Under the pieces are notes generated by a model. The model worked only from the letters and a program-made list of their open reading frames with translations. It ran no database searches and was not told the DNA's origin. Shown in pieces: positions 1-64,000 of a stretch of DNA of 64,000 bases (position 1 is the stretch's first letter; every line of letters begins with the position of its first letter). This DNA comes from Amphirosellinia nigrospora. Taxonomy: Eukaryota; Ascomycota; Sordariomycetes; Xylariales; Xylariaceae. A program made the translations under genes and the position numbers. The stretch is from positions 8,777,569 to 8,841,568 of the forward strand of contig SCHM01000002.1 of assembly GCA_004123355.1 (NCBI GenBank), written 5' to 3'.

Positions 1-464
1 TGGTCGGTTTAGCATGACGTAGTAGGGTCGAGCAAATTTGGTCTTTGACACGATCTCAAAGCGAAGGCCGAGGACGTTCCCGTGGTCGACAGCGTTGGGA
101 TCGGGGTCATTGACCTTGAATGTGGTGATGGAGGCGCATGCGCGGTACAGACAACGCTGCTTGTGCGCGCCTTGCGCCGCGCATCGCGCGAGGAGCTTCT
201 GCTTGGTTATATCGCTGGTCTCGGATGATTGTGATTGGAGCATCTGGCGCGTTGCATCGGCCGTCATCAACGTTGCCGTTTGCAGCCTGACGTCGTTCTT
301 CAATGAGTCGACTGCGTGCTTGTTAGCATCCTCGCCATACGTAAAAGTAAACAAAGCTCGGGAGCAGCGTCGGTTCCCGTACCCTGTGCTCTAAGTTTCG
401 CAATTTCATCGTGCAATCTGTCTGCCACGGAGAGCTCGGGGGATTGGGACGACCGAGTAGCCAT
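1..464 (-). CDS. CENP-O/Mcm21-like kinetochore protein, 3' part off the window
   Basis: Kinetochore subunits of this family act in the inner COMA/CCAN complex that links centromeric nucleosomes to the outer kinetochore. Exon 1 is 464-383 and encodes a 27-residue start beginning MATRSSQSPELSVADRLHDE. A 71-bp GT-AG intron at 382-312 carries a GCTAAC branch site. Exon 2 runs from 311 to the left edge. It encodes an alpha-helical stretch (DSLKNDVRLQTATLM), then a Cys/Arg-rich segment, then the pattern HGNVLGLRFEIVSKTKFARP followed by YYVML. This is the conserved core of CENP-O, where a LG-I/L-RFE strand precedes a PYY turn. The remaining C-terminal part lies outside the window. Identification rests on that motif and gene style, not on a search. 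No frame break is seen in the visible part. Confidence 0.6.
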
Positions 465-1404
465 GTTGATGTGACAAGAGTTGATTCCAGTTGTTGATGT
501 TGTTGTCACTTTAGGTATGTTTTGAATACCCGGTTGGTAGCTGTGCTGCTCAGATACTCTCGATAGTGCCTGGCTAGGACCAATGACGGGGCCAAATTGG
601 GCGGGGTTTAGGCCAGGTAACTTCCGAGAATTGCCAGCCGGAAGGCCAAAGTAGGATAGGTAACATATCAAGATTGTGGGTTGGTGCATCTCTCGGATCC
701 TCTTCACAGGGGTCTTAGCCCTGCAGATAAATACAAGTAAGGAAGAGGTAGACAGGTACCTCCAGGCCAGAACCAGACAGTACTGCTTTGAAATTGGAAG
801 CCAGTTAGCCGCCCCATCTCTCTCCGGAGAGAACACTTTTCAAGCTCTAGTTGGTTTCGAGGGATGAGATTGTCCGTTATGGCCTGAAGCGTCTGTTCTC
901 TTCGTTAGGTATACACTTGCCTTGCCTTGCAACCTTCTGTCCCTGCCTCTTCTCGGGGTTTTTTTCTTCTTCTTCCCACTGTCCGCTCGTTCCGGGATTG
1001 CCTGTCCCAGATTCCACATCCACATCCAAATCGGCGTCACCACACAACTATTTACGTAGTGCGCTACGTAAATGAGTCGCGAAAGGCCACATTTACCTAT
1101 TGTTTTCTGTGTCTAATAGTACTTGTCTCGGTCCTTGTTGCGTATCTCCTCAAATAAAAGAAAGATATTTTTTTGAAACGGCATACCATTTGCTTGCCCG
1201 TCGTCGGTACACTTATACTTAGGAGGGGCACAGGCACAGTCTATTTTCAGCTACTTTAGTAAGACGAACTTTTTGATAGCACTTGGCAATAATCACTCGC
1301 CCGTACTGTACGCCACGTGCGACGAAACCTTCCAAGCTCGCCCAGCGCGACCCTGCCCATTAACACTCCCTTCGCCTACTACACAAGCCACGGCACAAGC
1401 ACGA
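465..1404. other. Divergent intergenic region
   Basis: This holds the shared upstream region of the leftward CENP-O-like gene and the rightward acetyl-CoA transporter gene. It has pyrimidine-rich stretches near 950-985. No conserved coding sequence or RNA gene is seen. Confidence 0.5.
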
Positions 1405-3183
1405 ATGGCCCAAACTCGACGGCCAAAGCCATCCAAAAGAGACAAGCTGTCAGTCTCGACCAGTGGCGCTTCCTTCGGTCAGCCCAACGACGGCATGTCG
1501 AATGTCGAGCTCCGGCGCAAGAATGCCGCCCCCGTCGACTCGGGCCAGGTCACGTCGAACCTGATGGCCCGCGAATCCTTTTCTCTGGACCACGCCGTCC
1601 CCAGGACCCCCGTCGTCAACAACCATGGGTTTTTCGAGCTTCCCCGCGCCGACCAGCGCAATTTTTTACTGCTGGTCCTGTTATACTTCCTCCAGGGTGT
1701 GCCCATGGGCCTGGCCGGCGGCTCTGTGCCCTTTCTCCTCAAGGAACACCTGTCGTTTGGCGAAATAGGCGTCTTCAGCTTGGCTGCCTACCCGTACTCG
1801 TTGAAGCTGTTCTGGAGCCCCATCGTCGACGCCGTGTGGAGCCCGAGGTTTGGCAGGAGAAAGAGCTGGATCCTTCCGATTCAATTGATGTCAGGTTTCG
1901 GCATGTTGTGGTTGGGTTCGAAGATCGATGAGCTGATGGCAACCACCGGGAAACCAGGTGGGCCGAGTGTCTGGAGCTTCACGGGTTGGTGGTTCTTCCT
2001 CGTCTTCATGTGCGCCACCCAGGACATCGCCGTCGACGGTTGGGCTTTGACTTTGCTGACCCCCGGCAATGTCTCCTACGCCTCCACGGCGCAGACCGTC
2101 GGTCTTACCGCTGGCCATTTCTTGTCTTACACTGTATTTCTGGCTTTCAACTCGGAGGATTTTGCGAAAAGTATTTCCGATCTGTGCCTGCGGAGGGGGG
2201 TCTGATGGATCTCGGTGGTTATCTTACCTTTTGGGGTTGGACGTATATCGCTATCACGGCCGGTCTCGCCTCCTCAAAAAGGAAGAGAAGACACAGAACG
2301 AGGATGGTATATGGGATGTCTATAAGATCATGTGGTGGATGTTCTCAAGCTTAAAAACATTCAGACAATCATCATTGTTCATCTAATCTCCAAAATCGGC
2401 TTCCAGGCCAATGACGGTGTAACAAACCTCAAGCTCTTAGAGAAGGGGTTCGGTAAGGAGAACATGGCCTTGACAGTCCTCATCGACTTTCCTTTTGAGA
2501 TTGGCTCGGATACTATGCGGGTAAATGGTCCCAGGAATACACGCCCATGCGGCTCTGGTGTTGGGGGTTCATCGGTCGACTCCTCGCGGCCATCGTTGCC
2601 CAATTACCGTCAGCATTTTCCCAGCCGACGGCGTAAACCTCTTGTACCTTCTTCTTGTCATTGGCGAACACGTGTTCTCGACCTTTACGCAGACCGTCAT
2701 GTTTGTGGCAGTCTCGGCCTTTCGCCATGCCCGGGTTTGCGGACCCTGTCATAGGCGGCACTTATATGACATTGCTCGCGACGTAGGTTTCCCCTCGTAT
2801 TATCTCGATCTATACATGCTGATCTGACATTAGGGTATCCAATCTTGGTGGCACATTCCCGAGGTACTTCGTCTTCGATTGGTAGATTCGTTCACACAGG
2901 CTACGTGTCGCCCTCCATCAGCTAGTCAGGTTGAGAAACTAGACACTTCGTTGCTCAAGAGCCCACTGGTGACGGAGGTATTCTCTTGTGCCGTCCAAGC
3001 GGAGAAAGAACGATGTACAAATGGCGGGGCTCTTGTGAGATTCTCCACGACGGCTACTACATAGTGAACGTATTGTGCGTCCTCGTCGGCATTGTAACCT
3101 TCGTGATGTACATTCGGAAAAAGGTTCTGGCCCTTCAAAACCTGCCGTTAAGGGCTTGGAGGTTGAATACACAGAAAGCATGA
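1405..3183 (+). CDS. Acetyl-CoA transporter (SLC33A1/AT-1 family), frame-broken
   Basis: Members of this major-facilitator-like family move acetyl-CoA from cytosol into the ER/Golgi lumen for lumenal acetylation. The start chosen is the ATG at 1405 (MAQTRRPKPSKRDKLS). Conserved blocks include FFELPRADQRNFLLLVLLYF, a VPMGLAGGSVPFLLKE loop, FWSPIVDAVWSPRFGRRKSW, and CATQDIAVDGWALTLL. Later membrane segments are readable in other frames up to VNVLCVLVGIVTFVMYIRKK and the stop at 3183. A 51-bp intron with a CTGAC branch site lies at 2783-2833. The conserved protein changes frame about eight times, near 2168, 2271, 2336, 2507, 2610, 2715-2740, 2877 and 3030. Nearly every change is one missing base, often in a short run. 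Protein conservation is otherwise excellent and no substitution stops are seen, so consensus error is more likely than a pseudogene. Confidence 0.85.
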
Positions 3184-3783
3184 CAAAAAGAATTTCTTGG
3201 TTGTATACTCCTACATGTACACTAGATCTAGAGAATAACGAAATTTATTCAAAGTACTCTGCTTCTACGTATCTGTTGCTTCGACCTGGGATGAGAGGTT
3301 GTTGCTCTCATCGTTCTCAAGAACTTTGGGTGGTTGATAGGTATAGAGATAGCCTGGGTAAGGCTCCAACTCATCCAACATAGTCAACATAATTACCAGC
3401 TTGCAGTGATGGTACGACAAGGATCACGAGTTCGTCGCGCATAATCATCGTACATAGTTTTATAGGTGTAGAGAAGCGGACAGTCAGAGCACCTCATCGG
3501 GTCGGGTCCCGTCGATACATCGTGAACAGGAGAGACCCATGCTTCTTGCACGTCGGGATATGCGAGGATGATTAATTCGCTGTATATACTGCGTAGTCCA
3601 TATTGCACTCACCCAAGTACTTAACGAAGGCGCAATGGAATCATGTTTGAAAAACAAAGCCACCACCCTATTAAGACAGGCACGCCCATTTCAATGCCTC
3701 GTCTCGGTTGTGTATGTATCTTCATGTGTCAACAGAGTCAAGAAATGAACCAAATCAGACAAAAATATCGCGCAGGTAGGACT
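3184..3783. other. Convergent intergenic region
   Basis: This is 600 bp between the 3' ends of the transporter gene and the CREG-like gene. No conserved reading frame or RNA is seen; it presumably holds both 3' UTRs. Confidence 0.4.
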
Positions 3784-4683
3784 TTACTCCGGGCTCGATG
3801 CAATTATAGAACAAAACCATTCACAAGTCACCAGCGACGCCGACGCCCACTCCTTCCAACCCTTCTTCTCACCAGGAAGTGAGACACTTTCCCACTCGTC
3901 GCGCGTGACGCTCTTCCACTCATCAACGGGGATCCAGCCGATGTAGGCGCGATCGCCAAAGCCGCCGACCCAGTATACCTGCTGAACGACCAGCCTCACG
4001 AACTGAGCCTCGTGGATTCGGTTTCCTGGTAGCCAATACTTGGCATCCGGATGCTTCTCGACGAAACACTGAGACAAGGCGGCGGTGGATACATCGTCAA
4101 TCTTCTCGATGTAGCCCAGCAGACTGAAGCGCGGTAAGTTGGCGGCGCTGTACGGAACCATCTCTTTAGGTGGCGGGTCCTCATCCTCATCATCAGAATC
4201 GAGCCCGAGCCAGCTCATGAGACGAGACAAAAGGCTTGGAGTAGAGGTGGTGGAGGCGGATTTAATTCGTTTGTCAGGCGGGTAAGGGGGCGTCCACTGC
4301 TGGGCAAGACTGATATTGGACCCGTCTCGTACGTTCTTGAACGTTGTCTCGATGTTGATGGCCAAAAAGGTCGGGTTGCCCTCGTCCTCACAGTCGGCGA
4401 CATATTCCATCAATGAGTGTGGCATACCGCCGAGGCCATCCGGTCGGTTCTCCTTGGCACCGTACCCGGCCCGCTCATTGTCTGCAGGGAAGGTAGTCGC
4501 GAGGTTACCCAGAGGCGTCAGCGCTAGGATGCGCCGACCCAGCACTGCCGACTCATACGAGGTCGGAATCCTGTGTCCCGTCGATGTTGACGGGTTGCTG
4601 AAGATGTGCTGTGGTGGTGAGAGCGTGCCGGCTTCGGCCGCCGCGGCAGCTAGTGAGATGATGGGGATGCTGGAGAACTTCAT
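3784..4683 (-). CDS. Secreted CREG-like / PNPOx-like split-barrel protein
   Basis: Fungal proteins of this family have a pyridoxamine-phosphate-oxidase-like FMN-binding split barrel, as in CREG, and enter the secretory pathway; their reaction is unknown. The start is the ATG at 4683, which gives a signal peptide (MKFSSIPIISLAAAAAEAGT) and then SYESAVLGRRILALTPLGNL, the typical first barrel strand. Upstream in-frame codons to 4791 have no such character. The middle holds ANLPRFSLLGYIEKI, CFVEKHPDAKYWLPGN and the family's C-terminal WVGGFGDRAYIGWIPVDEW block. After WKEW the annotated tail looks random. A shift of one base there gives GVGVGVAGDL and a stop at 3821, so the true end is probably 3821 and one G may be missing. 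The low-complexity acidic insert near DSDDEDED is fungus-typical. Confidence 0.75.
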   Translation of the reverse strand: MKFSSIPIISLAAAAAEAGTLSPPQHIFSNPSTSTGHRIPTSYESAVLGRRILALTPLGNLATTFPADNERAGYGAKENRPDGLGGMPHSLMEYVADCEDEGNPTFLAINIETTFKNVRDGSNISLAQQWTPPYPPDKRIKSASTTSTPSLLSRLMSWLGLDSDDEDEDPPPKEMVPYSAANLPRFSLLGYIEKIDDVSTAALSQCFVEKHPDAKYWLPGNRIHEAQFVRLVVQQVYWVGGFGDRAYIGWIPVDEWKSVTRDEWESVSLPGEKKGWKEWASASLVTCEWFCSIIASSPE

Positions 4684-5260
4684 CGCGGGATGCACTCGAT
4701 GGGAGAAACCAACGGGGGGAATAGGAGGAAGTGCAGACCGTGACCCCAAGCTACGTTTTTGTTTGTTATATATCGAGCTCCGGGGATGCATTGATCACCC
4801 GATGCAATCCGGGGCTTGTACGTACACCTACCTAGGTAGCTGCAGGTCTCATGCATGTACTGCTAGGAGGTATGATGCTGCATTTGGCTAGTGGACGTTA
4901 TGTGAAACGGGTCCTTCCTTCGGTACCCACAGTGGAGGGTACACAAAGTAGGTACCTAGGTACCTAGGTAGGTAAAGTCCTATGAAATCTATGGCTAATT
5001 CAATAGTATGCATTATCTGAAGCAATTGCCACCCGCCCCACACTGCATTCAATAGCAAAGCGAAATCACGTGACCCAACTGGGGCTTCCCGCCCACGAAA
5101 TCAAATCTGGTGCTGTGACTCCTCCAAAGTTCCGTCGCCCCCGAACAGAAGCCCGTCTCCCACTTACGCTCTGTCCACTGGCACGCTCTCACCTCGACAC
5201 AACAACGCCAACGCCAATACAATCACCATCACATAATCTCTCTCCGACTCGTCTTCCAAC
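4684..5260. other. Divergent promoter of CREG-like gene and eS30
   Basis: This short region separates two divergent genes. It holds a TACCTAGGTA-type repeat cluster at about 4947-4974 and a TCACGTGACC palindrome (CACGTG core) near 5067. That palindrome may be a bHLH/Cbf1-type site for the ribosomal protein gene; this is an inference from the motif only. Confidence 0.45.
4947..4974. repeat. TACCTAGGTA-type simple repeat
   Basis: Self-complementary units of GGTACCTA/TAGGTACC run head to tail here. Similar tracts recur at 26573-26649, 30593-30614 and 40791-40912, all intergenic. Confidence 0.7.
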
Positions 5261-5999
5261 ATGGGTAAAGTGTACGATACCACAAATTGTTACATCCAGA
5301 TTGGCCAAGGATAAAGCTAACAAGTCTACAGTCACGGCTCACTGTAAATCACACCGTCCACTCGATATGGCGACCGAAGCTAACATGTTCCAAAAGCGCT
5401 CGTGCGGGTAAAGTCAAGTCTCAAACCCCAAGCAAGTCTACCCTTTGTCGTTCAGTCGAACGTCTACTTAGCCAGCATAGCACTAACCATCTCTCAGAGG
5501 TTGAGAAACAAGAGAAGAGCAAAGTTCCCAAGGGCCGCGCCAAGAAGAGACTCCAGGTCAGCATTCCCAGTCTTAGTCCTCGCCGCACTCAAAAGACTAT
5601 GGCTCCCGATCATCTACCCGTCCTTCTATCCGTCCTCAACACATTGCATTCTACAGAGCAGCCGATTTGCGCCATGATCCTGGGCACCGAGCAAGGTCTT
5701 GTCCAGCATTGTAAGCCTTGGGCGCATAAGATTAATAGCCGTTGTTATGCGTGCTTAATCTGACCGGCCGGTCTGAGTGCCTAGCATCATGGACGCGAAT
5801 CTGGCTTCGAACTCATCACAACAGAAATCATTTCTCCGTCTTGGACGAAGACATGGCTGACGAAGAGCAGTACACCCGTCGTTTCGTAAACGTAACCCTT
5901 ACTGGAGGAAAGCGCAAGGTCAGTAGACACGAAACTGGACCATGTATACCCCATCGACTAATCCGCAACACAACAGATGAACCCAACCCCGGCACATAG
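5261..5999 (+). CDS. 40S ribosomal protein eS30 (FAU-type), six exons
   Basis: eS30 is a short, very basic small-subunit protein. Exons are 5261-5271, 5332-5343, 5397-5431, 5498-5556, 5871-5918 and 5977-5999. Together they encode MGKVHGSLARAGKVKSQTPK, then VEKQEKSKVPKGRAKKRLQ, then YTRRFVNVTLTGGKRK, then the terminal MNPNPGT. Intron 3 (5432-5497) starts with GCAAGT rather than GT and has a CACTAAC branch site, so it is a GC-AG intron. Intron 4 (5557-5870) is 314 bp, much longer than its neighbours. The exons sum to 188 nt. One missing base in the C/A run near 5983 puts the expected C-terminus out of frame. Restoring it gives 62 residues, exactly the family length. No ubiquitin-like fusion is present, as is usual in fungi. 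Confidence 0.93.
5557..5870 (+). other. Long intron 4 of eS30, possible snoRNA host
   Basis: At 314 bp it is about five times longer than the other introns in this gene. Ribosomal protein introns often host snoRNAs. A weak C-box-like ATGATCC near 5672 and CTGA boxes near 5759 and 5772 are present, but no convincing terminal stem is seen. A snoRNA is possible but not shown. Confidence 0.2.
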
Positions 6000-8900
6000 A
6001 CGCAATATTGTGCTCGATCGCGCGAGAGCAGCCGAAGCCGTATTTCAGAAAATGGGAGGCGATGGACGAGCAGCGACCAATAGTGTGCTACTCTGAGCGC
6101 CCATCTCTTTGGTCCGGCAGACAATGTCTACCCTGCTCGATTATCTATGAAAGGAATGATTCAGAAATGGGATCATGATAGTAGACACGTTCGCACGTTG
6201 TTTTTCGGAGTCAAACGGCGGTATCATTTAGGCTTGGTCATAACCTTTAAGCCCACCCAATCTGTATCTACACAGATCGTGCCTAGCAAGGCAGGCAAGA
6301 TAATCAGAGCTCAGCATTGCCTCTGATAAATTGTGTCTCATTTTCGCTGATCCATGTGATATCGGTGCCTCATCTAGTATGATCCCTGCGTCAGATAACG
6401 ACTGGTAATGTCCTGAGCTACCAAAATGCCGTATAAATGTGTCGACACCAAGAAAGAGGCATATGTTTTATGGTTATGCCAAACATGTTTGCTAGCTTCC
6501 TATACTCTAGCGACAACTATGGTTGTCCAAGTGAATTGAGTGTCAATATAGGTCTTCACCATAGAACTCGCCGATAACGACTCATAGTTGCTCCTTTGTG
6601 GTACTGCCTCTGTTCGTGTTATGCTTGTAGGATAAGATCATGTACATATATGCTGAGGTTAAATGCCAGGCTAGGTACACCTAAGGAAAAGTAGGAAGAA
6701 ACTACGTATACAGGAAAGCAGCCTGCCACGCCGTCCTACGAAGAATGCCCAACCGACATCTCATTGCTTCTGCGTGAGCCCCCAACCTCGTTGGCCTTTC
6801 TCGTCAGTCAGCTTTGTATAAGTACTCTACTAGACGTGTTCATTTCGGTTTATTATTTTTCTTTTGTGCCTTGCGTGGTTACATTGGACGTCTTTTATTT
6901 TAAGGTCCGATATTAGCAGCCAAGAACAGAGTTGTCATTCTGTACAGTACTGAGGTAGGTAGATACTATGTGCAAATGCTGATTCCGAGATCGGCCTGTT
7001 CTATTCAACCACTCCCTTCTCCTGCTACTCTGTTTCATCTTGCACCAAAGTAGTGGCTCTAGGCACTTCATAAGGTGACTATTGCTAATCAGTCTTGTAA
7101 ATCAAGGCTATTCCCCAGCTACGCGGTACTCAAAGTCCTTTCTACAGGTAGTGAACTGGTGTCCATGTGCCTTGGACTTGGTAAGTATTGTTTTAGACTG
7201 TTCGAGCTTGAGGGTCCGTAGGCTCTGAACCGAGGCATCATTGCAATTGGGTACTTACGCACGTTAATAAGACTGGTTTCAAATCCTACGGCCGAATTTA
7301 TCCACCATACCTCTTAATAATACTGCTTCGATACTAGTATATATGTATTCGCCAACCGTGATGCCCTATATTTAATACAATTCACTCCCGACACACTGAA
7401 TTAGGGCATCCTTCAAATATAAAAGTACGACTGCGTCGTTCTCAATACAGTTCTTTAGATACAACTTAAAAACCTCCAAGAGAAGAGATTGAAGCCGAGT
7501 TGCTCGTTTAATTCCCCGGGAGTGTAGGGTGAGCTGTGGCCTGATCCATTGTGATTCTCTACTCTCTCGCTAAATAATATCGGTGCTTAACCAGAGCTGT
7601 TAGCCCTGTCGACTTTTTACCGTCAACTGCCGGCCTACCAACCTAGCAGTAGTTCGTATATATACACGTCCTTTTCACACAATGATCATTTGGAAGGAAG
7701 GGGTTCTTCATAACTAGGTCTCACTTAATAAAGAAAACACTCCAGACCGGAGTTTTAGTAGTCTCTAGACGTCCATACTGGAACTACAATAGGGCAGTAA
7801 GTTTCTAAATAGTAAAATCCATAGTATAATTCGTTTGCCAGTCCGACCACTTGTTTCTGTTCTGATTTTGCTCCTTCCCATCATGTTATTTCTTTGGATA
7901 TTTCATAGAAGCGCCTATGCTCTAACGGTGCTTTGAAGGGGCTGAGGCTTTAGTCCCGGTAAAACTATCCGTTGCAATCGATTTAGAGCCCCAGCCCTCC
8001 CGGTACCTATTGTGTGTGCTAACTATAGAGCAGGCGAGTCGATATCATGACTAAGAAATAGCTCTTGAGACTTGATACAATGTGTCGGTAAACTCACAGG
8101 CCACAACAGCTCGTTGGTAATTCCTAAGAGACGATTGTCAAGGTCCCTTCGTCATTGATCAGAGTAGATCATCCGATTACTGGCCGACCAGTTTACTAAT
8201 TCCTTATTCCTCGCTGCCTTTTCGCTAGGCTAGTAGGGTCTACATCTGGCAGGCGTGGTGCCCTCCCATTTATGGAAGGAAGACAGATATCGATCGTTGT
8301 GTGATAGACCACTGCCCTTCTTCCGTGGGCCGACTGCTTATGACCGTCAAAGCTAAATATACTACGATGCGCGTAAATACAACTACTTTCTGAGGGCTTG
8401 TAGACGGGCGTAGACGATTTGTTGTCGTTGTGTATGTTGCGATGAAAGGAGGTGCGTCTAGTACTGAAACCGCATTCTTCCTCATCCTTATAGACACCAA
8501 ACATAGCAAAATAATGATCACGCCAAGGATTATAGTCGTCCCGCTCGCTAGGAAATGCCATCAACGCCAGCACATGTTTGTTTCCAACTGAGCTCACTCA
8601 TGCGTGATTATCATCGCCCTCGCAATGATAATAAACTCTGATCTCTACGTCCTCCCCGTCTTACGAGCGTCTGTCCAACGACAGCTGCAGCCACGTCCCA
8701 ACTTGAGGGCTACAGGGTACGACAACATGCAGGAGAGCAGTAGGCAAGTTGTACAAAAACATTGCTTATCTCCTCCGAGTGTCGTAGCCCGGTTCACAAA
8801 TCACGAAGGAGGAGCGTTTATTTGCTTCAATATGGCAGAATGCTAGGGTGGCAAGACATGGCCTCCGGATGACTTAACTTTATAGTAGGTTGACCGAATC

Positions 8901-9647
8901 GACTCAGGTCTCATTAACATAGCTGAGGAACCTAGAAAAATAAAGAATCTTTTAGCTTTAATTAAAGCTTTACCTATAATTTTCGTGATCTAGACCTCAT
9001 TATCCTAAGCGCGCCTCAGGGCGAAAATAGTGATGCCGGGATGAAACAATAGGACCGGACAACAATGGGAGCGAAATATGGGCGAAATACGCCATCAAGA
9101 CCCTAGATGGCTGAGATGCGAATAAAACAACGGAGCTAATGCTGAATGGACATGCTATCGTACTATGGTTACGGGTCCCCTAAAATAAAAACGAATACGT
9201 TCGCGAAATTATTGCTCCAGTCTATGAGTATAGGTGACAAGAGAAACTCGGGTATTGATTCGTGTCCCTAAGATCGAGAGAGGCAAACTCCTCGTCTACT
9301 ACAGGCTACGCTGAAGAAAGCAAAAAGCGAAAACCCTTCCATGCACGGGAAACGGTGGTATCAAGTAAAAGGCCGTCTGGGAACCAGAACGTAGGCCAAA
9401 AGACAACGCCGGAACGCCGAATCGTGTGCGATGCCATCGTGAATCATCCTGGTGCCCCGTAAAAGCTGTCATGTAATCGAATCAAATGTCCGACGCGAAC
9501 ACGCCAATCAAGGTCCCAGACGGTGTGATTAACCAAGAGTCCGTTCTGGCACCGCTCTTGTCTGTCGGGCCGCTATCGTAGGTTTGCCTGTATCGGCGCC
9601 TCGAATATGATGGCCATATTTCCCCTCTATGCCCTATCCTACCCAAC
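6000..9647. other. Gene-poor 3.6 kb region
   Basis: No conserved protein, tRNA or 5S gene is recognised on either strand. The longest frame is a 133-codon minus-strand frame at 8196-8597 without recognisable domains. The stretch around 8930-9000 is strongly AT-rich. The right end presumably includes the areA 3' UTR. The whole could be eroded repeat or ordinary spacer. Confidence 0.4.
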
Positions 9648-12614
9648 TTACAGACTCATAGTGAGCCATTCCCATTCCTGGGGTCCAGAGCCGGCGCCAG
9701 GATTCACCACGCCGTTGGGATGTCCACTGGGCAATCCCATCATGCTGGAGCCCATCAAAGGCCGCTGCGTCATGCCAAAGTTGTTGGCCATGCCTAGATT
9801 CCCGGAGGTCTGCATGGGTACAAAACACCCGACGAGCCTATAGATCGGGGGTTTCATTCGAGCCAGTGGAATTCTCGGCTGTCGACATCCTACACTGCTG
9901 ATTCGTTGGTCCAGAGGCCTTGCTGCTCCGGCGCTGCCGTTTCGACGAGCCGACGGCACTGATGTTACGGTAGCGATGCCGCTCCAGGGCCAGGGGTGCT
10001 CTTAGGAGGGGCCGCCGCGATCGGAACCACCCCTGCCCCCGACAGGACCAGTCGTCGAGCCTGCATGGCTGGCCGGTGTGCTACCTGCATGTTACACCCG
10101 AGCCGCCGCCACTGGCTGGGCTCTCGCCTTCGTTGACGCTGCCGGCCCTGGTGGTCGTGGATGGTGGTGTTGTTGCCGTTGCTTGTGTCGCAGCGTTGGA
10201 GGTGGATATGGCGAGCGTGGAGTTCTTTCGCGAGGCAGGCCCTGATGTCGTTACCGGACGCAGCGCTGGCCGTTCTTGGTCCGTGTGCTGGTGCCGCCGA
10301 CCGGTAGACTTGCCTGACCCACGATTGCGCTTTTTTGATGACATCCGTCTTCAGACTCAGTGGCCTCACGACTCCGTGCAGCTTTAAGAACAGACCACAT
10401 GCATTGCACAACGGCTGGCCCTCAGGGTTGCGTCGCCAGAGCGGCGTGGTTCGTGTAAAGCAGTTTGTGCACGTCGTCGGGTTGCTGCCATCGCCCTGGC
10501 TTCCACCAGCTGCCTGCAGGTTGCTCGTAGATCCATGCTTCGAGCCGAGCGGCGAGGCGGGTCGGCTGGGTGCAACAGACGAATAGCCCGAGGTAGGACC
10601 AGTTCCATCTGCGGGTGGCGAGTTTGGATTAGACTGTGCTAAGCGGTCGAAGGCGTTGCCATGGGCGCCCATCGGAGTGGAGGTATTTCGTGGGATTTTT
10701 TTGACGCTTGTCGCCCATGTTGCGGAAAGATTGCGAGCGCGGCAGGCCATTCCAGTCGCCTGTGTCATAAATGTCCGTCGTGGCACCTCCGATTGTGACT
10801 TGTTTCCGAGGCGGACCGCCCGGGTAGCGAGCAGCGTGCGTACTGAACTGGCCGGGCAAGGAAGCATCCCAACCCAGAGGGTTCGAACTGCTCATGTCCA
10901 TGCTCGAGTCATCGCCGGGTGAGATCTCTTGTGGCATACTCATATTGCGATCTGCGAATGCACCGCCTTCGTCGTCTTCATTATCCGAGTCGGTGCCAAA
11001 TGAGAACATGTTTTCCTGCATGGCGCCCACGCCGGGCGAACGAGCCGGCGGGTCCGGTTGGAACACTTGGCTGGGATCTACATGCCAAACTGGGCCCAAC
11101 CGTGAAGGCGAAGGCATATCTGAACTAGTCGTAGGAAACCCATTAGGATACATGAAATGCTGGCCCATTTGGTTTCCAATAGAACTGGGGATTTGGCGAA
11201 AACTTGCGGTTCGCTGGTGGCGCATATCCACGGACCCAAAGTACATGTTGTCGTTCTCGCCATGGGGTGTGGTGTCGATACTGCCGACTGGTAGGCCGAT
11301 CCGGGAGGGGAGAAATAGTCGGTGCCGAGGGGCCCCGGATGCTGTCCATAGATATTAGAAAACGGGCCGTGGGTGACCATGGGCGAGGTGGATGGTGAGA
11401 TCATGAAGTTTTGCTGAAAGGGGCCCGCAGACATGATACTGGCGTCGTTGTCCATCTGGAACGTATCGAGCGAAAACGGGATGGCGTGCTGCTGTGGTAC
11501 GTGCGAAGAGCTTGTGTGATTAGGTATGTCTAAGCTATAGTCATGTAGGTCGGCATCAGCATCTAATTCGTGGCCGCCCCCTGCATTGTTACCGAGGGCA
11601 GAGACATGCGGAGAAAAGTTGGCCGGACGCTTTCGGTTCTAGGAGATGGTTAGCCATGCGTACATGAAGCAACCGCAGCCCCGGCGATGAGGCGGGAGGT
11701 AAGATGACGTCTACTAGGACTATCAGGAAGAGGCATAGCCGAAATAAGTCATCCTTACACGCCGCTCGTCGATGCTGGTTTTGCGATGATGTCGAGTGAC
11801 ATAACCGAATTCGTCCTGAGTCCTCTGATGAGGCGGCACCGGCACAGACTGGGGCACGAACCGCTGTGCCGAGGCTTTGCGAGACTTGATGGGAATAGCG
11901 GCGGCCGTGGCACGGGTCGCCGACTTGTCCTTCTCGCGATGACCCGTCTTGAGCGACGATGGAAACCCGGCAGACGGCGCCACATTGTCGGCGAATACGA
12001 AGTCGTCCAGATTCATGGGCTCGGACTGCGACACATCTTGATCCGTCGCCTTTCTGAGTTGTGCGATACCACTGGGAGCATTGGCATCCCCGACACTGGA
12101 TTGTGGTAGCTATTAGGACGAGTGGACGTGGTGGAATCGACGGCGTCCTCGGTGGTAGTTGTACTAGTAGAAAACGGGGTGGGCAGGATTCGCCATGCAC
12201 AGGGATGAGCTCGTCATGCTGGCCTTGCTGCTTTCGCCATTTCTGGAGGTTTACGTGCTGCATTCGCCATGTAAAGTTTTCCATGCGCTCCTGTCTCGGC
12301 AGACCTTGCTTCGCCTTGCTATAAAACCTCCATACCGTCATGGCCAACGGATCCCGTGCGTGCAGTTCACCTAATGTCTCGTTCGAATCAGACACGCCGC
12401 CCTCGAGATGAGGGAACAGCGGCGTTCTGAGGACATCGTACCGCGCGGCATTATACGCTGCCGCCGTGTCCAAGTTCAACTCCCGAATGCGCAAGTCCCC
12501 GGGGCTCCCCTCATTGTCCATGTCCATGTCCATCTCTCCCACCCCAGCTGCCGTTTCGAAGGGCCGCCTCGGGAAGCGGAAGTCATGCTCTGTTATCGTA
12601 GGGTTCTTCGCCAT
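9648..12614 (-). CDS. areA: GATA zinc-finger nitrogen regulator AreA/NIT2
   Basis: AreA activates nitrogen-catabolic genes when ammonium and glutamine are scarce. The start at 12614 reads [18 protein letters not shown], the family N-terminus. The fungal GATA N-terminal domain follows ([15 protein letters not shown], then [15 protein letters not shown]). Next comes the acidic [13 protein letters not shown] segment, an [11 protein letters not shown] block after a 120-bp intron at 11758-11639, and a single GATA finger at 10471-10397. The finger is C-X2-C-X17-C-X2-C with [20 protein letters not shown], followed by the basic tail [11 protein letters not shown]. The protein ends in EWEWLTMSL at 9648, the very conserved AreA C-terminus that contacts the co-repressor Nmr. 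Several one-base frame changes occur (after IPVHGE near 12200, within 11200-10600, near 10330 and after the finger tail). Domain order and both termini are complete, so I treat the gene as functional with sequence errors. Confidence 0.93.
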
Positions 12615-13629
12615 TGGAAAAAGCCGCAGTCGTTCACGGTGATGTTGGGCCCGTGGCCGTGGTGTATGGGAAATAAAGAGGGAGAAGCTCCCCTCCCGTT
12701 CCCTCTGCGCCTGTGGACGGGTGGACGGGGGAGCTCCTCTCTTTCGTATGACAAGTCAACTTTATTCCCCACGTTCGAGCGAAGGGGGGGCGTGTGTGTA
12801 CAAAGTTCGGCTGACACCGTTCCTCGGCCCGTCGATGAATAAAAAACGGTGGTCCAGGGTTTACAATTTTACTCGAGCTCTAACTTATCCAAGGATATAC
12901 AATGATGGCACATATCTAGGGGGAACAAAAACACCAAAGTTGTGGTGGTTTGACTGGCTGCTTCGGTAATGGTAATGGGAGTGGGCGATGGGTTACAGTA
13001 CGTAGTGTAGGTAGGAGATTGTGCGATATGGTGTTGCTCTCCGTCCCCTCCGCTCGGTCGAGACTGAGGTGTGACGGGGGGTGGAGGAACGACAAGCAGC
13101 GAGCAAGCAGCCAGAAGGCGGGAACAGCAGCAGATGCAGCAGTAGCGTACAGACATACTAGTACATACATACCTAAGTCGACTGCAACAATAAAATAGAC
13201 GACTACCTTAGTTACAGCACGTACGGCGGCTGCTAGCCCTAGCAGGGTGCTGGTATTGGCGTGGTGGGTGCATGGTGTGCGTGGTGTGAGTGGGCGGCAG
13301 TGACGAGATGTTGCTGGTGGATGATGGGTCGGGCTCGGCTGAATGACATGGGGGTCGAAGTAAGTGGGTGTGCCGCTGGGGACAAGGGCAGGGGGCAGGG
13401 AGCAGGGGACAGGGAACATGGGATATAGGCCACGCTACTGCGCTGTTTGTGCAGGCATGTTGCGCAATCCGCCCGTGAAAGGGACCACTTGGGTGAGGGT
13501 CTACTGCTGCGTGAACGGAGCACCGTCAGAGCTCCATATACCTACACTAGCTATACGTAGGAATAAACCGGTACCGGTCTGTCTGTCTACGTTGGCGTGG
13601 AGAAACACAGGCCATGCACAGAGATATTT

Positions 13630-13651
13630 AAATCAATCAATCAATCAATCA
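13630..13651. repeat. AATC microsatellite
   Basis: About 5.5 copies of the tetranucleotide AATC in tandem. Confidence 0.85.
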
Positions 13652-16600
13652 AATAAAAAAATGTCTTGTCTTGTGTAGACTTAACTGCTAGGTACTCGTT
13701 GTATCGGTCAGTATTTCGTCTGGTCTGGGCGACGGATTTGGATTTCGCAGGCCCAGACAGGCAATCCGCCAGTCCGATCATGACAATGGCTGGCAGGCAG
13801 TACAGTACAGTACAGTAGTTCGAGCGTCATTAGTTTGACTTTTCGGCCTGCCTCCTCCCCAGTGTTTGGCTGAACATGGTCCCTCCAAAACGCACCCAAC
13901 GCTCCACCGTCAGAAAACCCCTGTCGCAGTCGAAGCGAGGGGCTTCTGCTGTAAGTATACTGGGTAGGCCTGTAAAGTCTCGCGGTTTCGAGTGAACGCC
14001 AATACTGCGATCAGTGTAATACGGTTGGGGTTTGCAGAGTCTTGGGTTAGGCCACCCGACGTATAGCATACGCTGAGTATCAGCGAGTTCGGCTTCGCCC
14101 GAGAGGACAAGACTTGTTGTTTTCCATGATAGGCCCCAGCACCGCGAAAACGGGCCCTGAGCTTCTTAACCTTTATACCTCAAGGCTTGGGTGATTTTCA
14201 GCTACTTTTTTTTTACCCGTCTTTCTTGCTTGCTTCCAAGTTTGTGCTCTGATCTTGTTATGAAAATGTGTCCTACAAGTGAGTGTGGTGTCTTCATAGT
14301 GCTATTAAAAAACCATGTTCCATCCCATAAACCGTGAAAACAGGAATAACTTAGCAGAAGGCTACTAACGGCCCAAAGGAGCACTAGTCGCCGAGGATGC
14401 TGACTGGAAAAAAAAACCGGCAGGGATTGTCGGGGCCCTGAGCCAAATGGCCGGTGTTAGTTCTCGAGTTTTGTTTGAATCGTGACATCCACAAGGCTAA
14501 GGTAGTGAGGTGGGTAGATGCTGTTACGGTCCGAAGGTGTGCACCAATCAGTAATTGCAAAATGCCGCCGTCGAAGGCGAGTAGTTGCATCATGAGAGTC
14601 ATGGCCACGGTGAGTACGGTAGGTTAGTGAGCTTGCGCAAACCCACCCGATGGCTTGGTGACCATACTTATATACTATGTAGTATGAGCAGCGTCGTTGT
14701 GCTGAGACTATATAGTACGCAGCTAGTGCCCAAAATTACGTCGCCTATCTCCATGGGACGCGAAACTTTTCTGATGCTTTCCAGTTGTGTGCTTTGCCTA
14801 GCAAGCCACGAGAGCTGTCCATCTGCATATACGCATATACATGTTCGCTGTTATGTGTGGCGCCAAACGAATGCTTATTGTGTACTCGTACCACACCCGA
14901 GTCACCGTAAACTAGCTCAAAGCTGGCGAAAAACCTGATGTTGGCGTAGGTGGCATCTGACGGGCTTGTTCTCTCAAACTAGCTGCAAAACATCTCTATG
15001 GGTTCGTGAAGATGGGTCTGAGCGGTCTTCGGATTTACGCAAGGTGTGCACGCCGCTCATGGAGTTGAGCCTCTCTATTGGTCCCATTGGCTTAGACCAA
15101 CTAGTTCGGCGTTCTAGAAGCTTTCCTTCGACCATGAATGCGACTCTATCCTCTTTGTCCCCAGTATTGGTCATTCTATCTCCAACTGCCCTCCAAATCG
15201 TCGCAAGTAGAAGGGAAGTGGGACACAGGCTATGGACTGTGGAATGCTTCACCCAATTCCTGTCTCGGAACGCTCCTCGTTGTGGTAGGTGTACTCTATA
15301 CGCCCGTCCCATCGAAAGCCGGTGGCAGCCAGTTTTTAGACTGGTTGATGCAGTGTCCAGCTGTGTCGTCCTTGACCATCTACTATGTACTCCATTGATC
15401 GTCGCTCGGCCCTGTGCTTATTATTCTTGGGGTCGCTCCCGTTTCCCTCTCATCCTGCCTTGCATAAGTACTTTGTTGAACGGATCCGTATGTAATCGAG
15501 GACATCGTGATTGAATATTCACTGGTGAGGTCGGGTTTATCTGAATGTTAGGCTACGGCAGAAGCAAGAACATTCTTAGATTTTTACTCGATACAATGCC
15601 CACGAAAAATGTGTTTGATTTCTATGATGGTGGAGTGTGTAGCGATCAATAGCATTGCCTAGTAGGAGTGCTTAGCATCATTAGATCTACAAGTATACTA
15701 TCTCAAAGCTTACAACTTACCCTCAGAAGCGATGCGTCTACTGTATAAATAGTCAGTAGATTAGCTACATTGCCCCTCTGGAAGCCCATGACTTGTAGCT
15801 ATCTGTGCGTGCCTAGGCTAAGAAAAGAATATGAACGCGTCAGTATAAACCTAAGTGCTGGAATCTCGATGCTGAGGACAGTTCTCACCCTCGAACGCCG
15901 TATTCTTGTTGGCATATCGAGCCTGCCCCACGTCCCGCAACGGCTCTGGTTCACGTAAGTACCAAGTCCTATTTATGGGCATAGGTTTATACTTAGTGCT
16001 GCACTCGTCGGTTGACCTAACCTTAGGCTTCCCCTCTTTGCCTCTATTTGCCTAGTTTGAGTTCTTTTGCTACCTAATTTCCAGACCTTTTTCAGTTCCG
16101 CCTCCTCGGATTGCTCGCTTGTCCCTCGGTAATTTACAGGCCTACGCCAGCTAGCTAGTCATTGGCCTGGGAGTTATGATGCTATGCCGTGCCTGGGTCC
16201 CTGGACTAGTCCAATAGTTGCCGCATTATAATACCGTTAAATAGAGACATGTGAATATGGGTGGTAATAAATATTCCGTTGTCTGACACAAGACGTGAGC
16301 CTTCGGAGAGTTCTTGTATAGTAGAGATGATTGGTAGACAGCTCGTTAAGAAACAGGGTAGGCTATAAGCTGTCAGAACGAATGATAGTATTTGGAGGTG
16401 GCTATCCCACTGTAGTCATAGTCTCTCTATGATCAAGGTGGTAAACTAGATAGATGCGCTACGAGATATGGTCATGGAGAGGGGCCGTTAGCCTAGGTTC
16501 ATATTGAGGTAATGCTCAAGGCACGACAAAGAACCGGAATCGTTCGTAGGCAGTTAAGAAAGAAGCCTACGCGAAGGAGGCTGATACTAGTCTCTGAATG

Positions 16601-19600
16601 CCCCCTTTGCTGACTTAGGTATAGTGTAGAGCTCCATAGGTAGCTACTACAGTATGTGTGGTCGAGCAGTTGCTACATTTTAGCAGAGTCGACGACGGTA
16701 ACCTAGACCCTGGAGAGGGTATATAGTATAGATTATGCGTGCATAGGTCAGCCCATGGGGGTAGGATACGGGCAGACGCTCGGTGGCGAGATTCTTGGAC
16801 TCGGCCCACCCAAGGAAGGATTCAGATTCTATTTGTAAAACTCATATACTGTAGACTAGCAGTAGAGTGCCTTGGAAAAGTATTATTAGATTATAGGCTG
16901 AATCCCTGGCGAAAGCTCGCACCTGGTCCTTCAGCCAGAGTGGTGATGTGTGACGGTTTCTCGCCTACCGGTTATTGAAATTTTCGATGGGAGTGCCTTG
17001 ACAAAGAAATGGCACTCAGTATGTAACGGCCAAACACTCTGATACCTACCATAGCAAGCGTGATATGCAGTTGTATTAGCCCCTGCCGCGTGTGCCATCC
17101 GCATCACGAAGATGGCAAGCCGCCGAGTGGGATGAAGAGCGTGGGTGTCCCTCGATGTTCGGTGTTAATTTCCAGTTGTAGATATCTGCAGCTGAGAGGA
17201 ACGCGCTCCAATAGAGGAAATGAAATGGCGCGTGGGGTCCACCCCTGTCTTCCTCTTCCTCCTCGTCTGAGCGCGGCGGTGCGGGGGCACCCTGAATTCC
17301 CGAATCTTGGTCGCTTTATTCACCTGGCCTCCCTCTTCCCACCGTACCGGCCCTTGTGTGGCGGCTCTTGGCCATTCCCAATAGGTCTTGTCGGAGTACT
17401 CCGTGGCCCAAGTACAAGTATCGTTGTCTGGGATGCAGCGCGTCTGAATCGTCCATCCACCCCATTGGCACCAGGCCATGTGAGACGTCACGAGGGGATT
17501 CCTTAGCTGCTTCAGTCCTTACCGATTACTTGCTTCTTGGTCAGCATTGGCGGCAAATTGATGAGCATCTGCCGACACCCTCTTGTGTTGGCCGGAAGAG
17601 TTCATCAGTTAGGACGGACAACTCTTCCAGAAGACAAAGGATGGGCGTGATATACTTATACACTAATGAATCGTCGCTACCTGACTGCCATATCTCTGTT
17701 CTTATCTCATATCTAGCCTGGCTGACACTTAAAGTGGCAGGTCCATGACACGTGAGAACTACTATCGTGATAACGCCCCTCTATATCTAATAAGACCAAG
17801 CATTGGGTTCATTAACGAAGACCAGTCATGATTTGGCTTAAAGCATCTGAGATAATAAATGGAGAGCGATCTTGCATGGCACACCACGCAGGCACCGAAT
17901 ACCGCGTCAAAATGTGGGCGTCTCTGATGTGTTATTATCCACTGCTCAAGGATTCGTCAGGCCAGGTGCTGTTTAGCTTTGCTGTCTGTCTGTAAAGGAT
18001 TCTAAGAATAATGATTCCATCCTGCCTATCATGTGAAATAATGACATGGCGTGTAAGCCCTTGTCAACCTCGAGAGTCGAATGCTCTTGTCCGTCATGGC
18101 TTCTGATATCTCGTCTGAGCCGTCTGCCCGAGTCACTATCAGTCCTTCGTTCATGCGTATAGGTATAGCTGGCCTCATGGTCTCATATTCATTTCTTCTT
18201 CCTCCTTTGGGATGGAAAGGCAAATAGAAAGTATCGGGCTATAATAATAACTAACTGGTTATGCGTGGCGAGTCTCGGTAATGCCACAACCACAATGCCC
18301 ACTATCGGACTTCAAGACATGTCTCAAGGCTTTGCTAGGCGTGTCTCAATCATCATGATTATGACCACAATAGCTCCCGGAGACTCCCAGTACGCGCTAA
18401 TGGGGTTGTTACAACCAACCATTGGAGACGGAGAACTTATATTTGAATCGGATGAATTTGAGGCACCCTCGTCTCCCCATAATCGAGGGCTCCTTTGCAC
18501 CACCGAGCAATCTACCAGGACCTTGTCCATATCCTGGACTACTAAATAGAAGGTCAGTTCGGTACTAGCTCATTGCTGCCACCCTATTAGATGATAACTA
18601 ACATACTGCATTGATAGTGACTGTATATGTGGTGTTCAACTAGCAACGAACGCCTCTAACCTGACTGTATAAGACTATGCTTATGGGCCTGATGCTACCA
18701 TGCGGAGGCTAAGATAACGTTGCCCTCTTATAGTCTTGTCTTGGGGGACGGTATGTACTTCATGAACAGTGGAATTAAGCAGCGACTCGCACTAGGTTTT
18801 TAGGGACTCCGTCTACGATCAATACTCAAGGCCAAGGAGCAGCATTTCAAACCACAGAAACGCTACATCACTGGTGCATTTGGGGAGCCCAACAATTACC
18901 GGTAGTCTCTCTGGGGTCCTTATTCTAGCGGCAGATCTAGTTCTATGTTACGAGGCGCATAAGAAGCGCAAAGGGCGACTCAGAGATACACGTCTGAATT
19001 TAGAGCTAGAGCGATACGGATGACGAGGCATCCTGAACCTGGTCAAGGCTAAGACCAATTTTCAGCGGCGCCGCCGAATACAGCACAACCATGATAGTGA
19101 GAGAAGAAGTAGCAAGACAAACGATGTTGTTAAAGACTTCCGCGTCACAGCCGATGGCCCTCAACCCCATCCTCGAGTTACAGATAAAAGGCTTCTAAAA
19201 CAAATTCACGTTCTACTGTGCAACGGTGACCGAATTGCTAATTTCAGCATGGTCCCAGCGCAAGTTATAGGCATACCAACGGACGATGTCATCAAGTGCT
19301 ATGTTATGCCCCCTTCCTCGGCAAAGGCTGACAGTCTCGGCGAACGTGCTTGGCGTCGATGGAAATTTTGCACGCCATAACAACCACTGGCCAGTGCTGG
19401 ACTCGTGGTTGGGGTGGCTGCCACAGCTTCGATGAGGAGTCCCACGGTGACATTGCGCGTAATAGTCCACCGAGTGATCCTCTAGGATCGATCTCCCCTT
19501 CGCCGCCTTTGAAACCTGGGGTGCCAGAGAGAGTGCACGGTCGAGGTTGCAGTCGAAACCAACAACGACGCCTGATCGGCGGAGAAACGCGAAGAGGCGA

Positions 19601-19708
19601 ACCGGGACCAGGAGGTCCTCTGACATATTTAAAATACCCGGTAGCGCCGAGCAAGTCGTCACTAAATAGAAAGCTTTGCTGGCGAAGGTCTCTATTTTAA
19701 ATACGTTG

Positions 19709-19739
19709 TAAATCGAAGTGCCAAAAGCACTTCGATTTA
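19709..19739. repeat. Perfect 13-bp inverted repeat with 5-nt loop
   Basis: The arms TAAATCGAAGTGC and GCACTTCGATTTA are perfect reverse complements around a CAAAA loop. The hairpin lies 25 bp before a minisatellite. It could be a transposon end, a terminator-like hairpin, or chance. The neighbouring 12-mer TAAATACGTTGT at about 19697 recurs at about 20063. Confidence 0.75.
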
Positions 19740-19764
19740 AGTGACGGGAATACTCTTCGCTCCC

Positions 19765-19843
19765 AGACCTCCTACTCCTTAGACCTCCTACTCCTTAGAC
19801 CTCCTACTCCTTAGACCTCCTACTCCCTAGACCTCTACCCCTT
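19765..19843. repeat. 16-bp minisatellite, about 4.9 copies
   Basis: The unit AGACCTCCTACTCCTT is repeated head to tail; the last two copies carry small changes. A GC-rich block (about 19860-19950) follows, then a CCAAT-containing stretch near 20100-20140 that resembles a promoter. Confidence 0.85.
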
Positions 19844-21130
19844 ACGTAAATTCACACATCCAGAGGGGCTCCGCCCGGGAGGGTTGGACCTCTGGGAACT
19901 CGGCCGCCGTCCCTCACGGTCCGGCCCTCGCCCCAGCCGGCCCTTTTGCAACGCGTTTCTTTAACCGTGTTAAGTGGTGGTCTCGTATTCGTATTTAAAT
20001 ATAGTGCCCGTTAGTGATCATCTTCACTATTGCAGTGCGTAAGCCACACAGTCCATATAAGTGTAAATACGTTGTGGTTGATGCCTCGATTTAGACTCTG
20101 ACCAATGGCAGCTTTGCAGAGTCCGTATGGGCCAATCAGAGCGTTGCAGAGAAATTTATACTTTTAGGGGTCACCGTTAGAACTTCTCAATCTTTACCTT
20201 CCCTCACACTTGATTGTCGTTGCCAATACGTGTTCGGAAAGGTAAAGCTTTCCAATTATATGAGGCCCGAACCTGGAAACGACGACGCCCAGGATGACGA
20301 CATGATCAAGATTGGTATATTCCACTCGAACGGCAGCACGCCGGCCTTCGGAAGATATGGCTCATGGTCGAGACATGATCGCGCAAACGCAGGATCGCCG
20401 GTCTCGGGGTGGCGAACAAAGACGGCTTGGCGTATAGGTAGCCTATCATCCTCGCTCCATCTCTTGTGGCACCCGGCGGGAGATTCGACTATAAGCGGTG
20501 TGGAGAGAGACGATATATGCCTAGCTATGTGAGAGTAGCGGGAGCAAGAAGTAGCGGGAAAGAGGTAAACAACAAGACAAGGTTGATGAGTGATCGCTTG
20601 TCTCGGTGTCATGTACAGAACGAGTGCTCTGTTTCGTCTCTGGGAGCTCGATCGTCAATCATGAATGATTGATTGGTCTATGAAATGATGATTTGGTCAT
20701 GAAAACGGTATGCCTCGGCAAGGAACGACATTTCTATGCGACAAATATGTGCTGTGTGAACATTGCTATACATTTAACATCGATTACTGCGACACCAAAA
20801 ACCGGAATATCGTCGGTGACTACTTTGCCTCACGAAGCTCCTCAACTTTTTCCTATTCCCGTATTCGTCAACTTTCTAGCGAATATATACATCGCTAATC
20901 TGACCCGATGTGCCTTAGTGATCCAATGATCCCGGCTAGGGCCTGCGTCGCACGTACTGATAATAATGTAGATGAGGGTAAAATATGTTCTCCGATCTCT
21001 ATATCGCATCTCTATATCAAACTTATACACGTGTCTGCTATGCCAACCGACTCCCACGCACATTCATCGTGTGACAATGAAGAATGAGCGAAGAAGGGCG
21101 AGCATTTCTTGCTATGATGGACAGTACATT

Positions 21131-22122
21131 TTACAGCATACCAGCAACAGCAAGCACAGTGCCGAGCCCAAGTCCTAGGAAGACGGTGACGACCGAGCCC
21201 TCGGCGCCAGGACCCGCGAGACGAGGAGCAGCATTAGGCGTCGAGGAGGAACCGCTGCCGGTTTCCTTGGCCAAGACACCTACGAGAGAGGAAGTGGTCA
21301 GCGTGCCACTGACAGCAACAGCCACAGTGCCGACGCCAGTCTCGGTAGTCTCCTGGCCTTTCGAGTCCGTCGTTGTCACCGTGACGGTCTGTGTCTGCGT
21401 CGGGCCCCAACTCCAGCCAGAACCCCAACCGACGAAGCCATTGAAGCCGCCGAGGCCATTCCAGCCACAGCTAGGGCCGACGAACCAGGGCGAACCGTCG
21501 AACGCACATCCCGTCACCGTGACCACGCCGCCGGACCACGTCTTGGATCCGCTGTACGCGGAAGCCCAGTCGGACCAATACTGGCTATAATCGCTGCCAT
21601 TGGGACCACCCCATTGGCCGGGGCCTTCATTTCCGGGTCCGTGTCCGTTACTGAAGTATCTGCCTCCCCAGCCGCCGGGCGCGGCCCACGTCACAGGCCC
21701 ACCGGGGTAGGTGAGGGTTTGCACGCCCGTGCTGCCGGCGCTGGTGCATGATGCGTACCGCGAGCAAAGAGACGACGACAGCGAGCTGTAGGAGGTGTAC
21801 GCTGTCGCTGTGGCGCTACAGGCATCGTTGATGCAGTCCCCGATACTGCTGCCTTTTCCTTTGTCGCAGTACTCGGATTGCTGTGGCCACCAGCTTGTGG
21901 TTGTGCCGCTGGGGCTAGACCATGCCGAGGACAGGCAAGATTGCTAGTGTGAAGTTCCGATTAGTTCATGCCGGACGTGGATAGGGAAGCACGTCAAGCG
22001 TAGTGCGCAAGACGTAAAAGGAAATCTGTTTCTAAACTTACAGCACACTCAGGCGCTCCATTCCACCATTGTGCCGAAACGACGGCAGGTGCTATGACGG
22101 CGGCGAAGGTCAAGTACTTCAT
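21131..22122 (-). CDS. CFEM-like, GPI-anchored secreted protein
   Basis: A cell-surface protein of 297 residues. Exon 1 (22122-22042) encodes the signal peptide MKYLTFAAVIAPAVVSA and the start of a Cys-rich domain (WWNGAPECA). A GT-AG intron follows (22041-21944), then exon 2 (21943-21131). Cysteines fall at about residues 26, 30, 53, 64, 69, 87 and 93, close to the CFEM pattern but with only seven in the window of the domain, so I call it CFEM-like. A Gly/Trp/Ser-rich middle follows, then a threonine-rich TQTQTVTVTTTD stalk. The hydrophobic C-terminus SVVTVFLGLGLGTVLAVAGM after a small-residue site is a standard GPI signal. The frame is intact. CFEM proteins serve in wall structure, adhesion or heme/iron handling; which applies here is unknown. 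Confidence 0.8.
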
Positions 22123-23971
22123 TTTGAGAGGCGTTCTGTGTGTATATAGCGATTTGTGAAAGGGGACTGTGGTTGGATTAGAATGAGGATGATATGCGAC
22201 ACGTTGTCGGCATATATAAACTTATATAAGTCCGAGGGATCCAGTGGTCGTCTACATTATGGGTTGAGTCGGGGGATAAGATCTAGAATGGTTCGCCACA
22301 GCCTGTGCAGTGTACTCGTCATCTCACAAGATGTGTGTATTCTGGGCTCAGCTCACCCGGGTCGAGCTTGCGAAGCAGAGACATCATATCACTTGCGTAT
22401 TGGACTTGGCAGCATAAGCCCTGATCAAACCAAGCGCCACGAAAACCACACCCAGCTCAGATTAGGGGTTCAGGCTGAGGCATGATACAGTGTAGCCTTT
22501 TAGCTTGATGTCACATCATGCGTGGAACTTGGCTACTGGCTTGTTCATATGGGTGGCAGACAAGGGACGGGGTTGCTGCGCCGGGCACAAAGGAAAGATG
22601 TGGTGGCTTCGTTTTGGGTTGAGCCGCGCGTCCCTAGACCGGGAACTATAGACAGATGTCGTTCGACGCAGGTTGTAGCCACAGATATCGTGGCGTGTGC
22701 CTGACGACGAGACTCTGCGCGCGAGCAAGGAAGGGGACAAAGTTTGCGGGCTGACCAACCAAAGACAGGTTTCACAACCGTGGCCACGTAGATAGAAGCC
22801 ACGAACAGCGCTTACCACGGACTGCCGATGTTCTAGTTTGAGTTCTGGCGTGGCACGCCATTCGTCTATGGTTAGGGGCTACCCTGTAGTTGTTGAAACT
22901 GAGATTCTATAGGGCGAGGCTGTTGTCAAGACTGACGTGATATTCATGAACCAGCGAAACCATGCTGTCTGGTTTACTTCTCACCAACCCACAACATAGT
23001 CCAGAAACGACAGGAAGAGTACTCGTAGTTATGACATGAACATGGTCCTCAGGCTTCTTCGGAGACGGCAATGTCTTTCATGAGCTGGGTTTGCCAGTGA
23101 GAAAGCTGTGTAAGGTTGGGGCTTCATGCGATGCGGGGGCCGATATTGGGGAATTCCGAGAGCTGACCCCGGAGCCAATCAACGACGGCCCAGGCCATGG
23201 TGCTGGTCTCGAAAGGGCAATTTCATGAACCATTCCGGGACCGAGGAATTCAACACCACCGGCATACGCGTCTAGGACAGAGAGTTTCATGTGATGCTTG
23301 TTTGTGAACTCTAAAAAGGCAAAGAGGGAGGGCCCAATCATCATCTTCGCCTTCTGCCCGGACCATGATCTCGGCTCTGGTGGCGAGCTTGATCCCGACT
23401 ACACCGCCTGTCTGACATTGGACGTGATCATCGGTCGCCGGGCATTGTTTTGGTCTGGTCTGCTTCTGCAACACGCGCGTGCTATAGCGTCCTTCGGACA
23501 TTCGAACCTCAGGCCCGGCCGTGGTCAGTGATATTCTAGATAGAACCAATGACATCAGTAGTCAAGAACCAGCTGGGGGTACCTTGAGCGAAGCAACTCG
23601 TAATAATTGATTTTCCCCAGCAAGAATCAACTTCACTGCGCTGTCGATCGAAATCCGGCATTTCATCTAAGATAGCCTAATACCACAGTGTTATACAATG
23701 GTTGTCCTCGTCTTTCCGACAACGCTTAGTCTCATATCCTCATGTCAACGGAAGAACACTCTCATTAGGTATGCTCCTATTCCCAATCCGCCCAAACTCC
23801 CGAGCACCCAAACATCAAAACTGGCGCCCAACACACAACAGCGTTGCCCTCGAAGGCCACTGCTCTTCCCCGTGGCGCCATAACGATTCGTGCCTTAGAC
23901 AGCCCAAAGCCATACCAGCCCCGCCTACCCTCCACGATGACGAAGGGTTAATTACACTGGCACTCTTTCTC
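22123..23971. other. Intergenic, no recognised gene
   Basis: The left part is the promoter of the CFEM-like gene. Minus-strand frames at 23078-23344 and 23250-23555 look partly protein-like (for example LSVLDAYAGGVEFLGPGMVH) and could be one frame-broken gene, but I do not recognise the family. Confidence 0.35.
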
Positions 23972-26063
23972 TCAGAGCATTGTGCCGAAGCTCCCATCCG
24001 TCTGGATTCGCTTACGAGGGGTGCCGTCCTCAGTTGTGGTCTTGCGATGACGAAAGGTGAAGCCGACAAAGAGACCCTTACTCATCTCCTCTTCTCGGTC
24101 AGCCATGCTCTCCAGGGCCTGTTGTTTGTCATGGACCTCCTTATACTTGGCCATGTCGGCTTCACTACTAAAGTCGTCGAAATAGCCCGCGTCGGTTTCT
24201 GAGTCAAGCTCGGGAACAAAAGGAGCCTTCGATTGTCGTAGTGTTTGCCAATCCACTTCGGAGAAGTACTGATGTTGGCGGATGTCTTCAATGTTGGAGA
24301 AGCGTTTGGATCGCGAATTAATACACCTAAGCCTGGGTCAGTGTTGCTGAAAAGGAAGAATATACCGGTGTGGTGGCTTACGTAGTGATGAAGTTCCAAG
24401 TGCGATTGCTGAGGAAGTAATTGGGGTCCTCCCAGACTGGACGTTTGAGTACCTCTCGCCAATGCTTTAAATTGCGCCAGGTCTCGTCAGCCGTGGAGCC
24501 CGCAAATGGTGGGAACCCGGTCAGGGCCTCAAATAACATGCACCCCAGGCTCCAATAATCCACAGTGAAGTCGTATTCCTCGCCCCGGAGGACCTCGGGA
24601 GCCATGTAGTCGGGAGATCCTACTATGGACTTGGCGTAGTTCACGTCATTTTCGCGCATCGTCTGGTAGCCCTCGCGGCGCTCCGCCACTGTTCTCTGGT
24701 CCATAGCTTTGCCAAAGGGAACCTGAGTCTCGGATGCTTTTTCGAGCCTGATACGCATCGAGTTGATCTTGGAAGAAGCGACGTTGCCGGCAGCCAGACC
24801 GAAGTCGGTCAATTTGACATGGCCTGTAGAATCCACCAGGAAGTTTTCAGGTTTTAGATCGCGGTGAATATAGCCAAGCTTGGGAGGGCATTGACGGAGC
24901 AGAACATTTCTGCAATGTAGAAGCGAGCATGGCGGTTGGAAAGCACCCCCGTGTTGTTGAGCAAGGTTCTGAAATCTCCGCCGGGGACGTATTCCATGGC
25001 AAGATAGATACTCTTGTCATCCTGGAATGAGTACAGAAGCCGGACTAACCACTCGCTGTTGGCGGTCGTTAGGATGTCTCGCTCTGTTAGTACGTGGCGG
25101 ATCTCATCAAGTTTGAATAGAAGCTTTTTGTTCATGACCTTCAAGGCGCACACTTCCCTGGTGTCCTTCTTCTGCGCGAGGAACACTTGTCCATAGCCTC
25201 CTTGACCGACCTGCGTCAGAATCTGGAAGTCACCGTGCCGGAGCCGTATTCGACGCTTACGCAAGGCGGCACGTTCCCGCCCGGCATACTTCTGCCACAA
25301 CTTGTCGTATTCCTCTTTCTCTGTTTCAGGCGGTGCTGGGATTTCAGACTTAAAAGCATTCAGTCGGGATTGTCGAGAGCCGACGTATGTGAGGAGATCG
25401 AAGTAGTAGTCTAGAAAGTCTTGACCATGTTAGCTTCATGGACGAGGAAGTAAGGACGGTGGTCCCTTACAGAGCTGAGTAACATTGACTAAGCGGCGAA
25501 CAGAGGGCTTCTTCAGGATCTCGAGCTCTTCCGGGGTCAAGCCACGAGCCGTGTTGAACTTCTTGATGGTTGGCGTGTGGGGTCTGCTCTCCCTCGGCTG
25601 GTATAGTTCATGGCGCGATAGGGCGGCCTGGTTGTGGTTCAACATGGGGATGCGGGAGCGCGAGGGCGGCGTATTTTCCTGTCCCTGCTTCTTGATGGGA
25701 GTGTCAGGCGACTGTCCGGTTTTGTGGATGATGCTGTTGTCGACACCGGGAGAAGTGGTGGCGAAGGGGTCGTCGGAGGCCTGAATGTTGCTCTTGGTGG
25801 GCGACAAGGGACTACCGCTACCCTTGGGCCTCAGCTTGACTGGACTGTCGAGCACGCTCGGGTTGAGCTTCATGGCATTCTCGAAGGTGGTCGGAAGCTC
25901 GTGGGCGCCCGGGGGGATGGTCTTCTTGCTTGGACTGCCTGGGGGTGGAAACGGGGTCGATGAAGGTGTTTTTGGTCGGGGTGCCGGGGCGCGGTTCGTT
26001 TGGAGACCTGGCGTCTTTGGGGCCCTGAGATGGGGGAAACATGCTTGAGATGAAGCTGGCCAT
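23972..26063 (-). CDS. NDR-family serine/threonine kinase Dbf2/Sid2
   Basis: This AGC/NDR kinase works with Mob1 at the end of the mitotic exit/septation initiation network to trigger septum formation. It starts MASFISSMFPPSQGP at 26063. A disordered, Pro/Ser-rich N-terminus precedes the Mob-binding region (YDKLWQKYAGRERAALRKRR). The kinase domain shows the glycine loop VGQGGYGQVFLA, ALKVMNKK, an IHRDLKPEN loop and TDFGLAAG. The NDR-type insert follows (to VNYAKSIVGSPDYMAPEVLR), in which SIVGS carries the activation-loop serine. The C-terminus has the hydrophobic-motif region and ends KGLFVGFTFRHRK to RIQTDGSFGTML. Introns include 25470-25411 (60 bp) and one starting just after FITT near 24385. 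Frame slips occur near 25945 (N-terminus) and 24878 (one G missing just before YIHRDLKPEN). The domain is complete, so loss of function is unlikely. Confidence 0.92.
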
Positions 26064-26786
26064 GGCGGCGAGCGCAGTGGACTCGGCGTGTCACGGAAGG
26101 GTGATGGGGTTGTTGTAAGGTAGACACTGGAGTGTAAATGAACCCTAGAGCGCAGAACCGATGGCCGAAGCAGAATCCGGGAGAGTCGCGCAGGACTAGC
26201 GTTCTATGAGTAGAATTGGCGGCCTGCGATTGCGCAGAAGAAACGGGGGGCTTCGCCTGGCGCGTCCTGCACATGCGGGGGATTGGGGGAAGCAATGAGT
26301 GCAGGTGATGATGTGAGTCTTGGGACTATAGATTATGAGATATGGTTGTGCGAATATCTACGGCGGCATGTATAAACAGAACGCAAGTAAGTAAGCTGTT
26401 GAGGAGTGGGTGAAAAGAGCGAGAGGCGCGATTGGGTGTTGGGGTTGATTGGTGATTGGCATTTGGGAGGTAGAGATAACATCTTAATGGCATTGTTGGC
26501 GCTGCTGGCGTTGGCATTTGGCGGGGTAGATCGTCAACACCCATCCGTCACCCCGGCAGCCGCCATCTACTATGTACCTAGGTAAGTACCTTACTGTAAG
26601 TACCTAAGTACCTGCCGTAAGAAGCACTAAAACCTTATTACGGGTACCTAGATTTCAGGTGCAACCGGGTCCACTGTATTATAGCAACGCGCGAATGGTA
26701 CTTTCTGAGCCTCGATTGGCAACGACCATTGTCTGGAACACCTATTCCCACTCTTTTCTTCCACATACCACTTGCTGCTCTCCATC
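26064..26786. other. Divergent promoter of Dbf2 and WBP11 genes
   Basis: A 0.7 kb head-to-head region. A TACCTAGGTA-type repeat tract lies at 26573-26649. No coding or RNA feature is seen. Confidence 0.5.
26573..26649. repeat. TACCTAGGTA-type degenerate repeat
   Basis: Interrupted copies of GTACCTAGGTAAGTACC and TAAGTACCTAAGTACC lie in the shared promoter, similar to the tract at 4947. Confidence 0.6.
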
Positions 26787-27663
26787 ATGCCCAAGGAGCG
26801 CAATTTTAACCCCGTCCAGGCCCAGCGCAAAGCTGAGAAAGCCAAGGCAATCAAGAAGGGTACGCCCATCTCCGAAAACGTGACGTGACGTGACGTGACT
26901 ACTGCAAAAATGCTTACAGCTGTTTTCAGGCAAGGCCGAGGCGACCAGCCGCCGAAACGAGAAGCTCGCAAAACGGAACCCCGACAAAATCCAAACCCAG
27001 ATCGACGATTTAAAAAAATCACGTCGAGCGGCGGGAAGCTCACCTCACACGAGCAATCCGTGCTAGACGGACTGGAGCGGGACCACAAGTCGGTACTCAA
27101 GGCAAGAGAAGCGTTAGGCGACAGAGCCCGACCTTTGCCCGCGGCGGCTCAAGGCCTGATGGACAAGACACCCGAGTACTGGGCAAGCGGAGAAGAGACC
27201 GTGACGATGTTTCCAGTGGTGATGAGCATGTGCCCGACGACGTGAAATCCATACCGATGCCCAGAGACACACCACCCCCATCCCCAAAGAGGTCCTGGAC
27301 AAGTGGTATGCGAAGCGTAGGGCTGCGAGAAATGCAAATGACACCCCATTGGGGGACCGCGCCGGACGACCACCGCATCACCAAGAAACCACACCCGCTC
27401 CGGTGGAAGCAAGGACAGTATACGAGGCCAAGCCCGCGGTGCGTGACTTGCGAAAGGAAGCCGTCAGTGCATTCGTCCCCAGTGCCGTCCGGATGAAGCT
27501 GGAGAAGAGCAAGGGCCAAGGCGGCCTGATGGAGCCCGAAGAAGCAGATCGCTTGGAGAGAGAAGGATATCTGAAAGTAGCCTCCGGGACCAACACCGGA
27601 GCGACGTCTACAGCCCGGCCTCATCAAGTCACCTTGGAGGAAGTAGAGGACGAGGACAACTAA
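26787..27663 (+). CDS. WBP11-domain protein, probable pre-mRNA splicing factor
   Basis: The start MPKERNFNPVQAQRKAEKAK and IKKGKAEATSRRNEKLAKRN form the Wbp11 domain, found in nuclear proteins bound to spliceosomal PQBP1/Prp-type partners. Exon 1 is 26787-26859. A 70-bp intron (26860-26929) contains a CGTGA tandem repeat at 26879-26898. The rest is charged and proline-containing. It includes QIDDLKKITSSGGKLTSHEQ, the WYAKRRAARNAND segment, and a conserved C-terminal AVSAFVPSAVRMKLEKSKGQ block with a short acidic tail (VTLEEVEDEDN). Three or so single-base slips in A and C runs (near 27012, 27128 and 27290) split the frame, but the protein reads through when each frame is followed. About 265 residues would be normal for filamentous fungi. 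Confidence 0.85.
26879..26898. repeat. CGTGA pentanucleotide repeat in intron
   Basis: Four tandem copies of CGTGA inside the first intron of the WBP11-like gene. Confidence 0.8.
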
Positions 27664-28682
27664 ATTGGGACAAGCGGGAACGTCACATTCTCATACTACT
27701 TGTTTCTATTGAGAAGTAGTAATTACGTGTGAGGATAGCCTGCCATTCGAACACCCTCGTTATGACGAGGAAGCACTGTTCACAATGTTCTTATGTTGGT
27801 GCGCATGTAAGACGTTCATCATCCTTGATCCCTTTCATATCACCTATACTAAGCACCTGGAGGAAGACTGTACGTGGATACTGATTTATCTCTATTACAT
27901 AGAATTGGGTAGCTCGGCGGCTTTTTATGGCTCCTTATCTGGTTCTGAGCTATCTTGAGCCGACGGAACCGCTTAAAGCAGGCGGTTTTACGGTGGCCCG
28001 ATCAATACCCGTTGCCGTGTCCGATCGTCTCCAGTTATATCCGGCAAGCTCCTTAGATCTGATAAGGAGTCTCATTTCCGCTCGGCTTTAATGCACCCAT
28101 CAAGTAAGCCTGGGTTGATTGGCTCTAATTAACCGTCCTGTACTTGACATGCATGTTAAATGCAAGCGGTTTCCTAACGTAATATCTATGAAAAATTGTG
28201 TCCTTCCAGGTTTCCCCAAGTGGGTTTCGGCGGGGTCATCAAAGACGGACGTGGGGACATAAAGTTTTGCCACCAAGGATCTAATTCCGACTACGGTCAG
28301 GTCCATGGTCAACCCCCAAACGTCTCTGTTGAGTAGATAAGAAGCGGTGTCCCCTTTGACTAGCTGACGCGTGGAATCGTTTTTGCAAACTATAATCGGT
28401 TGGACTGAAATCGTGCTGCAGACCGGGGCATTGAATAGACAACATCGTGATTATTTTTGAGGCTTAGATGGAAGAATTAAGTAAGACGAGGAATTGAATG
28501 CATGGTCTCTGCTTCTTCAAAACAGATACACCAATTTTACACCAGCTGGATAATCGAGATGGGAGAACAAGAGAAAATCATACAACCATTGCCACGACTC
28601 CCCGAGCGTACCCAGTCCTATCCAAGACACATGCCTTTCTGAAAAACACGATGTCGACTTCAACGCAAATCCTAGCCCACAG
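27664..28682. other. Intergenic, no recognised gene
   Basis: Contains the WBP11 3' flank and the transporter promoter. An ATG at 28651 lies upstream and could be an alternative transporter start after a one-base change. Nothing else is recognised. Confidence 0.4.
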
Positions 28683-30182
28683 ATGTTCGTCGTCCCGAAT
28701 GACACTCCATTATCGGGTAATGCAACAGGTGATGAGGAATCCGGTCGTGCGGTGACTTTGTTAGGTGATGAAACATACCCAGAAGGAGGACGGGAAGCAT
28801 GGCTCGTAGTGTTTGGCTCTTGGTGCGGCCTGGTTGCTGCGTTGGGACTGTTGAACACCCTCGGGACCTTCCAGACGTACGTGTCTACGCACCAACTTTC
28901 AGACTACAGCGAAGGTACCGTAGGTTGGATCTTTAGCCTTATACACGGCTCTATGCTTCTTTTGCGGCGTCTACATCGGGCCGCTCTTTGACAAGTACGG
29001 TCCTCGGTGGCTCATCGGTCCGGGTAGCATTGCAGTTGTTGCTAGCGTGATGATCACCAGTGTGTGTACCGGTAAGCTGCCTCTACCGAATGTTTTCAGT
29101 AGTCTCCCAATTCACCTTGCTGACCCGGCCTTAAAGAATATTGGCACTTTCTGCTCGCCTTTGGGGTTTTGGGCGGGATAGGAACCTCGCTTTTGTTCAC
29201 CCCTAGTATCGCTGCTGTGGGCCACTTCTTCCGCGCTCGCCGCGGCCTTGCCTCCGGCATAGCCAGCACCGGAGGCGGAGTCGGCGGTGTCATTTTCCCA
29301 CTGATGCTACAAGCCCTGTTGTCCGTGTAGGCTGGGGCTGGTCTATCAGGGCCCTCGGTTTCTTGTCTTTGGGATTGCTCATCATTTCCAACATCCTTCT
29401 CAAGAAGCGACTTCCTGCACCTAAGAACATCAGTGCCCATCCCGATTTTCGCATTCTCAGAGAGAAGCCATTTCTGCTTCTTACCGTTGGCGTATTTCTC
29501 CTCGAGTTTGGGTTATTCATCCCTCTGACCGTGAGTCATCCTCGGAACCATTCTCTTCTTGTTTTTGGCAATTTTCAGAGCGCGAGATTTCCCTTTGGAT
29601 AAGAGAGCCAAGAAGGTTCTAAAACTCTCACAAATCAGGTTGCAAATGATGATCGCTAACACGAAGCGTTGCAGTACATCTCGAGTTATGCACTTGCCAA
29701 TGGCTTCGACGAGACCTTTTGCGTTCCAACTACTGCCGATTCTAAATGGAGCATCCGTGATCGGTCGAGCCGTGCCGGGGTGTGGCTGATAAGATTGGGC
29801 CATTCAACTCGAACATGATCTCCATCGGCATCACCATCTTCGCGTGCTATGCCGTGTGGCTGCCGTTTGGTAAGACGACACCTGGCCTCGTCATCTTCGC
29901 CATCCTCTTTGGATTTTCGACCGGCAACAATATCTCGATCACGCCCGTTTGCGTAAGCAAACTCTGCCCTATTCAACATTACGGTAGGTACTATGCTACC
30001 TGCTATACCATCGTTCTGTCGCTTGTCTTATCGGATCCCGATCGCGGGCAGCATCGTTGCGGCCACCAATGGTCAATACTGGTCTTTGATTGTCTTCACT
30101 GGCCTGACCCAAGTCTGGCTCTTCGGCCATATACGCTGCTAAGGTCATGAGCATCGGCTGGAACCCGTGGACTATATTTTAG
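28683..30182 (+). CDS. MFS transporter, monocarboxylate (MCT/Mch) type, frame-broken
   Basis: Twelve-helix plasma-membrane transporters of this fungal family carry monocarboxylates, riboflavin or pathway products. The N-terminus has the family signature [19 protein letters not shown] followed by [19 protein letters not shown]. Next come [20 protein letters not shown], then [20 protein letters not shown] with [19 protein letters not shown]. The second half has [35 protein letters not shown] and [17 protein letters not shown]. It ends [15 protein letters not shown] at 30182, the usual MCT-family tail. Introns are 29072-29136 and 29531-29674. Frame slips lie near 28940, 29325, 29780, 30025 and 30140. 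As the first gene of a run of enzyme genes it could export or import their product or substrate; that is inference. Confidence 0.85.
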
Positions 30183-31321
30183 CGCCGAAGCGATTCCTTT
30201 GATAGAACCGATTAACCTATATACCCAGTAGAATGTGTTACAACGGTGAATCCCAAGCAACATAACTATGCGATGGTGTCAGTTTCGCGATAAGCTAGCG
30301 TTTGAGTGGATTTATAGAATTTCGGATAGGAATATAGAGAATCAACAAGTGACAGCAGACTTGGGTGCTTATGATAGCTTTTGGAGATTAGGTAATGAGA
30401 CAGATACGCATTTAGCGCCATGTAAATTACCGAAGAAGGAAATAGCTAATTGTTGATAAGCGGCACCAAGACAGGTTGGATAAACTAAAAATAGTTGAAG
30501 AAGCATTATGGAGGCATAGTACAGTAATCGTGGCAATTGAATCTACACTACCTACCTACTGTATTATCGATGAAGTATCTATTCTTGTCATATAGGTAGG
30601 TAAGTAGGTACCTGGGTTATATGTCAGTGAGAGGTAGATATCCGCTTCCTGTCCGCTCACCCGATAGCCGACTATGGACCGAGCCCCGCTACGGCTTACA
30701 CGACCTAGGTACCTACCGTACCTTGTGTAAGGCCCCTGGAATTTGGATGCTGCCGGTACGAGCTATGTACATACCTAATCTGGTAAGCAACCGATCCATC
30801 GCAAATGATTTGTCCAACGACAACAAGGCTTGGTCTTTCTTACTCATCTGCTACCACCTACGTATTGTCACCATGAGCGACTTTTGGCCCGCCGTGTAGC
30901 CAACTCGGGATTGACTCGATCCTACCAAGGTCTAGACATAGTAAGTCGCAACGTTCACTAGCCTGTCTCAAAGCACCGAAACTGGAAGTCCGGCGGCCGA
31001 GGTCAATTGCCCCAGACACCCGGAAGCCCTATAAGTCTCAGCCCGACAGCCCTACCTGCTGCCGCTTGCGATATGAACGTCGAGGTCCCTCGTCACCCTC
31101 ATAAGCCGGCATTCTCCGCGACAGCATGATACAATAAGCTTGGGAACAGAACCGATACTACCTGGGCTGGGCCTGGAATTTATATCCTCATCTCACCCCT
31201 TCTCAATCTTGTATCTGCTTACCCTCCACCTACCTTTCTCGTTGTTGTAGAATACTGCCATAAGACATAGCCTGGCCCGTTTCCTATACATATCACCAGG
31301 TATCTATTAATTCCTAACATA
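30183..31321. other. Intergenic, promoter of CAB2
   Basis: AT-rich on the left, with a TACCTAGGTA-type tract at 30593-30614. The segment just before 31322 is pyrimidine-rich, as in many fungal promoters. No further gene is recognised. Confidence 0.45.
30593..30614. repeat. TAGGTAGGTAAGTAGGTACC repeat
   Basis: A short TAGG/TACC-type tract of the same family as those at 4947 and 26573. Confidence 0.55.
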
Positions 31322-32736
31322 ATGGCATCACAACTAGAACCAATACATCAGTCACCTAGCACTGGTACTAGTACCAAAAATCTGTCTGCCGCGCTCAGTC
31401 TCTCTTTCAATATCGCCGAGAACCGGCCCACATCACGATCGTCGTCTATCTCGTCTTCCTCATCATCATCCCAAGACAGTATGGCCAGCGACTCAACCCA
31501 CTCATCAGCCTCGTCCTACCAGGTTGAGAATGCTTACTTCAGCTCCAACCCACCACCCAAGGCGCTGCCCCAGCATGTCGCCGCCGCTGAGGAGTTCATC
31601 AGCCAGCACGCCGCCACCAACCGGCGTGTCGTGCTCATCACTTCAGGCGGCACAACCGTCCCGTTAGAGAAGCAGACAGTGCGCTTCATCGACAATTTCA
31701 GTGCCGGCACACGTGTGCTACGTCGGCAGAGTATTTCCTAGAGTCTGGGTATGCTGTCATATTCTTGCACCGCCAGTTCAGTCTGCTGCCGTACAGTCGA
31801 CATTACAGTCACTCAACCGACTGTTTTCTGGATTTCATGCATGAGGCCGAGAATGGTAGCGTTGTGGCCAACCCGGCCCATCAACAGAAGATGTTGCGCG
31901 TTTTGCGCAAGTACAATGCCGCTAAACGCCAGAATCTACTGCTCATGTTGCCCTTTGTCACCATCACAGATTACCTGCATGAGCTACGAGCAGTAGCCCA
32001 ACTTATGCGTCCGCTAGGTCCAAATGGGCTCCTATACCTCGCAGCTGCCGTGAGCGACTTTTTCGTCCCGCCAGAACGCATGTCCGAGCACAAGATTCAG
32101 AGCACCAACGCAACAGATAAGTTACAGCCAAAAAGGCAACAGCAGGGGCCGACGACCATTACGACAGAGAAACGAGAACCACAAAAGGAGAATGACGAAG
32201 ACGAGGCGTTTGATAACTTTGACTCGTCGCCAGCGGTGCCCCGCAGCAAGAGGCTAATTGTAGACTTGGACCCAGTCCCCAAATTTCTGAAGAACCTCGT
32301 CGATGGCTGGGCACCCGAAGGGATGATCGTGTCCTTCAAGCTTGAGACAGACCCGTCCATTCTCGTTCACAAGGCCAAGTACTCTCTTAATCGGTACCAG
32401 CACCATCTCGTCATCGGCAACCTACTGACCACCCGCAAGTGGGAGGTCGTATTCGTCAGTCCTGGCCGCGAAGATCAGTGGATCCGCGTCCCCATCGCTC
32501 GCCGCAAGAAGACGCTCAGCGGCAGCGGGGTTGAAGATCTGATTGGTGTCGCGGAACAGGAAGGAGGTAGCAAGGTTTCGGAAGATAATATCGGGAATGA
32601 GCCTATGGATCCAGCTAGTTTACCTGAGGGCGAACCAGAGATGGAGATCGAGAGCCTCATCATTCCTGCAGTGGAAGCACTGCATGGTAAGCACGTTGAG
32701 TCGGTTAAAGCAAAGAATTTGAAACGTGGCGCGTGA
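31322..32736 (+). CDS. cab2: Phosphopantothenate-cysteine ligase
   Basis: This cytosolic enzyme joins cysteine to 4'-phosphopantothenate, the second step of coenzyme A synthesis, and is essential. A serine-rich N-terminus precedes the DFP-type fold. Conserved blocks are VVLITSGGTTVPLEKQTVRF with IDNFSAGTR, LLYLAAAVSDFFVPPERMSE, a charged fungal insert, VPKFLKNLVDGWAPEGMIVS, FKLETDPSILVHKAKYSL and HHLVIGNLLTTRKWEV. A single G is missing near 31713, directly after SAGTR. Restoring it gives GATSAEYFLESGYAVIFLHR in frame with the rest, about 471 residues, the usual size. There is no intron. Because the gene is essential and the break is a single base, a sequence error is the best explanation. Its place among the enzyme genes of 28.7-45.4 kb is probably coincidental. 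Confidence 0.92.
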
Positions 32737-33486
32737 TCGGCGCAGCCACAGGCGCATTAAGGAGAGATAAAAAGTATTTCGGAATGGCATGATGGGATGC
32801 TATGTGACGCTACCCCCTGAAATCTTTTTGCGGATGCCTGGAATTATATACCGGCGTATCAATCACGGCGTGTTCATATCGTACTATACCAAAGATTATG
32901 GTCGGACAACCCGAAATCTTCAAGGCCGTGGTTCAATTTGATCACGATATTAGGTTGGGGCCGGGGCTACGTAGGAGTGAAGGCAGAGACGATATAGATA
33001 TTAAAGCCGATGACGAAAACGTAGGCATCTGGTGGTGGCATACGGTTCATCTTGAGATGATTCTGGCTGGCAGAGCCTTCTTCTTGCCATACTTGTTGGA
33101 TATGTAGGCAGAGAACTAAAATCTACAACGGCCCTTTCTAGCTTGAGGGGGAATACCTAATATGCGACCTAGCAAGCCTATCTTCATCGCTGGTTACCAC
33201 TACGTTCTCGCAAAGTAGCAGGAGCCAAAATATTACTGGCCGAGTTACTGATGGCATGCTACCTTGGCGGGGATATCAATAACCTGCGACTCTCTAGCTG
33301 TTCGAAATCCATCACATAGACAGAAGTTCTCCCGAAGCGCACTCTCACGAGGTTATTGCATCAGTGATTTGGTCACTCAAAAAAGGAATTCAGTAAATAC
33401 GCCATGCAGAGCTCTCATTGGCACTGCCCAGATATGGCGACTCTTGCCGCAAAGTAGATTCTAGGCGATAATGATCATATCCATTC
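32737..33486. other. Convergent intergenic region
   Basis: Lies between the 3' ends of CAB2 and the PaaK-like gene. No coding sequence is recognised. Confidence 0.4.
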
Positions 33487-34980
33487 CTACTCGTTAAAGC
33501 GGTCTATGAACTTGATGACTTTGCGCCCTGTATCGCTTCGCTCAAAACTGTCCATGCTTGCGACGAATCTTAGCTGGAACCTGTGGCTATTCATATCAAA
33601 GACATGAAGAAAAAAGTAATCCGATCAATAATAGCCTGTTGGGCTAAGATAGTGTCTTCCTCCTGTGCACAGAGAACTCGGACCTCTAACGACGACTCAG
33701 GAGATAGCTCCATCTTGCCCAGTATTACTTGCCATTGTAGAATAGAAGGCTCTGCACTCATCAGGGATGTCAGGCCCTCGAATTCAAAATATTGCCCATC
33801 CCATTCAAAACTGAATCGGCGATCACGGCCTACAAGTCGGAGAATACGGAAATAGTGCCATTCAGTCTCGGGTAGTAGAGTACGTGCGTGATCGGGTAGA
33901 GGATGTAGTGACCCGACATCTCCGGTCACGTACCGCACGAGGGGATTTCTAAGGCGAGTGAGAGAGGTCTGGACGACGACTCCTTGCTCGCCGTCAGGCA
34001 AAGGGCAAGAGACGATAGAATCTGCCTGCGAACAGGTGGGTGGGAAAATCTCGATAAGCGTTGTGCGGATGTCGAAAATGAAGTCGGCGGAACTGGCAAG
34101 AGGACTCGTTGTCGTCAAATCAGGCTTACTGGCTGCCCAGGGGCCCGCTTCAGCGCTCGCAAAGATGGAGTAGATCTTGACTTGGCCCAAGACTCGTCCT
34201 ATATAGGCGCGCTGTGCTGAGGTGAGCACCTCTGATGTGTAGATGATCTTGTCCAAGTTGATTTGTTCACGTTCTTTTCGGGAGAGTGTGGACATGTGGT
34301 GTACTATGTGAATGATCTGGCTGCTATCACCGGTCAACACGTTGACGTGGTAATTGGCGATTAGCGTAGACACCTCGCCTGCCGACATATGATTGCCTGC
34401 GCTGAGGACGGAGGCCCCGGCATTCTCTAGGATCTCGAGCACGAGATCTAAAGATCTAGCGAGTTTTTTGTGAGTTCCATTTCCTTATACAGGAGCTGAT
34501 TATTTACCGGTATAGTTCACCGGCACCATGTACCGTCAAAACCCAGTCACCGGGGTGACGACCCCTATCTCTTTCAGAAATCGGCCGAAAGTCGCTCTCT
34601 GCATGCGATTTTCATTCGCGTCGGTTGCGAAGAATAATGAATGGGCATCGAAACCTCCACCGGTAACACTAGCGTAGATACCGTGGCGATAGGTGTTTTT
34701 AGAACTCGTATCATTCACGAGTCTCTCAACCGTGGTATATCTTTAGAACGTCAGCACTTGTCGATTAAACAGATCAACATGGGGAGCCAGGAAGTTTACA
34801 GATACTTCTTCCAGAGCAACGGGAACAGCTTCAGTTCTAGCTCAGCCGGCTGCTCTGCTCCCCGTTTCCCGACAACCGGAACAGAACAGGCATTTGGCGG
34901 ATACTTTTTTTCTTGGTTGTAAAATGGATGAATCCTAGCAACAGCTAGTACATCTTGTAAGGAATAGGCGTTGGGACCAT
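33487..34980 (-). CDS. PaaK-like AMP-forming adenylating enzyme (ANL superfamily)
   Basis: Enzymes of the phenylacetate-CoA ligase branch activate a carboxylate as an acyl-AMP. The probable start is 34980 (MVPTPIPYKM). The conserved core runs YTTVERLVNDTSSKNTYRHG, then IYASVTGGG in place of the classical SGTTG P-loop, then FFATDANENRMQRATFGRFL. Further on are IIYTSEVLTSAQRAYIG, FASAEAGPWAAS (the A5-like YGSxE motif), PLVRYVTGDVGSLHPL (the RTGD-type motif) and ILRLVGRDRRFSFEWDGQYF. The C-terminal lid ends FIDRFNE at 33487. Short introns fit near 34794-34735 (GTAAAC...AAAG) and 34486-34438 (GTAAAT...CTAG). One base is missing near 34551 (before DWVLTVHG) and one near 33614 (end of the lid). About 440 residues is normal for the family. 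It is divergent from the ATP-grasp-like gene, which suggests joint control. Confidence 0.75.
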
Positions 34981-36652
34981 GATGGAAGTTCTTGAGATTA
35001 AAAGGTTACTGAAATAGAAGTTACTTGTAGGTGAAGAATCGTGCCACTGACCTCGCGAAGATGTAATAGAACTGGCAAAGAATCTAGGATGGTCGGATGT
35101 AGGGGAGTCTAAAAATCGGCGTCGGTTTAGTTTATTCCCGTCTGTTATATATGATATAATGTAACAGCTGGCTTTCGTGATGGGATGATCTGGTCCCAAC
35201 CTGGGGCGTTCAATGGCTGCGTGCACTGCCTCTAACCTGACTGACCTCGAGTCACCACTGGTCTCGCTAAACACGCAGTGTCTGAACCATTGAAAATACT
35301 ACAACACGCAATTAGTCCTACATATTTCGGCGACTACACGGACGATTTACGCCTGATGGTGATATACATGGTAACGCTACAGGCACAATACAGCTGAGGG
35401 TATCAACGCTAACTTATGACGGGGCACATAATGTCACCATTAGTTGTGAACTTAGGAACGGGGAAATCTACGTATCGGTAAGTAGCATGCCGTCTTAAAA
35501 AGTAGTAGTAAGTGGCCCCTTTGTGGGTTGTAGAGCGGATGTACTGAGGTCATACTAGGAGTCCTTCTACCTAGGTACTGGTTGTTACGCAGAGGTCTCT
35601 AAAACACCTTTGTGGATGTAGCACGGCTATATACAGATAGTCACCTATGTATACTTTGTGTGCTATGCTTCTTGAATTCGTGATAGTCATATTAGGAGAT
35701 ATCTCAAGCCACAAGTCCCAAAGCGGCGAGTCTGTGGTTCCATCGAATTAGCTGATTAGATTGCAAGGTAGTGATCATCGTACGCAAAACCTAATTTAGG
35801 TACACAGACAGCAGGAGATGACTTGTGCCTCTCATATTCACTTTCCTCTTTGAATATTTTCAATTCGAAAGTTAATTGTCAAGTACAGAAAACATGGTCC
35901 GTTGCTGCCAGATCAAGGTTTAACGAGGTTTACCATCTGGAGGTTGATAGCACCGGGAAGATTTGTCAGAACTAACCCCAATCTGCACCGCGCGTAACAG
36001 GAGTCACCTATTTCTGGTATTTACAAAATAGTGAGAAGGAATTGCGTAATATATTGACTCTCATTCAGAAATACGGCATGGTTAATTCGCTGGGCGTGAC
36101 GCAGAAATCCGTACAGACATAAGCCATGTCTCGGCAACGGGGTCAGACATAGCCCCCAGAGCGTAGTGCAAAGCTCGTTCCATGACTGGCCCAATAGAAA
36201 AACTTCGGCGGTTGTTAGCTTGTGATGTTATAGTTAAGACTTTGATGTTCATACCATTCATAAGTTAAATGAATGTACACAATCAAGTACTTGAAGCTAT
36301 ATCAGATGTGGGGGTAACGCCGGTTGAAACTAATCGAGTATGACACGGGACACGTTAATATAAAAATCATAGACCGAATCCTTGCAATAGTTGATCTAAT
36401 TAGTGTATGCGTAACAGGCATTTTATATTAATCCATCGTACAAAACACGTCTCACGTGTAGCAGCGGAGGTGTAACACCAGCACGTAGGTGTTGAATTGC
36501 GAGCGCTCAATTTGAAAGGAGGGACAGATCGAAGTAGAACGGAAAGAAAAAAAATCCAATACTAATACAAATCGACTTCCTTAGGACCGACCAACACGCC
36601 GCCTATTCAAACCCCTTAGTTGTGCTACATCATTCTACTGCCATCGCGACTC
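34981..36652. other. Divergent 1.7 kb region between PaaK-like and ATP-grasp-like genes
   Basis: AT-rich spacer that must hold both promoters. No gene is recognised in it. Confidence 0.4.
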
Positions 36653-38352
36653 ATGGCAGCTTCCCCAAATGGAGCATACAACACCAACTCGGCTGCAACA
36701 GATTCGGATGGGTAGTTGTCATAGAGGCTATGAATCCATTACAAATAACGTAGCTACGAGAGAAGACTATCCCAACGAACATGAGACGTTCCAAGCTACC
36801 CTCTTATCGAAGTGCCCTGCTCACCTGTGGCCAAGAGGTTCATATCGCGTAGCCTGTCCACGCCCGATTCTCGTCTCTCATCATCATGAACAAAAGATAA
36901 TTGAATTATCTCAAGCATTAACTTTTGCCGTGAACAACATTGTTGAGAGGTGGTGGACTGATCAAAAAGCACGATTCTTTGAGCGTATGCCCCTGAAACC
37001 GGAAGAAGAGGGTCTCTTGAAGGTCAGTCTAATCGTGATCACCGCTGACATCGGCATCTGTTTCATAGTCAAGGTACTGTTAACACAGTGTTAGTGGCTT
37101 GACGATCAGGTTTCCCGAAGAATATTAAAGAGATACGTTGCATGTTCAGGCTCTTGGAGGCCAGACTTCCTCATTGAAGACCGTTCCGATAGTCAAGATG
37201 GGAAAATCGTGGAAGGCTTCTTGATCACGGAAATAAACGCTCGCTTCCCTTTTAATGGCGCTGTTCATTTGGCCTATGGACAGGAGGCTCTCGATGACGT
37301 AAATATAGGAGGCTCCAAGCTGGCGAGCACGGCAACCCCTACGCAGGTGAGCTTAAACTTGCTACCAAGAGCCTCTAGGCTGCTGCTATTTGATCTGATT
37401 ATTATAGATTTTTGATGGCTTACGGTCTCCTTTAACCCCGGAATATCCTTACATCTCCTTATCGGGGAGGAAGCAGGAATAGACATCCACATGTTTATCG
37501 ACGCTTGTCGGAAGAGATTCGGCATCACCCCACGGCTAATCAGCCCTTCGGATCTCAGGCTCGAATCGACTCTCCAGGGAAACCGCACATATCAGCTGTG
37601 TTGCCTGGCCCCGATAAACATAGATACGAACATGTTTCCCATCCCAAATACGTTCGTGAATAGTGAAGGGAGATCGTAGAAGAGATCAAGCAGGTCGGCT
37701 TGGAGCTTCATCAACATGAGCTACTTGCCCTACCAGAAGCGATTTTACGAGAAGTTAGCCTCTGCTGCTTCAATGATATACGGACAATACTCCTAGTCCA
37801 CGACAAGCGCATGCTTGGTATCGTAAAGCAGGAATTACATGACCTAGTGCGAACACGGGTACTCACATCATATCAGGCACATACCTTGAATGAAAGTATT
37901 GCGGACACTTTTATACCTGGCTCACCTCAGTTGCATTATTTGTTACAAAATTCCCTATCTTCTCCAAATCTGAAGAGTGAGTATGTCCTAAAACCAATTC
38001 GAAGCGGGAAAGGTGCTGGGATCATATTCGGAGATGAAATTACTCCTCGCGAGTGGAATTCTGTTTTGGGGACTTTGCAATCCCAAGCCTCATTCACAGA
38101 GCAGACATATGTAGTTCAACGGAAAGTCAAGCAATGCTTGTATGATCTGGTACTGCATGCATCTGGGAGAAGTTGCATTATCCTCTTGTTGGAACTTGGC
38201 ACGTCATTAATGGGAAATATAGTGGGTTGGGAGTTTGGCGGTCAAGTGGTAACCGCATCTGCGCCATAAGTTCTGGAGGCTCAATAATTTGGTCCGTGAG
38301 CGAAACTGTCGAGTCGTCATGTCAACATCACATCACGAACAAATATAATTGA
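36653..38352 (+). CDS. Fungal ATP-grasp-like ligase, probably circularly permuted
   Basis: I infer an ATP-dependent carboxylate-amine ligase. Starting at ATG 36653, readable blocks are HLWPRGSYRVACPRPILVSH, ALTFAVNNIVERWWTDQKAR, and after an intron (about 37024-37093) WLDDQVSRRILKRYV. Next come FLITEINARFPFNG and HLAYGQEALDD, where E-x-N-x-R resembles the metal-binding ATP-grasp motif. After an intron near 37348-37410 follow FIDACRKRFGITPRLISPSD, DTFIPGSPQLHYLL and EYVLKPIRSGKGAGIIFG, the last like the ATP-binding lysine plus glycine loop. The metal motif precedes the ATP-binding motif, the reverse of normal order, as in circularly permuted ATP-grasp enzymes. Frame slips lie near 36720, 37445, 37680 and 38245. 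The C-terminus reads SSGNRICAISSGGSIIWS before the stop at 38352. The substrate is unknown. Confidence 0.5.
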
Positions 38353-39276
38353 GTGGGTATAGACTATCGAGGCACAAATGGTAGTGATATTATAGACAAT
38401 GGACTTCACCAAACAATATTTCGAGCGTGATTAACTCAGCTCATGGTAGGCAAATGAAGACCGTATTCGATGTTAGGGCTGAGATTAAGTGTGGCCAATA
38501 ATACATGTCAGGGATATTGTGATATCTGGGATAGTGTAACAAGGGCTTCTGTCAAGGGCTTGGAAAGTGATCAAATTATAATAACTCTTTCCGGAGCCAA
38601 GGTTGTCATGAAGATCTATTCTCTCGTCTCCTTCGAATCAGGATAATTTTAGTCTATATGCCTAAAGGCCTAGTCTCTTATCTTCTATTCCTCTGTGTCT
38701 CGGAGTGTACGGAGGTCGGGCGTTACACTTGGATTTCTCATGGAGTTTGAGACTTACAGAAAATCCAAGTCCGAAACCTTTTCTTATGGAGATATGTATG
38801 ACTACACATACATGCGGCAAGTAGGTCATCTATATTTGTTGTTGCGCGAGGGTTTCTACGACTACCTCTCTGGATGTAATCTGACCATGTATCGATGATC
38901 TCTTGGTCTAAGTGGTTGTGTCTTGTTCCGTGACATTACACATGCGTGGACTTCAAGGTTGCGAGGGGTATAATTATACGCAGCTATTCGAATCATGGAC
39001 GTGAACCTCATGACATGTAGAATAATAGTAATAAATATAGCTCTTATATATGAGCGCTCTATGCCGACAAATGGAGTTGGGATCAACTGTGACGTACGCT
39101 GCGGGGTAATCCTTACTGCCGTGGTCTTGTTAATAGCTAGGTAGGTATAGGGTGGGTAAAAGCCGTCAAATTTGCCGGGGTCGGTCGTAGACAACAATAC
39201 GAGTACATAGTACGCTTCTATGTCTACCTATCTAGGTGCCTATTTAAAATAACCTTCTCTTGGCGAATACGAAAAT
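38353..39276. other. Intergenic, promoter of epoxide hydrolase gene
   Basis: AT-rich; no recognised gene. Confidence 0.4.
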
Positions 39277-40440
39277 ATGGAGACGAACGAGGACCAATCC
39301 CCGTTAAAGTTACCGGCCGGTATTACGGAAGACTATATCGACTGCCAAGAATCAAGCGGCCTCATATGGCACGTACTGAAGGCCGGAGACCCGGGAAAGC
39401 CGTTGGTACTGTTCTGCCACGGGTATCCGGAGCTTGCGTACTCATGGCGGAAGGTCCTCACACAAATTGCTGGCGCTGGTTATTACTGTGTTGCCATGGA
39501 TCAGAGGGGATATGGTCGTACGACAGGAGTGCAACCATCAGGCCACGAGGTTGACTTGAATGACTACGTCTTCACCAACTTAGTGCGTGATTTGGTTTGT
39601 CTCGTCTACGGATTGGGGTTTACGGAGGTCTTCTGCATCATAGGGCACGACTTCGGCGGCGTCAGCTCGGCCATGGCGGCCCTAATGCGCCCAGATCTTT
39701 TCAAGTCCACAATCCAGCTGTCTCATCCGCATCACCCAACTCGGACGCCGCGGCTCGGAGATCAGCAATCGAAGGTCCAACTCGACATTCAGGCGGAGTT
39801 GGCCAAGCTAAATCCCCCACGCAAGCACTACAAGTGGTACAATTCAACAGCTGAAGCAGCTTTCGAGTGGGATAACCCGCCCCAGGGAATGGCGAAGTTT
39901 CTGCGTGGGTACTTTCACCTAAAGTCTGCGGATTGGTCCAAGAACGATGTGCGTCCGCTCCAGGAGTGGAGTGCGCCGGCGATGGCGGTGATGCCGGAGT
40001 ATTATATCATGAAGAAGGACGACTCGATGCCGGGTGCCGTCGCGCGTAACATGGGAGGTGAAGACTACAGCAAAACAGAGCCGTGGCTCCCGCCAGATGA
40101 GCTCCAAGTATATTGCGACGAATGGAAGCGCACGGGGTTCCAGGGCGGGCTAAACTGGTATCGTGCACAAACGGCCACGACGCCACAGGCAGCTCGAGAT
40201 ATGCTACTGTACGCCGGCAGGAAGATAGAAGTCCCGTGCGCGTACATTGGCGGCAAACAGGACTGGGGGACCTTTCAGCAACCGGGTGCCATCGAGAGCT
40301 ACGAGGATGAGAAGACGGTCAAGGCAGGCTGCTTTCGAGGTGCTACGCTGGTGGACGGTGCTGGTCACTGGGTGCAACAAGAACGACCCGCGGCCGTGAT
40401 TGAAGCTATTCTTTCTTTCTTTGATACTTTATCACCATAG
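39277..40440 (+). CDS. Epoxide hydrolase (alpha/beta-hydrolase fold), intact
   Basis: Soluble epoxide hydrolases open epoxides to vicinal diols through an aspartyl-ester intermediate. The single-exon protein has 387 residues. The oxyanion motif HGYPE is at residues 48-52, the RGYG turn at 77-80 and the nucleophile Asp in IGHDFGG at about residue 125. The acid is probably Asp329 in GGKQDWG and the base His364 in GAGHWVQQERP. A cap domain with WYNSTAEAAFEWDNPP and NWYRA supplies the candidate tyrosines that activate the epoxide. An Asp nucleophile rather than Ser argues against an esterase; a haloacid or haloalkane dehalogenase is a less likely alternative. There is no signal peptide, so it is probably cytosolic. 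The frame is undamaged, in contrast to the two genes to its left. Confidence 0.85.
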   Translation: METNEDQSPLKLPAGITEDYIDCQESSGLIWHVLKAGDPGKPLVLFCHGYPELAYSWRKVLTQIAGAGYYCVAMDQRGYGRTTGVQPSGHEVDLNDYVFTNLVRDLVCLVYGLGFTEVFCIIGHDFGGVSSAMAALMRPDLFKSTIQLSHPHHPTRTPRLGDQQSKVQLDIQAELAKLNPPRKHYKWYNSTAEAAFEWDNPPQGMAKFLRGYFHLKSADWSKNDVRPLQEWSAPAMAVMPEYYIMKKDDSMPGAVARNMGGEDYSKTEPWLPPDELQVYCDEWKRTGFQGGLNWYRAQTATTPQAARDMLLYAGRKIEVPCAYIGGKQDWGTFQQPGAIESYEDEKTVKAGCFRGATLVDGAGHWVQQERPAAVIEAILSFFDTLSP

Positions 40441-41011
40441 CTTGGAGGTTTTTGTTGTACTTTTGTTCTGTTGACTGACTGGATTTGGTCCCAGGTTTCG
40501 AACCTTGTGGTAGGGTTGTAATAGTATCAGTTGGGTACTAGGCCCCTAGTGAATGCCATGTTTATTATGTCGATGTGGTAATAATCATGACATGTAACCG
40601 ACGAGAAAAGATCAAGAATATCAACATGCCACGTACCGGTTGTGTTGAGCTAAAAGGGGGGGGGAAGCTGGGCCTACAAGCATGCACTCTTGGTTTAATA
40701 AGATGTTGGGTTGTTGGCCCAGGCTGTTTGCCAGTCCATTTATTGTACCTAAGAGTTCGGATAGGCGCAGGTTCCTTGCCGCTTTTCATGTATCTACCTA
40801 CCTCTGACCTACCTATCCAGTACCCTTATGTACCTACCCAGGTGGGCAGAATGGTATCTAATGTACATGGATATGGGCAACCGTGGTTCAACTATGTACC
40901 TAAGGTACCTAATTGACTATCAGGTAGCCAGCCGCTGCTGCCTCAATCTAGAGTTGGGGCCTCTCTACCTTCCCCGGGGTTCAAATATGGCCATAGCAGT
41001 ACTCTCTCCAA
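40441..41011. other. Intergenic with TACCT-type repeats
   Basis: The 3' flank of the epoxide hydrolase gene and 5' flank of the tRNA gene. TACCTACC/GTACCTA tracts lie at 40791-40850 and 40896-40912. Confidence 0.5.
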
Positions 41012-41150
41012 GCCGTACTAGAGAAATGGGTAAGCCAAAGCAAATGGCCTGCTGGTATAGACTATGAACAACGTCGCTAACTCTAATGATTACAGTTAAC
41101 TCATCGGCCTCCTAAGCCGAAGATTCTCGGTTCGAGTCCGAGGTACGGTG
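41012..41150 (+). tRNA. tRNA-Arg(CCU) interrupted in the D-loop by an mRNA-type intron
   Basis: The mature tRNA is 73 nt after removal of 41030-41095. The acceptor stem is GCCGTAC (41012-41018) with GTACGGT (41143-41149), six Watson-Crick pairs and one G-U. TA fills positions 8-9. The D-arm is GAG...CTC with the G18G19 pair at 41028-41029 in the loop. The anticodon stem is TCGGC/GCCGA with loop CTCCTAA (anticodon CCT, 41111-41113). The variable loop is AGATT. The T-arm is CTCGG/CCGAG with loop TTCGAGT. The discriminator is G at 41150. Both internal Pol III promoters are intact: an A-box-like TAGAGAAATGG at 41019-41029 and B box GGTTCGAGTCC at 41129-41139. The only oddity is the 66-bp insertion right after G19. 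Known eukaryotic nuclear tRNA introns sit after position 37, so this location is exceptional. Confidence 0.8.
41030..41095 (+). other. 66-bp spliceosomal-type intron inside the tRNA D-loop
   Basis: It begins GTAAGC, carries a perfect fungal branch site GCTAAC at 41076-41081 with the branch A 15 nt from the end, and finishes TTACAG. Length and signals match the mRNA introns elsewhere in this window. It bears no resemblance to the bulge-helix-bulge substrate of tRNA endonuclease that I can see. Confidence 0.65.
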
Positions 41151-41160
41151 CTTCTTTTCC

Positions 41161-41169
41161 TTTTTTTTT
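41161..41169 (+). terminator. RNA polymerase III poly-T terminator
   Basis: Nine T residues lie 11 bp after the tRNA discriminator base, preceded by a TTTT at 41154-41158. This supports Pol III transcription of the interrupted tRNA gene. Confidence 0.8.
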
Positions 41170-41638
41170 ATTTACTATATCTACTTCTGTGCTCCCATGT
41201 CCCATCTTTTTACTGTATTCACCTCCTTCCTTCAATTTCCTACCAAAGGTGGTCGATCACATCATGCCCGGGTGGTAGCGAGAGATGCACATCACTTTAC
41301 CTCTCGTCATGTATGTGTAGCTATGCTAATTAATCACTTCACAAAAGACCATGCCCATGAATAGGTAGGCATTGCATTCAAGCAAGGCTTCATGTTGAAC
41401 TTGAATTGTGATGGGCCATCTCCAAGATAGAGAGAGCATGACTCTCACGCGTGCCTCCCTGAGAGGAGTGAGCTCTGGGGGAAGCGCTTTGCCGTGGATT
41501 TGGTTCGAAACGAAAAGAACAACATTGAACTTAATCAGAGCTGGCACCTTGAGCCTAAGTCACAGGCGACTCATCCCCCCATCCCCCAGCCCCTTATCCT
41601 CCTATCCCCCTATCCCCCTATTTGAAGAGGTGAGTTGC
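41170..41638. other. Intergenic between tRNA and methyltransferase genes
   Basis: No recognised gene. The CCCCCATCC/TATCCCCC tract at about 41575-41620 is a short C-rich low-complexity stretch. Confidence 0.4.
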
Positions 41639-42445
41639 TCATTTTGTACATACTATCTGACCATCAATTACGCAGTAGAAGGCATCGTCGGCCGTAGCCC
41701 ACTCCCTCCACGCATCGGGCATGCGTGCTGCCATCTCTTGAGCGACGTACCCCAGCTCTACTCCTCTCTTCAAGTCAGACGAGGACTCCAGCCGCGATGC
41801 CATGTTTTCACCCCACCAGTTTCGGTCGAGCGCATCCGAATATGTGACCGCGGCAGCCGAAGCCGAAATCCCTCGGGGCCGAAACCTGCTCTCCGCGCAA
41901 ACTCCTTGCCTCGGCAACCCTTCATGGTCTTTCCGGCGTCGTTTGCGAGCCGCTCCATTAGTGCCAGGCACTCGTTGATCTCCTCCGTGCGTGGATACAC
42001 TACCACGCTCGACCATTCCACTTCTCGCGCGCAAACGAAGCCCCCGGGCTTGCACACCCGTCGCATTTCCTTCAGACCCAAGACAGGGCCAGGGTCCCCT
42101 CTCCACCTGGTAAATGACCGAGTACTTGATGAGTGTGAACGATATCAAATGAATCGTCGTCAAAGGGAGCTTCAATACATCCCCTACTAAAAAGGATACA
42201 TTTGACACGCCACGCTGCTTAGATAACCCACGTGCGGACTCGATGGCATTGCTACTGGCGTCCAGCCCCGTGACGCTCCCATTTGGTACATGGACTGCGA
42301 GATCAAGCGTGATGGTGCCGGGCCCGCAACCAACATCTAGAATGCGCATATTGGCTTTTAGAGGCAGCATGTACGCCGAGTTCTCTGCTGCCGTTCGGCG
42401 AGAATAGGAGGCAATCATGGCCTCGTTATAATTTCGCATGTCCAT
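41639..42445 (-). CDS. Class I SAM-dependent methyltransferase (UbiE/Methyltransf_11 type)
   Basis: The N-terminus MDMRNYNEAMIASYSRRTAA leads to motif I ILDVGCGPGTITLDLA, then VTGLDASSNAIESAR (acidic ribose-binding loop) and FLVGDVLKLPL. The post-motif GLKEMRRVCKPGGFVCAREV reads in the next frame, and the C-terminal ELGYVAQEMAARMPDAWREW block reads in the original frame again. Two slips, near 42110 and 41880, therefore interrupt the middle of the protein. About 270 residues is normal for fungal enzymes of this family, which methylate small molecules. The methyl acceptor cannot be told from sequence. The gene lies head to tail with the dehydrogenase gene on its right. A function in a secondary pathway with neighbouring oxidoreductases is inference. 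Confidence 0.8.
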   Translation of the reverse strand: MDMRNYNEAMIASYSRRTAAENSAYMLPLKANMRILDVGCGPGTITLDLAVHVPNGSVTGLDASSNAIESARGLSKQRGVSNVSFLVGDVLKLPLTTIHLISFTLIKYSVIYQVERGPWPCLGSEGNATGVQARGLRLRARSGMVERGSVSTHGGDQRVPGTNGAARKRRRKDHEGLPRQGVCAESRFRPRGISASAAAVTYSDALDRNWWGENMASRLESSSDLKRGVELGYVAQEMAARMPDAWREWATADDAFYCVIDGQIVCTK

Positions 42446-42679
42446 AATGTATTGATTGTGGAACCTTGATTTATATCAGAATGAAGCTATTGACTATGTG
42501 GTACGGGAACCAATATGACATGATGATAGAGGGGAAAACTGAGCACCAGTCGGCGTTCCAGTGTGACGTCATTTTGCCGGGTGCGCCTATTCGATGCAGC
42601 TTACATTTATCTGACTGAGTAATCTAGGTGGCCGGAGCCGCTTACGGATAGCATATGGTGACAGTCTCGGTGAGGGATT

Positions 42680-43746
42680 TTAGTCACTTAGGGTGTCTCT
42701 CCTCTGGATATAGTCTGTGCGGAAGTCAAGCCCAGAATCCTGTCGCACGACTCCATACAAAGAGGAAGAGTCCAGGGGACGCTCCCCATTCTCCGCCGAA
42801 TAAACTTTTGCCCTCTTCAAATGCTCAAGCGCGGTATTACCAACTTTCAAGCTTACGCCGGCCTGTTTCGCAGTATCCACCCCGTGTCCAACGTCTTTGA
42901 GCGCGAGATTTAGATCTGACCATGGCGTCTCGCCATTTCCCGGGATATACACTCCGGTCGTCATCCGGGTCGAGATAGAGTGCGCAACCGTACCAAAGTT
43001 AAGCTCTAGAAGTTTCTCCAGCGCGTCGGATCCTAGACTCGTCTTCTCGGCGAGAACATGGGCTTCTGCGATGATCTCCATGAGACCTGCCGTTATAAAA
43101 TTTCTATAGTCATGTCAGCACACACTGTCTTTGAGCTTTTTGGACAGACGATGCGATGCACGTCGATCTCGTCGACATACCCCGTCGTCTTCAACAATGT
43201 TGCCTTCTCTGGTTCCTTTCCAACCTGAAGGACTTCTCGGGCAATGACACCCTTCAAAACCGGTGCAATTGTCTCGTATACGTCCTCGGGCCCCGCAAAT
43301 ACAGCAAGCAGTTTGCCCTGCTCTGCCACAGGCGTTGCGCCAAAGACGGGTGTCGCTGCGAAACGTGCGCCAAGTGCTTGGAGCTTCTGTGAAATTTCCT
43401 TGGTTGTATTAGGGTGAACCGTTGTAGTATCGATGACAATCTTGCCGGCTAGCTCAGACCCGGATGAGATAATTTGTCCGATAATCGATTCCACCGCTGC
43501 GTCGTCACTTGCTGAGATAAAAATGACGCGGCTACAGCCGGTCAGTTCGGCCACGGACGCACAACGCTCGCCGCCGAGCCGCTCCAATTCATCGCCACGA
43601 GAGGCAGTACGATTATAAAAGCGGAGTGATGTCCCAGATTGCGATTGCAAGTATGCGTGCACGTTCTTTGCCATTGCGTTGCCCATGCTCCCTAGTCCGA
43701 TCCAACCAAACTGCATAACTGTTGGAGTAGACATTGTATCGGCCAT
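42680..43746 (-). CDS. Beta-hydroxyacid dehydrogenase (3-hydroxyisobutyrate dehydrogenase family), intact
   Basis: An NAD(P)-dependent enzyme of 329 residues. The Rossmann motif is GWIGLGSMGNAMAKN. The substrate-loop region contains DTTTVHPNTTKEIS, and FAATPVFGATPVAEQGKL corresponds to the conserved DAPVSGG-type strand. The family's catalytic lysine is in WSDLNLALKDVGHG. A 77-bp intron at 43180-43104 (GTATGT, TGCTGAC, TATAG) joins LLKTTG to NFITAGLMEIIAEA. Exons of 566 and 424 nt give an exact multiple of three, so the frame is intact. Start is at 43746 (MADTMSTPTV); MSTPTV five codons later is possible. Family members reduce or oxidise 3-hydroxy acids or succinic-semialdehyde-like compounds. 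This looks like the fungal branch often found beside metabolic clusters, not the mitochondrial valine-catabolic enzyme, because no transit peptide is seen. Confidence 0.88.
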
Positions 43747-44341
43747 GGTGAACGTAACTAGTGTGACAATGCGGCAAGATCTGAGATGCCGTCTTAAGTT
43801 TGCTGTAGCGTGTTAATGACAGTACCCGTACTCGATTTAAGGAATCTGAATTGACGGCCTAGTTTAACATCCTGTTACCTAAAAACGCCTCCTTGTTCCG
43901 GTGCCGGCGTGCCGGGCCAAGCGCCGCTCCACATCAAGTGACTGTTCAGAAATCCTGAAGAGACTAGACCAACCAAACAATATGCTGACTAACACACGGT
44001 ACTCACGTATTATCTCAGTTGTAAAGGGATTGGGTTGATTCTGCTATTTAATCTATGGCTTTTAGTAGGATAAAAGGGTAGCGGTGTCAACCTATCCGGA
44101 GCTATATTTAGACAACTTAGACCGATCATCGCCACCATGTAAATAACGCGATGAGCGTGGGAAATGTGAGGTGCTTCTTTGGGAGTTTCAAGTATATGCA
44201 TGCATTTCTTTACCAGTGTGCAGGGCCCCAAAGAAAAATACACATGCGAATCTCTTAACTCTGTGGAGCTAATATGTTAGGAGCCTGTATTGTCTTCCGA
44301 GTGCCTGTAGTGGTTACCGAAGTGAAGCCTTAGAATTCTCG
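43747..44341. other. Intergenic between dehydrogenase genes
   Basis: Promoter of the hydroxyacid dehydrogenase and 3' flank of the SDR gene. Nothing else is seen. Confidence 0.4.
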
Positions 44342-45374
44342 TTACCATGGAAAATATCCTTCAAAACCGTATTCTACAAATTTCCCGGCGTCCTCGTCTC
44401 TCTTGCCTTGTGCCATTTCGACAATCGGTGCGGCGCCCACGGCTGTCGGCTTCATCCCGGGACCGGAGTTGTGTGGGGATAGGTTTGAAACCGTAGGCCC
44501 CGGTCCGTACAAGAAAACCTTGAAACCGTCTTCTTCAAAGCCTCTATGCTGGCAAGCGAAGACCATATTCATCGCAACCTTTGCCGCTCGATAGTGGATG
44601 ACCTGTTTGTGACACCAGAGTCAGTGATATGCACCGCCGGCAAGAACTCGCCTCGGCTTCGGGGCGCCAGGACCAAGCAAGAGTAGAATCTGTCTGTCAG
44701 GGCAGTTCAGGGGCCTGAGACGTGCTAAAATGGTGAATAGAAACCCCGGCGACTAACCTGAGCCCCGTTACCGAAGCCATCAGGGTCCATGCGGTTGGTT
44801 ATGGATCCAGCACCGCTTGTCACGTTGATGATTCGTGGTGTCCCGGTGGATTTTCTGAGCAGAGGAGAAAAATAATCGCCCATCAGCTGAGCTCCCACTG
44901 CGCTCACTCGGAAGCACTCGATCATCTGATGAGCAAGAGTTCCTTGCCCACCGGCGATGCCAGCGTTGTTTACCAACACGTCCAGCCTTCAAGTAGTTAG
45001 CAAAAGATTTTCTCAAAGTACGCTAGATAGTATAGGTAGAAGGGAATAACGAAATAATCACCTTCCATGCTTCTCTTCAACCAGTTTCGCCGCCGCGGCG
45101 ATTGAACTCTCGTCCGCAACGTCGAGCTGTAGTAGCTCTACGGTGCCTGGCAAATTACGCGACTGGAGCTCTGCGAGAGCAGCTCGGCCCTTCTCTTCCG
45201 ATCGTGCCCCGAGCAGGACATGAAAGGAACCATCGGCTAGAAGCTGATTCACCACCTCGAACCCTATCCCGCCATTGGCTGTGATCGGAAGGTTAGCATC
45301 AATGCCAAAGGGGTTGCCAGAGGGTATAAGTACAAACCTCCGGTGATCAGGGCCAAATTCTTCAGGTTTGCCAT
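44342..45374 (-). CDS. Short-chain dehydrogenase/reductase, four exons, intact
   Basis: Exons 45374-45338, 45278-45062, 44986-44758 and 44602-44342 give 744 nt, 247 residues. The start MANLKNLALITGANGGIGFE carries the TGxxxGIG cofactor loop, which is split by intron 1 (donor GTTTGT). GARSEEKGR suggests NADP(H) preference because a basic residue follows the second strand. NNAG appears as LDVLVNNAGIAGG. The catalytic serine lies in INVTSGAGSI and the YxxxK motif is YRAAK. The C-terminus has the fungal pattern GPGPTVSNLSPHN and ends EYGFEGYFPW, typical of carbonyl-reductase-like SDRs. The longer frame to 45450 is intron read-through. It may act in series with the hydroxyacid dehydrogenase next door; that is inference. 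Confidence 0.88.
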
Positions 45375-46338
45375 AATGTAAGCTGTTAACGGGTGTCTGT
45401 TGTGGGCGTCTCGAGAGTGTGCTGCGTAGAAACGCTTTTGTAATCTGCATGGCAGCTGGGTTTGCCCTGAATTTATAAAAAATAATACAGTGACGTACCT
45501 AAAGCGTTTCGAGAACGGGAATGGTCATGTACCCGAACACCGGTCGCTTTCTAGATACCAGACAGAACACTACGAATATTGTCTCATGGGGGTATTCGTG
45601 GACATTAGATCCTTACGCATTGTGCTATGCTAAAGGATGTCAAGGCTCAGTCACGATAGACCCTAGTTTAGAGAATGCAGTACCATATAACCGCCCGATC
45701 TATTCAAACCAAGCATGACTAACCTATCAACTACGATAGTACTTCCCCATTCTCACCATTCTAAACCTCTAGAGTTCGGTTTTCCCCACATCATGGGGAT
45801 ACGCGTATTGGTGTTTGGTGGAGTTAGGGGTTTTAGCCCCCGCCCAGTTGTCCGAGACTACTTGTCCGGACTTAGCGGAGCTGGAGTCCAAATATCCTAC
45901 CATTGAGGTACAGTATCGACATGTTCAGAATGTAATACTAACCATATCAGCTCTTCATGCCCCGAAACTAAAAAGGTGTGCTTTCATTTCACGTTATACC
46001 CCTGCTGCGTTTACCTAAACTACTTAGATAGGTAAGTTCCTAGTACGCACCAAAATGTCGTGCGTCCTAAGCTGGGTCCGAGACGAAAGTCACGACTACT
46101 TATTATTCAACACTACTCGTCTATCTTTGATAAGTCATATAATTGCCGCACGAGTATAACTATTTATCTGTCAAACACACAGATTCTAGACGCGAGTAAC
46201 CAAACTCCGAAGCAGAACCGTATTGTATAGATTACGATGTGAATTTGCTAAACATGTACTATATTTTCATTATGATTCGGCCTATATAACATGACGCCAA
46301 TGTATGTACGAGCGCCGATGCTTGCTGGCAAAAAACTT
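45375..46338. other. Intergenic, no recognised gene
   Basis: AT-rich stretch without conserved coding sequence or RNA. Confidence 0.4.
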
Positions 46339-48861
46339 TTAGCCCAACCCCCGCTTCGAGTGTTTGAACCAAGCACTCCTAATGTCAATTTCATCTTCGC
46401 TTCCTTGAAACATTAATTCTCGAGGATTAGGTGCTCGTCCAGGCAACTCGAAGAGCCTATTCCTTGACCTACCGCGTTGTTTCGAGCGTTTCGAGCGTGG
46501 TCCGGCGCTGCGACTCCGCAGCTTATCCTTCGGCTTTTTAGGATCGATAGACACGTCGTCGTAAGCAGTAAAGCACCGACTCTCGAAATTCTGATCAACC
46601 ACGCCCGAGAGTGCCTGGCTGTAAAGCAAATTCATGGGTGCATATTGCGAGTAACTTAGTCCTTGGTCATCAGAGGAATTGACATCCAGCAAGAGGCGGG
46701 CGAAACCTGGTCCATTATGATCTCTCTCATGAAGATTAAGATGGCTAGCTGAACGATGCTCATCCTCTTCTTCAGTTAAGATTCCCTGGATACTGGAGTC
46801 ACCTATCAACGTTGATGAACCTTTGTTGCATAGTGTGTCCCTACGAACTGGTTCTGGTAGAGCCGGTAAACATTGGCGCTCGATAGGCGTGTTTGGTTCC
46901 AAGTCCAACTGCTCATCTCTGCAGGACTCAACGGAGCCATAGGCACTCCTATCATCGTCGAAAAGCTGATCCTGGCCGTGAACGGTCTCGTTTTCTACAG
47001 GCAAGGGTGAAGTTGATGCTCTGGGTGCTTGTCTCCCGATGATGAGGACGTGTTCTGTCATCGTGTCTTGGCCTCGATCGGCTGCGACAGGGCTCCATGG
47101 CTCGGGTAAGCCCTGCCCAAGTATATCCGAAGTTGTTGGCTGCTCGAACCCCATTTGATCGTATGTTTCCTTATTCTGTCTCCTTGGATTTCGCTTTTCA
47201 GATGTAATTGATAACCTCGAGGGCCGAATTGTAGATTTTGAGTATTCTGAATACCTGTTAGAAGTAGGATAAGCAGAGTTCGGAAGATTGCTGAGATACC
47301 GACAGTATTGGCTCCCTCCTTAGATAGATGGTGTGGTGTGTAAATGTTGCTCCGCCCACTCTCTGAGGCCCTGGAGCGTTCACTCGCCGGGGTGCTTTTA
47401 CTCAGCTGTTTTGTCTCTACGTCATGGGTAATCGGAATGTGCAGCTTATCGCTTGCTGGTTGAATCGGGTTTCTTCGATTGGGATCTGCAGTCGAAACGG
47501 CGTGATTCTGCTCTTCGATAAATCTAGGTCGAGGATCCTAATAGTGTTTGCTGAGGGAAACTCAGGTCTAAGCCTTCCAATCCAACCGGTGCGTGGTTAC
47601 CGAGTGTGTGCTTGATTGTCGATGGGGTTTGAAGTGACAACTCACTATAACCTCGAGATCTGGCGTTTTCTTGCTGAGAAGACATATTGGAGGATAAGTT
47701 GGCACATTCGATGGGTTTATCATCTCTTGCGGTGGAATCGGTATCGCTTAGCGTCATCACAACGCTACCTCGTGCTGTCACATCTCGTAGACTCGCTAGC
47801 GGAACAGTCCTTCCCTGGGCGTCTAATTTCTCATCTTCGATTGTTGTCATTTCGTTGTTACGTTCTAGCAAAGCATAGTTAGTACATGATTTTTACTCAC
47901 ATGCACATCTTATCACACATCATACAGCCAGCAGATTACCTACTGTCACGGTTGGTTTCTATTTGTACCAACCCATTCAGGCTAGACTTTCCGTGTTCTA
48001 GTTTGCCCTTTGATCTATTAGACATGTCCTCCTCCCGAGCCTCCGCGAATGATCTCGGCAAGTTATTTGCGGATTCTTTTTCCGACTGGGCAGGGTCGTC
48101 AGGCTTGTCTTGGAAGAACAGCTTATCATCTTTCTTTACCTCTGGTGATTTGGCCGGCGAGCCTGTGTCAGGCGGTTGCTGATTTTTTGAAGCTGTGTCG
48201 GGTTTGTTGCTCGTACTGGGGTTCGAATTGGTATTTCGCAGAGAGCCGCCAACGATACCATTCTTTTGAATCTTGCCAGGCCCTTCCTCCGTTCTACGCC
48301 TGTTTCGCGAAGGAGTAGTGGGCAACGGCTGCTTTAGCTGCTCGTCGATGCGGCGGTTCAGTTCCTGCAAAATAAGGTCAGCCTATCATCAAGACATTCT
48401 TCTATGTTTGAGTTACGCACTCGTCTTTTCTCATCTAGATCCCGCAACTTTTGTTTCCCCTCTCGGATAACTTTTTGAGCTACGTCCTCTATCTCGTCCA
48501 TTTTTCGTTCCGTCTCGTCTTCAATGGAGTCCGCAGTGCTGTCATGTTTTTTCCGCTGCCGAACATCTTCGTCAAAATTGGCCTTATCCAATTCTTGGTC
48601 CTCTTGTTGACGTCGAGCTGCGCGTTCTTCATCTTCTTGTTTCCGCTTCTTCATTATTTCTTCTAGTTTCTTTTGACGCTTCGCCTCGAGTTCTTGCCTC
48701 CCCCTTTCAAATGAAATCTGCAAATCCGCCAATAGGCGTTCTCGCTTTTGTTCCAATTGGTCGAGCTCATCTTCTTGGGCTTTTGTAGAGATTGCATTAA
48801 TAGTGATTTTTATGTCTGACAGCGTATTCTGCATTTGCGGTATGAGAGTTTCGACCTCCAT
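46339..48861 (-). CDS. Coiled-coil, disordered fungal protein of unknown function
   Basis: Exon 1 (48861-48421) encodes MEVETLIPQMQNTLSDIKIT and then a highly charged heptad-rich helix (EDELDQLEQKRERLLADLQI onward to REGKQKLRDLDEKRR). Intron 48420-48365 joins this to ELNRRIDEQLKQPLP in exon 2 (48364-47944). Intron 47943-47865 has a branch site ACTAAC. Exon 3 from 47864 and a later exon are Ser/Pro/Asp-rich and mostly disordered. They contain RNPIQPASDKLHIPITHDVE and end PRELMFQGSEDEIDIRSAWF at 46339. One frame slip near 47540 interrupts exon 3. The N-terminal coiled coil resembles the start of large fungal 'involucrin-repeat' proteins, which are much longer, so this may be a short relative or a truncated copy. 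No enzymatic motif is seen. Confidence 0.65.
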
Positions 48862-50440
48862 CTTGGACCAAAGCTGTGTATAGTATTAGCGATGGTTTTC
48901 TAAGAGGCATCCCTAGGCAGGAGAAGGGGCGCGAAAAGCAGGTACGCAAAACCGCTCATATATATGGAAGAGCATTTACATTACAGTGGGTGACTAAAAG
49001 TGCATATACTGCATCATTACTGTGGGATTATTAAAGTCGTACATTTTAGCTTTTCGGAACACGGAAAACAAAATACTCTACTATGACGTTTACGAAACAT
49101 TCGGCGAACCCTCTGGGCATGGACGTCGACGTTCAAATAGTCTGCAAGTGGTGAGAATGCAGCTTCGATTCCATCAATTTAACATCACGTTATATGCACA
49201 TTGCACCAACCAGATGTCATTAAACTGCTCTAGTATAATCTATTCGGTTCTAAATTCCCGGAAGAGGAAGAAAATTATGTCATGGTTTTATTTCCAAGTC
49301 CCACGACAACATGCACCCTATCGTGACTAATTCATACATAACATTCTCAAATAACTCCTTGATATTTCCTTCCCAGGATTTGTACAAAAGCTATTTAACA
49401 AAGGGTAGAGTCCCGAAAAACAAGGGTGCAAATTCTATTGGGGCGTATGAGTGTATACCCCTCGATAGTAGTTAGAATCTCATTGTCGATTTATTATAAT
49501 GCTTGCGTCTTATGACACCGAGATGCTATCATGTAGGCCAGGATCGTCATCGCAAGGATATTTTGATTACGATAAATCTCAGAATACCTAGGGTCAGTGA
49601 GCTTACTGATCTCACTCATACATGACGACATAATACCCGAAGCTAGGACGTCTATATATTTCGGCGAAACTCTAACACGTCTCATTGTGACTCTATGCCA
49701 TACACATCGAATTATATACGTGAAGATGTGTTACGAAACCGGCCTACATCTTCTCCATGTAATAGAAGACTAGAAATGATTATGTCGGCACAGTTGACAC
49801 GGCCTTAAGTCCGAGTAAGACGCCAATGAGAAACACTAGGAAAGTTAGGAACCATGTCCTTGACCTCATAGGCGATGATTCATCACGTCTACATAGACAC
49901 GCAAGTTGTGACTAATCTGGGCCGAGCAGCCTCAAGTTGTTAGCTGTGCGCTTATTTATGCTGCGTCAAAAGGCACCACGTTACAGCTCTTGGATGGAAT
50001 GCGCCCTCTCTCGAGTCTGGAAGAAATATACCCTGTTAATGGGATTTCTTGCATTGTTATCCAACAGAACCTCCCTAGTTTTCTAAGCACGTCAAAATGC
50101 CATGGATCCTGATACTCTCTTCCATGTCACGATCCACGCAAGGGTAGGGTGTAAACATCTGTTGTTGCACAGAGGACCAGTGAAGTCATCTCCGTGGGCT
50201 CTACGTGACCATATGGCTATATACGAGGAGTCTCTTTGTCTAACTGGTCTCTGATCCCTGTTCCTGGCATTCCAAGTTTGATGCGTGTCCCTGAGCAGGA
50301 TTAGATCATAGTATTTGTAGTTACATATTATTGGTTATAATATCTATATGGCGATATGCAACTTTCGCCACACTTTTTTTCGTTGACCTCATCAACGCCT
50401 TTTTAGGCTTTAATCCCTGCTAGGCGGCAACGGGACTTCA
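48862..50440. other. Intergenic, no recognised gene
   Basis: AT-rich 1.6 kb with short frames only. Confidence 0.4.
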
Positions 50441-50791
50441 TCAGCTGCTAGGAGGTCGTATAAACTCCATCCTTGCGCAGCGCGTGTTATTGCGGAGCAC
50501 ATTGAGGGGGAGGGGGTTGAGGTGGTTGAGGTGGTTGAGGTGGTTGAGGTGGTTGAGGGGTTGAGGGGGTTGAGGTGGGGGCAAAGCAGGCGCAGGAGGG
50601 GTAGGTGGGGCTCTTATTTCCGACATGATTGGCCGCCCGTAATCCAAGAAGACTTTATCATGGCGTGGTCGTTCGTCCATATACTCATTCTCTAGCTCCT
50701 TGAGACCCTGTATCTTTTTCCTTTCAGACTCTGGATTTGGTTGGGGACATCTGTGTGTATTAGGCTTCTTGTTCTCTTTATCGTCATCCTT

Positions 50792-50823
<32 letters not shown>

Positions 50824-52581
50824 TGTCCTTGTCCTCGTCGTCCTTGTCGTTGTTTGCGTTGTTCGTATTAGGTATCCACTCATATGGCATGAAGGGATCA
50901 GGCTTTGTCCACGATACATCCAATCTCTCTATAAGAGCCGAGGTTAGTGATTAATGTTATAGCTTGAAATCGTGATTGTATCCAGCTATACAGGCATGCT
51001 GTATAGGCACAGAGCAGGGAAAGATAAGCAAACTTTTACTCACTCCACCATCCATCATTTATACCATTCGCAGGGTTCCGATATCTCTCCACTCTATCTC
51101 TTGCGATCGGTAGGAGCCTGTCCACGACCGCCCTCATATTAGGGACAAGCGTGTGATTTTCTACCAGCAGCCCAGTAGCGGGGTCCCTTTGAGTAGCTTG
51201 TATGTCTGGTGAATTTCCAAAGTTTGGATACTCGGAGAAATTTTTGAGCATGTCGATCAGATCATCCGAATAGGGTTGGTCGTATGAGAAGAGGTTTTCA
51301 TTTATATCATCCGCTATAACACCATATAGTTCAGTATTAGACAAGTTCTTCTACTTTTCCCCTGCTTAATATGGATAACATAAGAAGCTCATAGGCCTAG
51401 CGTCTATAATGCATAAGAATAGAGAGATTTCAGGAGCGATTTGAAAAGTTTCAACTCACCCAGGGTGTCCCCACTCGCAGCACACAAAATTTAACCGTAG
51501 AAAAGATGGCATAAGTATCATGCCAGTCGGCGATTTCGCCTTCTTCATCCCAACAACCAGGCTTCACTTTTCTTAGATCATCGCCGGCCATCGCCGCGTG
51601 TCCAAAGTCGCCAAGGATCAATTCGGGGAACGCATTTGCTTCGAATCCTTCGTCAGGCTCAAGATCGTCGCACGGGGGATAGTGAACGAAAACTTCGAGG
51701 TCTCTGGTCAGCAACGCTTATTTCGCCGGCGACATAACGAAATTTAGAGGCAAAAAGGCTGTCCAATGAATACAGTAGCTAGAGTATAATACATCTCGAC
51801 AATACTTACTGTTCCTGGCCGCTATGTCACGATGGTGGATTGCTTCCATGCGACGTTAGCAGCTTCAACGACTTGGGAACGTGTATAGTAGGGCGGGTCA
51901 ACATACGTTCCCAATTAGGATCCTCGTTGTCAGTACCAGGCAAGGCGCCAAACTTCAGATATCTCACTGCTTCTATCAGTGTCAACAGCACGTGCCATAC
52001 AAAGTGTTCCGGGACTTCTCTTTCTGCTATGGCGTAACGTTGGCTAAGTTGATGGAGGGAACCGCCGTTGTAATGTCTATAGATTATAGTCAACATTATA
52101 TTGTATAAAATGGAACTGCTGGGCTCACTTAAAGTACAAAGAATATAGTCCGAAATGGAAATTTTGCCAGAGGTCGAGCTCGATGAAATATATCCTTCTC
52201 CGCGTTCCGATCACGAGCGGCCCAGGAAGCACTCTATCCGCATGGGGAGCGGTTGAAAACCGGAGTTCTTCTGGCCTCCAATTTTGTACATCATCCTCGT
52301 CATCTTTATAATAAGTCAACTTCGAGTTTATATATATGTTTAGAAATCAACAAACAAAACGGTAAAGTTCAAATACCTGCACGCAATATCTTGTTGACGA
52401 AACAGTCGCCGGTGAAGACGGATTGTACAGTGTAGATATCATACAGAAGTTGTTGTACGTAAATGAACCCATCTAGTTCTATGTTATCTGCACACAACCA
52501 CTGGTCATCGGCATCTCTCATATCACGAAAAGGGATATACACCCCGAGGTGCCGATAAGGACGAACTCCCAGGGCCGCCAT
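50441..52581 (-). CDS. Divergent fungal protein kinase with acidic low-complexity tail
   Basis: Six or so exons. Exon 1 from 52581 (MAALGVRPYRHLGVYIPF) holds a candidate beta-3 lysine in CFVNKIL (K64). Exon 2 has DDVQNWRPEELRFSTAP and WQNFHFGLYSLYFK. Exon 3 starts HYNGGSLHQLSQRY and includes VPEHFVWHVLLTLIEAVRYL. After an intron starting GTATGTTG inside WE-P (about 51910-51855) comes the catalytic loop IHHRDIAARN. The DFG motif is ELILGDFGHAAMAGDD. The C-lobe includes TELYGVIADDINENLF and MRAVVDRLLPIARDRVERY. The tail from about 50870 down has a KDEDEDEDEDDKD tract and an (NHL)n repeat before ending RMEFIRPPSS. K, HRD and DFG are all present, so activity is plausible. The family is one of the lineage-specific fungal kinases without a named role. 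No frame slip was noticed. Confidence 0.75.
50515..50575. repeat. 9-bp tandem repeat inside kinase tail
   Basis: Repeats of GGTTGAGGT, coding Asn-His-Leu units on the minus strand. Confidence 0.85.
50781..50852. repeat. Trinucleotide-derived CGTCCT tract coding an acidic stretch
   Basis: CTCGTC/CTTGTC hexamers encode the Asp/Glu/Lys-rich segment of the kinase tail on the minus strand. Confidence 0.85.
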
Positions 52582-53737
52582 TTTTGATGTAAGTGTAGGT
52601 GTATCAATGTCATCGGCCAGCTAACGAACATAACTCAGCTTGACAAGCCAACTACTTGAAAGCCGTTCGCCTAAATTTGTATGGATAAAGAGACAACACA
52701 CGTAAATAGCCGCTTTCGGTTCTGAATAGATGTCTTAAAATCTCGGCATGGCGATCTTTGTTTAGGTAAACAAACTCGAATTCCCATACTAATCGCTTTG
52801 TTTTTTATACAAAAGAGACACACAATAGTAGGTTCAGACGGACTTAAACTTGTATGCAGTATTAGATAGACCAGGGGGTAATGTTTTATTTTCTGTCTCA
52901 TTTCATATACTTAGTCTTGCGATTTGGATGTTTTCCCTCACAATAACACTAATATACGAAGCGTAGTAGAAGCTACTAGGATGCGGTTGTTGAAGGTTAT
53001 TTTGGGATTAAATGCATCTGAGCTCATATTCAACGACGTAGTAGTAGTGGACTCTACCCATGAGAAGTAGAAATCAGCAATGTTCTCGTAGTTGTATACT
53101 TGCCGTACTCGGTCACTAGTTGATGGTATTCGTAGGTGAAAGGTGTGCGTCAAGCAGAGCCGCTCTGTCACGAGGCACACACAGATAATAAGAGTAAGTA
53201 ATTATCGTTGAAGCAAAAGTTTAACTCATGAACACGGTGTTTTAAAGCATATATGATCATATGGATAAATCCTGCTAATCTGGGTAATAAACGGCTTAGA
53301 AATACTGACTGTTGAGTGTTAATTCCGGAGCCGTGTGTGGTATACCAGACGCCGTCTCCCTTTCAATTAATAATGTCAACAATCATTTGATATCCATATA
53401 CACTAGAGTATACTTACAACGATGTAGACACCAAATGTTTTTCCAGTCAAGTCATCCGGTATCCCGTTTGTCAATACTGCCGCTATTATCGATGCTGCAC
53501 TGGAGAACTTAGAGTCAATTCTCCACAATAGATATTTTCTCGCACAATATTTAAATAAAAAGGCGTCATGTGTCACACGGATTTTCAGCCCTTGTTTATT
53601 TGTTCCCTTTTCAGTAATATTGGCTATACAGGCCTAACGGAGGTCCGTTGGGGTAGCCCGAAATCTGTGTATATATAGGCTAGTCAGGTCCCGAGCCCTC
53701 TGGAAAGGAATCTAGAGAGCAAGAGGTCCTTTGACGC
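52582..53737. other. Intergenic, no recognised gene
   Basis: AT-rich spacer between the kinase promoter and the cutinase remnant. Confidence 0.4.
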
Positions 53738-54400
53738 CATAGCCAATTATTAGATCTGAAGGAATGAAGCTATTCCCAAGCCCTCAAACAGAGCCCTTGT
53801 GACATCATGATAGTCCAGCAGCTCCCAGATGACTGAGATAGCTCCGTGAGCCAGTCACAGTAAGCCCGCTTTTAGGTTCTGGATTGCCTACATGCATAGA
53901 AACATGTCAGTCGGGATATCCAAGTCTCACATCATTTAAATTGCTGCACTATAAGAAATAAGGATGCCGGCGGGCTGGACCTGGGAAGCTTTTCGACACA
54001 CTAATCAAGAAGACGCCCTTCATCAAATTAAAGCCAGCGCTGGCAAGACTGGGTAAGACACTGACAGTGGCGGCGGAGCCATGTAAGTAACCTTGCAAGA
54101 TGAAGTGCTCATTTGGTGATGAGCGTAGAGTGGTTGAGATCTCATTGATGATGTCCCGGGACCCTGCAGCAGAGCTCTGAGAGAAGTCAGCTGGGTACAC
54201 CGTGTTGTAGATCTTGCCGCCTGATAACTGAGACATTATTTGCGAGTTCATAGTTCGAAAGCCGGTGGATTGGCCCTGGAGACTCGCCGGTAATTACCTC
54301 GAGTATTAATTATGGTATATGAGAGACATGCGCTCAACACACCGCGATCGGTCAGCTTGTCGAGCAAGAAAAGCAGAAAGATCCTTATGAAGGACTGCAT
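53738..54400 (-). pseudogene. Cutinase remnant with lost catalytic serine
   Basis: Cutinases are secreted serine esterases that cleave plant cutin. From the ATG at 54400 a hydrophobic start (MQSFIRIFLLFLLDK) leads to CLSYTIINTRG, then, after a frame change, TGESPGP and FRTMNSQIMSQLSGGKIYNT. VYPADFSQSSAAGSRDIINE and LRSSPNEHFILQGYLHGSAA follow. The nucleophile motif should read GYSxG; here it is GYLHG, so the serine is replaced by leucine. VLPSLASAGFNLMKGVFLI matches the family. The frame then runs into a stop at 53949. Downstream fragments (GNPEPKSGLTVTG and IPSDLIIGY) continue the family's C-terminus but with stops and without a clear Asp/His pair. The combination of substituted nucleophile, frame changes and stops marks a true pseudogene, unlike the genes broken only by single-base slips. 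Confidence 0.8.
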
Positions 54401-55389
54401 TGTGTTGAAAGGGGGTGGTTCGAACTGACTTTGGATTAACGGAACATCAAGAATTGTATTCGAGTGCTGTCCTTGGTATCCTCTGAGGCCCGCCCATGGC
54501 AGCTGTCAAGAAGTCATTGTCACTATGGCCATACCCTACGGCATCTGCTCATATTTGGGAGAGTAATACGCCTTCTCGTGTTCTACCCCTCGCAGCTCCC
54601 TCAATTTACTACGCCAAACAGAGCAATTTGCGCGGAACAGGCAAGGTACTCCTTTGGTGGGGAGCATTCGAGTCATGTCATAATTCTCACATTTACATGC
54701 GTTCTCCGTTCAAGGACTGGGCGTTTTAGATTTATGATAACTCGCAAACAAAGCCTAAAGTTGCAGAGTCACTCAATCATATCATAATGAAAGGGCGACA
54801 AGCCAGTCCGCAGCCATTTCCCATATAGCTTGCAACTTGAAACAGCTTTTGATGTAGGCTTCATAAAGTCGGGTAACTACACGACTCGTCTGTCAAGCAC
54901 TGACGGTAGAACATTGCCTTTCTCGACATCGTTTATGATAGCACAAATTCTAATTAACTCGCATCGTGCACTTAAGATGGGTAGTCAACGAACTAAATGT
55001 CTTATAATTGCGCATGAGACGAGATGTACTCGCTTGGCGTGAGCTCGGCAAGAGCCGCAATCTTCCACCAATCTTACAGTGCTAGTATTATTACCACAAC
55101 GGGTGTTTATACCGAATTTAACTCCCAAAACCCCTCAGTTCAACATGAGCCTTTGCAAAGAAATCGCTTGCACCAGCCTGGTACCCAGAATAATATTACA
55201 TTGTTAGAATCACCTGCGTCTCGCGACATCATCTAAACGTCCAGCGGCCGGAGATTCAGCAATCCGGCCTAAAACCCAGATGTTGTCAAACCATACTGGT
55301 CGACATACGACACCGTACCAACACGGCCAATATAGCTTGAAATTACGCGGTTAGTGAGGCACGCATCAAAATAAAAACAGTAAAGCCAC
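54401..55389. other. Intergenic, no recognised gene
   Basis: No conserved coding sequence or RNA is seen. Confidence 0.4.
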
Positions 55390-56370
55390 TCACAGAGTAC
55401 GATGATCCTCGTGTCGACTGAAACCACCATACGCGGCCCATAGATCCTCCATCGTCTCTCGATGGGCGCTCTTGGGCTTCCCTCGGGCGATGCGCAGTTT
55501 CTCGAAATACACGTATGCGGCGTAGAAGACTGAACTCCGGGCGCCCGTCCTCGTGCCCTTCATCGCGCGGAAATCGGCTAGTTGCTTTGACTGGATGGCC
55601 TTGCACTTGGGCGCGTTTAGCTGCGCGTACAGATCTCTGCAGAACTGCGCCTGGGTGAGCCCGGGCGTCTTCAGATGGGCGTTGATCTTCTTTCGGATCT
55701 CATCACAGCTGTCATAGACCGGGACACTGTCCGTTTCCTCGTCGGGCAGGCGGATACGGCTGACATCAGGCAGCGAAGCCGTCTTCTTTGCCGCCGAGGC
55801 CGAGGCTAGTGTCCCACTGCTGCTGTTGTTCGATCCGGCTCCAGCAGCGCCCGTCGCGAGCTTCTGCCGCTTCTTAATATTGGGTAGCCTCACCTTGGCG
55901 ACTTCCCGCTGTCTAAACCATGCCCATGCGTTATAGTAGATGCTACTGCTGAATCCGCCCATCTCGCCAGATGCCTTCAAAAACCTATTCAATGAATTCG
56001 AGTTCGCTCCGATGGCCTTGATGAACTCGGCCTTGTTCATGACGCCCGAATTAAGAAGTCGGTTGATACGCCCGCGCACGACTTTGCAAGTAGGAAGGGC
56101 GTCGTCCTCGAAGGCATCACGGCTGATGACGTGGTCTAGGTTTTGCTTATAAGCGGCTATATCGTCGTCCAGCGACCTGTCTGCTTTGCGCTTTCGACTA
56201 GCGACACTGTGCGGTGCTGCGGCCTCGTCCGGAGGGCCGAGAATCTTGGATAAGCCCTGGTTTGCATCGACCGACGCCATCAACTCAGCAAAGACCTCAT
56301 TTGCTCGTTTTTGGCTAGCTGGTCGGGCTGGCGAGAGGTTGGCGCGGTTGTTGGCATCGCCGAGAGCCAT
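55390..56370 (-). CDS. DUF7726 protein with two repeats, intact
   Basis: A single-exon protein of 326 residues, common in filamentous ascomycetes and of unknown function. After a disordered N-terminus with a basic SRKRKADR stretch (possible nuclear signal) come two related modules. The first, about residues 95-165, runs TCKVVRGRINRLLNSGVMNK to GGFSSSIYYNAWAWFRQREV. The second, about 215-300, runs DSCDEIRKKINAHLKTPGLT to GARSSVFYAAYVYFEKLRIA. Both share a helical 'I-R-x-K-I-N' start and a 'S-S-x-F/I-Y-x-A-x-x-x-F' end, suggesting internal duplication. DNA binding is a guess from the helix-rich, basic character. The frame is complete. Confidence 0.75.
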   Translation of the reverse strand: MALGDANNRANLSPARPASQKRANEVFAELMASVDANQGLSKILGPPDEAAAPHSVASRKRKADRSLDDDIAAYKQNLDHVISRDAFEDDALPTCKVVRGRINRLLNSGVMNKAEFIKAIGANSNSLNRFLKASGEMGGFSSSIYYNAWAWFRQREVAKVRLPNIKKRQKLATGAAGAGSNNSSSGTLASASAAKKTASLPDVSRIRLPDEETDSVPVYDSCDEIRKKINAHLKTPGLTQAQFCRDLYAQLNAPKCKAIQSKQLADFRAMKGTRTGARSSVFYAAYVYFEKLRIARGKPKSAHRETMEDLWAAYGGFSRHEDHRTL

Positions 56371-57137
56371 GCGACGCTACCCACGGCTCAGTTTACTAAG
56401 TTCCTCGCGAATCGTGATTGCTGTCATGTTACTTACTAATTGATTTGCGTTCATCGTGATAGTGTGTATATCCACACAATCAGTAAATTTACCAGTGGAT
56501 TGATACAATAGGCCGTATTCCCTCTTGTGACGCGATTGAAGAAGACATGAGACGCGATTCAACGCGTCAAAACCCTACCTAGGTAGACTGACGTTAGCCA
56601 AGAAATCCTACCGCACTAGCAGTTAGTAGAGTGCACGAGCCCTCGTAAACACCATGCCTCGCGACAGTGATCATGTGACGTATAGTGACAACGACGTACT
56701 CAATCCGGGACCCAAGAAGTCTCGATCTTGAGCAACAAGTAAGATATGAATTGACGCCCTTAGCAAACGAACGGAAGCTTTACTGCGGCACCTTAAAGAG
56801 TATCGCAGCAACAAAAAAGCTTCAGCAGCCAAGACGACAATCCATAATCACACATCACCGCGCGGCTGAGTTTTGGGTTAAGTGCTAGGCCATATTTTCA
56901 TAGCAGATATGACAAGAAATATTAAGCAGAAGATCGGAAAACTTTTGCGTGTTCTTAACTATGTCTTTGCTAGTCCCTAACTCTGTGATGCGTAGTGGTG
57001 AGTTAGGCACCTAGTTGCTTCATTGTAAATTGAATTGAATTATATTCTTAAGATGTACATGATATCCATCTATGATGTTAGTATACTACCATATAAAGAA
57101 CTCCTACGCATCTAAAAGCGCCGGATCCTCGTTCCAT
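56371..57137. other. Intergenic, no recognised gene
   Basis: AT-rich spacer upstream of the DUF7726 gene and downstream of the MFSD10-like gene. Confidence 0.4.
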
Positions 57138-58555
57138 TTACAATCCTTTCTTGGCCGAAACCACGCTCTTTCTTACAGAGCCAGGGGGTGCCTTAAGCCC
57201 CACAAACACGAGTACTGACACGACCACAAGCCCTACGGAGCCCATCGTTACGCCAACTCCCTCCCGGCCCACCAGTATACGCTGGTGAACAAGATGGGCC
57301 CTAACCTCGGCCTAATTGGGCCCCAGCTTCTTAGGATTCCAAGCTTTCCGCCGCGTTCGTCGGCGCTCAGCTCGAAACTAGCCAGTGTGTTTAAGCCACT
57401 GACAACTGTGGCCGACGTCGTGGCCAAACATGTAGCGGCTACGTAGAGAGACCGGATCGAGTTTGCGCGCGTGAGAATTGCGAACGCCACTAAACAAGCG
57501 CCCACGCCCATGCGCACCGTCACCAGCGGCGGGAGACGACGTGTCACGCCTCCCTGCAGAATCGAGGCCACAAGACCGACATAACCGAGGAGTCGTCCAT
57601 TGTTGGCGGACGTATATTGAAAGAGATCGTAGGTCATGAATGGCAGCGAGAACTCCATTCCCGAGAAAAAGAGCAGGAACAGGAAGTGTACGGCGTTGAG
57701 CAAGGTATGGGAATTCGTACGTGTGACCGTCGTGGGCTTAATAGCCGTTTTAGAACCACCCTTCTCCGTTTTCAACGGCAGGGTTTCGGGGAGCGCGAAA
57801 TATAAGTATAGGGTCTCGGTGACGATGAGCGACAGCGACACGGTAGCGGCTGTTGCGAAGGGGTTTGCGGCGACAGATCCGATGGTGCTCAAGTATGCGC
57901 CGAGGGCGGGACCGAAGTGAATGCGATGGAGAAGCATGCGCCGATCAAAGCCATTGTCGAGCCGCGGGTCTGCTCGTCGGATATATCTGTTGCGATGGCC
58001 GTGGCCAGTTGCACATTGCCCTCGGATAGGCCGCCGACAATGCGCGAAGCCAAGAACGTCCTGAAGTCGACGGCCATGACCCAAAGCAGCAGACACGATG
58101 TTTCCAGCCGCTGGCGAGGAGCGCAGTCCGCCGGCATATTTATCGGATAGATGCCATGACAGAGAGGCATTGCTTGCAAAGGGAGGAAGAGACTGCCGAG
58201 GGCGCCTCCCAGCAGGACAATGTCGTACCTCGAATCGATGGGTCGGGAGAAGGAGGACTTATAGGCATTCAAGCCGTCGAGTATACGGGCGAGGACGGTG
58301 TTCCGCGAGCCCGGACCGGCTTCGGTGTTGCGGTAGAACTCGAGGAGGTTCGGGAACAGAGGCAGGATGAAGGTGAAGGAGATCTGCGAACCGGGCCAAC
58401 GACATGATTCATCAGTATGCATGCATGCAGGTAGGTAGGTAGGCAGGCTACACCGGCGACGAGAGAGGAAGAGGGCCACCTACCAGGTCCAACAGTAGGG
58501 ACACGAAGATGACCTTGAGCACCTTCTTTCGCAACAGAGCATCAACCGGCGCCAT
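57138..58555 (-). CDS. MFS transporter of MFSD10/tetracycline-transporter-like type, frame-broken
   Basis: Exon 1 (58555-58484) encodes MAPVDALLRKKVLKVIFVSL plus LLDL, an MFS helix-1 start. A 100-bp intron (58483-58384) joins it to ISFTFILPLFPNLLEFY. Then follow DIVLLGGALGSLF, the loop 2-3 region (frame-shifted), VMAVDFRTFLASRIVGGLSE with GNVQLATAIATDISDEQTRG, and a long second half. That half includes LYLYFALPETLPLK, FLFLLFFSGMEFSLPFMTYD and SGLNTLASFELSADERGGKL. The protein ends VSVLVFVGLKAPPGSVRKSV before the stop at 57138. Slips cluster near 58140-58180, 57925, 57300 and 57255. The family moves organic anions in animals; the fungal substrate is unknown. A vacuolar or organelle membrane location is possible. 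Confidence 0.8.
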
Positions 58556-60872
58556 CGTAGACGAGCCTCTCTCTCTCTCTCTTTCTTTACCCGGCCGTGG
58601 GCGGTTCTATGTTGCCACGGGCCAGCGTCGTGGTTGGTGATGTCGAAGAGTGAGACAGGAGAACGACGATGGAGATGATTGATAGGGTCGGTCTAGTAGG
58701 GTGAGCTCATGGCAAAGCGCTCTGCACTGACAGGTGAGGTCAGGTACAGGTAACTTTTAGCTGTGGCTGCCGACAAGAGCGTGTCGGAGAAGGGGACAGC
58801 TATCCTCTGCTATACTTGCAAGCCACAGTGTCGATGTGGTTGATGATGTCGACTATGGCGGCTCTCGCTGGCTGCTGCAAGGTTACAGGTACGTTGCGTC
58901 TGCAGGGTGTGCAAGTACTAAGGTAGGTACATGTTCAAATTCCTCCGATCTCCACTTATCTCGCCCCACTGCCATGGTGTCGGTTCCAGATCTAGGTAGG
59001 TTTTAGCATAGTTGCGTGGCAGGCGTGGCTCAGCACTATGCCATGCCGTAGGTGGCTGAATAGTGGGTATCTTATACAACTAGGGAACGATTGAAGAAGC
59101 GCATTCCGGAGGTTTGGCGACGCTTACATGTAAGTACCGTGAAATGGGAGTCCCCGTAAAATAAATGCCCGTGCTGGGACCCGCGCCTCTCCCGTTTATG
59201 TCATTCAAATTCATACCGCCGTGGCCCGAGAATTGTCATGCTCTTTCTTGGCTGCCTAAGGTACTTATCAAAGCGGTATGAGGTTAAACTTCGGGACGGG
59301 GGAAAATAATTAAAAACACATCACCAACCGCAGCACCAGTCCGAGCGACGGCGACTCCTGCGAAATACGGCACTCACTTTTAAGGTAGTGGGCTCGTTTT
59401 AGTGTGCTTAGCTTCGACGGGAAAATACCTTAGCGTGGGCTGTGGAACAGCTAATTATTAATTCCTATATCCTCGCGGTATACTACTCCTATAGAGTAAC
59501 CCGGCTCACCAAGCCAAGCTCACAGGGTGCCATCGATCAGGTCCCGCGGCCATTGCGTGGGGCCCCCAACGACATGTCGGCTAGATTGATGTTCCGTATA
59601 CGGACGTGTTGATTGGCCAGTTCGGACAACCTGACAGGAGAACAGACGAGTTAATTCTTGAAACCCGACTCGAGTTCCGTGCTGCCCAAGGACCGGCCTG
59701 TCAGACCATGAAGAAATAAGCCAACCCCTGTTCGCGATCGATTAGCAGATAGCGGGGTGTTAGGAGCTGTTTATTGTAGCGCCCGTTGTGAATTTCATCA
59801 AGCTGGTCAATGCCGGATGACTAGTTCTGGCATAGGTAACCATCCTTGGTATTACCGTGACGGTTTCCCTGCTTTCGATCAACATTCGGTTTGAAGAATA
59901 GTCACTCATGCAACGGAAGAATTGCAACATGGCATCCAAGGCGGCAATGGAATAATTCGATTCTTGGACAATACGTCACTCTCCCGCTATATGCAGATAG
60001 CCAGAGCTGATCTGATATGGCCGGGGAATATCCATGATTGCATGATTAACGAGACAACAGCTATTCGCTAGCCATCGCAGCGAGTGGTCTCAATAGGTAG
60101 GTCTCGCCTGGGAGTAGATACCCAGCCACACTAATTGGTCGTTCTTGGGCCATAAGGCGAGCGAAATGCGGCCCTTCGTTCGAGGCAAGATTGCAGGTGA
60201 CGAGTCCATTGCTGTGGCTTGCTTTCTCTCTCTCTCTCACCGAGTGACGAGGAGGAGTCGATGACATAAAAACAGTATCTGATTGGACACAAAGAAACGG
60301 AGCCAGGGACGGATAGGAGCCGAGGCGGGTCCCGCGGAATAATGTCCCTATATTATCTAACCTACATTATGTGTTTTGACCGTTGCCTAGAATTCAGTAT
60401 AGGCCGGCGTGGGGCACAGGTCGGCAATCTCCATAGTGCCCGTCGCCCATCGGGGCCTGGGATAGACTAGACCATAAAATTACAAGGAGGCATTGTTCGC
60501 GTTGGTTTAAGCTGGACGGTTCAAAAAGCGGGTTTCGCTCTGGACAGCCGATTTCCGCGAGACCACCCCCTCCCCAAGCCTCAACTCCCGCTCCGCTGGT
60601 ATTGGAGACCACAAGAAAATTCCAAATTCCATTACACCCTGTTGCGGTTCCAACAACGTCGTTCTTACTCGACGCAGCCATGCGTGCGAGGCCCCAGCTA
60701 GTCTCCCGAATCATGTTACTTAGTCTTATTACACAAGGGGCTTGGGCATGAGTTAAAGACTAGCCAGGACTATAAGAGATCAGGAAACCCAACCGTGTTC
60801 ATATCGTAGTTTTTAAGTGTCACCAGCCATTCAAAGCTAAGACGAGATCTTCAAAACTCCCATCCAGTCAAA
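58556..60872. other. Intergenic 2.3 kb
   Basis: Contains a CT microsatellite at 58566-58581 in the leader of the MFSD10-like gene and another at 60222-60239. Minus-strand frames at 60061-60267 and 60394-60714 lack recognisable domains. The stretch before 60873 should hold the peroxygenase promoter. Confidence 0.45.
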
Positions 60873-61828
60873 ATGAAGTTCACTACTCTCTTGTTTCCCG
60901 CCGTCGTTCTGGGCGCCGCCTGTCCTTATGGCACTTTCAAGCCTGAGCAGCCGACTGACAGTACGTGAAGCACATGCCTTTCCTTATAACTCGGAAACCT
61001 GATAGAGATTTCTGACTTGTGTGTAGCTCGTGGTGTATGCCCCATGCTCAACGCCCTCGCAAACCACAACTTCCTACCTCACAATGGTAGAAACATCAAC
61101 GAGAACCAGACTGTGAATGCCCTGCAAGATGCCTTGAACTTGGACAGAGATTTTGGTGCATTCCTCTTCAGAGCGGGCCGTCTATCGAACCCTCAGCCCA
61201 ACGCGACGACCTTCAACCTCGACCATCTCGACCGTCACGATCTATTCGAACACGATGGCAGTTTGAGGTACGTCGTTTTCTTTATGGCTTCACCGTCTGG
61301 ATGGTCGGATAGAGCCTTGACTAACGGGCTTTGTATTATAGTCGGCAAGACGCCTTCTTCGGTCCGTGGAGCCGTTTCAACCAGACTGTGTGGAATTGGA
61401 CCAAGCAGTATTATACCAGTGACATTCTGGATCTCCAAATTGTCGCCAACAGCCGCGCGCAGCGCCACACGCGCTCAAACCTTACCAACCCCGACTACCG
61501 GCTGTCCGATGTGGGCTACGATTTCAGCGTAGCAGAGAACGCTGCTATCTTGTCCATTCTCGGGGACAAATTTACTCAGACTTGTCCCCTTGTCTTCGTT
61601 GATTATCTGTTTAGTAAGGAAATCCCGGCTCTAACGAATTGTGAAGGCCACAAGCTGTGGCATCTCTCGTATATTAGGACTAACATCTCTGCGCGCACGA
61701 TAGCTAAGGAAAAGCTGCCCTACGAGGTCGGCTGGAAGAAACCGGATACTCCTATTAGCTTGGCGGATTTAATCAGTACATTCCAGTATGCTTTTAACCC
61801 TCTTATGCCTGTCGGCTTTTCCACTTGA
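60873..61828 (+). CDS. Heme-thiolate peroxidase/unspecific peroxygenase (Peroxidase_2), intact
   Basis: These secreted enzymes use hydrogen peroxide to oxygenate or halogenate organic substrates through a cysteine-ligated heme. Exons are 60873-60960, 61027-61267 and 61342-61828, together 816 nt, 271 residues. A signal peptide (MKFTTLLFPAVVLGAA) precedes the mature protein. The heme cysteine is Cys34 in RGVCPMLNALANH; the usual PCP reads VCP here. The EHD magnesium motif is in DLFEHDGSLSRQD (residues 104-106), split by intron 2. The distal acid is probably the Glu of VAENAAILSILGD. Two or more NxT/NxS glycosylation sites occur (NQT, NAT, NQT, NLT). The length marks it as a short-type peroxygenase. 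No frame damage is seen. Confidence 0.9.
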
Positions 61829-63351
61829 CGCCCCTATCTAATCCTAAATAATGCCCACGATTTGGCGTTTAAAATTATTATTGCTAACTCTGGAACTTAA
61901 ATAGTGATATTGAGGAAGCGACCTCGTTCCCATTCCCTCCTCCCCCGGATAACAGCAGCGCTGTCTTTGCCTAGATGTGCGAGCCGCAGAATTTGCATGT
62001 CGACTACCGAGAACGTGCTATGGACAGGCAGTAACAGGAGGATGCTAGAGTAGGAGGCGTTTTCATATGGTTATTGGGGGCTAATTAGCCGATACTCGTC
62101 ATCGCAGAGCTGAGGTGCTCTTGGTTGTGCGGCAACGATATCTGACATTCCCTATCGAGTTTTTGCTGAGTGTTTGGGTCAGCTATTTAGAATTGTTTTC
62201 ACTGTGTAAATTAGGTACCAATTGCTAGTCTGGACGAATCAAACCACCGATCCTGCTAATTCCAATGACTTCTGTTGGGGGTGACTGCATGTACATGGAT
62301 TTGGTGTTAATACGAACATTGCCGACTCCGCAGAGCGAATCATGGCGGAGTATTACCGAATCAGCAAGGGATCTGCCCTTTAGCAGAAATGTGGCTCAGA
62401 CCTTGAGAATTTTTGAGCTGAATTCATAACCTGATCAAATCAGAGCCCAATCATAGGCCTCGACAGCAGCCCGATTATAAGCCGACTATTCCGGCGGTCA
62501 GCAGCATGGGCCGGGGGAGATGAGCAAACCAATAAGGCGGGCGAGACACATATGCACGCAAGCCTGCTATTAACGAAATAAATTAGTTAAATAAAAGACC
62601 GCCGAAACTTTATCGAATACCTTAAAAATGACTTGTGTTACAAGGCAAGTGAGTCTAAACATTTGTTGCATTATGAACTCTGCCATTATAAAACCACCGA
62701 CAACCGTTGAAATATTGCGTATCAATTGTTTCAGGAGTGAAGTAAGTCTTGCATTGTGTTAAGCTATAATCCACCTTAATATTTCTACGGCCTAGTAGGA
62801 AAACGACACGTTACTGCCTTTTACGAAGAAAGAAAAAGCCGACTAGGGAGCTCTAGCAAGAGCATATCAAGCAGGCGTGGCCGCTGGCTCGCAAAACCTC
62901 ATCAACAAATGCGGTGTGTATAGATATTGGAGGCAAAGAGACCGGATAGAACACTCAGCTGTATACTTGCTCACTTCCACAGCGTATAGATCTTGGGTTC
63001 AGTGATGAATGGGATTTTCAGTGCGTTAGTGGATCGGTCGGCAATCGGTCCGAAAACTTGTCATGATAGGCGGAGATAGGGCACACCGATGACTGTAGTA
63101 ATCTGCTATATTGATATACCTAAGGCAAGGTTCAAAAGCGAAGTTTTATGATTGGAAATATATAAATTCGTGCTTACGTAATACAGACCATGAAGATTTC
63201 CTGGATACGGATAGCTACCAAGCTCATGATTCGTATTTCCTCGGGATCAAACTGTTGGGTAAGTAGGTTTTACTGGTTCGTTCGTACATGCTGACAGCAT
63301 GGGGTTAGAGCCGCATTTGTCGTATTACCCGATTCGGCTATGTCTGACTTA
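61829..63351. other. Intergenic 1.5 kb
   Basis: No recognised gene. The stretch 62570-62830 is AT-rich. Confidence 0.4.
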
Positions 63352-64000
63352 TCAGGTGCACCTCATAGGGCAAGGAACTCCTGAATTGATTGGCCCCAGT
63401 CTACTGGGAGCTGAACGCGTGTCGAACCCCCCAGCGTCATATCCATCGTAGATGCAGACGAGTGCCGCAACGCTAAGGCAGGCCATGAATATTGATCTCG
63501 GTGCTCTGGCGGGGTGCCGATAGCAGCGCTTCATTCGGAACAGGCGCAAACAAGTTCTCTTTCTCCGTCCTGCTTTCCCGATTGTAAAAGTTTTTATTTT
63601 GCTGTATTGCATTAAATTTCGTACAAACTTTCCTCCTGTGCCAGGGAGTAGGTCATCGATCCCGCTTGTTGCCCGAGAGTCCCAAAAATCACCTTCATGG
63701 GTTAGTCTTCCTATATACAGCGTATAACCACAGGATCCATCATGTTCAACCCAGCAAGTCCTCGAGCAACCGAGTTCTGGTTGGTTCTGCATACGTTTAT
63801 AAGGGGGATCATTCATTCCCACGACGGTGTCAATCCACTCCCTCATAAGAGCGTTAAACTTCTCAGCCTGGAGCACATGCATCCAATGCCCAGCGCCCTC
63901 AAAGACCACAATGCGATCCTTGTTGGCCATACCAAGACTTCTCTCCTTCTCCGAGTTTGTCTCATCTCTTAACACGACCAACCTCGGGCCTTTCCGCTCC
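63352..64000 (-). CDS. Alpha/beta hydrolase, C-terminal part only
   Basis: The frame is open to the right edge, so the 5' part of the gene is outside the window. The segment ERKGPRLVVLRDE, then DRIVVFEGAGHWMHVLQAEK and FNALMREWIDTVVG, is the last strand and helix of an alpha/beta hydrolase, with the catalytic histidine in GAGHWMH. After about residue 60 of the visible part (QNQPELGC onward) the sequence no longer resembles the family. The real end may lie near 63780 with an intron or a sequence slip, so the stop at 63352 is doubtful. The substrate cannot be told from this fragment. Confidence 0.6.
   Translation of the reverse strand, partial: ERKGPRLVVLRDETNSEKERSLGMANKDRIVVFEGAGHWMHVLQAEKFNALMREWIDTVVGMNDPPYKRMQNQPELGCSRTCWVEHDGSCGYTLYIGRLTHEGDFWDSRATSGIDDLLPGTGGKFVRNLMQYSKIKTFTIGKAGRRKRTCLRLFRMKRCYRHPARAPRSIFMACLSVAALVCIYDGYDAGGFDTRSAPSRLGPINSGVPCPMRCT

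What the first reader, a model, noticed from the sequence alone, without database searches (positions are those of the whole stretch)
41012..41150. tRNA-Arg(CCU) gene split in its D-loop by what looks like a spliceosomal intron
Seen: a canonical 73-nt cloverleaf forms only when 41030-41095 is removed. The removed piece has GTAAGC at its start, a perfect GCTAAC branch site 15 nt before the end, and TACAG, like the mRNA introns around it. A box, B box and a T9 terminator are all intact. Known: nuclear tRNA introns of eukaryotes lie between positions 37 and 38 and are cut by tRNA endonuclease. mRNA-type introns in a Pol III RNA are known for U6 snRNA of some yeasts and are attributed to reverse splicing. 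Inference: this may be the same process in a tRNA, which would require the spliceosome to act on a Pol III transcript and to finish before tRNA folding or processing. I am not aware of a described case in fungi.
Basis: partly seen in the sequence, partly recalled or inferred. Interest (0 to 1): 0.92.

Follow-up and report, generated by a model that had tools for sequence, protein, structure and literature searches.

The report
tRNA gene interrupted by mRNA-type intron
A fungal gene for an arginine transfer RNA is interrupted in an unusual place by a short piece that looks like the introns of messenger RNAs, which would mean that the messenger-RNA splicing machine finishes a transfer RNA; whether the cell really does this has not been tested.

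Summary
41012-41029 joined to 41096-41150 gives a 73-nt tRNA-Arg(CCU) cloverleaf with 20 of 21 stem positions paired; with the 66 bases in place ARAGORN finds no tRNA. By an explicit score, made after seeing the sequence, the 5' half is the best partner for this 3' half on the + strand of the window (23, next 19); 2 of about 3 million random positions reach 23. The gap has GTAAGC, GCTAAC with its A 15 nt before the end, and ACAG; with 49 border pairs allowed, 7 of 2,999,900 random gaps carry such signals. Removal by the GT-AG rule gives AATGGTTAA, one base from AATGGATAA in the three tRNA-Arg genes of a eukaryote-like contig. No complete bulge-helix-bulge motif was found (0 of 672 layouts). 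Best reading: a spliceosomal intron in a Pol III tRNA gene, comparable to the U6 intron of fission yeast. Not shown: that it is spliced, used, or shared by relatives; no own genome or reads were available and no fungal relative was found. Against function: A11-U24, A13.A22, G1.U72, and a 5' splice site and branch motif predicted mostly paired.

The parts
41012..41029 (+). tRNA-Arg(CCU) exon 1: acceptor 5' strand to G19
   Evidence: pairs with exon 2 in 10 of 11 acceptor and D-stem positions; best-scoring 5' half on the + strand of the window
41019..41029 (+). A box TAGAGAAATGG, uninterrupted; A at position 11 departs from the usual pyrimidine
41030..41095 (+). 66-nt putative spliceosomal intron at tRNA position 19/20
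   Evidence: GTAAGC start, ACAG end, branch motif
41030..41035 (+). 5' splice site GTAAGC
41076..41081 (+). branch-site motif GCTAAC, A at 41080, 15 nt before the intron end
41093..41095 (+). 3' splice site CAG, the first AG after the branch motif
41096..41150 (+). tRNA-Arg(CCU) exon 2: rest of the D arm, anticodon arm (CCU), T arm, acceptor 3' strand, discriminator G
41129..41139 (+). B box GGTTCGAGTCC
41161..41169 (+). T9 run, likely Pol III terminator (a T4 at 41155-41158 may also serve)

Best explanation
This is a nuclear tRNA-Arg(CCU) gene of a filamentous ascomycete whose D-loop is interrupted between G19 and base 20 by a 66-nt spliceosomal (U2-type) intron. Shown from sequence: the two exons make a cloverleaf only together, and the gap has a donor, branch motif and acceptor at the borders that restore the D-loop. 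Inferred: Pol III, using the uninterrupted A box in exon 1 and B box in exon 2, makes a precursor that ends at the T run; the spliceosome removes the intron as a lariat; the joined RNA then folds and is processed as an ordinary tRNA. The intron was probably gained late, by reverse splicing or insertion; the sequence does not say which.
For: Cloverleaf only after removal. Best 5' half on the + strand. Splice signals at the required borders: 7 of 2,999,900 random gaps with 49 border pairs allowed. Two introns on either strand of the window have the full set GTAAGY, RCTAAC, first YAG, and this is one; chance gives a mean of 0.6 per 64 kb and 15 of 100 controls reach two, so the position, not the mere presence, is the evidence. 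The GT-AG join gives AATGGTTAA, the same length as AATGGATAA in 3 of 3 tRNA-Arg genes of L001. Against 71 tRNAs of the fetched loci the joined sequence scores best, 26.0 each, with a tRNA-Arg(cct) and a tRNA-Arg(tct); 7 of the 8 rows printed are Arg. Pairing between the exons is kept in 10 of 11 positions. No complete BHB. The intron is not among the 6 strict candidates that have 40 or more open codons on both sides. Precedent: mRNA-type intron in fission yeast U6 (PMC10484740, passages).
Against: No transcript evidence. A11-U24 replaces the pyrimidine at 11 seen in all 42 L001 tRNAs placed of 45; A13.A22 is unpaired and G1.U72 a wobble: signs of drift or of a weak A box. In the predicted precursor 5 of the 6 bases of GTAAGC have an unpaired probability of 0.01-0.08, and 4 of the 6 of GCTAAC 0.11-0.20, against a mean of 0.51. 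The minimum-energy fold of the joined RNA is not the cloverleaf (-26.4 against -25.3 kcal/mol), and its anticodon and T stems have predicted probabilities of only 0.03-0.04 (0.15-0.17 in the precursor); folds of unmodified tRNA often fail so (recalled). In one frame splicing lengthens the stop-to-stop open stretch from 27 to 71 aa, so a small coding exon is not strictly excluded.
Confidence: 0.6

Rival explanations
1. A tRNA-Arg(CCU) gene that was recently interrupted by an intron or intron-like insertion and is now a pseudogene, while an intact copy elsewhere supplies the cell.
For: A11-U24, A13.A22 and G1.U72 are unusual; the copy number of this tRNA in the genome could not be examined.
Against: 20 of 21 stem positions pair, B box and T run are intact, and the borders of the insert are splice borders. 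A11-U24 is still a pair, which may point to selection on pairing (inference).
Confidence: 0.25
2. The intron is spliced by the spliceosome, but in a Pol II transcript (a read-through RNA or a small coding gene) that runs over the tRNA sequence, so that the joined tRNA is not a Pol III product.
For: A hydrolase ORF lies upstream on the same strand and ends at 40440, and a long 3' untranslated region could reach 41012 (inference). In one frame the stop-to-stop open stretch over the border is 71 aa spliced and 27 aa unspliced.
Against: B box and T run of its own. The 71-aa stretch, as printed, has its only M near its end, after the junction, and a second frame gets shorter on splicing (94 against 100 aa).
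Confidence: 0.08
3. An atypical D-arm intron cut by tRNA endonuclease, as in some red algae.
For: D-arm introns exist in Cyanidioschyzon merolae (PMC9602550 and PMC3978253, passages); [quoted passage not shown]
Against: No complete BHB in 672 layouts near the borders; at the exact borders at most 2 of 4 central pairs. Relaxed one-bulge forms were not tested. This rival does not explain GT, branch motif and AG.
Confidence: 0.03
4. A chance tRNA-like 3' end beside unrelated sequence.
For: ARAGORN accepts 891 of 5,897 arbitrary joins to this 3' half.
Against: Explicit scoring and the border test.
Confidence: 0.04

Closest known systems
mRNA-type intron of U6 snRNA in fission yeast (Tani and Ohshima 1989, 1991; seen as a passage and reference titles in PMC10484740)
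   Same: mRNA-type intron in a Pol III RNA of a fungus; a cited title reports that its splicing is impaired in pre-mRNA splicing mutants
   Different: The host is U6, part of the spliceosome itself, and reverse splicing is invoked because the intron lies near the catalytic bases; that argument does not carry over to a tRNA. By a reference title, Schizosaccharomyces U6 introns hold a B-box match; here the B box is in exon 2.
D-arm introns of Cyanidioschyzon merolae tRNAs (PMC9602550, PMC3978253; passages)
   Same: Intron in the D-arm of a nuclear tRNA gene
   Different: Those junctions are described as BHB; no complete BHB here, and GT, branch motif and AG instead
Canonical eukaryotic tRNA intron at 37/38
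   Same: Interrupts a nuclear tRNA gene
   Different: Other position, other signals
mRNA-type intron in nuclear 18S rDNA of fungi (Rogers et al. 1993, seen only as a reference title in PMC11782384)
   Same: mRNA-type intron in a structural RNA gene of fungi
   Different: rRNA made by Pol I, not a tRNA

Membership tests
U2-type spliceosomal intron | 5' splice site GTRAGY at the border | tested here: met
   GTAAGC at 41030
U2-type spliceosomal intron | branch motif RCTRAC a short way before the AG | tested here: met
   GCTAAC 41076-41081, A 15 nt before the end
U2-type spliceosomal intron | YAG at the 3' border, first after the branch | tested here: met
   CAG 41093-41095
U2-type spliceosomal intron | removal by the spliceosome through a lariat | not testable with these tools
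   no reads or experiment
BHB (tRNA endonuclease) intron | 4-bp helix between two 3-nt bulges at the cut sites, flanked by helices | tested here: not met
   0 of 672 layouts complete; relaxed forms not tested
canonical eukaryotic tRNA intron | position 37/38 | tested here: not met
   gap lies at 19/20; ARAGORN with an anticodon-loop intron allowed finds nothing
tRNA-Arg(CCU) gene | cloverleaf with anticodon CCU | tested here: met
   only after removal of the gap
tRNA-Arg(CCU) gene | pyrimidine at 11 and a paired 13-22 | tested here: not met
   A11-U24 and A13.A22; not strictly defining, but usual
tRNA-Arg(CCU) gene | expressed, matured, aminoacylated | not testable with these tools
   no reads

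The most novel reading that the evidence does not exclude
A tRNA that depends on the spliceosome: the only or main tRNA-Arg(CCU) gene of this fungus is a Pol III gene with an obligatory spliceosomal intron in its D-loop, so that decoding of AGG codons is tied to pre-mRNA splicing.
Probability: 0.3. Interest if true: 0.92.

Novelty: new variant of a known kind. Interest (0 to 1): 0.76.

Why it matters
Textbook tRNA introns are cut by a protein endonuclease; [quoted passage not shown] A tRNA matured by the spliceosome would break that division, show that the spliceosome can act on a short Pol III transcript that is not part of its own machinery, and give a natural case for the question of how introns enter non-coding RNA genes.

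Tried and rejected
Bulge-helix-bulge excision: no complete motif in 672 layouts. A coding exon: not supported at 40 open codons on both sides; of three frames over the border, splicing leaves one at 3 aa, shortens one (100 to 94 aa) and lengthens one (27 to 71 aa), so it is judged unlikely, not excluded. An uninterrupted second copy, or a repeat of the intron, within the window: none; best other matches are 10-12 nt. Homologues: exact 3'-half pattern in viral contigs 0; a degenerate anticodon-to-T-arm pattern gave 2 loci in genome contigs and 7 in viral contigs, none of which looked fungal, judged only from their tRNA content, G+C and about 260 bases around each match; a pattern for a D-loop-intron tRNA-Arg(CCU) in viral contigs 0; the neighbouring methyltransferase ORF in viral contigs 0 relatives. 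A U6 search of one genome handle and 14 control genomes rang nowhere, so those controls offered no fungal reference. ARAGORN as a test of the join was dropped as too permissive. Literature: ten paper searches listed no paper whose title, or start of abstract as printed, describes a spliceosomal intron in a tRNA gene; the library holds only open-licence papers, and I read only passages of seven papers, so absence from print is not established.

Full report
What is there. The stretch 41012-41150 on the + strand holds two pieces, 41012-41029 and 41096-41150, that together make a 73-nt tRNA-Arg with anticodon CCU. Of 21 stem positions, 19 are Watson-Crick, one is a G.U wobble (1-72) and one is an A.A mismatch (13-22). 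ARAGORN finds no tRNA in the window or in the unspliced locus, with or without an anticodon-loop intron allowed, and finds tRNA-Arg(cct) once the 66 bases are left out. Rfam's tRNA model reaches only 29.1 bits at 41080-41150, just above its cut-off of 29, with two acceptor pairs and one D-stem pair marked non-standard (same match).

Is it more than chance. ARAGORN is not a sharp test of the join: with this strong 3' half it accepted 891 of 5,897 arbitrary joins. I therefore scored the 5' half by its own features (acceptor pairs, T8, D-stem pairs, A14, GG). 41012 scores 23; the next best on the + strand of the window is 19, and within 1 kb 17. In about 3 million Markov positions two reach 23. 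The gap starts GTAAGC, has GCTAAC at 41076-41081 with its A 15 nt before the end, and ends ACAG. Of 3,999,900 random 66-nt gaps none has the strict set and 74 a loose set; with 49 border pairs allowed to reflect freedom in the D-loop, 7 and 2,984 of 2,999,900. The score and the signal sets were chosen after seeing the sequence, so the numbers are a guide. Such signals somewhere in 64 kb are not rare: two full sets occur in the window, against a mean of 0.6 in 100 Markov controls, 15 of which have two or more; and looser strict candidates are no more frequent than in controls (29 against a mean of 29.35 in 20 controls). What is not chance is that one full set sits at the borders which the tRNA requires.

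A further check on the borders. Removal by the GT-AG rule, which knows nothing of tRNA, gives the D-loop stretch AATGGTTAA. The three tRNA-Arg genes on L001, a contig with 45 tRNA genes that looks eukaryotic, all read AATGGATAA: same length, one base different. Against 71 tRNAs from the fetched loci the joined sequence scores best, 26.0 each, with a tRNA-Arg(cct) (by its coordinates that of L004) and a tRNA-Arg(tct) (that of L001).

Which machinery. A search of 672 layouts around the borders gave no complete bulge-helix-bulge, and at the exact borders at most 2 of 4 central pairs; relaxed one-bulge forms were not tested. So the endonuclease route known for D-arm introns of a red alga (PMC9602550, PMC3978253; passages) has no support here. 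[quoted passage not shown] The A box (41019-41029) ends where the intron starts and the B box (41129-41139) lies in exon 2; a T4 at 41155 and T9 at 41161 follow. Thus the intron lengthens the distance between the boxes but interrupts neither.

What speaks against a working gene. Position 11 is A, paired with U24; in L001 all 42 tRNAs that my pattern could place (of 45) have a pyrimidine there. This also weakens the A box. Position 13-22 is A.A and 1-72 is G.U. In the predicted precursor 5 of the 6 bases of the 5' splice site have unpaired probabilities of 0.01-0.08 and 4 of the 6 of the branch motif 0.11-0.20, against a mean of 0.51. The minimum-energy fold of the joined RNA is not the cloverleaf (-26.4 against -25.3 kcal/mol); its acceptor stem is predicted at 0.93-1.0, but the anticodon and T stems only at 0.03-0.04 (0.15-0.17 in the precursor). 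Such folds take no account of proteins, modification or co-transcriptional order. In one frame splicing lengthens the stop-to-stop open stretch over the border from 27 to 71 aa; in another it shortens it from 100 to 94 aa; in the third it stays at 3 aa. A small coding exon is thus unlikely but not excluded. Conversely, pairing between the two exons is kept at 10 of 11 positions, which a long-dead gene would hardly keep (inference).

The setting. The window is from a filamentous ascomycete by inference: an AreA-type GATA regulator (GATA zinc finger; PF08550 GATA_AreA) and a kinase whose best matches among solved structures are STK38 and CBK1. The tRNA lies between a hydrolase ORF ending at 40440 (+) and a methyltransferase ORF 41639-42475 (-). 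No whole genome is held for it, and the scans that I made, in collections of viruses and prokaryotes, found no fungal relative. Copy number, conservation and expression are therefore open, and these decide between a spliceosome-dependent tRNA and a freshly interrupted pseudogene.

Novelty. Ten paper searches showed no described spliceosomal intron in a tRNA gene in the titles and starts of abstracts that they listed; [quoted passage not shown] The library is partial, so I do not claim a first report. I file it as a new variant of a known kind: a spliceosomal intron in a structural RNA gene, here a tRNA.

Noticed in passing
L001 1-8000: A contig filed under a Maritimibacter MAG carries 45 tRNA genes in 8 kb on both strands, with anticodons such as AGC, AAG, AAT and AAC that I take as eukaryotic: probably eukaryotic contamination of the MAG.
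   Followed up: partly
9965-10891 and 11589-12755 (-): Two ORF pieces of an AreA-type nitrogen regulator, one with a GATA zinc finger and one with PF08550.
   Followed up: no
52589-52638 (+): The only other stretch of the window, on either strand, with the full signal set GTAAGY, RCTAAC and first YAG; host gene not examined.
   Followed up: no
40790-40912: Intergenic stretch with several TACCTA/GTACCTA words just upstream of the tRNA.
   Followed up: no
41590-41623: Short C-rich direct repeats of the type TCCCCCTA downstream of the tRNA.
   Followed up: no
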